In this document: in pieces, positions 1 through 45,816 of the stretch
Layout: every line of letters begins with the position of its first letter
Numbering within the stretch: position 1 is the stretch's first letter
DNA from: Magnetococcales bacterium
GTDB taxonomy: Bacteria > Pseudomonadota > Magnetococcia > Magnetococcales > JADFWU01
Assembly (NCBI GenBank): GCA_015234045.1
Contig: JADFWU010000005.1
Coordinates: 64,107 to 109,922 of the forward strand
Direction: 5' to 3'
Length of the DNA stretch: 45,816 nt
Program-made: the position numbers and the translations under genes
The notes under the pieces: model-generated
The model's input: only the letters and a program-made list of their open reading frames with translations
The model's database searches: none
What the model was told of the DNA's origin: nothing

Positions 1-133
1 GATCCAACGCCTCTTCAGCGACTTCAGCAACCGGCTCCTCGGGAATCTCTTCCTCGTCTTCATCTACCAAGGCATCAATATCAGCAAGATCCAGTGCCTC
101 TTCAGCGACTTCAGCAACCGGTTCTTCTGGAAT
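1..133. repeat. Imperfect tandem DNA repeat in the acidic protein gene
   Basis: A block of about 46 bp at 1-46 recurs at 88-133 with only a few mismatches. Both copies encode the same acidic stretch (EEPVAEVAEEALDL on the minus strand). The repeat period is about 87 bp (29 codons), so copy number can change without a frameshift. Confidence 0.8.
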
Positions 134-1300
134 TTCTAATGCTTCAACGTCAGCAAGATCCAGAGTCTCTTCCGATTCTTCTGGTTCCACAACTTCAGCT
201 TCGGTTAGGTCTAGCGGTTCAGGTGCAAGTGTTTCGGGTGTTCCAGGAATCTCTTCTGCTTCCAGCGGTTCAGCATCAGCAAGATCCAACGGATCGTCGG
301 TGCTCTGTTCGGTCTCTTCATCATCTTCTACGATCTCAGCTTCGGTCAGATCTAGGACCGTAGTATCTGCTTCACTTGGCTCTGCTTCGTCTTCCAAGGG
401 TTCTGCATCAGCAAGATCCAGAGGCGCGTCTTCAGACTCTGTTTCTGCATCTAACAGTCCTTCAAGCGCATCTTCTACGCCAACATTACCTAATTCAGCC
501 GAAGAGCCCTCATTAACGGCCACTTTTGGAATGGATTGGCTACTCTGCTCCGCATCAAGACCTAAATCCAAACTGCTTGGAATCGACTCTGCCACCACAG
601 CATCAGCCAGTGGATCAGAGGCTTCTTCTTGTGGAGCAATATGTTTGAGCAGGTCTTTTTCATCAAAATTCGCGCCAGGATCAGCGGAACCTTCCGAGGT
701 GATGGGCGTTTGAATCGGATCTTCCAGAAGACTTTTTTCTACAACCGCAGTCAATCCGGCTTGATCTTCCAGATCTACACTATATTGATCTTCTTCAATT
801 GAGGATGATTCTTCGGCGTTGGGATCAAGGAGATCGTCAGTACTGAGTGCTTCGATAATATCGGAGCCGGGTGCAACGGGTGTTTCTTCAGGACCAGGCG
901 CAGTGAGATCGGGGTCACTGGGCAGATTGCCCAGAGCAGAATCCTCATCCACACCATCTGCTGCTTCATCACTGATCAAAGTGACAGTTTTTGGTGAGGC
1001 ATCAGTTGGTTCTTGGCCTGCATTGAGAACGGAATCCAGTGAAAGAAGAATCTCTTCCATGGATGGCTCATCACCGTTTCCAGCTTTATTGCCCTCACCT
1101 TTAGCTGTCTCGGATTGCAAATCATCCATCTGCAGGTCTCCCAAACTCTGTTTCAGACTGATTTCACCCAACTCCAGAGAGTCGCTGATATTTCGCGTCT
1201 CTTTTTTCTTTAGTTTACGCAGTTTTTTTTCAGACTTTCGACGCTGGCTAGCTGCCTTGTCTTGCGCTCTTTTACGATTTTTTCTACTTTTTTTGCCCAT
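1..1300 (-). CDS. Acidic repeat protein with PopZ-like SMEEIL motif, 5' part (C-terminus off window)
   Basis: The frame is open for 433 codons from the ATG at 1298-1300 to the window edge, so the C-terminus is missing. Residues 1-35 are very basic (MGKKSRKNRKRAQDK onwards). Residues 80-88 read SMEEILLSL, which resembles the conserved N-terminal helix of the alphaproteobacterial polar organiser PopZ (MEEILASIRRI-type). From about residue 290 the chain is strongly acidic and Pro/Glu rich. It contains six spaced copies of an LDL[AT][DE]-x-[ED] motif at about 295, 317, 338, 363, 380 and 403. There is no signal peptide or membrane segment. A long acidic disordered linker after a short helix is the PopZ plan, but the basic head and the repeats are not typical, and PopZ's diagnostic C-terminal oligomerisation region cannot be seen. 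The function is unproven. It could equally be an unrelated low-complexity scaffold. Plus-strand open frames over the same DNA are shadows of this biased composition. Confidence 0.75.
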   Translation of the reverse strand, partial: MGKKSRKNRKRAQDKAASQRRKSEKKLRKLKKKETRNISDSLELGEISLKQSLGDLQMDDLQSETAKGEGNKAGNGDEPSMEEILLSLDSVLNAGQEPTDASPKTVTLISDEAADGVDEDSALGNLPSDPDLTAPGPEETPVAPGSDIIEALSTDDLLDPNAEESSSIEEDQYSVDLEDQAGLTAVVEKSLLEDPIQTPITSEGSADPGANFDEKDLLKHIAPQEEASDPLADAVVAESIPSSLDLGLDAEQSSQSIPKVAVNEGSSAELGNVGVEDALEGLLDAETESEDAPLDLADAEPLEDEAEPSEADTTVLDLTEAEIVEDDEETEQSTDDPLDLADAEPLEAEEIPGTPETLAPEPLDLTEAEVVEPEESEETLDLADVEALEIPEEPVAEVAEEALDLADIDALVDEDEEEIPEEPVAEVAEEALD

Positions 1301-1419
1301 AGCAGCCGTACTCGAATAAAGCACTTCAATAATAAAGAATCATGAATCGAAAAAAGCCGCATTCCATACAATGAACATAGCCATCGTTACTCGATTGATA
1401 TGGCATGCAAATATTCCGT

Positions 1420-1893
1420 TTAACATATCCCTGAACGAATGTTTTCCAACACTTTTTGAGCATGTTCTTTAACACGGACTTTGGCAAAGACATGGCAAAC
1501 AGTTCCTTGAGCGTTCACAATGAACGTGCTTCGCACAATGCCCATATAGGTTTTGCCATAGTTTTTCTTTTCCTGCCAGACACCAAAAGCTTCACACATT
1601 TCGCCATCGGTATCAGAGATCAGACTAAAGGAAAAGCCCTGCTTTTCACAAAAATTGGCATGGCGTTTTACCGAGTCCTTGGAGATGCCGATAACTGTAA
1701 ATCCTTCCTTATTGAAATCATTCAATAAAGATTGAAAATCACGTCCTTCGGTAGTGCATCCAGGCGTACTATCTTTAGGGTAGAAGTAAAAAACAGCGCC
1801 CTTTTCTCCCAATAGATCGAGTAAACGCTTCTGCTCACCTGTCTGGTCAGGCAGGGTCAGGTCAGGGATAGTACTACCAACGTCCAATAGCAT
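1420..1893 (-). CDS. bcp: Thioredoxin-dependent peroxiredoxin, PrxQ/Bcp type
   Basis: This 157-residue protein has the usual length of the bacterioferritin-comigratory protein/PrxQ family. The family reduces hydroperoxides in the cytoplasm using thioredoxin. The peroxidatic cysteine is C46 in STPGCTTEG. The classical E. coli-type resolving cysteine five residues later is absent: R51 is there instead. C82 in HANFCEKQG lies 36 residues after C46, the spacing of the alternative C48-C84 pair described for the Xanthomonas-type subgroup. Two further cysteines lie at EMCEAF and at the very C-terminus. GGAG six bases before the ATG supports the start. It appears to be a single gene, downstream of dacA across a gap of about 100 bp. 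Confidence 0.93.
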   Translation of the reverse strand: MLLDVGSTIPDLTLPDQTGEQKRLLDLLGEKGAVFYFYPKDSTPGCTTEGRDFQSLLNDFNKEGFTVIGISKDSVKRHANFCEKQGFSFSLISDTDGEMCEAFGVWQEKKNYGKTYMGIVRSTFIVNAQGTVCHVFAKVRVKEHAQKVLENIRSGIC

Positions 1894-1993
1894 GCCAAAC
1901 TCCGTTGTTGAGGAACCAATATCCTGTGTGACAAGGATACGCTTTTTTTGCTGTTACAAGAGGTTATTCTCGTTATCAAACAAGCTCTAAGAA

Positions 1994-3148
1994 CTACCAA
2001 CCCATTCGCAAACGTGCGCTATCAATGAATGAACCAACAAATCCTGCCTGATCAATACCGCTGTTGGCAATAACCGGACGGCTCACCACCTCTTTATCTC
2101 CAATTTTCACGACCAGAGTGCCAATTTGATCACCCGGTGCAATAGGTGCGATCAAAGGGTCTTTGTAGGAGAGTCCAACTTCCAAGTTGCTTCTTTCCTT
2201 TCGTGGAATGGTGACAAGGAGATCTTCCCGAATCATACCGGTTATGTTCTCTTTATTGCCTTTCCAAACTCGAAATTCCTTGATAGGCGTATTGCCTGAA
2301 TAGAGATGCAGCGTCTCATACATACGGTTTCCATAACGCAGCAGGCGTAGTGCCTCTTCCTCACGTACTTTGCTGCTACTGGCACCCATGATCACCGCAG
2401 ACATCCGCTGACCTTCATGGTCATTGGTGGCTATCAAACAGTAACCCGCTGCACGGGTATGACCGGTTTTAAGACCGGTGATCGAAGGATCACGCCAAAG
2501 TAGTTTGTTTCGATTGTATTGGCGGATGCCATTGTAAGTATACTGTTTTTCACGTGTATAATGACCAAATTGAGGAAACCGTGCGATCACTGTACGTGCC
2601 AGACGAAATATATCATAGGCTGTGGAATAGTGGTCATCGTCAGGCAGACCGGAGGCATTCATGAAATGGGAGTTATACATACCCAACTCACGCGCCTTGG
2701 TATTCATCAAATCAGCAAAGCCTTTTTCAGTACCGCCAAGATGTTCGGCAACCACGATACAGGCATCATTACCACTCTGAACAGCAATACCACGGATCAA
2801 ATCCTCAACCCGTACCATATCGCCAACGCGCACAAAGGTCTTCGAACCACCCATGCGCCACGCTTTTTCACTTACTGGCAGTTTGGTCTCCAGGTCCAAG
2901 TCACCCTTCTCCAACGCCTCGTAGATGTTGAACAGGGTCATTACCTTGGTCAAGGATGCTGGTGGACGACGTGTTTCCGCGTCATGAGAGTAGAGAATTG
3001 CCCCAGAATCAATATCACCCAGTACAGCGGCACTACTACTTACTCTGAAGGGCAGATTATCCGCATGACTGGTTGATGTTAATGGCGCAAACAGGACCAC
3101 TAATAGAAAAATGATCGACAATCGTAAGGTTGGAAGAGGCATTACCAT
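1994..3148 (-). CDS. dacA: D-alanyl-D-alanine carboxypeptidase (penicillin-binding protein 5/6 family)
   Basis: This is a serine-type DD-peptidase that trims the terminal D-Ala of peptidoglycan stem peptides in the periplasm. All three active-site motifs are visible (numbering from the ATG at 3148): SLTK with nucleophile S65 and K68, SGN at 125-127, and KTG at 227-229. The N-terminus has a signal peptide ending near STSHA. After the catalytic domain comes a C-terminal PBP5-like beta domain (RKERSNLEVGLSYKDPL... onwards), and the protein ends with a short amphipathic tail (FIDSARLRMGW) suited to membrane anchoring. The frame extends five codons upstream to a GTG that overlaps the rlpA stop codon. 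Translational coupling is therefore likely and the exact start is uncertain. It is the last gene of the mltB-rlpA-dacA wall-remodelling operon. Confidence 0.93.
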   Translation of the reverse strand: MVMPLPTLRLSIIFLLVVLFAPLTSTSHADNLPFRVSSSAAVLGDIDSGAILYSHDAETRRPPASLTKVMTLFNIYEALEKGDLDLETKLPVSEKAWRMGGSKTFVRVGDMVRVEDLIRGIAVQSGNDACIVVAEHLGGTEKGFADLMNTKARELGMYNSHFMNASGLPDDDHYSTAYDIFRLARTVIARFPQFGHYTREKQYTYNGIRQYNRNKLLWRDPSITGLKTGHTRAAGYCLIATNDHEGQRMSAVIMGASSSKVREEEALRLLRYGNRMYETLHLYSGNTPIKEFRVWKGNKENITGMIREDLLVTIPRKERSNLEVGLSYKDPLIAPIAPGDQIGTLVVKIGDKEVVSRPVIANSGIDQAGFVGSFIDSARLRMGW

Positions 3149-3159
3149 AATTGAGTTAA

Positions 3160-4104
3160 TCACTCCGCAATAATCTGTTTCTCTCCAAGGCCCATTTGCG
3201 CCAATGCCTTTACAACGCCGCCCGCTTGGGAACGGTCTGTATACGGGCCAATACTGACTCGATAAAACTGACGCTCTTTGACCATGATATTCTGAATACG
3301 TGCTGAACCAACGTCTTTGAGGCGTTTAACCAGCCGTTCAGCATTTACAAAATTTTTAAAGGAAGCTACTTGAACGTAAAACCTTTGCCCAAAACCCGCA
3401 ACCGATGACAGTGTATTTTTATCAGATTGTTTTGAAATAGCATTTGGTTTCCACGTTTTCCTGGGCTTCTGACGGGTTGGAACAGGTGTCTTATATCGAT
3501 CCGCAGCATGGGCACTCACATATTGTTGCCGTAAACTATCTGGCAGAAGATCCTGAGTGTAGAGTGCCGGGTCAACCACCTCAACCCGAACAGAGGCTGT
3601 TCCTTGAGTATCGTAACCAAGGTGTCTGGCCGCTGAATAGGATAGATCAATGAGCCTATTCTTTACAAAAGGCCCGCGATCATTGACACGTATGATCATG
3701 GAACGACCATTTTCCAAATTGGTTACACGTACCAAACAGGGCAGAGGTAGCCGGGTATGTGCGGCAGAAAAGTCAAACATGTCAAACCGCTCACCAATAG
3801 CGGTAGGACGATTATGAAATTTAGCGCCATACCAGGAGGCAATTCCTTCTTCTGAATAGCCGTATTCGTTCTTAATCGGATAATAGGTTATGCCATCAAT
3901 GGTATACGGTCGTGTCTTACGGTCAACAAAAGAACGATCAGACAGTTTAGGCAGTTGGGTATAGTGCTTGTAAGAAGTATCCAAAGGGACTTTGTTTGGC
4001 CGCACTGAACACCCTGACAACAGCAACAGTACCACAATAGGCGCAATTAGAAAGCACACACCCTTCAATTGCCCAAAAGTATTGCTCTGTTGCTGACCCA
4101 TCAT
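3160..4104 (-). CDS. rlpA: RlpA-like septal ring lytic transglycosylase lipoprotein with SPOR domain
   Basis: This 314-residue lipoprotein has a signal peptide with lipobox LLSGC (lipidated C32). A double-psi beta-barrel RlpA domain follows at about 88-175 (GIASWYGAKFHNRPTAIGE, then VRVNDRGPF-type motifs), then a basic linker. The C-terminal SPOR domain (FYVQVASFKNFVNAERLVKRL to about 312) binds denuded septal glycan. RlpA proteins cleave peptide-free glycan strands during cell separation in the best-studied case (Pseudomonas); in other species they are structural. The start overlaps the mltB stop by four bases (ATGA) and the stop adjoins dacA, so the three are surely co-transcribed. Confidence 0.94.
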   Translation of the reverse strand: MMGQQQSNTFGQLKGVCFLIAPIVVLLLLSGCSVRPNKVPLDTSYKHYTQLPKLSDRSFVDRKTRPYTIDGITYYPIKNEYGYSEEGIASWYGAKFHNRPTAIGERFDMFDFSAAHTRLPLPCLVRVTNLENGRSMIIRVNDRGPFVKNRLIDLSYSAARHLGYDTQGTASVRVEVVDPALYTQDLLPDSLRQQYVSAHAADRYKTPVPTRQKPRKTWKPNAISKQSDKNTLSSVAGFGQRFYVQVASFKNFVNAERLVKRLKDVGSARIQNIMVKERQFYRVSIGPYTDRSQAGGVVKALAQMGLGEKQIIAE

Positions 4105-5117
4105 GGTGTTGAATCAACCTCATTGGCCAGTTCATGAGCAACCATGGCAAAACGCAGTGAATTGTTCCAACGGGTAATCACCCGAAAATTGCCAAAAACC
4201 AGATGATAGGTTGTACCGCGTTTCTCAGTTAACTTGATAATTGCAGCCGGTTCATCATCCCGTGGTAGTGACATCCCTTCAGGCAATCGAACCCCTTTTT
4301 CACGCAAAGCACGCCATGTTGACATCTTTTTGATGCGTTTTTGGGCCAATTTGGCCAGTTCAGCCTTGGTATTTTGCGGTATTGCTGCCAGTGGTGCGCC
4401 GGCGTGCCAACCATGGCGCTTGAGAAAATTGGCAATGGATGCCAATACATCAACCGGATTGCTGAACACTTCCCGCTTGCCATTGCCATCAAAATCAATC
4501 GCATTGACTCGCATGGTGCCTGGAATCATCTGAACCTGTCCCATAGCGCCCGCATAGGAGCCCTTTCGGCTTGATGGCTCCCATCCCTCCTCCTTACACA
4601 GCAACAAAAATTCCCTTAGTTGCTGGCGAAAAAAAGTTTCTCGGCGCGGATAATTTGTAGACAAGGTAAACAGTGTTTGCAGGACCGGATAACTGCCTAG
4701 ATTGGTGCCATAACGGCTCTCAATGCCCCACAGAGCTATCGGAATGGCTTTAGGTACACCAAACCGCTTACTGATGTGTTCCAACAGTGCATCATGCTTT
4801 TGACGAAGCGAGCGTCCGGTTTTGATGATCCGGTCAGTGATGAATAAATTGCGGTATTCATGGTAAGGCTTGGCTTCCGCTTGGTGGTTCATCAAGCGGA
4901 TCACCTTTTTATACGGCTTCATATCCTTGAATAAATGATTCAACCACTGGCGATCAAGATGATCTTTCGTTACCCAATCTCCCATCCAGGGATATCGGTC
5001 CACAATATCACCCGCTTGAACCGATGACGGTATGGAAAACATAACCGCCCAAACGATTGCCAAGGCAAAACAGGGTTTGAGGATGTGATATGGTGCCAGC
5101 GTTACAAAGCTGCCCAT
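4101..5117 (-). CDS. mltB: Membrane-bound or periplasmic lytic murein transglycosylase B family
   Basis: This SLT-2/MltB-type lytic transglycosylase cleaves the MurNAc-GlcNAc bond with formation of 1,6-anhydroMurNAc. The catalytic glutamate is E133 in ALWGIESRYGTNLG. The family motif GAMGQVQMIPGT and the region around IDFDGNGKRE are also present. The frame opens twelve codons further upstream, but the ATG at 5117 has GGAG ten bases ahead of it. It also begins directly with a good signal peptide (hydrophobic core, cleavage near SVQA-GD), so that start is preferred; the upstream ATG has no clear ribosome binding site. There is no lipobox, so the mature enzyme is probably soluble periplasmic rather than lipid anchored. 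It is the first gene of the mltB-rlpA-dacA operon and diverges from the ABC exporter genes. Confidence 0.92.
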   Translation of the reverse strand: MGSFVTLAPYHILKPCFALAIVWAVMFSIPSSVQAGDIVDRYPWMGDWVTKDHLDRQWLNHLFKDMKPYKKVIRLMNHQAEAKPYHEYRNLFITDRIIKTGRSLRQKHDALLEHISKRFGVPKAIPIALWGIESRYGTNLGSYPVLQTLFTLSTNYPRRETFFRQQLREFLLLCKEEGWEPSSRKGSYAGAMGQVQMIPGTMRVNAIDFDGNGKREVFSNPVDVLASIANFLKRHGWHAGAPLAAIPQNTKAELAKLAQKRIKKMSTWRALREKGVRLPEGMSLPRDDEPAAIIKLTEKRGTTYHLVFGNFRVITRWNNSLRFAMVAHELANEVDSTP

Positions 5118-5281
5118 GCTAATACCGCTCCGTTGACAGAGGCCTATTTCCATTCAAACATACCTGTCCATACCATGGATGATCCTGATTTCAGGACATG
5201 GACAAACAGTGGATTGAGGTCCAGTTTGAAGAGTGTTGAACAGGATGCGTCCCACACCCAGAATAATACTATTTGATCTTG

Positions 5282-7144
5282 ATGATACCCAAACTTGGCC
5301 ATGAATCAATGAAATCAACAACCGATACTGCAAAAGAATCGGAACTAAAGGGCCGAAAGCCCATAAAATCAGGGCGTGAGCGTCTTGCACCTCTACGTGA
5401 ACATTATCGACACCATGCGCTTGGATTCCTGACCGGTTTTATTTTGCTTGCTCTGGGCAACGGTGCCGCAGCAGCCATTCCCTATACCATGAAACTGGCA
5501 ACTGATGCTTTGGCCAACGGTGAATCCACGCGCGTCCGTGAGATGGCCTTGGCGCTGTTGGGCATCACTCTGGTACATGCCGTATTACGGGTTGGAAGCC
5601 GATTTTGGATCTTTCGTATCGGTCGAAAAATCGAGTACGCCCTACGCAATCAGTATCATGAAAAACTGTTGACCCTGGAGAGAAATCAACTCAACAAATG
5701 GCGCACCGGTGATCTCGTTTCCCGTGGTATCGGCGATATGATCGCTATTCGGATGTTTATCGGCCCTGGATTTCTACTGGTTGCCAACACCACCCTCGCC
5801 TATGCCGTAACCATTCCTGTGATGGTGGCCATGGATCTTCAGTTAGCCCTGTTGGCTCTGGCTCCGTTGCCGTTGACCATCTATGTCGCTCGACTGCTGA
5901 CGCGGCGCCTCTACGGATTGAGTCGGCGCATGGCTGATCAATTTGGTCAGCTCTCTTCATTTATCCAGGAATCCATCTCAGGCATGACAGTCATTCAGGC
6001 CCATGCCGCCGAATCCCGCTGGAAAGCCCGGTTTTATGATGAATCCGAAGCGCATTACCTGGCCAATCTAAATCATGCGCGGCTGCATGGACTGTTTGCA
6101 CCTCTAATGGGTTTGGCTGGTGGTCTGGGCAGTTGGATCATCTTGGCCTATGGCGGTGGTTTGGTTGCGGAAGGCAGATTGACCCTTGGTGATTTCGTTG
6201 CGTTTACAGGCTATTTGACCATGTTAATCTGGCCGACAGTGGGTTTTGGTTGGATCTTGGCTGTATTGCAACGAGGATTGGCGGCCTTGAGTCGTTTACA
6301 AGATGTGCTGGTGCTCAATGGATCTGACGTGTTGGATGTTGATTCAAGGCAGGAAAACAGCCATGAAAAAAAATCAGGATGTTATGATATTTCAATAAGA
6401 AATTTAAGCTTTTATCATGATGATGCTAAACTAAAAGATAAAGTAAAAATATTGGATGATATCTCTCTGGATATTCCAGCTGATGCCTTTGTTGGATTGG
6501 TTGGACCGATTGGATCTGGCAAATCTACACTGCTTCATCTGCTGGCACGGATTGAGAAAGCACCGGAGAAATCCATTTTTATCAACAAAGAAGCCATTGA
6601 AGATATTCCTCAAGCGCGTTTAAGGCGTTGTATGGCATTGGCTCCTCAGGAAAATCAACTCTTTTCCATTCCGGTACGAGACAATATACGCTTTGGCTGC
6701 CCTGATATGGATGATAAAACCATATGGCGCTATCTCAAATTGACTGCGCTGGATCGTGAAGCAGCCTCGTTTCCCGATGGACTTGATACGCTGGTCGGTG
6801 AACGCGGCATTACCCTTTCTGGCGGACAGAGACAGCGGGCAGCTTTGGCACGGGCGTGGATTATGGAGCCGGATATCCTGTTGTTGGATGATGTCTTTTC
6901 CAGTGTGGATCTGGCTACTGAGCAGTCGATTCTAAAAGCACTTCATGATTCTGATCGAAAGCACACCATGGTGATGGTGTGTCATCGAATCAACGCGCTG
7001 TTGGCAGCGGATATCATTTTTGTACTGGATCAAGGTCGTCTTGTTGCACAAGGAGACCATGAAACTCTTTTAAAACAAAGTGAACTATATAAAAACCTCT
7101 ATAAACAGATGAGCCGTAAACAGGCACTGGCAGGTGTTCAATGA
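5282..7144 (+). CDS. ABC exporter half-transporter, MdlA-like (membrane plus ATPase domains)
   Basis: This half-transporter of about 620 residues has an N-terminal six-helix exporter domain (about 40-330) and a C-terminal ATPase. Walker A is GPIGSGKST at about 408, the signature is LSGGQRQRA at about 512, and Walker B is ILLLDDVFSSVD near 536. The catalytic glutamate after Walker B is replaced by Asp, as in E. coli MdlA, so this half probably contributes the degenerate site of a heterodimer. Its stop overlaps the start of the second half-transporter by four bases. The ATPase segment at 6350-6450 is locally AT-rich compared with the membrane domain. The substrate cannot be read from the sequence; relatives export drugs or lipids. 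The start is unsure: a TTG at 5273, ATG 5282 and ATG 5309 are all possible and none has a strong ribosome binding site. Confidence 0.9.
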   Translation: MIPKLGHESMKSTTDTAKESELKGRKPIKSGRERLAPLREHYRHHALGFLTGFILLALGNGAAAAIPYTMKLATDALANGESTRVREMALALLGITLVHAVLRVGSRFWIFRIGRKIEYALRNQYHEKLLTLERNQLNKWRTGDLVSRGIGDMIAIRMFIGPGFLLVANTTLAYAVTIPVMVAMDLQLALLALAPLPLTIYVARLLTRRLYGLSRRMADQFGQLSSFIQESISGMTVIQAHAAESRWKARFYDESEAHYLANLNHARLHGLFAPLMGLAGGLGSWIILAYGGGLVAEGRLTLGDFVAFTGYLTMLIWPTVGFGWILAVLQRGLAALSRLQDVLVLNGSDVLDVDSRQENSHEKKSGCYDISIRNLSFYHDDAKLKDKVKILDDISLDIPADAFVGLVGPIGSGKSTLLHLLARIEKAPEKSIFINKEAIEDIPQARLRRCMALAPQENQLFSIPVRDNIRFGCPDMDDKTIWRYLKLTALDREAASFPDGLDTLVGERGITLSGGQRQRAALARAWIMEPDILLLDDVFSSVDLATEQSILKALHDSDRKHTMVMVCHRINALLAADIIFVLDQGRLVAQGDHETLLKQSELYKNLYKQMSRKQALAGVQ

Positions 7145-8958
7145 ATGCGCCCGCACCCGGTATAAGCGATGAAACACGCTATGGAAAATTCGTTGATCTA
7201 TTGATTCTAAAACGGTTCTTCAGTTACGCACGTCCCTATTCCAGATGGATAGTGGTTGCCTTTTGTCTGTTGCCACTGGCTGCATTTACCCAATTGACGC
7301 AACCGCTAATGATCCGATTTTCAGTGGATAATCATATATCTACCGGTGATATGGATGGATTTATTATTGTCATCCTGGGCTATGGTGCATTGGTTGTCTT
7401 GCAACTGGCCGTGAGTTACGTACAGACTCTGCTGCATAATATTTTGGGGCAACGGATTGTTCGCGATCTCAGGCGGGATCTTTTTAGTCATGTTGTCAAT
7501 CAAGATACTTCGTTTTTTCATACAAATACCAGTGGTCGTCTCACCAATCGTCTCACCAATGATACAGAGTCTGTCAATCAGATGATCAGCGCGGGTTTGA
7601 TCAATCTGGTCGGAGACATTTTATTATTGATTGGTGTGGCGGTGAGTATGTTTGCTCTTTCAATGCACCTATCATTGATCACGCTGGCTACCATGCCGTT
7701 TATTGTGGTTGCCACAGTGATGATCACCAGTCGCGTGCGCAAAGCACAGAAAAAAGCCCGTGTGATGCAGGCGGATATGTCCAGCATGATGACAGAGGAG
7801 TTGGAAGGTATTGATGTCGTAAGGCTTTTCAATAGACAAAAACATAATCATCAGGCTTTTGACGCAATCAATAGCCGATACTATCATTCAACCGTTGGTA
7901 GTACTTTCCTTGAAACAGTTCAGTTCAGCTTTGTGGAAACCACGTCAACAGCGGTGTTGGCGCTCTTGTTCTGGTATGGTGCATCCCTTCAGGAGTCTGA
8001 TCCGGTTACATTAGGTACGCTGATCGCATTTATTGACTATATTCGCCGTCTTTTCAATCCTATAAGAGACCTTTCATCGAAATTCACTACAATGCAGGCG
8101 GCTATGACCGCGTTAGAGCGGATATTTTCACTGATTGATCAAAAACCGAAGCTGAATAGATCAGATTTTATTGGTGATAAAACAATTTCAAATCAAACTC
8201 CACCAAGCATTAAATTTGAAAACATATCATTTAACTATGGAAAAGGCGATGTTTTAAAAGAGATTAATCTTGAAATTGAACCAGGAGAGCGGATCGCGGT
8301 TGTTGGACCAACCGGCACAGGAAAAACCAGTTTGATCAAACTGCTCAACCGTACCTACGATCCCGTGCAGGGACGCGTATTGATTGATGGACAGGATATT
8401 CGAACCCAGCCCCTATCAGAAGTGCGTCGTTCAGTTGGCATGATTCAACAAGAGACTTTTTTGTTTACCGGAAGTGTCGCCGAAAATCTTAGCTTGGGTG
8501 ACTCAGAAATGTCTCGTGAACAGATGAAAAACATGTTGAAACAGGCGCAAGCGTGGCCATTTATTAAAGGACTACCTGATCAACTGGATGCCAAAGTTGA
8601 GCAACGCGGTTACAATTTTTCAACCGGTCAAAGGCAGTTGCTTGGATTTGCGCGTGTACTGGCTTCACAACCAAGAATTCTGGTCATGGATGAAGCAACC
8701 AGTTCAGTGGATACCGTGAGTGAACGCTTAATTCAAGAGGCGCTACAGGTGCTGTTGAAAGGTCGTACGGCGCTCATTATCGCCCATCGATTGAGTACAA
8801 TTCGTGAAGCTGACCGAATCGTTGTGCTATCGAATGGCAAAATTGAAGAGATTGGAACACACGAGGCATTATTGCAGCGGGATGGGCTTTATGCCAAACT
8901 CTATGCGCTTCAGTTTCAAGACGATTTAATATCAGGAGATGTAGCCGCATCCGTGTGA
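7141..8958 (+). CDS. ABC exporter half-transporter, MdlB-like
   Basis: This 605-residue partner of the preceding gene also has a membrane domain (about 35-320) followed by an ATPase. Walker A is GPTGTGKTS at about 389, and Walker B ILVMDEATSSVD (about 514-525) has an intact catalytic Glu. The signature loop is FSTGQRQLL rather than LSGGQ. In a head-to-tail heterodimer, the intact Walker B here would pair with the canonical signature of the upstream protein to form one competent site. The other site would combine Asp for Glu with the altered signature. This asymmetry is typical of MdlAB/TM287-288-type exporters. The ATGA overlap implies coupled translation and a 1:1 complex in the inner membrane. 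Confidence 0.92.
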   Translation: MNAPAPGISDETRYGKFVDLLILKRFFSYARPYSRWIVVAFCLLPLAAFTQLTQPLMIRFSVDNHISTGDMDGFIIVILGYGALVVLQLAVSYVQTLLHNILGQRIVRDLRRDLFSHVVNQDTSFFHTNTSGRLTNRLTNDTESVNQMISAGLINLVGDILLLIGVAVSMFALSMHLSLITLATMPFIVVATVMITSRVRKAQKKARVMQADMSSMMTEELEGIDVVRLFNRQKHNHQAFDAINSRYYHSTVGSTFLETVQFSFVETTSTAVLALLFWYGASLQESDPVTLGTLIAFIDYIRRLFNPIRDLSSKFTTMQAAMTALERIFSLIDQKPKLNRSDFIGDKTISNQTPPSIKFENISFNYGKGDVLKEINLEIEPGERIAVVGPTGTGKTSLIKLLNRTYDPVQGRVLIDGQDIRTQPLSEVRRSVGMIQQETFLFTGSVAENLSLGDSEMSREQMKNMLKQAQAWPFIKGLPDQLDAKVEQRGYNFSTGQRQLLGFARVLASQPRILVMDEATSSVDTVSERLIQEALQVLLKGRTALIIAHRLSTIREADRIVVLSNGKIEEIGTHEALLQRDGLYAKLYALQFQDDLISGDVAASV

Positions 8959-8968
8959 CTACATCTCC
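8935..8968. promoter_or_regulatory. Ten-base-pair hairpin spanning the stop codon of the exporter operon
   Basis: GGAGATGTAG at 8935-8944 is perfectly complementary to CTACATCTCC at 8959-8968. The 14-nt loop contains the TGA stop. No T-run follows, so it is not a canonical intrinsic terminator. It could protect the mRNA 3' end or act with Rho. Confidence 0.5.
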
Positions 8969-9066
8969 GTCATAAAACTGCCATAGAGGCATTCATGTAA
9001 TCTGTCTCAATATTAGGAGATTCAGATGGTCAGATAACTGACAGTCCGATCATGCCCTCGAAACGA

Positions 9067-9279
9067 TTACAGAGGCTGTTGGACGATTTTAAGGAAACGG
9101 CCCACTTCCTCTTGAGTCAGTGCGGTACTCAAAGAGAGTGATTTTCGTGACTCATGATTTTTACGTTCCGTTGGCGGAAGGTCAACGCCAAATGCACGTG
9201 AGATCTCTTGACGCAAGGCTTCACGCTCTGCGGGAGTGATGGCGGCAATGTGACTGAGGGGCATATTCTGTTCGGGCAT
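9067..9279 (-). CDS. Small hypothetical protein, 70 aa
   Basis: The protein is not recognised. It is a 70-residue, largely helical-looking, charged and soluble protein with no signal peptide, cysteines or membrane segment. The best argument that it is real is a strong ribosome binding site: AGGAG eight bases before the ATG. The N-terminal part has ITPAEREALRQEISRAFGVDLPP and the C-terminal part LTQEEVGRFLKIVQQPL, both plausible amphipathic helices. It lies convergently after the ABC exporter operon and divergently from yejE, alone on its strand in this stretch. Confidence 0.6.
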   Translation of the reverse strand: MPEQNMPLSHIAAITPAEREALRQEISRAFGVDLPPTERKNHESRKSLSLSTALTQEEVGRFLKIVQQPL

Positions 9280-9467
9280 TTTGGTTTCTCCTGAGTGACA
9301 GATTTAACGTCCTGTTAAGTTTGTTTTGTAAGTCTTGCCAGTACATAAGCATACTTCGGGCCAACTGATTATTTGTCGGACATTATTTTGTTGTTATTTA
9401 TTTAAAAATAGTTAAAAATCATTCAGATAACTAAGTAATCCAACCTAGAATGAACAGAGGTTCATTT

Positions 9468-9526
9468 GACAAATTTGTCTGAATTATTGGTCGAATAATT
9501 TGTCGATATATGCCGATTTTTTGACA
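9468..9526. promoter_or_regulatory. Palindrome cluster upstream of yejE
   Basis: This AT-rich leader holds a perfect 12-bp palindrome (GACAAATTTGTC, 9468-9479) and an inverted repeat AATTATT-5-AATAATT (9482-9500). TTTGTC words recur nearby at about 9372, 9474 and 9499, and TTGACA-like boxes lie at 9466 and 9521. The arrangement suggests an operator and promoter region for yejE. No convincing -10 box was found at standard spacing, so the exact promoter is not assigned. Confidence 0.35.
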
Positions 9527-9564
9527 TAACACGCTTCCTCTACCCTCTATATGGAGTGCGGGAC

Positions 9565-10590
9565 TTGTTTCAATTCTCTGTGATCACCAAACGGCGTTGG
9601 CGTCGATTCAAGATGCATCGGCGTGGCTACTTCTCTCTTTGGCTATTTCTTGCGCTATTTTTGTTCTCATTAGTCGCTGAGGTGATTTCCAACGATAAAC
9701 CGTTGCTTGTGAGCTATAACGGTGCGCTCTATATGCCATTGCTCCATAGCTACCCGGAAACCACATTTGGTGGCGATTTTGAAACGGAAACCGACTACCG
9801 GGACCCTTACGTCTCAGAGATTCTAAATGGTGCTGGTAACTGGGTTGTCTTTCCGCCGAATCCTTATAGCTACGGTACAATTAATACTGAATTGACCAAG
9901 CCAGCACCTGCACCACCTGCGTGGGATAACCTGTTAGGCACTGATGATCGAGGCCGGGATGTGTTGGCCCGTTTGATTTACGGTTTTCGCCTTTCTGTAT
10001 TGTTTGCCATGGGTTTGACGGCAATTGGTGTGGTTCTTGGTGTGATAGCTGGTGCGATACAAGGATATTTTGGCGGGCGTGTTGATCTGTTTTTTCAGCG
10101 TTTTATTGAGGTTTGGGGCAGTATGCCCGAACTCTATCTGCTCATTATTTTTGCCGGTATATTCAATCCCAGTATTGGATTGTTGATTATTTTATTGTCG
10201 CTGTTTGGTTGGATGGGGTTGTCGGACTATGTGCGCGCGGAGTTTCTTCGCGCCCGAGGTTTGGTCTATGTGAAAGCGGCGCGCGCCATGGGAGTGCGGG
10301 ATCGGGATATCATGTTTCGTCATCTACTGCCCAACGCCATGACACCGGTCATCACCTTTCTACCATTTCGGATCTCTGGAGCTATTTTGGCTTTGACGAG
10401 CCTGGATTTTTTGGGTTTGGGTGTGCCTCCTTCTACACCCAGCTTGGGCGAGCTTCTCAGGCAAGGAAAAGCCAATATTGAGGCGTGGTGGTTGTCTTTA
10501 TCTGCTTTTGTCGTGTTGGTGGTGATGTTGCTGTTATTGAACTTTATCGGTGAGGCATTGAGAGATGCCATGGATCCAAGAAAAGAGTAA
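9565..10590 (+). CDS. yejE: Peptide ABC importer permease YejE
   Basis: This is an inner-membrane permease of the YejABEF-type oligopeptide importer (the microcin C uptake system in E. coli). From a TTG at 9565, with GGAG eight bases upstream, it encodes 341 residues, the same length as E. coli YejE. The GTG at 9556 lies inside that ribosome binding site and is unlikely. It has an N-terminal membrane helix and a periplasmic stretch with the family sequence ETTFGGDFETETDYRDPYV. Next comes LLGTDDRGRDVLARLIYGFR, then the five-helix BPD_transp_1 domain with the EAA-type coupling loop (YVKAARAMGVRDRDIMFRHLLPNAM). No YejA or YejB gene precedes it, and its ATPase partner YejF lies 13 kb downstream on the same strand. 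Confidence 0.93.
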   Translation: MFQFSVITKRRWRRFKMHRRGYFSLWLFLALFLFSLVAEVISNDKPLLVSYNGALYMPLLHSYPETTFGGDFETETDYRDPYVSEILNGAGNWVVFPPNPYSYGTINTELTKPAPAPPAWDNLLGTDDRGRDVLARLIYGFRLSVLFAMGLTAIGVVLGVIAGAIQGYFGGRVDLFFQRFIEVWGSMPELYLLIIFAGIFNPSIGLLIILLSLFGWMGLSDYVRAEFLRARGLVYVKAARAMGVRDRDIMFRHLLPNAMTPVITFLPFRISGAILALTSLDFLGLGVPPSTPSLGELLRQGKANIEAWWLSLSAFVVLVVMLLLLNFIGEALRDAMDPRKE

Positions 10591-10595
10591 TATTC

Positions 10596-10741
10596 TTAGG
10601 GCGTGTTGATATTCGCCAGATTTCGGTTCCTGGCAAGGCAAATCCAACGAAAAAGCGGAGCGAACTTGTAGTACGTGAGCATTTTGAGGCGGATTTAACG
10701 CCGCCAGGGGGCGAAAGATGGTGAATGTCAACAGGGCCTAG
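10596..10741. mobile_element. MITE-like non-coding element between yejE and the chemoreceptor gene
   Basis: This segment of about 146 bp is bounded by imperfect 19-bp inverted ends that match at 15 of 19 positions: TTAGGGCGTGTTGATATTC on the left, and the complement of GAATGTCAACAGGGCCTAG on the right. The interior also folds back (TGGCAAGGCAAATCC against GGATTTAACGCCGCCA). It has no coding capacity and its GC content differs from the flanks. It resembles a short repeat of this sort that I recall, without certainty, from intergenic DNA of other proteobacteria. It starts five bases after the yejE stop, and its right end supplies the TAG stop of the chemoreceptor gene. Confidence 0.65.
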
Positions 10742-13074
10742 GTTACGATACCCTTTTCTATAAAGTAGTCTCGATATTTCATGTCTGATTCGAGAATATG
10801 TTGATTGAGCCAAAGGCGTGAAAAACTCAGAGCATCAATGGCAACTGCAAAATATCCAGAATCAAACTGACTCTTTATTGAATCCAATGTTTTCATAAGG
10901 CTATCATGTTCTTCTTTATGTTCTTCATAAAGTGGGAAACGGTGCCGTTTCATCAGTTGTTCTTCCCGTTCAAAATGGTTGTTGCAATGATCCTGAAACG
11001 ACTGAATAACTGTTCCTAGCTCTTTTCTGTTGTAGCCATTTTTCATGGCAGAGTGAAGATCATTTATCATTTTAATTAATTGTTTATGATCATTATCCAG
11101 AGAATTAACATGAACACTTAATGTGTCTCTCCATTCAATGACAGGTCTTGACTCTTTCTTGATATGTCTCAGGCAGGTCTGATCAAGAAGATCAAACAGA
11201 GTGTTTCTCAGTGAATTATAGAGATCTGATTGTTCTATAGCGTGCTCTTTATTATCTGCTTCTATCGCTTTTTGGCAGGTGATAGCCACCTCATGCAGCG
11301 TATCATGCACGGATATCATCTGTTGAAATTGTGGTGTTTCCGCTAATTCAGGGCCAATTCTTTCTGCCCATTTTCTGAGTCCACATGGTTCGTGATTCTC
11401 CATACTGGCACAATCTACAGCAAGTCGTCCTTGAATGGTCTGTTCAAGTTTTCCTTGAAGTTCAAGATGATACTCTTTGAATTTCCTAACATTAAATCTA
11501 AGTGTATTGTAATTAAACTCCATTTGATGAGCAAATGTCGTATCGTTAATCCGACGCAATACGCTTTCAAGTCGTTGAAAATGGCGTGCGGTTCCTTGTG
11601 CTTGGTCAACAACTTGGCTAGCTTGATGCATCTTTTCTCTAATAAGGCGCGCACTATCATCTGTTTTTTCAATTGAAAAGAGTAACTTTTCTACAAATGC
11701 CTTGGTCTCTTCAGCAAGAGAAACATCCTCTTGAGCAGCCATTACAGACTCTGCGGTTGCGCGTGCAACTTCGGTGGTGCCTTCGGCAGCTTCAAGCATT
11801 GATCGCGCAACATCCTCTGCGGCGGTACGAACCTCTTGATTATTGCGTGTTACTTCAGCGGAAGCCCGGACCACATTGGTCATGGCATCGGATACCTCTT
11901 TGACAGTCAAAGACTGCTGACTCATTTCAAGGGTAATTTCTTGATTTGTCTCATTGATCTTATCAATACTGGTAGCAATCAAGGTAGCAACTTCAGTGAC
12001 ACGGGTTGAATTGGACTGAATTTCACCAATCTTATTGGATATAGTCTCAACCGCTGCGGCTGTTTGTTGAGATAAATCATTGATTTCAGAAGCAACAACG
12101 GCAAAACCAAGGCCATATTCTCCAGCACCGGCGGCTTCGATGGATGCGTTTAGTGATAGAAGGTGGGTCTGTTCTGAAATATCATCAATTAAAATCAATA
12201 ATTTACCAATATCTATTGTAGATTGTGTCAGGGCATCCATCACAGAGTAAGTGCCTTTGGCATGTCTGTTTGCCCGGTCTGATTCTTGACTGGCTGCTTC
12301 GCACAGTGTTTGGACATCAGACAATGAGGTGTTCATGGATTCGATAGAGTCAGCAACATTGTTTACGGAGGTATTGACCTCTTCCAAATGGGCGTTGACA
12401 CCCCCCATGTTTGCGGTGATCTCTTCAGCGGCAGAGGCAACAGCGGTAATATTGGCGCTGGCCTGTTCGGAAGCAGAGGCAATGGTGCTAATTTTTTCTG
12501 TAACAAAAATTGCCGATGCGTGAAGAATTTCCATATCTTCCGTTGCCTGTCCGATATCGTTTTTTACCTGTGAAATCGTTTCGCCCAACCCATTGATTGC
12601 ACCATCAACTGTTTGAACAATATCGTGAGAACGGTGAGAATCCGACAGAACCATATCCTTGATCGCCATCAATTGTGTTGCACATGCGGTCATACTGGCA
12701 CCATGAAGGCCCGAAACCTGCATGTTATGCTCCAATTGAGTGGCAAGCTGGTTGATAGCCTTAGAGAGCGGATCATTCTCTGATTGATCTAATCTGGTGG
12801 TATACTCGCCCATGGTCAGACGGTCCAGCACTTCAACACTCCTTTTCAGATGTGTGTGTTTGAGTGCAATCAGAGAAATAAGTGTGTTTACTGTCAGAAC
12901 CAATGCAACAATCCAGACAATGAACGTCAACCAACCAGTCACGTCAGAGGAAGCGCTTGAATCAAGGACGGTGAGATAAAAACCCGTTGCAATCAGTACG
13001 AGTGCAGATAAAGCGGACAGGAAAAAACTGAGCCAACCACCGGCAGAAAAACCTTGGTTACTGTTTACGTTCAT
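10738..13074 (-). CDS. Methyl-accepting chemotaxis protein with CZB zinc-binding and C-terminal hemerythrin domains
   Basis: This 778-residue membrane-anchored receptor has two transmembrane helices at about 14-36 and 46-70 with almost no periplasmic loop, so sensing should be cytoplasmic. A HAMP-like and coiled-coil region leads to the MCP signalling hairpin. Its tip, near residues 300-330, reads [26 protein letters not shown], with Gly where most receptors have Arg in IEAARAGE. A CZB zinc-binding domain follows at about 518-600 ([36 protein letters not shown]). The C-terminal bacteriohemerythrin is at about 641-775 ([51 protein letters not shown]), with the diiron His/Glu/Asp ligand pattern intact. 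Hemerythrin suggests an oxygen or redox signal; CZB domains sense zinc or oxidants. The last codon is followed directly by the end of the MITE-like element. Confidence 0.93.
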
Positions 13075-13486
13075 ATTTAAGAGTGACTCGAGAAATTATT
13101 TATCCCATTGTGATGGTTGAATTACCCCAACAAAATAGATAAGTAGCTGATATTTAGATATGTTTGATGTGTCAACAGATCCCCCTGTTATCACCAGTAT
13201 AAAGTATTTTTTATTTCTGGATAGCCTAATTGAACGCAAATCGCGCTCTGATTTGCTTTGTAGGGTTCTAAAATTGATGTGAAAATCACGTGAATCTCTT
13301 GATTTCTAGCACCAAGACATCCATGATATTTTAATTTGGTCAGTTTCATATGTTTAGGCCAGTGCGCGTTTGTATCAGGAGGTAAGAATGCCTTCTTCCA
13401 CGTACTGGGATTATCGCTGGGCGTTTTTCACGTAAACCATCTTTGAACCGGGTTGGTATGAATTTTAGAAAGACGGAGTTTTAGTA
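13075..13486. other. Divergent intergenic region between chemoreceptor and receiver-cyclase genes
   Basis: This AT-rich stretch of 412 bp must hold both divergent promoters. The only clear signal is the short ORF with a consensus ribosome binding site at 13377-13435 (listed separately). No convincing sigma-70 or sigma-28 promoter could be assigned by eye. Confidence 0.5.
13388..13435 (+). CDS. 15-residue aromatic-rich leader ORF upstream of the receiver-cyclase gene
   Basis: A complete AGGAGG at 13377-13382 lies five bases before an ATG that opens a 15-codon ORF, MPSSTYWDYRWAFFT, ending in TAA. Six of the fifteen residues are aromatic (two Trp, two Tyr, two Phe). It ends about 50 bp before the start of the receiver-cyclase gene, which has its own GGAG. 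A perfect Shine-Dalgarno box before a short ORF is unlikely by chance and suggests a translated leader peptide, possibly for attenuation or coupling. Expression is not shown. Confidence 0.45.
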   Translation: MPSSTYWDYRWAFFT

Positions 13487-15292
13487 ATGAGTGAGTCGAT
13501 GACCAAGGTGGCGTTGATCACCGACACACCGATGATCAATTCGATCATTAAATATGCCATCAATCCCGATGAGTATGAGGTGGTAATTTTTGGCTCATCA
13601 GATGAAAATCTATTTGAAGGCATTGTAAAATCAGATCCTGATGTCATCTTTTTACGCACAATTTTAAAAGACTCGAATGGGTTGGAACTGTGCGATCAGA
13701 TCAAAGCGGAACCTGCGCTAAAAAGCACGCGCGTGGTGTTTCTTTCTTCTGATACCAAGGTCAGAAAGCAAGCTATTGAGCATAAGGCTGACCGCTTTCT
13801 AACCATGCCATTTTCAGCTCATGATGTTGAAAGTATTCTGGAATCGCTGTTTGTTTCTCGCGTTACCATTCTCTATGTGGATGATAGTGATCTGTTCCAC
13901 AGCGTGGTTCCTGTCTATCTGCGTGATGCAGGCTACAACGTTGTTGAAGCATGGGATGGACGAGAAGCTCTGGAAGTATTGGACCAAAATGAAGTAGACC
14001 TTATCCTCTCCGATGTTGAAATGCCGGTGATGGATGGCTTTACCTTCTGTAAGACGGTAAATCGCTCATCAGAAAAAGATATTCCCATCGTTTTGCTCAC
14101 CTCTCTGGCCTCTGAAGATGCCATTAAAAAGGGGTTTGATGCCGGTGCGGATGATTACATCACCAAACCCCTTTTCCTTCCCGAAGTGCTGTCACGAATT
14201 CATCGCTTGCTTGACATGAGCCAAACGCAGGGGCGTAGTGAACGTATCCTGGTGGTGGAAGATTCCGACACAATCCGCTCTATGTCAGTCAATGCGCTGA
14301 AAGCGCAGGGCTTTCAGGTGGATGAAGCCAATAACGGAACAGTGGCTCTGGTACGCTTGCTTGAGCGGCCTTACGATATCTTGGTGACTGATTATGAAAT
14401 GCCTCACCTGGATGGTCTGCAACTCTGTAAACGCATTCGCAAACAACAGGATTCGGTCAATCAATACCTTCCAGTGATTTTTGCGACAACTCGGAATTCC
14501 AAAGCAGATCTGGTACGCATGAGTTCAATTGGCATTGAGGCGTGTATCACCAAGCCGTTCAGCCCTGAACGAATGATTGCAGAAGTGGAACGTGTGTTGG
14601 CAAAAACACGCCAGGAAAAAGAACGCGAATCAATGCGGCGCTATAATCTCAGTGATGAGATTATTGAACAGGTTTTAGATCCAGATGCCGATCATACTGG
14701 TATTGCTGAAGAACAGTTTCGAACCGTACTGTTTTGTGATCTATCAGGGTTTGGCAACCAGACAGCCGGTCTCGAGCCATCAAAAGTGATCAAGATCCTG
14801 AATACCTTCTTTGACTCTACAGTGGGCATTCTGGGGCAGTTTGATGCAACCATTGATAAGATTATCGGCGATTCCATCTTTGCGTCATTCAGTCAGCAGG
14901 ATGACGGTGCTCACCGTGCGGCTACAGCTGCTCAGGATATTGTGGGTTCCTTGAAAGCGCTTGGCGATGAGGTAGGCTTTGACTATCAGGTGCGTATTGG
15001 TCTTCACTCCGGTTTTGCCATTCTCGGACACATGGGTACACAGCTACATCGCAGAGAGTTTGGCTTGATTGGTGAGATGGTGAATATTGCTCAGGCCATG
15101 GAAGCACATGCCAAAGTGAATGGTATTCTTGTCAGTGAGGCCACATTCACGCTCATTCAGGATCTGGCTAGAGGTGAGGATGTAGGGCCTGTTGTCTGGA
15201 AGCCAGGCCATAAGGCGATACGTGCGTTACATCTAAATGATGTCACACCTTATCAAATGCCTGAAAAAGTTGATAAAAAAGTTGCTGGATAG
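13487..15292 (+). CDS. Triple response-receiver protein with C-terminal class III nucleotide cyclase-like domain
   Basis: This 601-residue cytoplasmic protein has three receiver domains and a cyclase domain. REC1 (about 6-122) is degenerate: R57 sits where the phospho-accepting Asp should be. REC2 (about 125-243) has D176 in LILSDVEMPVMDG, and REC3 (about 255-372) has D302 in ILVTDYEMPHLDG. The class III adenylate/guanylate cyclase homology domain is at about 410-580. Both metal-binding aspartates (D418 in FCDLSGF, D462 in KIIGDSIF) and the transition-state Asn (N533 in EMVNIAQAME) are present. The transition-state Arg that normally follows four residues later is Ala (A537), so full cyclase activity is doubtful. 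GGAG eight bases upstream fixes the start. It diverges from the chemoreceptor and converges on the hybrid-kinase operon, so it is probably the output of one of those kinases. Confidence 0.9.
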   Translation: MSESMTKVALITDTPMINSIIKYAINPDEYEVVIFGSSDENLFEGIVKSDPDVIFLRTILKDSNGLELCDQIKAEPALKSTRVVFLSSDTKVRKQAIEHKADRFLTMPFSAHDVESILESLFVSRVTILYVDDSDLFHSVVPVYLRDAGYNVVEAWDGREALEVLDQNEVDLILSDVEMPVMDGFTFCKTVNRSSEKDIPIVLLTSLASEDAIKKGFDAGADDYITKPLFLPEVLSRIHRLLDMSQTQGRSERILVVEDSDTIRSMSVNALKAQGFQVDEANNGTVALVRLLERPYDILVTDYEMPHLDGLQLCKRIRKQQDSVNQYLPVIFATTRNSKADLVRMSSIGIEACITKPFSPERMIAEVERVLAKTRQEKERESMRRYNLSDEIIEQVLDPDADHTGIAEEQFRTVLFCDLSGFGNQTAGLEPSKVIKILNTFFDSTVGILGQFDATIDKIIGDSIFASFSQQDDGAHRAATAAQDIVGSLKALGDEVGFDYQVRIGLHSGFAILGHMGTQLHRREFGLIGEMVNIAQAMEAHAKVNGILVSEATFTLIQDLARGEDVGPVVWKPGHKAIRALHLNDVTPYQMPEKVDKKVAG

Positions 15293-15313
15293 AGCCGATA
15301 TTGAAGAGCGTCA

Positions 15314-15379
15314 GGCGTTACGCAAGTGTCGGTTGAAACAGGTATCAAAGCGAATAGCGTTTTTCAACTGCGTCATTCC
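15314..15379. repeat. Small inverted-repeat remnant between convergent genes
   Basis: The left arm, GGCGTTACGCA plus GTTGAAA split by seven bases (15314-15338), is related to the complement of the right arm TTTTCAACTGCGTCATTCC (15361-15379). The same TTCAACTGCGT core occurs in the 27-bp repeats at 25428 and 31505. It lies between the convergent receiver-cyclase and hybrid-kinase genes, where no ordinary terminator is obvious. Confidence 0.45.
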
Positions 15380-15432
15380 ATAAGAGTAAAAATAATGGAA
15401 GCTTTATGCACTTGAAATGCTGTGCAATAAAG

Positions 15433-17514
15433 CTAATCCTTATTCTGCGTCAATGCAGATAACTCTTTGATAATAAGGTTGCTTTCTGCTTCTAAAGATG
15501 TGATCAAATCCTGCACACCATCCATAATATCATTGCGTGTCAGTGCATCCAACTTGGTGGCTATCTGCGAGAATCGGAAGGCACCAACCTGCTTGCTGGC
15601 ACTCTTCAACGGATGAGCGATTTGATGAATTTTTTGAGGCGCTTGGCTATCATAAGCAGTGCGCATCTCAGTAAATCGGTCAGGCAGCATTTCGATAAAG
15701 AGTTGGACAACCTCACCAACCACATCAGCGCCTAATTCAGATTTTAACTGTTGAAATGTTGACTCATCTATTGATGGCTCATTTTTCTTTGGAATATCAG
15801 AATCATGAAAACTGCTTTCTGATTCACTATATGAGATAGTGGAATTAGGATCGGAATCGGATTTTTTTTCAACTGGTAACCAACGGAACAGTACATCCCT
15901 CAGTTCTGTACTGTTAACGGGCTTGGAGAGATAATCATCCATTCCGGCTTCAAGACAGCGTGTTCTGTCTCCCTGAAGAGCAAAAGCGGTTACAGCCACC
16001 ACAGGCGTACGTATTAAGCCATGTTCGTTCTCAAACTGTCTCCATTTACGGCTGGCAGTAAAGCCATCCATAACGGGCATTTGGCAATCCATTAATACCA
16101 GATCAAAATGTTGGGTATGCAGTTTCTCAAGTGCTTTCTGGCCATTACCGGCCATCTCAAGTGAACAGCCGATCTGATCCAAATAGCCACGCATTACTTC
16201 ACGATTAACGGGGTCGTCTTCCACAAGTAGAATACGCACCGAAGTTGTGAAAGTTAATAGCTCAAAATCCACTGTATTTTCAAGATGGTTAGAAGTTTCT
16301 TTCTCAGCGTTTTCTTCAATAGATGAATCTGCGACACACTCCATGGGAATTGTGACACAAAACAGGCTCCCGTCGCCGGGATGGCTCTCTACTTCAATAT
16401 CACCACTCATCGCTTCGACAAGCTGTTGGGTGATGGCCAATCCAAGACCTGTACCACCAAATTTGCGTGTGGTGGTGCTGTCTGCCTGGGTAAAAGGCTC
16501 AAACATTGTGCTTACGCGTTCTGGATCAATACCTATTCCAGTATCTTGGACCTGAAAACGTAACCAGGTTGTGGTATCCATTGTTTCCACAGGTCTGGCA
16601 ATCAGGGTGATATCGCCCTGCTCTGTAAATTTTATTGCATTTTGTAATAAATTCAACAAAATCTGTCGTAATCTATTAGAATCTCCTTTAATAATTGCAG
16701 GCATTGCTGGGTCGATCTGTTTATAAAATTCAATGTGCTTTCTGTGGGCAATCTCCAAAAACAAATTACCCAGATCATCCAGAAGTGTCAAAACATTGAA
16801 AGGTGCTGTTTCCAGTTCAAGCTTCCCAGCTTCAATCTTTGAAAAATCAAGAATATTATTGATTATTCCTAATAAACCACTTCCAGCTTGATTGATCAGT
16901 TTGGCATAGTGTTGCCCCTGATCTGGAAGCTCTAAGCCCAACAGTAGTTCAGACATACCTAGAATGCCATTTAACGGCGTTCTAATCTCATGGCTCATAG
17001 TGGCTAAAAAAGCGCTTTTGGCTTGGTTGGCAGATTCAGCCTCTTCCATGGCTTGACTTAAGGCTCTTCGGTTACGCTCCAGTTCGTTGACAGTTTTTTT
17101 CAGGGTAGCGGCTTGTTTAGTCAGCGCATGTTTTTGTTGAAAAAGATCGAGAAAAACGCGCACCTTTGCATGTAATATTTCAGGTTCAACCGGTTTAAAC
17201 AGGTAATCAACGGCCCCGGATGAATAGCCCTGGAAAACGTTATGATCATCTTTACTGATGGCGGTAACAAAAATAATGGGAATTTCTCGAGTTCGGCGCA
17301 TGCCTTTTAACAGACGGGCGGTTTCGAAGCCATCCATCTCTGGCATTTGGACATCCAATAAGATCAGAGCTAACTCATTTTCCAGTGCCAAAGCCAGCGC
17401 TTTATTTCCCGATTTTGCGGTGATAATTCGCCGGTCCGGTCCTTCAAGAAGCCCTTGCATGGCCAGGAGATTTTTCTTTCGATCATCAACGATGAGAATG
17501 GTTGCCGGTTCCAT
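15433..17514 (-). CDS. Soluble hybrid histidine kinase, REC-HisKA-HATPase-REC-HPt
   Basis: This 693-residue protein has no membrane segment. An N-terminal receiver (D54 in [12 protein letters not shown]) is followed by a coiled coil, then the kinase core. The core has phospho-accepting H175 in [15 protein letters not shown], the N box [12 protein letters not shown], and the G boxes DTGIGI and [10 protein letters not shown] second receiver has D476 in [13 protein letters not shown]. The C-terminal HPt domain has H634 in [11 protein letters not shown]. The full His-Asp-His relay is therefore on one chain, and the terminal HPt should pass phosphate to a separate receiver, plausibly one in the triple-receiver cyclase protein encoded next door. 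The N-terminal receiver suggests it is itself controlled by another kinase, such as the membrane hybrid kinase of the same operon. It lies 3 bp downstream of cheB. Confidence 0.94.
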
Positions 17515-17517
17515 GGC

Positions 17518-18144
17518 TTATATCTCTTCCTTATGCGTTTTAGCATGCTCTACAAGCCATGATCCTATCTCTTGGAGATTTAATATATGATCAGGTGTTA
17601 TCAATGCCATAGCGGCCAAAGGCATGGCTGTTGCCACTGCTTGGGCAGGATTTTGCACCACAGTGGTTCCACCTGCATGGTTGATCTCTGCCAGACCTTT
17701 TGCGCCATCTTTATTAGCACCTGTAAGAATAATGCCAATGCAATTTTGGCCCATGGCATCCACAGCACTTTCGAACAGTACATCCACGGCAGGACGCGAG
17801 AAATTAACAGGTGGATCCAACGATAAGGAAAGGGTTAAATCCTCTTCCAATAGCAGATGATAATTGGCTGGTGCCAGATAGCCTGTGCCAGGTCGAATTC
17901 GTTCTTTTTCATCCGATTGTTTGATTTTGATTTGGCATTGTTCATTAAGAAGTTGTGCCAAATAATCATCCGCATCAGGATGTTGGTGTTGAACGATGAG
18001 AACAGGCCATGGAAAATCGGCTGGAAGCGCTGGTAAAATGGCACACAAAGCCTTCAATCCACCTGTAGACACACCGATGAGAACCACTTTGGCACATGGT
18101 GATTCTGATGCCTCTTCTGGCAGATGTGTCAGCGATTGGTTCAT
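17518..18144 (-). CDS. cheB: CheB-type protein-glutamate methylesterase, catalytic domain only
   Basis: This 208-residue enzyme has just the CheB methylesterase domain. The catalytic triad is S26 (GVSTGG), H53 (VQHQHP) and D146 (TGANKDGAKG). It removes methyl esters from, or deamidates, receptor glutamates/glutamines. The N-terminal receiver that normally inhibits and controls CheB is missing; only about 17 residues precede the first strand. Activity should therefore not depend on direct phosphorylation. Its start overlaps the cheR stop by four bases (ATGA), coupling the two opposing enzymes. Confidence 0.93.
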   Translation of the reverse strand: MNQSLTHLPEEASESPCAKVVLIGVSTGGLKALCAILPALPADFPWPVLIVQHQHPDADDYLAQLLNEQCQIKIKQSDEKERIRPGTGYLAPANYHLLLEEDLTLSLSLDPPVNFSRPAVDVLFESAVDAMGQNCIGIILTGANKDGAKGLAEINHAGGTTVVQNPAQAVATAMPLAAMALITPDHILNLQEIGSWLVEHAKTHKEEI

Positions 18145-19007
18145 TGATTGACCTGATACTGTTTCACTTTATAAATCCGACTATTAGATTCAATTTCCTT
18201 GAATTTGTCTTCACTGTCAAGAAATTCAAGCGTTTCTTTATGTCCCAGACAGATAAATCCAGCTGGAGCGAGGCTTTCTTGAAACAGTTTTACCACACGG
18301 GATTGTAATGTTTTATTAAAATATATTAATACATTACGACAAAAAATTAAATCCATTTCTCCAAAAGCCCAATCCGTCGCCAAATTATGATCAGTGAACA
18401 GGATTTGAGTTTTTAATGAATCGGCGATATATGCATAATCACCCTGCATTGTAACATAATCTAATAATGAATTTGTGCCGCCGGAATGCTGATAATTTTC
18501 ACTAAAATTTCGTATTTTACTCTTATGAAAACAAGATTTTTTAGCACTGTTCAGAGATTTTTGATTAAAGTCAGTCGCATAGATCTGAGTACGATTCAGC
18601 AGGTCAGCTTCATGGAGTAAAATCGCCATGGAGTACACCTCTTCTCCCGTACAACAGCCCGCATGCCACACTTTGAGTAACGGTCGCTTGTTCAATATCG
18701 GTATCACCGACTCACGCAAAATCCGATACACATTTGGATCTCGAAACATCTCCGTGACAGAGACAGAAAGACTTTCCAGTAATCTGTCAAAAAATGCGGT
18801 ATTATACAACAGGTTATGCTGCATTTCCGAATAGCTCTGGATCTTCTCCTGACTCATGCGATGTCTCAAACGTCGTTTCAATGACGCACGAGCATAGTCT
18901 CTAAAATCATAACCATATTTTCGGAAAATAGCCTCCAGAAGCAGGTCTATTTCTATGGTGGTTGCTTCCCTATCCATATTCAATGCACTTTCTATTGATT
19001 GAGCCAA
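18141..19007 (-). CDS. cheR: CheR-type protein-glutamate O-methyltransferase
   Basis: This 288-residue SAM-dependent methyltransferase methylates receptor glutamates. It has the N-terminal helical CheR domain (about 15-75) and the SAM-binding catalytic domain, with WHAGCCTGEEVYSMAIL (family SxGEEpYS motif), IYATDFNQKSLNSAKK, and LIFCRNVLIYFNKTLQ. It lacks the beta-subdomain extensions and TPR repeats of specialised CheR fusions. The start lies inside the upstream hybrid kinase gene (16-base overlap) and the stop overlaps cheB. Its substrate must be a product of this operon or a receptor elsewhere; the nearest MCP is encoded 6 kb away in this window. Confidence 0.94.
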   Translation of the reverse strand: MAQSIESALNMDREATTIEIDLLLEAIFRKYGYDFRDYARASLKRRLRHRMSQEKIQSYSEMQHNLLYNTAFFDRLLESLSVSVTEMFRDPNVYRILRESVIPILNKRPLLKVWHAGCCTGEEVYSMAILLHEADLLNRTQIYATDFNQKSLNSAKKSCFHKSKIRNFSENYQHSGGTNSLLDYVTMQGDYAYIADSLKTQILFTDHNLATDWAFGEMDLIFCRNVLIYFNKTLQSRVVKLFQESLAPAGFICLGHKETLEFLDSEDKFKEIESNSRIYKVKQYQVNQ

Positions 19008-22000
19008 ACACGCATCAAAGAAAGCAATTTTTGATTTTCGACCGGTTTGGCAAGATAATCGGAAGCACCAGCATCAATACATTTACGCCGATCATCTTTC
19101 ATAGCCTTGGCGGTTAAAGCAATGATTGGCAATTTTTGGTGTTTTTTCTGTGTACGGATCGTTCGAATGGCTTCATAGCCATCCATCTCTGGCATCATGA
19201 TATCCATTAGCACCAGTTCAATATCCGGGTTCTCTTTTAGTGATTGAAGCCCTTCTTGTCCATTTCGTCCAACAATGAGCGTAGCGTCATGGGCTTCCAG
19301 AATGCCAGCCATTGAGAAGACGTTACGCATGTCATCGTCCACCAGAAGGATTTTTTTGCCTTTTAAGAATTTGGTTCGATCTCTGTTTTCATTGTCTGAG
19401 TGTACGTTTTGTTCTGTTGAGTGAGCACTGTTTATTTCAACGTCTGGTAAGATCTCACTATCCACACTGGTTGGCATTTCACTGAGATCAGGCTGATCCT
19501 CTTCCAGGTAGGATATGGGCTCTGTCAGCGGTCTTTCAGGTAGAATCAAGGTAAAGATACTGCCTTGTCCTTCTGTGCTGCGCAGATGGATCTCACCTTT
19601 GAGCAGTTCGCTGAATTTTTTGGCGATGGAGAGTCCCAAACCTGTTCCGCCATATCGACGGCTGGTGGTGCCATCTGCTTGTTGAAACGGGTGAAAGATC
19701 TGTTCCTGTTTGTCACTACTGATCCCGATACCGGTATCTGTGACCACAAATGCCACACTGGTATGTCGATCCAACTTGGATTTATAGGCGTAGATTTCTG
19801 TGGTGGGTCTGCCAATACTCAGGGTGATTCCGCCACGGCCAGTAAATTTAAACGCATTGGCCAGAAAATTCTTTAAAATCTGTCGGACACGCTTGGAATC
19901 CGTAGTGATTCGGCGGGGTATTTGATTTTGCAAGATGGTTTCAAATTGCAATGATTTGGTGTTGGCCATGGGTGTGAATCGGCGGCGCATCTCCGAAGCG
20001 AGACTGGCTAAATCGAGCAATTCCCATTGGGGTTCCATATGGCCAGCTTCCACCTTGGCCATATCCAACACCTCATCGATCAGCTCCATCAACTCACGAC
20101 CGGCTTCTTGGATGGTGCTGGCAAATTCAGTCTGTTTCTCAGTCAGATTACCATCCATATTGTCGGATAACAGATTGGAAAGAATGAGAATACTATTGAG
20201 CGGTGTACGTAGCTCATGAGACATGTTAGCGAGAAATTCAGATTTATACCGGCTGGCAATCTCCAGCTCTTTGGCTTTCTCCTCAAGCAGTTTTCGAGAC
20301 CGATTAAGCGCATTATTTTTTTCTTCGATATCGCTTTTTTGCTGTTCCAGCTGTTCGGTACGGGAACCCAATTCATCATTGGCCATCCGCAACTCTTCCT
20401 GTTGACTTTGTAGCTCTTCTGTCTGTGTTTGCAGTTCTTCGGTTTGGCTTTGTAGTGCATCGGCTTGTTGTTGGGTTTTTACCAACAAAATCTTAGTTCT
20501 TTCAAGAGATTCTGCGGCTACCATCGCCGTTACGGTGGCTTCTCCGACCCGCTCTAGCAGGTTTAAGCTGCGGCCGGAAAAGGGAAGCAGACTACCCAAT
20601 TCAATGACACCACGAACCCGTCCACCATAGAGCAGAGGTATAACCAGAATCTGACGCGGTGGTGTGGAACCAAGACCACTCTCAATGGTGATGTAGTCAT
20701 CCGGCACCTGGGTCAATAAAATGGGTTTGGCTTCAAGGGCAGCTTGTCCGACAAGTCCTTCACCCTCCTTAATGGTGTTATTAAGGTGCTTTCGATTGGT
20801 GTGGGCATAGGAGGACAACATGCTAAAGGGTGTTTCATCAGACTGTCGCCAATACAACAGTCCGATGGGCAGACTGAGAAAATCAGCCAGAAAGTGCAGA
20901 ATCGCGGTTGCCCGTTCTTCTATGGTTTGCTCATCGGAGATGCAGGCGTTCAAATTAGCCTGTCCGGTTTTAATCCATGTTTCCTGAGCGTTTTCTTCGG
21001 TCAGAGCCCGTAGAGAGCGGGTCATCTCCAGCAAGGCTTTACCGAGGGCATCTTGATCTGATTTTGGTTGGATATCGGCAGAAAAATCCCCTTTGGCGAT
21101 CCGTTTTGCCTGCTGAACCACTTCACGGAAATTACCGGTCATTTCGACCATCGCCCGACCGAGAACATCCTTTTTGCCTTTGATATTCATACTGCGTTTA
21201 TACTGACCACCGGCAACGGCTTGAGCGATTTCTCCGGCCTCTTCCAGGGTTTCAATCATCTGGTTGACAGCGTGTGCCAATCGATCCCGCTCTGAACGAA
21301 CCGGCATGCGTTCCCGGTAATCACCGGCCGCCACGCTCTGCATCACTTCAGCGACTTGACGCAGAGAATAGGTCATTTCGTTCAAGCCCTGTCCCAGCTG
21401 ATCTTGTCTGGAGAGCAGTTTTACATTTTGGGTATAGTCACCGGAGGCAATGAGATTTGCTTGATGGATTGTTGCGTGGAAACTCTCTTTCAATTTACGG
21501 ATAGAGATGATGATTTCACCTACTTCATCCGAATGTTTATAGCTGATATTTTTTAAAGGGACACGACCAGTAGAGAGTTTTTTAAGTTGAGCGGCGGCTT
21601 GTTTAAGGGGCTTCAAAAAACCACCAACCACCCAACGACTGACCAGCATAACCAGAACAAATATGCCAATTACGGTGAGAATAAACAGAGCATTAAAACG
21701 CCGAAGCGGTGACAACATCACAGCTTCATCCTGCTGTTTAATCAGAAACCAGCGCTGTTGGATACTGCCCGGCAATATGGGAACTTTTTTGATGAAAAAT
21801 AGACTGCCACTTTGCCTTATTGCTCCCTTAACGGGATTTAGAGTAATAGCGAACAGATTGGGATGATCCGCTTTTAAATTGTATGAGTGGCCCAGTTGCC
21901 AGCCCCATTCCTTGTTTTTATCAGGGTGGTGCAAATAGTGACCATTGCCATTTGTCAGTATAAACTGAGCATCACTTCCCAAACTTTTTGCCCGTGCCAT

Positions 22001-22696
22001 TTTGCGATGAATAATATCCAGCAACGTATTGCCATACATATTCAAAATCAGCACACCGCGTAGCATTTCATCCTGATCATAGAGCGGCGTGGCAAAACGA
22101 ATGACCGGAACCAGCGGGCGTTCCAGCTTGCCCCATTCTTGATTAAGATCCAAAGGAGAGATGTGGACCTGTCCCCGTTTCAAACGCACCGATTCGGAAT
22201 AGTAAGGACGGTGTAGTTTATTTTGCATCTTCTGTTGTGGAATAGTGATTGCACGGTGGTTTTTTGGATCAAAATCAATGCGGATCTGCTCCATCCCTTT
22301 GGGATCAAGAAGGCGCACTTTGGCGTAGATCTCCTTGGATTCAAGAAAGGATGAGAAAGCGCGGGTAAGATGATGCAACCAACGTTGCGCCTGTGCTGGT
22401 TCATCAACAGTGGTCCAGTGTAAATATTTTGTCAGCGCGTAGAATTCAGAAAGAAAATGGAGATCTTTAGGCCCCTCTTCCAGTATATCGACAATATTAT
22501 TGGATATATCCTGAAGCTCTTGAATATTCACCATTTCTGCGTCTGCAATCAGAGATCGAGAAGTGGTTGTATAGCCATACCATCCACTGATCACCAAAGG
22601 CACGGCAATGGCAAAAGAGAACAGCAATCCCAGCTTATTTTTTAAACTGTGATTGAAACGCGGCAGTCGATGCAGAAAGGTCCAGGGTGAGGGCAT
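18992..22696 (-). CDS. Membrane hybrid sensor kinase, sensor-HAMPx5-GAF-coiled coil-HisKA-HATPase-REC
   Basis: This 1234-residue protein has transmembrane helices at about 18-40 and 320-346 enclosing an extracytoplasmic sensor domain (Cache-like by position). After it come five HAMP-type units in tandem: the classical one after TM2, then units centred on IASGDY, VAAGDY, VAGGQY and IAKGDF, each ending in a D-x-LG/A-x-A-x-x-xM motif. A GAF domain lies at about 590-730. Next is a heptad coiled coil rich in TEELQ/QEEL repeats, then the kinase core (H827 in FLANMSHELRTPLNS, DTGIGI, GGTGLGLSI). A C-terminal receiver has D1165 in VLMDIMMPEMDG. It has the glutamate-rich coil and methylation-enzyme neighbours of a chemoreceptor but kinase output of its own. 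Three bases separate it from the upstream exported-protein gene. Confidence 0.93.
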   Translation of the reverse strand: MPSPWTFLHRLPRFNHSLKNKLGLLFSFAIAVPLVISGWYGYTTTSRSLIADAEMVNIQELQDISNNIVDILEEGPKDLHFLSEFYALTKYLHWTTVDEPAQAQRWLHHLTRAFSSFLESKEIYAKVRLLDPKGMEQIRIDFDPKNHRAITIPQQKMQNKLHRPYYSESVRLKRGQVHISPLDLNQEWGKLERPLVPVIRFATPLYDQDEMLRGVLILNMYGNTLLDIIHRKMARAKSLGSDAQFILTNGNGHYLHHPDKNKEWGWQLGHSYNLKADHPNLFAITLNPVKGAIRQSGSLFFIKKVPILPGSIQQRWFLIKQQDEAVMLSPLRRFNALFILTVIGIFVLVMLVSRWVVGGFLKPLKQAAAQLKKLSTGRVPLKNISYKHSDEVGEIIISIRKLKESFHATIHQANLIASGDYTQNVKLLSRQDQLGQGLNEMTYSLRQVAEVMQSVAAGDYRERMPVRSERDRLAHAVNQMIETLEEAGEIAQAVAGGQYKRSMNIKGKKDVLGRAMVEMTGNFREVVQQAKRIAKGDFSADIQPKSDQDALGKALLEMTRSLRALTEENAQETWIKTGQANLNACISDEQTIEERATAILHFLADFLSLPIGLLYWRQSDETPFSMLSSYAHTNRKHLNNTIKEGEGLVGQAALEAKPILLTQVPDDYITIESGLGSTPPRQILVIPLLYGGRVRGVIELGSLLPFSGRSLNLLERVGEATVTAMVAAESLERTKILLVKTQQQADALQSQTEELQTQTEELQSQQEELRMANDELGSRTEQLEQQKSDIEEKNNALNRSRKLLEEKAKELEIASRYKSEFLANMSHELRTPLNSILILSNLLSDNMDGNLTEKQTEFASTIQEAGRELMELIDEVLDMAKVEAGHMEPQWELLDLASLASEMRRRFTPMANTKSLQFETILQNQIPRRITTDSKRVRQILKNFLANAFKFTGRGGITLSIGRPTTEIYAYKSKLDRHTSVAFVVTDTGIGISSDKQEQIFHPFQQADGTTSRRYGGTGLGLSIAKKFSELLKGEIHLRSTEGQGSIFTLILPERPLTEPISYLEEDQPDLSEMPTSVDSEILPDVEINSAHSTEQNVHSDNENRDRTKFLKGKKILLVDDDMRNVFSMAGILEAHDATLIVGRNGQEGLQSLKENPDIELVLMDIMMPEMDGYEAIRTIRTQKKHQKLPIIALTAKAMKDDRRKCIDAGASDYLAKPVENQKLLSLMRVWLNQ

Positions 22697-22700
22697 GTGA

Positions 22701-23651
22701 TTAGTTCACTTGAAGTAATTGAATCTGTTTAATTTTACGCAATCCCCATGCCAATAGTTGCAGTATGTCGCCCAACTGTTTATCACGATAATTAGTGGTG
22801 AGGAATGGCTGGTCATTGGCGAGACCGAGATATGTTTTTATGGGTTGCAGTTCAGCTACTATCAGATTACTCAATCCAAGCAGTTCACCCAGTTTCGGTG
22901 TATCGGAGCTGAGATTGAGTCCAGAGATCCTCTCAACACCAACGGGACGTTGGATCTGGCGCACTTCATTGAGCAGTTTTGAAAATGCGGCCAACAATGT
23001 TTCAGATTGAGCCTGTTGTACTCTATTGGGCGGTGATGTCTGATCATTCAGTCCCAAGGCGCGTATGATTTCATCAATATCGTGATGAATCCGAATACAG
23101 TTTCCAAATGCAATACCGATAATATGGCTGTTGTCCACCATGCCATCCAATGCACGGTTGATATGATTGAGCTGATCATAGACTGTGGACTGAGAATATA
23201 CGGTGTCTTTGCTCTTTTGGTTGGAAAAGTTGGGCATTGATTTTTCCGAAGGATGTCCCAACCTTTTGTTGAGAAAAACCAATTCCCAACGGATACGTAT
23301 CAACGCCTCAACCAGCAGATCAACGGGTTGACGGTCACGGGTTAGAAAACTCTGATTGTCCGATACTGGAAAACCATTTTGTTGACGGATTGATTGTATT
23401 TTTTGATTGATTTCATTCAAACGACTGTACAAAATCCGGTTAGGCATTGCCTGAACCGATGGCACAGCCTGAGTCAGTTCCGGCAAGTTACGATATGTGC
23501 GGAACAGCTTGACCTCTCTATCCAACTGAAGCGTTTGATAGGTGAGTTCTTTGTTCCAATCCATGGACTGATTGGCTGCATTAAGCTCGGAATAAAAACT
23601 GATTCCAGCCAGAATGGTGATGAGCACTATCCTGTTGAAGCGTAAGAACAT
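22701..23651 (-). CDS. Exported hypothetical protein, first gene of the hybrid-kinase/CheRB operon
   Basis: The family is not recognised. From the ATG at 23651 it encodes 316 residues with a clear signal peptide (MFLRFNRIVLITILAG..., cleavage near ELNA-ANQ). The frame stays open a further 34 codons upstream, but that extension overlaps the yejF start region and lacks the signal-peptide form. The mature protein is mostly predicted helical, with repeated hydrophobic/charged patterns (LYSRLNEINQKIQSIRQQNG, LLVEALIRIRWELVFLNKRLG) and only one visible Cys. Placement immediately before the membrane sensor kinase suggests a periplasmic partner or ligand-binding accessory of that sensor. This is an inference from position only. 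Confidence 0.8.
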   Translation of the reverse strand: MFLRFNRIVLITILAGISFYSELNAANQSMDWNKELTYQTLQLDREVKLFRTYRNLPELTQAVPSVQAMPNRILYSRLNEINQKIQSIRQQNGFPVSDNQSFLTRDRQPVDLLVEALIRIRWELVFLNKRLGHPSEKSMPNFSNQKSKDTVYSQSTVYDQLNHINRALDGMVDNSHIIGIAFGNCIRIHHDIDEIIRALGLNDQTSPPNRVQQAQSETLLAAFSKLLNEVRQIQRPVGVERISGLNLSSDTPKLGELLGLSNLIVAELQPIKTYLGLANDQPFLTTNYRDKQLGDILQLLAWGLRKIKQIQLLQVN

Positions 23652-23781
23652 GGTATCATTCCGTAAGGCAAGCAGTAAAATTAAGAGCGCCCAATCCGCA
23701 AATCGTGTAAATAGGCATTGGATTGTACAAGATTGAGTGCGTAGCGTCATCACTTTGAATCACATGATTAGGGATAACCTC

Positions 23782-25380
23782 ATGTCTGACCCACTTTTGA
23801 ATGTGGAAAAGCTCTCTGTTGTATTTCGAAGTGATCATGAAGTTGTTCAGGCAGTTAAAGATGTCTCTTTTTCGGTCAAAGCAGGTGAAACCATCGCTTT
23901 GGTTGGTGAGTCTGGCAGTGGAAAGACGGTTGCGGTGCTCTCTGCATTAGGACTCTTGCCGCCTTCTGCCGAGGTTCAGGCAAATAAACTGACCTTTCAA
24001 GGGACAGATCTGCTTAATCTGGATGAATCTAACCATCGGATGCTACGTGGCAATGATATGGCTATGGTCTTTCAGGAGCCGATGACCTCCCTGAATCCGT
24101 TGCATACCATCGAACGTCAGGTGGCTGAACCACTGATGGTCCATCATGGTATGGATCGAACAGCTGCACGTCATCACGTTATAGAGCTTCTTGAAAAAAC
24201 AGGAATTACTCAAGCAAAAGAGCGGTTAAATGCCTATCCGCACCAGCTGTCCGGCGGCCAACGGCAACGGGTTATGATCGCCATGGCTTTGGCCTGTCGG
24301 CCCAAACTGTTGATTGCTGATGAGCCAACCACCGCCCTGGATGTCACGATTCAGGCACAGATTCTTCAACTTCTTAAGGCCCTTCAAGCAGAGTTTCACA
24401 TGGGCATGGTGTTGATTACCCATGATCTGCCCATGGTCAGACAAGTTGCTGACCGTGTTTGTGTCATGCATAACGGCCGAGTGGTGGAAACCGCAGCTAC
24501 TCAGGATCTGTTCGAGAATCCAACAAAACCCTATACAAAAGTCCTCATCAATAGCCTGCCCTCAGAAACACCGCCACCCCTGCCAAAACAACGAAAATCG
24601 CTCTACATTGCCAATGATGTAAAATGCCATTTTCCCATTAAAAAAGGATTGTTCAAACGTACAGTTGGACATATTAAAGCGGTGGATGGTGTCTCTTTAA
24701 CAGTCTATCGCGGCGAAACCATTGGCGTTGTTGGTGAATCAGGCAGTGGTAAAACCACATTGGGTGAAGCACTGCTGAAATTGATCAAAGCTGAAGGAAA
24801 ATTCAGCTTTGACGGCGCATCTTTGAATACAACCTCCCGCGAGGAATTGCGTATGTTAAGACGACGCATGCAGGTGGTGTTTCAAGATCCATTTTCATCC
24901 CTCTCTCCGCGTATGACCATTGGTCAAATCTTGGAAGAAGGGTTGCTGGTTCACAAGCTTGAACCCGATTTCGTCCAGCGTCAGAAACGGATTATCGCCA
25001 TTCTTGATGAGGTTGGTATGCCCGCCTCAACGGTTGAGCGCTATCCACATCAATTTTCAGGTGGACAGCGTCAACGGATTGCCATTGCCAGAACCATGGT
25101 CCTAGATCCAGATTTCGTTGTTCTGGATGAACCAACCAGTGCGTTGGATCTTTCGGTTCAAGCTCAGATTCTTGAACTTCTGCTTGATCTACAACAGCAT
25201 CGAAAGCTGGCCTATCTCTTTATCTCCCATGATTTGCGCGTCGTCCGTGCCATTTCTCATCAGGTGTTGGTGTTGTTGCAAGGACAGGTGGTAGAATCGG
25301 GTAGTAGCACGGAGATTTTTAATAATCCTCAACACCCTTACACACAGCGGTTGCTGAATGCAGCGTTAAGAATAGCTTGA
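23782..25380 (+). CDS. yejF: Peptide ABC importer ATPase YejF (two fused ATPase domains)
   Basis: This protein of about 532 residues has two complete ATP-binding domains. Domain 1 has [18 protein letters not shown] and [12 protein letters not shown]; domain 2 has [21 protein letters not shown] and [12 protein letters not shown]. Each is followed by a short oligopeptide/dipeptide-type C-terminal segment ([32 protein letters not shown]). This fused Dpp/Opp-type ATPase is the YejF arrangement and would energise the YejE permease encoded at 9565-10590. The ATG at 23782 with AGGG eight bases upstream is preferred over in-frame starts 15 codons earlier. It is divergent from the exported-protein/hybrid-kinase operon. 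Confidence 0.93.
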
Positions 25381-25427
25381 GAAAAACAGTATAATCCTAT
25401 ATGGTTTCAATGAGATACCAATAGAAG

Positions 25428-25454
25428 TTACGCAGTTGAATGAATTTTGTACCC
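25428..25454 (+). repeat. Left copy of a perfect 27-bp inverted repeat
   Basis: The segment beginning TTACGCAGTTGAATG is the exact reverse complement of 31505-31531. The two copies bracket rnhA, the YdcH-like gene and the NAD-GDH gene. The match stops sharply on both sides. Confidence 0.85.
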
Positions 25455-25593
25455 GTCCTTTATGTCAAGACCGCATTTCATTGTCGCAGTTTATTAAAAA
25501 TAGGTTTACTCTGTGAATATAGGGAACATTTATCCGAAACGTGTAATCTAACCGGATATATACCTCTAATAGAAGAAAAGGGTGATTTTTCCG

Positions 25594-26130
25594 ATGGATC
25601 GGAGCCAAGAGCAGACCGGGAATGTGTCACGTCCCGATCAAAAATCAAAGATTGTTGAAATCTATACAGATGGTGCCTGTAGCGGCAATCCTGGCCCTGG
25701 CGGCTGGGGTGCCTTCTTGCGCTATGGTGACGCTGAGAAAAATTTGTCAGGATATGCACCGGAAACCACGAACAACCGCATGGAGCTTCTGGCGGCTATC
25801 CGGGCGCTGGAATGTCTTAAACGTCCCTGCCCCATTACGCTGTATACGGACTCCATCTATGTCAAAGATGGCATCACCCGTTGGATTCACGGCTGGAAAA
25901 AAAGAAATTGGAAAAAAGCGGACAAAAAACCAGTCGTCAACTCTGATCTATGGAAATCCCTGGATAATGAAGCCGCTCGACATAAAATCGATTGGCGTTG
26001 GGTTAAAGGACACTCAGGAAACGAAGGTAATGAACGTGTGGATCAATTGGCTAGAGAGGCTATCACCTCTGGTAAAGATGGCACGCTATTAGCTGATCCA
26101 CTTGGTGCAGCTCCACAACTAACACCGTAA
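25594..26130 (+). CDS. rnhA: Ribonuclease HI
   Basis: This enzyme of about 178 residues cleaves the RNA strand of RNA-DNA hybrids. All four carboxylates of the DEDD active site are visible: Asp in [16 protein letters not shown], Glu in [10 protein letters not shown], Asp in LYTDSIYV and Asp in [11 protein letters not shown]. The basic handle region ([15 protein letters not shown]) and HSG near the C-terminal catalytic loop are also present. The ATG at 25594 has AAGGG about 11 bases upstream; a GTG four codons earlier is an alternative. It is a little longer than E. coli RNase HI (155), with a short extra N-terminal segment and C-terminal tail. Confidence 0.95.
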
Positions 26131-26231
26131 ATGGGTAGTTAATAACTGTTTCGTACTTCATCTCAGAGTCTGTTAGCAGGGACCAGGCATTTAAACGCCC
26201 TCTGGCAGGCCGTCAGACAATTGGAGGAAAT

Positions 26232-26450
26232 ATGTTCGAAGATCAGCTGGCCGCAGTTCACGAACTTCTTGAAACCAACTCTGCGTTTAAGGAGCTTTAT
26301 GATCAGCACACGGTTCTGAGGGATACCATCACCAATGAAGGACATACGATGGAGTCGCTCAGTCTTGAACGTAAGAAGAAGGAGAAGCTGCTTATTAAGG
26401 ACCGCTTGGCCTCCATGCTTCGCACCCATACTGAACAAAGTAGGATCTGA
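26232..26450 (+). CDS. YdcH-like (DUF465) small coiled-coil protein
   Basis: This 72-residue protein has the pattern of the YdcH/DUF465 family: F-x-x-LYDQH-x-x-L near residue 20, then a helix ending KKKEKLLIKDRLASML, matching the family's LKKxKLxLKDEI motif. These proteins are small, helical and of unknown biochemical role. GGAGG lies just before the ATG, with a short spacing of four bases. It sits between rnhA and gdh on the same strand, with a structured spacer on either side. Confidence 0.8.
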   Translation: MFEDQLAAVHELLETNSAFKELYDQHTVLRDTITNEGHTMESLSLERKKKEKLLIKDRLASMLRTHTEQSRI

Positions 26451-26464
26451 TCTGTAACCAGGCT

Positions 26465-26500
26465 GGCTGAGGAACAATCAAAAAAATTTGTTCCTCAGCC
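26465..26500 (+). terminator. Perfect 13-bp hairpin in the leader of the NAD-GDH gene
   Basis: GGCTGAGGAACAA (26465-26477) and TTGTTCCTCAGCC (26488-26500) are perfectly complementary around an A-rich 10-nt loop. Only TTGCTC follows, so U-tract support for an intrinsic terminator is weak. It ends about 31 bases before the gdh ATG, so it either ends the small upstream transcript or modulates gdh expression. Confidence 0.6.
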
Positions 26501-26531
26501 TTGCTCAAAGTTTAATAATGGAGTCCTGGTC

Positions 26532-29500
26532 ATGCCAAAACAGACCCCAAAAAAAAGCCCGGCTCCTGCATTTTCCCTCGATAATCTGCTCAAAGAAATC
26601 ACGCCGCTACTGCCCGATACATCCCGTAAACTCGCGGATCTGTTTATTAAAAAAGTGATCGAAGGCATGCGGGTATCGCAAACCATACCGCACGGTATGT
26701 GGTGTAATCCCCAAGGATTGATCAGCCTGTTTCAGTTCTTCAAAAACCCGATAGACAACACCGGTAAACAACACCTTAAGGTGCGTGTTGATCGTCAAGA
26801 AGTGCCAACAACCGATACGCAAACCTCTTTATCCAGTCCGCAAGAAGGCGTTCGTATCATGATTCATCTTCAGGATACGCCGTTTATCCTGGAGACTTTG
26901 CGAAATTATCTCAAACAGAGCCGTCTGACCATTTTTGCTCAAGCCCACACTACCTTTATTACCAATCGCAATGAACATGGAAAATTGCTGGCGTTTGACA
27001 CTGTTGAAGACACATCTGAAAATCGTGAGATGGTTTTGTTGATTTTGACTGAACCGGTCAACGATGATCAGCAGCTGATACAATTGGAATCTGATCTACA
27101 CGCTGTGCTCTCTTCGGTAAAAAATTCGGTTGATGACTTTCCAGCCATGACCAAGCGTCTAAAACGGGAAGCGGACCAACTGAAAAAAGAGCGGTATCTT
27201 ACCCAGAGTAAATTTCTTAATTGGATTATTTCAGATAATTTTGTCTTCATGGGGTTACGTTCTCTGATTGTGTCCGACGGAAAATTACACCATAAATCTG
27301 GTGATCGACCGTTGGGTGTGTATCGAGGCAGAAAATCAGATAGTGTCCTGGATCATATAATGCCAGGTATGCGTAAAGAGATTGAAGGAATCCTGATCCG
27401 TCTGATTCCTGAGCATCTAAAATCTGAGCAGAATAGTTCGAAAAATTTGATTCCATTGCTGAGTGTTGAGTATTGCCAACACGGTGAATCCATAATCTAT
27501 GCTTCCGAAGGTGTGGATTTTTTCACCATCAGACGACCTTATAAGGATCACGGTGGTTCTGGTGCAGGTGCCTCATCTCAAGCGTGGGAATTTCTGCTGA
27601 TACTTGGTCGGTTTTCCAGAGCCGCTATGGCCAATCGGGCTTCTTTGGTGCCGATATTGGATGAACGACTCAAGCAAACGCTGGAACTGTCCAACCATCC
27701 ACCCGGGTCATACCTTTATCATGAGTTTTCCAGTCTGTATGACCGGATGCCGATTCGGGAACTGCTCTACTCTCAGCCGGATGTCATCACCAGACAAATT
27801 CAGCGTATTCTGACCATTCAAGGCGATATTGATGTCCGCATGGATGCGCGTTTAGGACAACATGGTAACTATGTCTCGATTCTAACCGTTCTTTCCCGAA
27901 ATCGGTATCATGGCCGCCTGAGTAATAGTCTGTCCAAGCTGCTTTCGAGCTATCTGGATTATCCCATAAGTTCCACTACTGTTTCAGAAACAGGCACACT
28001 GTTTTTTATTGTCTGCTATGCCAACCATGATCCAGATAAACCGTTTGAATTTCATCATCAAAAAGTAGAAAAAGCGGTTCGGGATCTGGTGCTCAATTGG
28101 GAAGATAAGCTGAGAGAGTCTTTGCTTGGCTCCCTCTCTCAGCGCAAAGCATTGCGCCGGTTTGTTCAGTATGCGGACCGTTTTGATGCCATATTTAAAG
28201 AAGCCACACCACCTGCTCAAGCGGCTCAGGATATTGATTCCATAGAGTTGATGATAAGCAAGGATCTACGCTTCTCTTCCCGTGTGATTCATCAACCCGG
28301 CAAAGCCACCTATATCAAACTTTACAGTCGAGAATTGATCAGTTTGACACGCATTGTCCAAACATTCGATCATTTTGGCATTATCTGTCTGCATGAATTT
28401 TCAACCAACCTGGTTTTAGCCGATAACACCACAATACGCATTCAACGTTTTGAAGTTGGCGGTACACTTAAAGAACGCAAAAGAATTTCAACACGATCCG
28501 ATCTTTTTTGTGCTGCTTTGGAACATATTCAAAGTGGTGTTTTGCATGATGATCGGCTCAATCGTCTGGTGGTTCAGGAAGGCTTTTCCCCTAAAGAAGT
28601 CTTTTTATTGCGTTGTCTGCGCCAATATTTGTTGCAGATTACACCAGAATTGGCCCGCTCCACCATCAATCGGGTTGCCAATACCCATCATGGCTTGATC
28701 CGATTGATTTTGGACGCATTTCGTATCCGATTTCAGCCTGAATTATCCAATAGAAACGCGCAATTTAACAGTATTGCCAAGGCGTTTGAAGATGGTTTGC
28801 AAGCAGTGGGCATGCTTCAGGAAGATCAGATCCTCAGAAACCTGTTTAACATCGTTGAAGCCACACTACGGACAAACTACTTCCAAAAAGATTGGCCAGA
28901 GGCCATTTGTTTAAAAATTCGCAGTGCCACTATCAATAAGATGCCTTCGCCGCGTCCTTGGCGCGAAATATTTGTCCTTGGCTCACATATGGAAGGTGTT
29001 CATTTGCGCGGTGGTCGTGTGGCGCGTGGTGGGCTGAGGTTCTCAGATCGCTTGGAGGATTATCGGACTGAAGTTTTGGGGTTGATGAAAACCCAGATGG
29101 TGAAAAATGCCATCATCGTGCCCATGGGTGCCAAAGGCGGGTTTGTTATTCCTGTTTTTGCTCATTTGTCGATTCAAGAGCGCAAAACATATGCCAGTAA
29201 TCAGTATAAAGTATTCATTCGCGCTCTATTGGACATCACTGATAATTTGATTGATGGCAATGTGGTCCATCCTGATCAGGTCACCATTCACGATGGTGAA
29301 GATCCCTATCTTGTCGTTGCTGCCGACAAAGGTACGGCTACTTTTTCAGACCTGGCTAACCATGTCGCCCAGAAAACCTATAATTTTTGGCTCGGTGATG
29401 CCTTTGCCTCGGGCGGTTCCAACGGGTATGACCATAAAAAAGTTGGTATCACCGCCCGTGGTGCCTGGGAGTGTATAAGACTCCATTTTGAAGAGATGAA

Positions 29501-31481
29501 CCGCAATATCCATACGGATGCGTTTTCTGTTGTTGCCATCGGTGATATGAGCGGTGACGTGTTCGGTAATGGTCTGCTTGCCTCTGATAAGATTCAGCTT
29601 ATTGGTGCGTTTAATCATCTGCATATCTTCGTTGATCCAGAACCTAACCCAGAAATCAGTTTCAAAGAGCGGCAACGGCTGTTTAAACTACCCCGTTCAA
29701 GCTGGACGGATTACAACACGGATCTGATATCAGAGGGCGGTGGTGTTTTTGATCGTACGGCAAAAACCATCCCTATCCACCCTGCCATGCAACATCAGCT
29801 TGGCATTGAAGAGAACCAACTATCGGGTGAATCTCTGATTCAAGCACTGTTAACAGCGCCGGTTGATTTGCTTTTTAACGGTGGAATCGGCACCTATATC
29901 AAATCCTCACAAGAAACGCATTTAGATGTGTCTGACAAAACCAATGATGCTGTCCGTGTTGATGCCAAAATGGTCTGTGCAGCTATTATAGGAGAGGGCG
30001 GAAATCTTGGTATTACCCAAAAAGGCCGTCTGGAATTCGCCAATGCTGGTGGCCGGATCAATACTGATGCACTCGATAATTCCGGTGGTGTTGATCTGAG
30101 TGATCATGAAGTGAATCTGAAAATCTTATTGGATTTTCTCGTTTCATTGGGCGAAATTCACTCCATTGATGAGCGCAATCGGATTTTATCGAATTTAACG
30201 GATGAGATTGCACAACAGGTGTTGGCAGATAATCGCTTTCAACATCAAACCATCAGTCGTGATTCAATCTATTGTCTCGAACGTCCAGAAATGTTTCTGG
30301 ATGCACTGCGCTTCTTACACGAGCGCGCTGGACTCGATTTTGATGATGAAGATATTCCAGACATAAAAACACTACAAAAACAATTACAAACGAAACCAAT
30401 TCCCCGGCCACTTTTAGCCATTATTCTGGGCTATTTGAAGTTGTACACATTCCAACAGCTGTTGGCTTCTGATGTTGTGGATATGTTCTTTTTTGAACAA
30501 TATCTCACTGACTATTTCCCGGTGCCCATTACACGTTCATTTCCTGCTCATCTGACCGATCACTTTCTCAAACGAGAGATTATCGCCACAACACTCACAA
30601 ACCGTGTTGTAAATCAAACCGGTATCGGCCTTCTATTTTACACACTAAAGAAGGTTCTGAATCAAAGGGTTCTAACAAATCCCCTACCCTTGTTGATCAA
30701 GTCCTATCTCATTGTGGAAAATCTGCTGGACGCATCAGGATACCGCCGTCAAGTCCATGAGTTGGGACCGGAAGTCGATATCATAGTCAAGTATGAGGCG
30801 TTGTTTTCTCTTGAAAAAGTGCTGCTTCATTTGGCTGGATGGATGATCAATAATATGGAAGGCGACCGGATTAATATTGATCTGATCAATCTGTATGGCA
30901 AAGTGATCCTCAGTTTTCGGGATGGACTGTGGCAGAGTTTACCAGAACTGCTTTCTGAAACATGTTACGCGGATTTGAAGCAAAAACGTCACGCATTGAT
31001 GAAAACCGGTCTGCCAAGATCATTGGCAACTCAGATTGTCGTTTTGCCTTTTCTGCGTGACACTATGAATATCCTCCATATAAAGGAGCGGTTGCATACC
31101 CGTTTTCAAGAGGTCGGACATCTTTACATCCAAGTGGATGACTATTTTGGGCTTTCATGGATTGAAAAACAGCTGACGACCTTTAGACATAGAGATATGT
31201 GGGGGCAACTCAACCTTGAAAATATTCGGCGGGAATTGTGGGAAGTGCGGACCAGGATGGTCATTGAGATTATCAATTTCAAACGCCATAACGAGAGCGT
31301 TAAAGAGGCTTTTTCCAATTATCTTAATGAAGTGATGGACGTTAATGAAGAGTATCAGGCGTTGCTCGAACAACTAAAACCAACAAAAGGCAGCGTGGAC
31401 CTATTGCCACTCTCTGTACTGGTTCATAAGTTAAATGACCTGCTATTGAATAACCGAACAGAGTGGACAGGTCATCTTTAG
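26532..31481 (+). CDS. gdhB: NAD-specific glutamate dehydrogenase, 180-kDa class
   Basis: The 1649-residue length is typical of the large NAD-GDH family, which oxidatively deaminates glutamate to 2-oxoglutarate and ammonia and is mainly catabolic. The long N-terminal half has ACT-like regulatory segments. The catalytic core contains GGRVARGGLRFSDRLEDYRTE, then MKTQMVKNAIIVPMGAKGGF with the substrate/catalytic lysine region, and the nucleotide-binding loop AIGDMSGDVFGNGLL. The C-terminal helical domain runs from about residue 1250 to the end. GGAG eight bases before the ATG sets the start, and the frame is intact throughout. It is the last and longest gene between the 27-bp inverted repeats, and it converges on the PSP1-domain gene. 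The symbol is given by family resemblance. Confidence 0.95.
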   Translation: MPKQTPKKSPAPAFSLDNLLKEITPLLPDTSRKLADLFIKKVIEGMRVSQTIPHGMWCNPQGLISLFQFFKNPIDNTGKQHLKVRVDRQEVPTTDTQTSLSSPQEGVRIMIHLQDTPFILETLRNYLKQSRLTIFAQAHTTFITNRNEHGKLLAFDTVEDTSENREMVLLILTEPVNDDQQLIQLESDLHAVLSSVKNSVDDFPAMTKRLKREADQLKKERYLTQSKFLNWIISDNFVFMGLRSLIVSDGKLHHKSGDRPLGVYRGRKSDSVLDHIMPGMRKEIEGILIRLIPEHLKSEQNSSKNLIPLLSVEYCQHGESIIYASEGVDFFTIRRPYKDHGGSGAGASSQAWEFLLILGRFSRAAMANRASLVPILDERLKQTLELSNHPPGSYLYHEFSSLYDRMPIRELLYSQPDVITRQIQRILTIQGDIDVRMDARLGQHGNYVSILTVLSRNRYHGRLSNSLSKLLSSYLDYPISSTTVSETGTLFFIVCYANHDPDKPFEFHHQKVEKAVRDLVLNWEDKLRESLLGSLSQRKALRRFVQYADRFDAIFKEATPPAQAAQDIDSIELMISKDLRFSSRVIHQPGKATYIKLYSRELISLTRIVQTFDHFGIICLHEFSTNLVLADNTTIRIQRFEVGGTLKERKRISTRSDLFCAALEHIQSGVLHDDRLNRLVVQEGFSPKEVFLLRCLRQYLLQITPELARSTINRVANTHHGLIRLILDAFRIRFQPELSNRNAQFNSIAKAFEDGLQAVGMLQEDQILRNLFNIVEATLRTNYFQKDWPEAICLKIRSATINKMPSPRPWREIFVLGSHMEGVHLRGGRVARGGLRFSDRLEDYRTEVLGLMKTQMVKNAIIVPMGAKGGFVIPVFAHLSIQERKTYASNQYKVFIRALLDITDNLIDGNVVHPDQVTIHDGEDPYLVVAADKGTATFSDLANHVAQKTYNFWLGDAFASGGSNGYDHKKVGITARGAWECIRLHFEEMNRNIHTDAFSVVAIGDMSGDVFGNGLLASDKIQLIGAFNHLHIFVDPEPNPEISFKERQRLFKLPRSSWTDYNTDLISEGGGVFDRTAKTIPIHPAMQHQLGIEENQLSGESLIQALLTAPVDLLFNGGIGTYIKSSQETHLDVSDKTNDAVRVDAKMVCAAIIGEGGNLGITQKGRLEFANAGGRINTDALDNSGGVDLSDHEVNLKILLDFLVSLGEIHSIDERNRILSNLTDEIAQQVLADNRFQHQTISRDSIYCLERPEMFLDALRFLHERAGLDFDDEDIPDIKTLQKQLQTKPIPRPLLAIILGYLKLYTFQQLLASDVVDMFFFEQYLTDYFPVPITRSFPAHLTDHFLKREIIATTLTNRVVNQTGIGLLFYTLKKVLNQRVLTNPLPLLIKSYLIVENLLDASGYRRQVHELGPEVDIIVKYEALFSLEKVLLHLAGWMINNMEGDRINIDLINLYGKVILSFRDGLWQSLPELLSETCYADLKQKRHALMKTGLPRSLATQIVVLPFLRDTMNILHIKERLHTRFQEVGHLYIQVDDYFGLSWIEKQLTTFRHRDMWGQLNLENIRRELWEVRTRMVIEIINFKRHNESVKEAFSNYLNEVMDVNEEYQALLEQLKPTKGSVDLLPLSVLVHKLNDLLLNNRTEWTGHL

Positions 31482-31504
31482 ATTTCGGCTTTCATAGGAA
31501 TAAT

Positions 31505-31531
31505 GGGTACAAAATTCATTCAACTGCGTAA
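31505..31531 (-). repeat. Right copy of a perfect 27-bp inverted repeat
   Basis: This is the exact reverse complement of 25428-25454, and it lies in the 53-bp gap between the convergent gdh and PSP1-domain genes. Beyond the 27 bp the two copies are not similar. Confidence 0.85.
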
Positions 31532-31534
31532 TGC

Positions 31535-33040
31535 CTAAGATGATGTTTCGCTATTATTTACTGGTGGTTTTGAATGATTTTTACGACCACGCCGCCTGCG
31601 ACGGCGGCGGTTCGCGGAGCCTCTTTCTTTCTTAGGACTGTTCTCATTCTTAGTTTGTTGTTTGGTCTGCTCTTTTTCCTCTTGGCGATTGGTTGCTGAC
31701 GGACTCTCCGCTTTAGTGCTGGATGATACATTTTGTTTCTGCTGAGGGTTTGTCTGGTTCTGTTTGTCACCATGAGGACGTCCGTGGCGTGAACGCCGTC
31801 TTCTGGACCGTTTGCGACGCCCTTCTTTTTTCTGTTCTTCTTTGGCCTGTCCTTCTTTGGCCTGTTCCTGTTTGTGCTGTTGTTCGGTTTTATTGGGACT
31901 ATTCTGACCATTCTGTTTCAATGGTGCACTAGTATGCTTTTCTGTCGAAGATTGTGATGGACCATTGTGGTTCTTTCTGGTTTGCTTCTTTCTGTTCGAA
32001 TGGTGCTTTTTGCTGGTGAGTTGCTCAGGTTTGTGTTCACGTCTTTGAACACGGCTGGACTGATTCTTTGCTTTTTCTTGATTCTCTTTAAACTCTGAAG
32101 GAAATGGTTTTGGAGCAATGTCCTCTATTTCTTCGCCATCAACATGATCAGGGTCAACAATGTTCAACTCTTTCAAAGAGTAACTAACCCGCTCTCCAGT
32201 GGATAGATGCAAATCAATCGTTTTCTTCAGTGGATGGACACCGCGTACAACCCCTTCCCGTCCATCGGGTAAGGTCATTGTGGTGTTTGTTTTTGGCAAT
32301 GCTCGACGAATATCTTTATACGCTTTGTCTTCATGGCCAAGACAACAGAGTAAACGACCACACAAACCAGAGATGGTATCTGGATTTAAGGAGAGTTCCT
32401 GGTTCTTTGCCATTCGCACTGAAACAGTATGAAAACGTTTCATAAATGCACTACAGCAGAGCTGATCACCACAGGGTCCGATACCACCGAGCAAGCGGGC
32501 TTCATCACGCACACCGATCTGGCGCATTTCAACGCGGATTTTCAGCTGTCTTGCCAACACACGAACCAGTTCACGAAAATCAACCCGATTATCTGCGGTA
32601 AAGAAGAAAATGGCCTTATTTTCATCATAGGCATACTTTACCGTGGAGAGGCGCATTTTCAATCCCAACTCGACCACTTTTTTACGACACAAAGCGCTGG
32701 CTTTTCTTTCGTGGCCTTTTTTCTCTTCTATATTGTGTAGCTCTTCAGGGGAAAGTTTTCGTAGGACTCTTTTTATTCGACCAGGAAAAGAGGTGCGAGC
32801 AATCAAACCATAATTCACGTCAGAGGCGAAGGTGATCTGTCCAATCTGATGGCCATCACGCGTATCCAGCATCACTGAATCTCCTGATTTCAGATCAGGC
32901 AGTGCGGTTGCGATACGATAGATCATGCAGGAGTTGGGTTTTTTAATGCCCACCATGCGGGTTGCAGGTCGCTCTTTTTCCTGATTCGGAACAAGAGCGC
33001 TGGTATCTATTGGAGTCGGTGGATTCTGGGATGAGGCCAT
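31535..33040 (-). CDS. PSP1-domain (RicT/YaaT-like) protein with long basic C-terminal tail
   Basis: This 501-residue protein has a PSP1/RicT-type core (about 35-270), recognisable by the cysteine signature GGIGPCGDQLCCSAF ... SGLCGRLLCCLGHE. In Bacillus, RicT (YaaT) with RicA and RicF binds Fe-S clusters and assists RNase Y; the proteobacterial role is less clear. After about residue 320 comes a tail of about 180 residues, low-complexity and Lys/Arg/Gln/Asn rich, with AKEGQ/AKEEQ repeats and two poly-Arg clusters (RRKRSRRRRSRHGR and RRRRRRGRK). The tail looks disordered and nucleic-acid binding. It is the terminal gene of the fab-tmk-holB string, 16 bp after holB, as in many bacteria where a PSP1 gene follows holB. 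Confidence 0.9.
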   Translation of the reverse strand: MASSQNPPTPIDTSALVPNQEKERPATRMVGIKKPNSCMIYRIATALPDLKSGDSVMLDTRDGHQIGQITFASDVNYGLIARTSFPGRIKRVLRKLSPEELHNIEEKKGHERKASALCRKKVVELGLKMRLSTVKYAYDENKAIFFFTADNRVDFRELVRVLARQLKIRVEMRQIGVRDEARLLGGIGPCGDQLCCSAFMKRFHTVSVRMAKNQELSLNPDTISGLCGRLLCCLGHEDKAYKDIRRALPKTNTTMTLPDGREGVVRGVHPLKKTIDLHLSTGERVSYSLKELNIVDPDHVDGEEIEDIAPKPFPSEFKENQEKAKNQSSRVQRREHKPEQLTSKKHHSNRKKQTRKNHNGPSQSSTEKHTSAPLKQNGQNSPNKTEQQHKQEQAKEGQAKEEQKKEGRRKRSRRRRSRHGRPHGDKQNQTNPQQKQNVSSSTKAESPSATNRQEEKEQTKQQTKNENSPKKERGSANRRRRRRRGRKNHSKPPVNNSETSS

Positions 33041-33056
33041 AATAAAACTCTACCAA

Positions 33057-34043
33057 TCACTGCCCAACCAATCTGGCAATGTGCAGAAAAACACCTTCTA
33101 GCACCAGTCGGGGTGGAATATGAAAAACAGCCGCCCTTTTCAGAAGATCTTCCACCCATACAGCGGCATCCATCAATACTGTATGATTGAAAAACTCCTT
33201 TTCTTCCATCATGTTAGCACGAATAGTTTGCTGGAACCATGTTTTTGTCAACTGTCGAGCCAGAGGCCAGTTATCTGCCTTACCCCAAAATGCCGCAGTA
33301 TCACAGAGGTGCCCAATCCGCCCGATGGAGAGCGTGTTCATGTCGTTTTCAAATCTGTTTTTCAAATCAATTAACTTGCTATCGCAAAAGGCTAAAGCCA
33401 CCGAGGCACGACCTTGCCCCAGTGCAACGGCCTCCTGGATCACGGCGTGATCGTTATCTGTCTGTTCAGTTAAAATTTTACTTAATATAGCGTCACTGAG
33501 TGTGGTAAAGCGTTCTTTGCGACAACGGGAACGAATGGTCGGCAACATCATACCAGGGTTGGCGGTAATCAAAAAAATCACCGTGCCCTTGGGTGGCTCT
33601 TCCAAGGTTTTCAACAACGCATTGGCCGCAGCATCTGTCATCAGGGCGGCATCATCAATCACCGCGACTTTCCATGCGGCTTCCATGGCAGTAAGAGAAA
33701 GCGTAAAACTGAGTTGGCGTATTTGTTCTACTGAAATGCGCGTTTTACCTTTTTCCACACCAAGGCGGGTAAGATCGGGATGATTATCATCCACCATGTT
33801 GCGACAGGCCCGGCATTGTCCACACCCCTTGATACCGTGCGAATCCTTAATCGGATCAACACAAAACAGTGTTTGAATCAATGCATCAGCAATTTGGGAT
33901 TTACCAACCCCTTCAGGCCCTGAAAAGAGATAACCTGGCGCTAAACGTGATCCATGAACTTCCTGGCGCAGGGATTTGATTACCGAACCATGGCCGTAAA
34001 TGCGATCAAAGAGTGGATCATCTTTTTTTGCGTTGTCGGACAT
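33057..34043 (-). CDS. holB: DNA polymerase III delta' subunit
   Basis: This protein of about 328 residues is a clamp-loader AAA+ subunit. Walker A-like GPEGVGKSQIADAL is near residue 43. The zinc-module cysteines are in FCVDPIKDSHGIKGCGQCRAC, sensor 1 is in the TANPGMMLPTIRSRCR region, and a C-terminal collar domain follows. The motif SRC with RSRCRKERF matches the family arginine-finger region. The preferred ATG at 34043, with AGGCGG about seven bases upstream, lies 26 bases inside the end of tmk. A TTG two codons earlier is possible. Confidence 0.93.
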   Translation of the reverse strand: MSDNAKKDDPLFDRIYGHGSVIKSLRQEVHGSRLAPGYLFSGPEGVGKSQIADALIQTLFCVDPIKDSHGIKGCGQCRACRNMVDDNHPDLTRLGVEKGKTRISVEQIRQLSFTLSLTAMEAAWKVAVIDDAALMTDAAANALLKTLEEPPKGTVIFLITANPGMMLPTIRSRCRKERFTTLSDAILSKILTEQTDNDHAVIQEAVALGQGRASVALAFCDSKLIDLKNRFENDMNTLSIGRIGHLCDTAAFWGKADNWPLARQLTKTWFQQTIRANMMEEKEFFNHTVLMDAAVWVEDLLKRAAVFHIPPRLVLEGVFLHIARLVGQ

Positions 34044-34653
34044 TATCAACCGCCTGCCAGATTAGTTTCTCAACATGCCCGATGGGCAGATGCGCATCAA
34101 TAACCCTGAAGCGCTCAGGCTCAGCCAGGGCCAAATTTTGGAAACCGGCCCGTACCCGTTGATGAAACAGAAGCGCTTCCTGTTCGAAACGTGTCTCGTT
34201 ATGTGTGCGCTGTGCAGTGCGTTTCAATCCTTGGTCTGGTTCAATGTCCAAAACAAGGGTCAGATCCGGCTCCAATCCATTGGTAACCCACTGATTCAAC
34301 CATTTGATGTCACCGTGATCCATTCCGCGCCCATGCCCTTGATAGGCCACTGTTGAATCAGTAAACCGATCACATAATACCCATGCGCCACGATCAAGGG
34401 CTGGCTTGATGGTCTGGCGAATATGCTCTGCCCGGGCGGCTTCCATCAATAATAGTTCGGCCTTTTGGCCTAAATCACCGGGTTGACCGGTGACCAATAG
34501 TGAACGTATACGTTCTGCGGATGGACAACCACCAGGTTCACGGGTTTGGACCACCTCCAGGTTGCACGCTTCAAGCCGTTTTTTCAATGCAGAAATCTGG
34601 GTTGATTTTCCTGCACCCTCTCCACCTTCCAGTGTTATAAAACAGCCTGACAT
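34018..34653 (-). CDS. tmk: Thymidylate kinase
   Basis: This is a 211-residue dTMP kinase for dTTP supply. The P-loop is GGEGAGKST at about 9-17, the DR(F/Y) motif is WVLCDRFTDSTVAYQG, and the LID/C-terminal part is LKRTAQRTHNETRFEQE. The open frame continues 54 codons upstream, but that is the antiparallel-frame overlap with mltG. The ATG at 34653 begins two bases after the mltG stop codon, and the protein then has the normal family length. Its 3' end overlaps holB. Confidence 0.94.
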   Translation of the reverse strand: MSGCFITLEGGEGAGKSTQISALKKRLEACNLEVVQTREPGGCPSAERIRSLLVTGQPGDLGQKAELLLMEAARAEHIRQTIKPALDRGAWVLCDRFTDSTVAYQGHGRGMDHGDIKWLNQWVTNGLEPDLTLVLDIEPDQGLKRTAQRTHNETRFEQEALLFHQRVRAGFQNLALAEPERFRVIDAHLPIGHVEKLIWQAVDNVRQRKKR

Positions 34654-34654
34654 A

Positions 34655-35647
34655 TCAATTTTTTCGCCGTCTTTGGTATTGATTGACATACTGTTTATGC
34701 TGGGCGTAGGTTTCAGAGAAAATATGGGTTCCGTTTCCACGCGAGACAAAAAACAGCGCTCGACTCTCCACCGGATGCAGTGTGGCATGAATTGCATCCC
34801 GTCCTGGACTGGCAATAGGTGTTGGTGGCAAAGCAGGAATCGTGTATGTGTTGTACGGTGTATGTGTTTTTAGATGATGCCGGGTGATGTTACCATCATA
34901 ATCGGCAATACCATAGATCACCGTGGGGTCACTCTGCAAACGCATGTGCTTTTTCAATCGGTTATGAAAAACGGCTGCAATCTGTGCCCGTTCTGACGCT
35001 TGACCGGTCTCTTTCTCAATAATAGATGCCAAAATCAGCGTTTGATACGGATCAAGCTTATATCCATCAGGTCGATTTGCGAATTCTTGATCAAGAATGT
35101 TAACCGTGCGATCCACCATCATTTTAATGACTCGTTCAATGGTGTCGCCGGCACGGTAGTAATAGGTGTCCGGGAAAAGCCAACCTTCAAGAGTCGGTGA
35201 AGACAGCCCAAATTGTTTGGGTAATGTTGGATCAGCCAGATAGCGGGGTGCGTCCGGCCAGCCTGATTTAACCAATGTCCGACTAATATCTGATAAATTG
35301 TAGCCTTCAGGAATGACAAAGCTGTAGGAAACCACAGCGCCATCCTGAAGTTTATTAATAATATCAACCGTGTTTAGACCAGCGGCAAAACGGTAATGAC
35401 CTGCTTTCGGATGGCCATCGGCTATAAAACGCAAATAACCACGAAATAACCACGCATGCGGAATTATGCCCTGTTGCGCCAATACGTTACCGATCCGTGC
35501 GCCAGACCAGCCAGGCTCAACAATAAATTCAATCGGTTGTGTCGATGGAATCGCCAACTGTTCCTTGAGATAGAGTACCCCAGAAACAAAAACCACCCCA
35601 ATTAGAATCAGGGTGGTCAGTAAAGGAATTAGTATACGCCTCAGCAT
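34655..35647 (-). CDS. mltG: Endolytic murein transglycosylase MltG (YceG family)
   Basis: This 330-residue inner-membrane protein has one N-terminal transmembrane anchor (about 5-27) followed by a LysM-like part (IEFIVEPGWSGARIGNVLAQQG). The YceG catalytic domain has the active-site Glu in LASIIEKETGQASERAQIAAVFHNRL. MltG cuts nascent glycan strands and sets their length. The start overlaps the fabF stop by one base (TAATG), and tmk follows at once. The order mltG-tmk-holB is conserved in many proteobacteria. Confidence 0.94.
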   Translation of the reverse strand: MLRRILIPLLTTLILIGVVFVSGVLYLKEQLAIPSTQPIEFIVEPGWSGARIGNVLAQQGIIPHAWLFRGYLRFIADGHPKAGHYRFAAGLNTVDIINKLQDGAVVSYSFVIPEGYNLSDISRTLVKSGWPDAPRYLADPTLPKQFGLSSPTLEGWLFPDTYYYRAGDTIERVIKMMVDRTVNILDQEFANRPDGYKLDPYQTLILASIIEKETGQASERAQIAAVFHNRLKKHMRLQSDPTVIYGIADYDGNITRHHLKTHTPYNTYTIPALPPTPIASPGRDAIHATLHPVESRALFFVSRGNGTHIFSETYAQHKQYVNQYQRRRKN

Positions 35648-36885
35648 TAAGAGAAGCGTTTCAAAACCAGAGTCGCGTTCGTTCCACCAAACCCGAAGGA
35701 GTTGGAAAGAGCATACTCAATATCCACTTCTCGGGCAGTGTGTGGAACATAATCTAAATCGCATTCAGGGTCAGGATCATCCAGATTGATAGTCGGTGGA
35801 ATAATCCCTTTTTGCAAAGCCATGGCGGTAAAAATCGCCTCTACACCACCAGCAGCACCCAGCAGATGACCAATCATGGATTTGGTTGATGAAACCATCA
35901 CTTTATTGGCCGCATCACCGAGAACGCTTTTCACAGCTTTGGTCTCAATCACATCACCCAGCGGCGTGGATGTACCATGTGCATTGATATATTGAATCTG
36001 TTCTGGATTGACTTTGGCATCCTTGAGCGCATTGGTCATACATGCGGCTGCACCGGCACCACTTGGCTCAGGGGCTGTGATGTGATGTGCATCACCGGAC
36101 ATACCATAACCCAACACTTCAGCGATTATTTCAGCACCACGGGCTTGAGCGGATTCCAGAGATTCAAGAACCACAACACCAGCACCTTCGGCCTCAACAA
36201 AACCATCACGACCTTTATCCCAAGGGCGTGATGCGCCTTGAGGATCGTCGTTGCGGGTACTCAAGGCTCTGGCGGAAGCGAAACCGCCGATACCCAATTC
36301 ACAGATTGCGGCTTCAGCACCACCAGCAACCATGGCATCAGCCACACCGTTGCGAATCATATTAGCGGCATCACCGATGGCATGAGTTCCGGTAGCGCAT
36401 GCGGTAACAACAGCATGGTTCGGACCTTTAAAGCCATGATTGATCGCCAAATGACCAGAGATCAAATTGATCAGGGCACTGGGAATAAAAAATGGAGAAA
36501 TACGACGTGGACCACGCTCTTTAACCAACCAAGCCTGGTTCTGAATCGCAATCAGACCGCCAATACCGGAGCCCACCATAACACCAATACGACTGGCATT
36601 CTCTTCAGTGGCTATTAATCCAGCTTGCTTGATGGCCATTTCTGAGGCGGCAATACCAAAATGGATAAACAGATCCATTTTTCGGAGATCTTTTTTAGCG
36701 ATCCAATCCGTTGGATTGAAGTCTGTGACCTCGCCTGCAATACGACAGGAATACTCTGTCGCATCAAAGCGTGTGATGGGACCGAGGCCGGATTTACCTT
36801 CAATCAATCCAGCCCATGTTTTGTCTGTTCCGGTTCCCAGTGGGGTTACAAGTCCCGCACCGGTAATGACCACTCTTCGACCCAC
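35647..36885 (-). CDS. fabF: 3-oxoacyl-ACP synthase II (FabF)
   Basis: This is a 412-residue condensing enzyme that extends acyl-ACP with malonyl-ACP. The catalytic Cys is in [15 protein letters not shown], and the two histidines are in [11 protein letters not shown] and [12 protein letters not shown]. The C-terminal [13 protein letters not shown] motif is present. The frame extends 21 codons further upstream, but the GTG at 36885, preceded by GGAG at an eight-base spacing, yields the standard N-terminus ([16 protein letters not shown]). It follows acpP across a 367-bp structured gap. Confidence 0.95.
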
Positions 36886-37006
36886 GGCGATGACTCCAAT
36901 CTGACCCAGAATGACCAACAAATTGATGCCGACAATTATGATAAACAACGAAAAAATCGGACATCATTAGACAAGGCCGACACCATCGCCATTGCGATGT
37001 TTCGGT

Positions 37007-37040
37007 ATCATGAAGGGCAGAATGATGCCCTCTTCATGAT
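37007..37040 (-). promoter_or_regulatory. Bulged 13-bp hairpin between acpP and fabF
   Basis: ATCATGAAGGGCA (37007-37019) pairs with TGCCCTCTTCATGAT (37026-37040) with a two-base bulge and a six-base loop. No T-run flanks it, so an RNA-stability or processing role is more likely than intrinsic termination. Confidence 0.5.
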
Positions 37041-37103
37041 GTGTTGATCATTACAGATGAACACTTTCAGACACACTCAACAAGTGTCATTAACCTGCAA
37101 GCA

Positions 37104-37124
37104 AAAGGAAGGAATCCTTCCTTT
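37104..37124 (-). terminator. Nine-base-pair hairpin downstream of acpP
   Basis: AAAGGAAGG and CCTTCCTTT flank a three-base AAT loop. On the minus strand it is followed by a short T-run (TTTTGC). It is a weak or partial terminator candidate for the acpP transcript. Confidence 0.45.
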
Positions 37125-37252
37125 ATCCTTTGACCATACAAAAGCCAGGCAAATATAAGATCAAAAGGAGAAGCAAACCAGCCAACTTTCCATGTCATAA
37201 CAGCGTGCATTATGATAGGGAAAGCTGACTGGAATACATCATAGTCAGTCTA

Positions 37253-37486
37253 TTACAGATTTTTCTCGATGTAATTGACTGCTTGTGCAACTGTGCGAAT
37301 CTCTTCGGCAGCTTCGTCGGGAATTTCACAGCCAAACTCTTCTTCGAGTGCCATGACCAACTCAACATTATCCAAAGAGTCAGCGCCCAGGTCATCGACA
37401 AAATTTGCCTCTTGCTTGACCTGATCCGGCTCTACTCCCAACTGCTCGACCACGATCTTGGCCACGCGTTCCTGAATGTCACTCAT
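37253..37486 (-). CDS. acpP: Acyl carrier protein
   Basis: This 77-residue acidic four-helix protein carries acyl chains on a phosphopantetheine arm attached at S37 in [11 protein letters not shown]. The ATG at 37486, with AGGG nine bases upstream, gives the usual AcpP length; the frame is open eight codons further but without a site. It lies between fabG and fabF, the standard order. Confidence 0.97.
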
Positions 37487-37546
37487 ATTCGTATTCCCTT
37501 CGTTTATCACTTAATCACTCACGCCTTTATAGTGTGACAGGGTAAT

Positions 37547-38287
37547 CTAACCCATGTACATACCACCATTGACGCTCAAGGTCTCCCCGGTGATGTAAGC
37601 CGCATCATCGGAAGCAAGAAAGGCGATGGCATTTGCCACATCCTGTGATTGCCCCATGGACCCCATCGGAATTTGGGAGAGGATAGCGTCACGCGCTTCA
37701 GGTTTCAACTTATCAGTCATTGCCGTCTGAATAAAACCTGGCGCAACGCAGTTAACAGTAATGCCACGGCTGGCTACTTCTCGGGCTACAGTTTTACTGA
37801 ACCCGATCAAACCAGCTTTGGAAGCGGTATAGTTAGCTTGTCCGGCGTTCCCGGTCAACCCAACTACTGAAGCAATATTGACGATTCGCCCGTAGCGGGC
37901 TTTCATCATAGGTCGAATCACCAGCTGAGTCAGGTTAAAAATGCTGGTGAGATTGATTTGCATCACCAGTTCCCAATCAGCGGGCTTCATCCGCATGAAC
38001 AGGCCATCTTTGGTGATTCCAGCATTATTGACCAGGATATCAATGCGACCAAAAGTGTCCATGGTGAACTTGACCAGCTCCTGGAGCTGGTCCCGTTTGG
38101 TTACATCCGCCTCAAAGCCAACAGTGTTGGGTGCAATTTCTTTCAGTTCTTCAACGATACCTGGGATCAGATCACCTTCAATGGAAGTGATCACAGGTGT
38201 TGCACCGCGTTTAGCCAGCTCTTTAGCTGCAATCAAACCAATGCCCCGTGTAGAGCCGGTTACTATGGCAACACGATCATTCAGCAT
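37547..38287 (-). CDS. fabG: 3-oxoacyl-ACP reductase (FabG)
   Basis: This 246-residue NADPH-dependent short-chain dehydrogenase reduces 3-oxoacyl-ACP. The Rossmann motif TGSTRGIG is at 10-17, and NNAG is at 87-90. The catalytic S140, Y153 and K157 are in NIASVVGLTGNAGQANYTASK. The C-terminal GETLSVNGGMYMG is typical of FabG. It is 63 bp downstream of fabD and followed by acpP. Confidence 0.96.
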   Translation of the reverse strand: MLNDRVAIVTGSTRGIGLIAAKELAKRGATPVITSIEGDLIPGIVEELKEIAPNTVGFEADVTKRDQLQELVKFTMDTFGRIDILVNNAGITKDGLFMRMKPADWELVMQINLTSIFNLTQLVIRPMMKARYGRIVNIASVVGLTGNAGQANYTASKAGLIGFSKTVAREVASRGITVNCVAPGFIQTAMTDKLKPEARDAILSQIPMGSMGQSQDVANAIAFLASDDAAYITGETLSVNGGMYMG

Positions 38288-38350
38288 GAGGTCTTTCCTT
38301 TATTCTGCATGAAAGCCCAACCCGAGTGTTTATTACACATTTGGGTCAAA

Positions 38351-39286
38351 TCAGGCATTCTTGAGTTTTTGAACATCGTCCGGAGTATTGACAAACAGCG
38401 CGTTCGCTTTGCGGTCGATGCGGCGCATCATACCGGTCAATACTTTGCCAGAGCCTACCTCAACAAAGGTATCAACGCCCAGGGCTTGCAGCTGTTTAAT
38501 GGACGCTTCCCAACGCACGGCACCGGTTACCTGTTTCACCAACAGATCACGAATCTGACTGCCTTCAGTAACGCTATCAGCAGTCACATTGGCAATCAAT
38601 GGTGTTGTGAGATCTGTTATTTCAGTAGCAGCCAGTGCTTCTGCCATTTTTTCAGCGGCCGGCTGCATTAACGGACAGTGAAATGGCGCGGAAACCGCGA
38701 GTATCACGCATCTTTTTGCGCCTTGTTCCTTAGCCAGAGCAACGGCTTTTTCCACTGCGTCCTTATGGCCGGAAATGACAATTTGCGCGGCAGTATTGTA
38801 ATTGGCTGGCACACAGATCTTACCCGTCTCTTCAGACGCTTGCTGACAAACCGATTCAACCTTGTCCACGGCCATGTTCAACATGGCTGCCATAGAGCCA
38901 ACGCCAACCGGTACAGCCGCCTGCATGGCTTTGCCGCGCAGATTGACCAGTCGTACAGCATCCGCAAAGCTGAAACCACCAGCAGCACAGATGGCGGCAT
39001 ATTCACCCAAAGAGTGACCGGCCACATAATCGGGACGAAGATCAGTTTCACTGATCAAGTGTTGGTAAGCTGCCATAGCGACAGTTACCAAGGCAGGCTG
39101 AGTATTCTCAGTCAATGTCAGGTCTGCTTCCGGCCCATTAAACATCAGGTCAGAGAGTTTATAGCCCAGAACGTCATCAGCCTCATTGAACAGATCACCT
39201 ACAGTCCCGCCAAGATCTGCGAGCGCTTTGCCCATGCCAACAGCTTGAGCACCCTGTCCAGGAAATAGAAAAGCAGTCTTGCCCAT
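38351..39286 (-). CDS. fabD: Malonyl-CoA:ACP transacylase (FabD)
   Basis: This is a 311-residue enzyme that loads malonate onto ACP. It has the N-terminal PGQGAQAVGMG motif, nucleophile S92 in GHSLGEYAA (same position as in E. coli FabD), and general base H203 in SAPFHCPLM. It has the full family length and an intact frame. It is the first gene of the fabD-fabG-acpP-fabF-mltG-tmk-holB-PSP1 string; the 448-bp gap upstream should contain the promoter. Confidence 0.96.
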   Translation of the reverse strand: MGKTAFLFPGQGAQAVGMGKALADLGGTVGDLFNEADDVLGYKLSDLMFNGPEADLTLTENTQPALVTVAMAAYQHLISETDLRPDYVAGHSLGEYAAICAAGGFSFADAVRLVNLRGKAMQAAVPVGVGSMAAMLNMAVDKVESVCQQASEETGKICVPANYNTAAQIVISGHKDAVEKAVALAKEQGAKRCVILAVSAPFHCPLMQPAAEKMAEALAATEITDLTTPLIANVTADSVTEGSQIRDLLVKQVTGAVRWEASIKQLQALGVDTFVEVGSGKVLTGMMRRIDRKANALFVNTPDDVQKLKNA

Positions 39287-39734
39287 AGATATATTTTCCG
39301 TGTTTTTGTTTTGGATTCAATCCCGGATAAGTTCAACTAAGCAGAGGTAACCCTTCTTTAACGCACTGCCCAATACGATCAAACAACAGGCTATTTAGAC
39401 CAGTTATTTTTGCTGTCGATTCTGCTTATCCAGGCAAAATCGCCTCAATGATGCGGCAACATCTCTTCTGGGTCCAGTATTTTTCGCAACGAACAGGCCG
39501 GTAATTTGCTGATAAGAAGACTGCTTCTCATCTAATATATTGATATTATTGGATATAGTTGCAGTTTCACCGAGGTGTAACACCCTGTCAGATCACTTAT
39601 TTATTTTAATAAACATATAGATGAAAAATTATCCGTTGAAATTAGGTTAACAATAGAAAACAGTCCCATCATACCCATAAAAAAAAGCCCCAAAATCGGG
39701 ACTTTTTTTTATGATTTATAAAACATTTGCAAAA
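39287..39734. other. Intergenic region upstream of fabD
   Basis: This AT-rich stretch of 448 bp has no supportable gene. The only clear element is the terminator at 39679-39710. The rest must hold the fab promoter on the minus strand, but no box pair stands out. Confidence 0.6.
39679..39710 (-). terminator. Intrinsic terminator, potentially bidirectional
   Basis: An eight-base A-run, a short GC stem with one mismatch (GCCCC against GGGAC), a six-base loop and an eight-base T-run give T-tracts on both strands. It lies 24 bp after the stop of the small gene at 39735 and should end the exbB-exbD-NYN transcript. Confidence 0.8.
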
Positions 39735-40076
39735 TCAACTGGGATCAGCCTCAATGCTGGCAAAAGCAAATGCAGCAAAAGCACGGGACTCCGCTTCAGA
39801 TGAAAATGTCGGTGTGATAAGGTGATCACCTTCATCCATCCACCACTCAACCCGACACCCGCTGTGATCTGAAGAGCAGATCACCTGAGCCGGTGCATGT
39901 TCTTCCATCACGCCCCACGCTTCAGACATGGCACTCAATGAGGCTTTCATATCCGTCGAATAGTGTGGCAAATGGTCGCTATTGTCATAATGGAGGGCAA
40001 AGGCCACAAGCTGATCACGATGAACAGCGTCTGGTTGACCGCGCCACGTATCGAACAGGCTTTGAATTGACGTCAT
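39735..40076 (-). CDS. Small hypothetical protein, 113 aa
   Basis: The protein is not recognised. It is a 113-residue acidic soluble protein with no signal peptide or membrane helix. Features include a helical N-terminal half (SIQSLFDTWRGQPD, MKASLSAMSEAWGVMEEH), two Cys (VICSSDHSGCRVEWW) and an Ala/Phe-rich C-terminus. The start is well supported by AAGGAGGGAGAT directly before the ATG. It sits 27 bp after the NYN-domain gene and before a terminator, so it is probably the last gene of the exbB-exbD-NYN transcript. Confidence 0.75.
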   Translation of the reverse strand: MTSIQSLFDTWRGQPDAVHRDQLVAFALHYDNSDHLPHYSTDMKASLSAMSEAWGVMEEHAPAQVICSSDHSGCRVEWWMDEGDHLITPTFSSEAESRAFAAFAFASIEADPS

Positions 40077-40103
40077 ATCTCCCTCCTTTTTCCAGAATCT
40101 GGA

Positions 40104-40640
40104 TCAGCCGTTGGGTTGACGTATTAGATCATCCTTAATGCTGTTTAGTTCAATAAACTCGTCAGACTGACGGCGCAGTTCATCAGCAATCATAGGAGGC
40201 TGCGTCATCAAAGAAGAGATCACGGTTACCTGTTTACCGAGATTTTGCACTTCTTCAACAACACTTCGGAAATCGCCATCACCGGAAAACAGTACTGCAT
40301 GATCGTAGTAAGGAGCCATTGTCAACATGCCAACGGCAATCTCAATATCCATATTGCCTTTGGTACGTTTATTACCCGTGACTGGGTCCACATACTCTTT
40401 GATCGGTTTGGTGACCACGGAATAACCATTGTAAGCCAACCAGTCAACCAAAGGGCGAATGGGAGAATAGTCCTGCTCATCGCCTAGTGCGGTGTAATAA
40501 TAGGCACGAATGAGGCGGCCACGAGCATGAAAATAAGAGAGTAGCTTTTTATAATCAAAATCAAAGCCTAGGGAACGAATTGCTGCATAAAGGTTAGATC
40601 CATCAATAAAAACTGCGATGCGTTCATTGGGATAGAACAT
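40104..40640 (-). CDS. NYN-domain (LabA/DUF88-like) putative RNase
   Basis: This 178-residue protein has the PIN-like NYN fold. The acidic metal-binding motifs are RIAVFIDGSNLY at the N-terminus, KGNMDIEIAVGML in the middle and AVLFSGDGDFRSVVEE, followed by VTVISS. NYN proteins of the LabA/YaiI-like DUF88 group are predicted or shown single-strand RNA nucleases. The active-site Asp residues are all present, so it is probably catalytically active. The RNA target is unknown. It follows exbD by 40 bp. Confidence 0.9.
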   Translation of the reverse strand: MFYPNERIAVFIDGSNLYAAIRSLGFDFDYKKLLSYFHARGRLIRAYYYTALGDEQDYSPIRPLVDWLAYNGYSVVTKPIKEYVDPVTGNKRTKGNMDIEIAVGMLTMAPYYDHAVLFSGDGDFRSVVEEVQNLGKQVTVISSLMTQPPMIADELRRQSDEFIELNSIKDDLIRQPNG

Positions 40641-40680
40641 TAGAATTGAATTCCTCTACTAAGTTAAGACCTTTCAGAAT

Positions 40681-41097
40681 CTAATTACTTTCAGTCAGGT
40701 CAGCAGGCCTGGTTGCAATCATCAGTCGAGAAATACCTGCCTGACGGGCGAAATCAAAAACCTTGACCACATCACCATGTCGAGCAGTTTCGTGGGCCTG
40801 GACCAATAAAGTGCCAGAGGGGTGCCCACGCACGAAATTCATTAACTCTTTTTCAAGCCTTGATCGATTAACAACCTGATTATTAAAGTGAAACCTTCCA
40901 TATTGATCAACAGATATTACCAGCCGATCCATGATGGGTTGGTGTTGCCCGGTTTGCGCCTCTGGTAGTTTTAAACCGATTCCACCGTTGGAAAAGGTCG
41001 TGGTGACTAGAAAAAAAAGCACCAACAAAAACATCACATCCAACAATGGAGTGATATCCAGAGTAACATCACGTTGCGGCCGGTTCCGAAACTGCAT
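40681..41097 (-). CDS. exbD: ExbD/TolR-type biopolymer transport protein
   Basis: This 138-residue protein has a short cytoplasmic N-terminus, one transmembrane helix with the essential Asp (LDITPLLDVMFLLVLFFLV) and a periplasmic ExbD domain. With the ExbB-type protein upstream it forms the proton-driven motor that energises TonB or TolA. No tonB or tolA gene is in view, so the ExbD and TolR assignments cannot be separated by context; length and motif favour ExbD. Confidence 0.88.
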   Translation of the reverse strand: MQFRNRPQRDVTLDITPLLDVMFLLVLFFLVTTTFSNGGIGLKLPEAQTGQHQPIMDRLVISVDQYGRFHFNNQVVNRSRLEKELMNFVRGHPSGTLLVQAHETARHGDVVKVFDFARQAGISRLMIATRPADLTESN

Positions 41098-41112
41098 AAA
41101 AACACAACTCCG

Positions 41113-41718
41113 CTAATGCCCGGATTTAATATGTTCGACAATCATCAAGGCAAATTGTTCCAATTCTACAACATATCGGTCAATGACACGGTTGAAATAT
41201 CGGTATAGAGCCAGAGAAGGAATCGCAACAAACAAACCGGCAGCTGTTGTGGTTAATGCCTCACTAATGCCACCAGCCAAGACCGTTGGATTGCCAACAC
41301 CTACATCCGATACTACTGAGAAAACCGTGATCATGCCGATAACCGTACCTAAAAGGCCAAGCAAAGGCGTGATCTGAGCAATGGTGCCCAGGAAATTCAG
41401 ATAGCGTTCCAGTTGGATAATCTCCTGCCGTCCAGCCTCTTCCAATCCTTCCTTAATCACGCCGCGCCGTTCACCCGCATTCTTCAAGCCACTGAGTACA
41501 ATGGCTCCAAAAGCTGTCCGGCTCTTTCGACAATAGGACTGAGCACCATTTAAATCGCCATGACGCACCATAAGCTCAACTTGCTGTATAGCACGCGGTG
41601 GTATGACACGGTTACGTCGAAGCGTCCAAAAACGCTCCAAAACAATAGCCAGTGCCATTACGGAGCATAGACCAATGGGGATCATCATCACCCCGCCCCG
41701 CGTCAATAGTTCCAACAT
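41113..41718 (-). CDS. exbB: ExbB/TolQ/MotA-family proton channel protein
   Basis: This 201-residue inner-membrane protein has three hydrophobic helices: one near the N-terminus (MMIPIGLCSVMALAIVLERFW), then a pair (FLGTIAQITPLLGLLGTVIGMITVF and EALTTTAAGLFVAIPSLALYRYF) with the family Gly/Thr-rich channel motifs. It forms the proton channel with the ExbD-type partner 15 bp downstream. It is the first gene of the exbB-exbD-NYN-unknown transcript. Confidence 0.9.
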   Translation of the reverse strand: MLELLTRGGVMMIPIGLCSVMALAIVLERFWTLRRNRVIPPRAIQQVELMVRHGDLNGAQSYCRKSRTAFGAIVLSGLKNAGERRGVIKEGLEEAGRQEIIQLERYLNFLGTIAQITPLLGLLGTVIGMITVFSVVSDVGVGNPTVLAGGISEALTTTAAGLFVAIPSLALYRYFNRVIDRYVVELEQFALMIVEHIKSGH

Positions 41719-42047
41719 GATCAGAACCGCTATTTAATTCATTAACTCACATGGGGTCATATCATGCCCCCTATACAGTGGAACTTTTCAGTGTTCAGTG
41801 TCTACTGTTTATCTCTTTTTCTCTCAATACATTTTCCCACCAAGAGAACAGAAGATCCTATAATAGACTCTAATCAAGAGGTCGCACTCTATTTAAGCAC
41901 GCCCAATCACCAAACAGCACCAGTCTGAAAAGTAACCAAGACAGCCGTTCAGCATCACTTTATTATTGATTTTATTGGATTTTTTTGTCTGGAAACAGAA
42001 GATAGGCACATCTATAAACAGCGTAAAGAATAAAATGAATAATAAAA
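41719..42047. other. Intergenic region between the tRNA array and exbB
   Basis: This gap of 329 bp is AT-rich, with no supportable ORF of its own and a short direct repeat (TCAGTGT twice near 41788-41802). It should contain the exbB promoter and the end of the tRNA transcript. No clear terminator stem was seen. Confidence 0.5.
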
Positions 42048-42122
<75 letters not shown>

Positions 42123-42201
42123 ACGACATACACGTACATATTTCACTCACCAAACCAAATGACAAATAGCCGACTAATTGGTTCAGCTTTCTACAAACAA
42201 A

Positions 42202-42278
42202 TGGAGGCCGGGGTGGGATTCGAACCCACGTGTAAAGGTTTTGCAGACCTCAGCGTTAGACCACTTCGCCACCCGGCC
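42202..42278 (-). tRNA. tRNA-Cys (anticodon GCA)
   Basis: The acceptor arms GGCCGGG and CCCGGCC pair. The anticodon loop CTGCAAA gives GCA, the T arm is GTGGGTTCGAATCCCAC, and CCA is encoded after discriminator T. The gene is 77 nt and lies between two tRNA-Gly genes. Confidence 0.96.
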
Positions 42279-42286
42279 AAAATAAA

Positions 42287-42361
<75 letters not shown>

Positions 42362-42461
42362 TCACGTCCTGTGGATGAGTGAACTGCTTATCCCCAGAAC
42401 CCGACTGACCGGCATCATAGTCAAAAGCCTTGTAGCCGTCAACCGATGAAAAGCACCTTTC

Positions 42462-43004
42462 TTACTGCCCTCGAATTGAAGGCCATGCCCGCATCATGTA
42501 TTGGGCACCAGACAACAGGGTTAACAATGCGGAGGCATAAAGACAAAACAGTCCAGGAATTACAAGAGAAATAGTTAAACTTCCCTGTAACATCAACATG
42601 ATGATGGCAGCCATCTGAAAACCGGTTTTCCATTTTCCTGTCCATGAGACGGGCACGCCTCCTCCTTGGCCAGACATGAATTCCCGTAAGGCCATAATCG
42701 TGATCTCACGTGCCATGATGATCAAAACAACGATCAACGGTGCTTGGTCCAACGAGACAAGCAGGATGAGTGCGGAGAGTACAAGAAGCTTGTCAGCTAC
42801 GGGATCAAAGAATTTACCAAAGGTCGTCAACTCTCCGCGTCGTCGGGCCAGGTAACCGTCTGCCCAATCGGTTATTGCAGCCAGTGCAAAAAAGAGTGCA
42901 GGTAGAATCTGCCCCAAGCGTCCAGGTAGATAGGAACATCCGACAAAGAACGGAATCAATACAATCCGTGAGGCTGTCAGGGTATTAGGAAGATTCCACA
43001 ACAT
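42462..43004 (-). CDS. pgsA: CDP-diacylglycerol-glycerol-3-phosphate 3-phosphatidyltransferase
   Basis: This 180-residue integral membrane enzyme makes phosphatidylglycerophosphate from CDP-diacylglycerol and glycerol-3-phosphate. The complete CDP-alcohol phosphotransferase motif spans DWADGYLARRRGELTTFG...FFDPVADK, with all four aspartates (D-x2-DG-x2-AR-x8-G-x3-D-x3-D). Several hydrophobic helices follow. It lies 17 bp downstream of uvrC, a conserved neighbour in proteobacteria, and upstream of the tRNA-Gly/Cys/Gly genes. Confidence 0.95.
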   Translation of the reverse strand: MLWNLPNTLTASRIVLIPFFVGCSYLPGRLGQILPALFFALAAITDWADGYLARRRGELTTFGKFFDPVADKLLVLSALILLVSLDQAPLIVVLIIMAREITIMALREFMSGQGGGVPVSWTGKWKTGFQMAAIIMLMLQGSLTISLVIPGLFCLYASALLTLLSGAQYMMRAWPSIRGQ

Positions 43005-43021
43005 AAAATAATCTATTTACT

Positions 43022-44869
43022 TCAAGAGGTTTCATTTAGAAAGCGAGAGATTTTCTCAGCAAGCTTTCTACTCATGCCTGGCAGTTCTGCCAATTTTTCT
43101 ACCGATGCCTCACGCATAACCGCCACTGAACCGAAGTGGGCTAAGAGCGCTTTTTTCCGTTTGGTACCAACGCCCGGCACCGTATCCAATACAGAGCGCG
43201 TTTGTCGTTTGCTACGCCGTAGTCGATGATACCCTATGGCAAAACGGTGTGCTTCATCACGTATTCTTTGCAGCAAGAATAGTGCCGGAGAGTCAACAGG
43301 TAAAACAAGGGGCTCTGTTTGTTCCGGTAAAAAAAATCGCTCTCGACCAGCATTCCTGTCTGGTCCTTTGGCAATGGCTACCATGAACAAACCGTCCAGT
43401 TGCAACTCTTCAGCTACAGAGAGTGCCGCATTCAACTGCCCTCGTCCACCATCCAATAACACCAAATCCGGCCAGACACCAGAGTCTGGTTGTTCCTTCA
43501 GACGTTGGAAACGTCTCATCAGCACATGGCCCATTCGTGCAGTATCATCATTCAGCCCTTCTTTATCTACTGAAAATTTTCGATAAGCAGACTTTTCGAA
43601 GCCACGCTGAGAATAGACAATCATAGATCCAACAGGATCAGTATCTTGAATATGGGAGATGTCATAACACTCAATGCGTTCAGGCACCCTGTCCAACGCC
43701 AGAATCTCTTTTAATTGAGTCAACACCTGACCATGACTGGCTTTATTGGAAAGATGCCGCTGCAATGCTTTTTTTCCATTGCTATGAGCCAAATCCAATA
43801 ATTGACGTGTGGCACCACGTTGAGGACGATGGATTTTCACCACTCCGCCTCTTTTTTGCGTCAAGGCTTCAGTCAACCATTGTTGCTGATCCACTGTGAT
43901 ATTGACAAGAATTTCTGCTGGTGGTGACCTATCCAGATAATATTGCTGAATAAAAGCACTCAAAATCGTTTCAGGGCTTAATCCATCGGTATTTTCAGGA
44001 AAGTGGCTTCGATCACCTAGATTGAGGCCGCCGCGTATGAAGAATACTTGAACAACAGTAAACCCTTCATTTTGAACCAAAGCCATTATATCCACATCTC
44101 TATGGCCCTTGAGACCTGTTCCTTGGCGTTTTTGCACATATTCCAACGCCTTTAGGCGGTCCCGTAACTGTGCCGCCTCTTCAAAGGCCAGATCCTTGGA
44201 AACCTGCCACATCTTTTCTTTAAGTCGAGCAACAAGCTGGCGATCTTTTCCCTGAAGAAACAAGGTTACTTCTCGAATCCATACACCATAGTGAGCTTCG
44301 GTTACCCGTGAACTACAGGGTCCGGAACAGCGTTTGATCTGATATTGAAGGCAGGGACGTTTTCGTCCAGAAAATTGAATGTCAGTGCATTGACGAATCG
44401 GGAAAATACGTTGCAGCCAAGTCAGCGTCTCACGTACCGCATTCACCGATGGATAAGGCCCAAAAAAACGCCCTTTCTTACCATCAATACTGCCCCTGAA
44501 GAGCGCAAGACGTGGAAATTTATGATCTAAGGAGAGATGTAGATATGGATAGCTTTTCCCATCTTTTAACAATACATTATAGCGTGGTTGCAGATTCTTG
44601 ATTAAGTTTGACTCAAGGATCAGCGCCTCATTTTCACTGGCTGTGATGGTAAATTCAAGCCCTTTGGCTTGAAGAAGCATCACATAGGTCTTTTCAGTCT
44701 GACTGTTTTTATTAAAATAGGACAGAACCCGCTTACGCAGTGCTTTTGCTTTTCCTACATAAAGCACCCTATCCTCTTGATCTAAAAATCGATATACTCC
44801 TGGATCAAGAGGCAATTTTACCGCTTTTTTTCGAAGTGGATGAACCTTTTTACTACCGCTCTGACCCAC
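43022..44869 (-). CDS. uvrC: Excinuclease ABC subunit C
   Basis: This 615-residue nuclease makes both incisions in nucleotide excision repair. The N-terminal GIY-YIG nuclease (PGVYRFLDQEDRVLYVGKAKALRKRV) makes the 3' cut. A UVR/UvrB-binding motif (LARLKEKMWQVSKDLAFEEAAQLRDRL) follows at about 200-235. The RNase H-like 5' nuclease starts near ERIECYDISHIQDTDPVGSM with later LVLLDGGRGQ, and C-terminal helix-hairpin-helix repeats (VPGVGTKRKKALLAHFGS, LPGMSRKLAEKI) bind DNA. The start is a GTG at 44869 with GGTGG six bases upstream, overlapping the lgt end by 17 bases. Confidence 0.96.
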   Translation of the reverse strand: MGQSGSKKVHPLRKKAVKLPLDPGVYRFLDQEDRVLYVGKAKALRKRVLSYFNKNSQTEKTYVMLLQAKGLEFTITASENEALILESNLIKNLQPRYNVLLKDGKSYPYLHLSLDHKFPRLALFRGSIDGKKGRFFGPYPSVNAVRETLTWLQRIFPIRQCTDIQFSGRKRPCLQYQIKRCSGPCSSRVTEAHYGVWIREVTLFLQGKDRQLVARLKEKMWQVSKDLAFEEAAQLRDRLKALEYVQKRQGTGLKGHRDVDIMALVQNEGFTVVQVFFIRGGLNLGDRSHFPENTDGLSPETILSAFIQQYYLDRSPPAEILVNITVDQQQWLTEALTQKRGGVVKIHRPQRGATRQLLDLAHSNGKKALQRHLSNKASHGQVLTQLKEILALDRVPERIECYDISHIQDTDPVGSMIVYSQRGFEKSAYRKFSVDKEGLNDDTARMGHVLMRRFQRLKEQPDSGVWPDLVLLDGGRGQLNAALSVAEELQLDGLFMVAIAKGPDRNAGRERFFLPEQTEPLVLPVDSPALFLLQRIRDEAHRFAIGYHRLRRSKRQTRSVLDTVPGVGTKRKKALLAHFGSVAVMREASVEKLAELPGMSRKLAEKISRFLNETS

Positions 44870-45638
44870 GCTTAACCACCCAAAAAATAAGGCCGCTTCC
44901 GATAATGATCATGGGCAGGCTTAACCATTGCCCCAATGTGAAATCCATCGCCAACAAGCCAATGTGGCCGTCCGGTTCCCGGACAAATTCAACAGCAAAC
45001 CGGCATATGCCATACCCTACTAGAAACAACCCGAGTAAAACACCTGGAACTCTTTGTTTAAGTGAAATAATCCATAATATAGTAAAAAGAAAAATGCCTT
45101 CAAGAAAGGCTTCATACAGTTGGCTCGGATGGCGTGGTAATGGACCTCCGGTAGGAAAAATCATAGCCCAAGGTAGATCTGTTGTCCTGCCCCAGAGTTC
45201 TCCATTGATAAAGTTGCCGATTCTTCCCAGAAACAGTCCTAACGGCACTACAGGTACCACCAGATCAGCCAATTCCAAGCACGGTATAGAACGTTTTCTG
45301 GAGAATAATACACAGGCTGCGAGAACTCCTATCACGCCACCATGAAAGGACATGCCGCCCTGCCATACCATGAATATATCCAGAGGATGATCAATAAAGT
45401 AACTGAAATTATAAAAGACGACATAGCCAAGCCGACCGCCCAGGACAATGCCAAGCAGTAGCCAGACCAGCATATCCGCCACATCCTCAGAACTCCAATC
45501 AGGATGCAGTCGCTTGACGCGCCATGAGATGAGAGGCCAACCCAATAAAAAGGCCAAAGAGTACATCAATCCATACCAACGTAGCGCCAATGGACCCACA
45601 CTAACGATAATCGGATCAATCTCAGGGTAGGCAATCAT
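44853..45638 (-). CDS. lgt: Prolipoprotein diacylglyceryl transferase
   Basis: This 261-residue multi-pass inner-membrane enzyme transfers diacylglycerol from phosphatidylglycerol to the lipobox Cys of prolipoproteins such as RlpA. The key motifs are visible: the HGG region (GGMSFHGGVIGVL), the Lgt signature GLFLGRIGNFINGELWGR, and RHPSQLYEAFLEG. The start ATG overlaps the pheA stop (ATGA). Its lipid donor pathway enzyme, pgsA, is in the same gene cluster. Confidence 0.96.
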   Translation of the reverse strand: MIAYPEIDPIIVSVGPLALRWYGLMYSLAFLLGWPLISWRVKRLHPDWSSEDVADMLVWLLLGIVLGGRLGYVVFYNFSYFIDHPLDIFMVWQGGMSFHGGVIGVLAACVLFSRKRSIPCLELADLVVPVVPLGLFLGRIGNFINGELWGRTTDLPWAMIFPTGGPLPRHPSQLYEAFLEGIFLFTILWIISLKQRVPGVLLGLFLVGYGICRFAVEFVREPDGHIGLLAMDFTLGQWLSLPMIIIGSGLIFWVVKRGSER

Positions 45639-45816
45639 GTTTTCTTCTTTGACTCTATTGATAGGTTTTCAGGTTTCTGACTGGCGGGATAACAGCCCAA
45701 TATTTTCATGTTTTCTGTAAAAAATCCCAGCTCTTCCAATGCAAAACGACCCGCTTTACTGTCTGGACGGCCTTGGAAATCCAGATAAAAATGGTATGTC
45801 CAAGGTTTGTTCAGAA
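45635..45816 (-). CDS. pheA: Prephenate dehydratase, C-terminal end (partial)
   Basis: The last 60 codons of a gene entering from the right edge read NKPWTYHFYLDFQGRPDS, then KAGRFALEELGFFTENMKILGCYPAS. This matches the C-terminal part of the ACT regulatory domain of prephenate dehydratase (family pattern PWxYxFYVDFEGH...LGSYP), where phenylalanine binds. The enzyme makes phenylpyruvate. The dehydratase domain itself is outside the window, so a chorismate mutase fusion cannot be judged. The TGA overlaps the lgt start. Confidence 0.85.
   Translation of the reverse strand, partial: LNKPWTYHFYLDFQGRPDSKAGRFALEELGFFTENMKILGCYPASQKPENLSIESKKKT

Follow-up and report, generated by a model that had tools for sequence, protein, structure and literature searches.

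The minus-strand gene cluster at 15433-23753 of the window (the whole stretch of 45,816 nucleotides that was analysed) probably encodes a methylation-based adaptation module built on an ordinary two-component kinase: judging from the sequences, CheR and CheB would act on glutamates of the coil of this kinase. Receptor methylation as a means of sensory adaptation is known from chemoreceptors. We are also inclined to believe that a CheR clade of its own, accompanied by CheB or not, makes up a widespread module which works without CheA and MCPs and tunes two-component histidine kinases by reversible glutamyl methylation, in at least eight phyla and in free combination with various sensors and outputs. 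The proposal is based on the gene order, the intact catalytic residues, the separate CheR clade, whose members tend to occur in the same genomes as coil kinases and beside them, and the existence of such operons in genomes without detectable MCP or CheW.

The mechanism that we propose is the following. CheR would methylate glutamates of the cytoplasmic signalling helix that joins GAF to HisKA, the receiver-less CheB would remove the methyl groups from the glutamates of the same helix, and further target sites may lie elsewhere on the same kinase. Methylation would shift the on/off balance of the kinase, whose output would thus reset under a lasting signal; this output would run through the kinase's own REC to the downstream REC-kinase-REC-Hpt protein. 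That the kinase is methylated, that this happens on the coil and that activity changes as a result are inferences from the observations reported below, while the idea that all this amounts to physiological adaptation is drawn by analogy from the action of CheR and CheB in chemotaxis.

All five genes lie on the minus strand. The first gene of the operon is likely the one at 22701..23753, whose product has a hydrophobic stretch at its N-terminus, matches no Pfam or NCBIfam family and is possibly a periplasmic partner of the sensor domain of the kinase. It ends 4 nt ahead of the start of a membrane hybrid histidine kinase of 1234 aa (18992..22696, an ORF with Pfam domains), which is followed by cheR (18141..18977, kinase-linked clade) and by a cheB reduced to its methylesterase domain (17518..18144). 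A gene for a REC-HisKA-HATPase-REC-Hpt hybrid kinase (15433..17514, from its Pfam domains) begins 3 nt downstream of cheB, and its product is likely to be the next relay step after the kinase. The domain search between 15433 and 23753 returned no MCP, CheA or CheW domain, so that the claim of the earlier note that the kinase, cheR and a receiver-less cheB are clustered without cheA, cheW or MCP is confirmed. The gene overlaps of 16 and 4 bases that it gave are only half correct: cheR and cheB do overlap by 4 nt (ATGA), while the 16-nt overlap of the kinase gene with cheR supposes the TTG start at 19007 taken from the ORF list. The ATG at 18977 is the likelier start, because the gap is then about 14 nt and the conserved block of the family begins downstream of this ATG. 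Convergent with the operon, at 13487-15292, lies a gene for a protein with three receiver domains and a guanylate/adenylate cyclase catalytic domain, a possible target of the Hpt domain.

By its domains (CheR_N and the CheR SAM domain), its fold and its catalytic residues, all of which are present, the window CheR is a predicted protein-glutamate methyltransferase. The equivalents of R53, R98, E129, D154 and Y235 are intact, the arginine corresponding to R53 of E. coli CheR being retained in 16/16, and the model of the protein (pLDDT 91) superposes on Salmonella CheR 1AF7 with a TM of 0.80. The Ser-His-Asp triad of the CheB_methylest domain (S164/H190/D286 equivalents) is likewise intact. The domain search detected no N-terminal receiver in CheB, which thus does not classify as a chemotaxis CheB response regulator.

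The kinase is composed of a first transmembrane segment (residues about 22-40), a periplasmic HK_sensor_dom_bact domain (97-309), a second transmembrane segment (about 334-352), HAMP-like repeats up to residue 566, GAF (590-724), the coil (about 725-815, between GAF and HisKA), HisKA (818-885), HATPase (933-1055) and one REC (1116-1227). It is a hybrid histidine kinase, since HisKA, HATPase_c and REC are all detected, and MCPsignal (PF00015) is absent from it in the domain search. The five HAMP units attributed to it earlier are plausible: four tandem 39-residue HAMP-like repeats occupy residues 411-566, and the fifth would be a degenerate membrane-proximal unit which we read by eye, while Pfam calls a single HAMP (442-486). 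We also considered a pentapeptide tether and rejected it, no NWETF-like motif being found at the C-terminus of the kinase.

The candidate methylation sites lie in the segment TEELQTQTEELQSQQEEL of the coil (20390..20443 on the minus strand, residues 752-769), where E/Q pairs stand at 753/754, 760/761 and 767/768, that is, every seven residues. If the leucine repeats are set as heptad position d, these pairs fall at b-c and the second glutamate of each (E754, E761, E768) falls at c. In MCPs, methylation typically occurs on the second residue of an [EQ][EQ] pair, at heptad c (PMC6829392). The sites of E. coli Tar, as we read them from its sequence, have the same spacing and register. The AlphaFold2 model of the kinase has a single unbroken helix over residues 708-845, confident through the coil and weaker towards HisKA. 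The earlier observation of Glu pairs at heptad spacing holds, and their number exceeds chance: in kinases adjacent to a CheR a coil has 4.1 E/Q pairs seven residues apart, while residue-shuffled coils have 1.7 and background kinases 0.17. Compared with coil kinases without CheR, the figures are 4.13 and 1.68.

The resemblance to MCP methylation sites, also put forward earlier, stands for the register and the spacing but fails for the strict consensus [ASTG][ASTG]xx[EQ][EQ]xx[ASTG][ASTG], which has no match in the kinase coil and four in Tar; the three pairs pass a relaxed form of it. The receptor TlpT of R. sphaeroides likewise deviates from the strict consensus (PMC6829392). Moreover, some relatives that lack CheR keep the QQEEL..N core (Glu at that position in 92% of 12 coil kinases without CheR, versus 85% with it), and we rejected this core as a marker of CheR. 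It is therefore plausible that the pairs at 753/754, 760/761 and 767/768 are the methylated residues, but as they pass the relaxed consensus alone and as some kinases that lack CheR have the core motif too, they stay candidates. Since, in addition, our sample contains very few phylogenetically independent contrasts of CheR adjacency against Glu pairs, the support is stronger for the kinase as substrate than for the exact glutamates.

There is some room for the idea that CheR and CheB modify the kinase outside its coil (in the HAMP-like repeats, GAF or HisKA), or else the partner hybrid kinase, the coil being conserved as a signalling helix for other reasons; E/Q-rich helices are indeed common in linkers, and the core is retained without CheR. 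We nevertheless hold this idea to be unlikely: both the number of pairs and their heptad spacing are greater with CheR, the register of the coil agrees with that of MCP sites, and the HAMP-like units vary among CheR-linked relatives (from Pfam matches).

In a quick tree of 115 CheR domains, the 77 kinase-linked ones form one clade (SH-aLRT 100, long stem of 0.95), which includes CheB-CheR fusions adjoining coil kinases; the chemosensory CheRs of the host and the long CheB-CheR-PAS forms fall outside it. The window CheR alone, used as query against bacterial genomes, gave 23 loci, hosted by Pseudomonadota (Ferrimonas, Photobacterium), Bacteroidota, Desulfuromonadaceae, a deltaproteobacterial MAG, SAR324, Spirochaetota, Bacillota and Elusimicrobiota. 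At nearly all of them a HisKA hybrid kinase adjoins CheR, and the arrangement kinase-CheR-(CheB) is repeated in CheR-selected loci of about eight phyla; in the Bacillota copies and at locus L039, no cheB adjoins CheR. Every coil of the GAF-coil kinases within the fetched stretches has Glu-pair heptads, L039 being the weakest. The constant part is GAF-coil-HisKA-HATPase-REC together with CheR, while the sensor (HK_sensor_dom_bact in the window kinase, CHASE3 in Flavobacterium) and the output (REC-GGDEF in Photobacterium, REC-HK-REC-Hpt in the window) are exchanged.

The earlier note had suggested comparing the occurrence of this type of coil with that of cheR and cheB, and the two do go together. 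Calling a clade CheR at 250 bits or more (the next score is 197), we found, among 150 genomes of the phylum, 42 with both clade CheR and coil kinase, 9 with the coil alone, 1 with CheR alone and 98 with neither; the Fisher p value of 4e-27 overstates the independence of these genomes, because about a quarter of them belong to one order. For 53 of the 65 clade CheRs, a coil kinase is encoded on the same strand at a distance of no more than 6 kb. Most of the genomes with the coil alone carry kinases of 1600-2100 aa without CheR nearby; several of these (L045, L054-L059) have HAMP matches, and CheR has possibly been lost there or was never gained.

This comparison is partly circular, because the coil model was built from CheR-linked kinases. 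Circularity is avoided in two ways: by scoring E/Q pairs in the host, and by the genomes free of MCP and CheW treated below. We scored all 88 HisKA kinases of the host genome for E/Q pairs without consulting CheR, and only four have a strong E/Q-pair coil (C32 41756, C117 40818, C73 84148, which is the kinase of the window, and C58 17821). These four contigs also hold the four clade CheRs of the host, three of them directly adjacent to the coil kinase and the fourth about 10 kb off. This fourth CheR (on C58; L133, L268) adjoins a REC protein, and no CheB is found there.

One could object that CheR and CheB act on chemoreceptors and that the adjacency of the kinase is fortuitous. The gene at 10738-13074, 2.4 kb past the end of the REC-HisKA-HATPase-REC-Hpt gene, does encode an MCP, whose C-terminal domain is a bacteriohemerythrin (oxygen or iron sensing), the host has several CheW-domain proteins, and at 23 of 141 related loci the fetched stretch includes an MCP ORF. 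But the host also has further CheR/CheB sets outside the kinase-linked clade, and the clade CheR is nearly restricted to genomes having a coil kinase. Above all, when we searched 18 genomes from the CheR scan for MCPsignal and CheW (cut-off E 1e-5), four had no match to either. In three of these (G159-G161: F. sinopsychrotolerans, F. limicola and one deltaproteobacterial MAG), which are without any such match genome-wide, the coil kinase adjoins CheR and CheB; the fourth, also a MAG (G157), was left out of the count because no coil kinase was found in it. Gaps in the sequence could explain the result for the MAG, hardly for both Flavobacterium genomes. Of all the evidence, these three genomes argue most strongly that the substrate need not be an MCP; they disfavour an MCP as the obligatory substrate of the clade, and we regard the chemoreceptor explanation as quite improbable. 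Among 120 sampled genomes of Flavobacteriaceae, the operon was found in the query genome only, hence it is sporadic in this family.

The dedicated clade, the fact that its members go together with the coil kinase and lie beside it, and the operons in genomes without detectable MCP or CheW argue for the kinase as the substrate of CheR and CheB. They support that part of the earlier suggestion which makes the kinase, and not a chemoreceptor, the methylated protein, while adaptation proper would follow by analogy. Finally, that CheR and CheB are by now signalling or scaffold proteins inactive on any glutamate, as the lack of a receiver in CheB and of cheB itself in some phyla might suggest, is very improbable given that the catalytic residues are invariant throughout the kinase-linked clade.

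The module shares with the adaptation system of E. coli Tar and Tsr the folds and catalytic residues of the enzymes, and its candidate sites are likewise E/Q pairs spaced by seven residues, at heptad b-c, on a long helical bundle. It differs in its proposed substrate, a HisKA hybrid kinase, and in that CheA, CheW and MCP are missing, as are the receiver of CheB, the strict site consensus (only the relaxed one is matched) and the pentapeptide tether. In ACF systems, too, the adaptation enzymes of the Che type go with REC-kinase outputs of several domains, but these systems retain CheA and MCPs, neither of which is found in the kinase-CheR-CheB module. The long CheB-CheR-coil/PAS proteins of the same genomes (about 1000-1400 aa) resemble it by their CheB and CheR domains, their coils and their location outside chemotaxis operons, while their CheR domains fall outside the kinase-linked clade.

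The neighbourhood of CheR/CheB and kinase genes has already been remarked on in genome surveys. In the titles and abstracts of the open literature we found no description of a CheR-dependent methylation of a histidine kinase; the enzymes are known, and the kinase would be a new, putative class of substrate. If ordinary two-component kinases do rely on these enzymes, precise adaptation may be much more widespread among bacterial signalling systems than is assumed, and a testable substrate is gained for many orphan cheR/cheB genes. The Flavobacterium species without detectable chemoreceptor offer a clean setting for testing kinase methylation. Kinases of the window type also stand beside a second CheR lineage (L108-L110, L117), in this case with an MCP gene some 1 kb off in divergent orientation.
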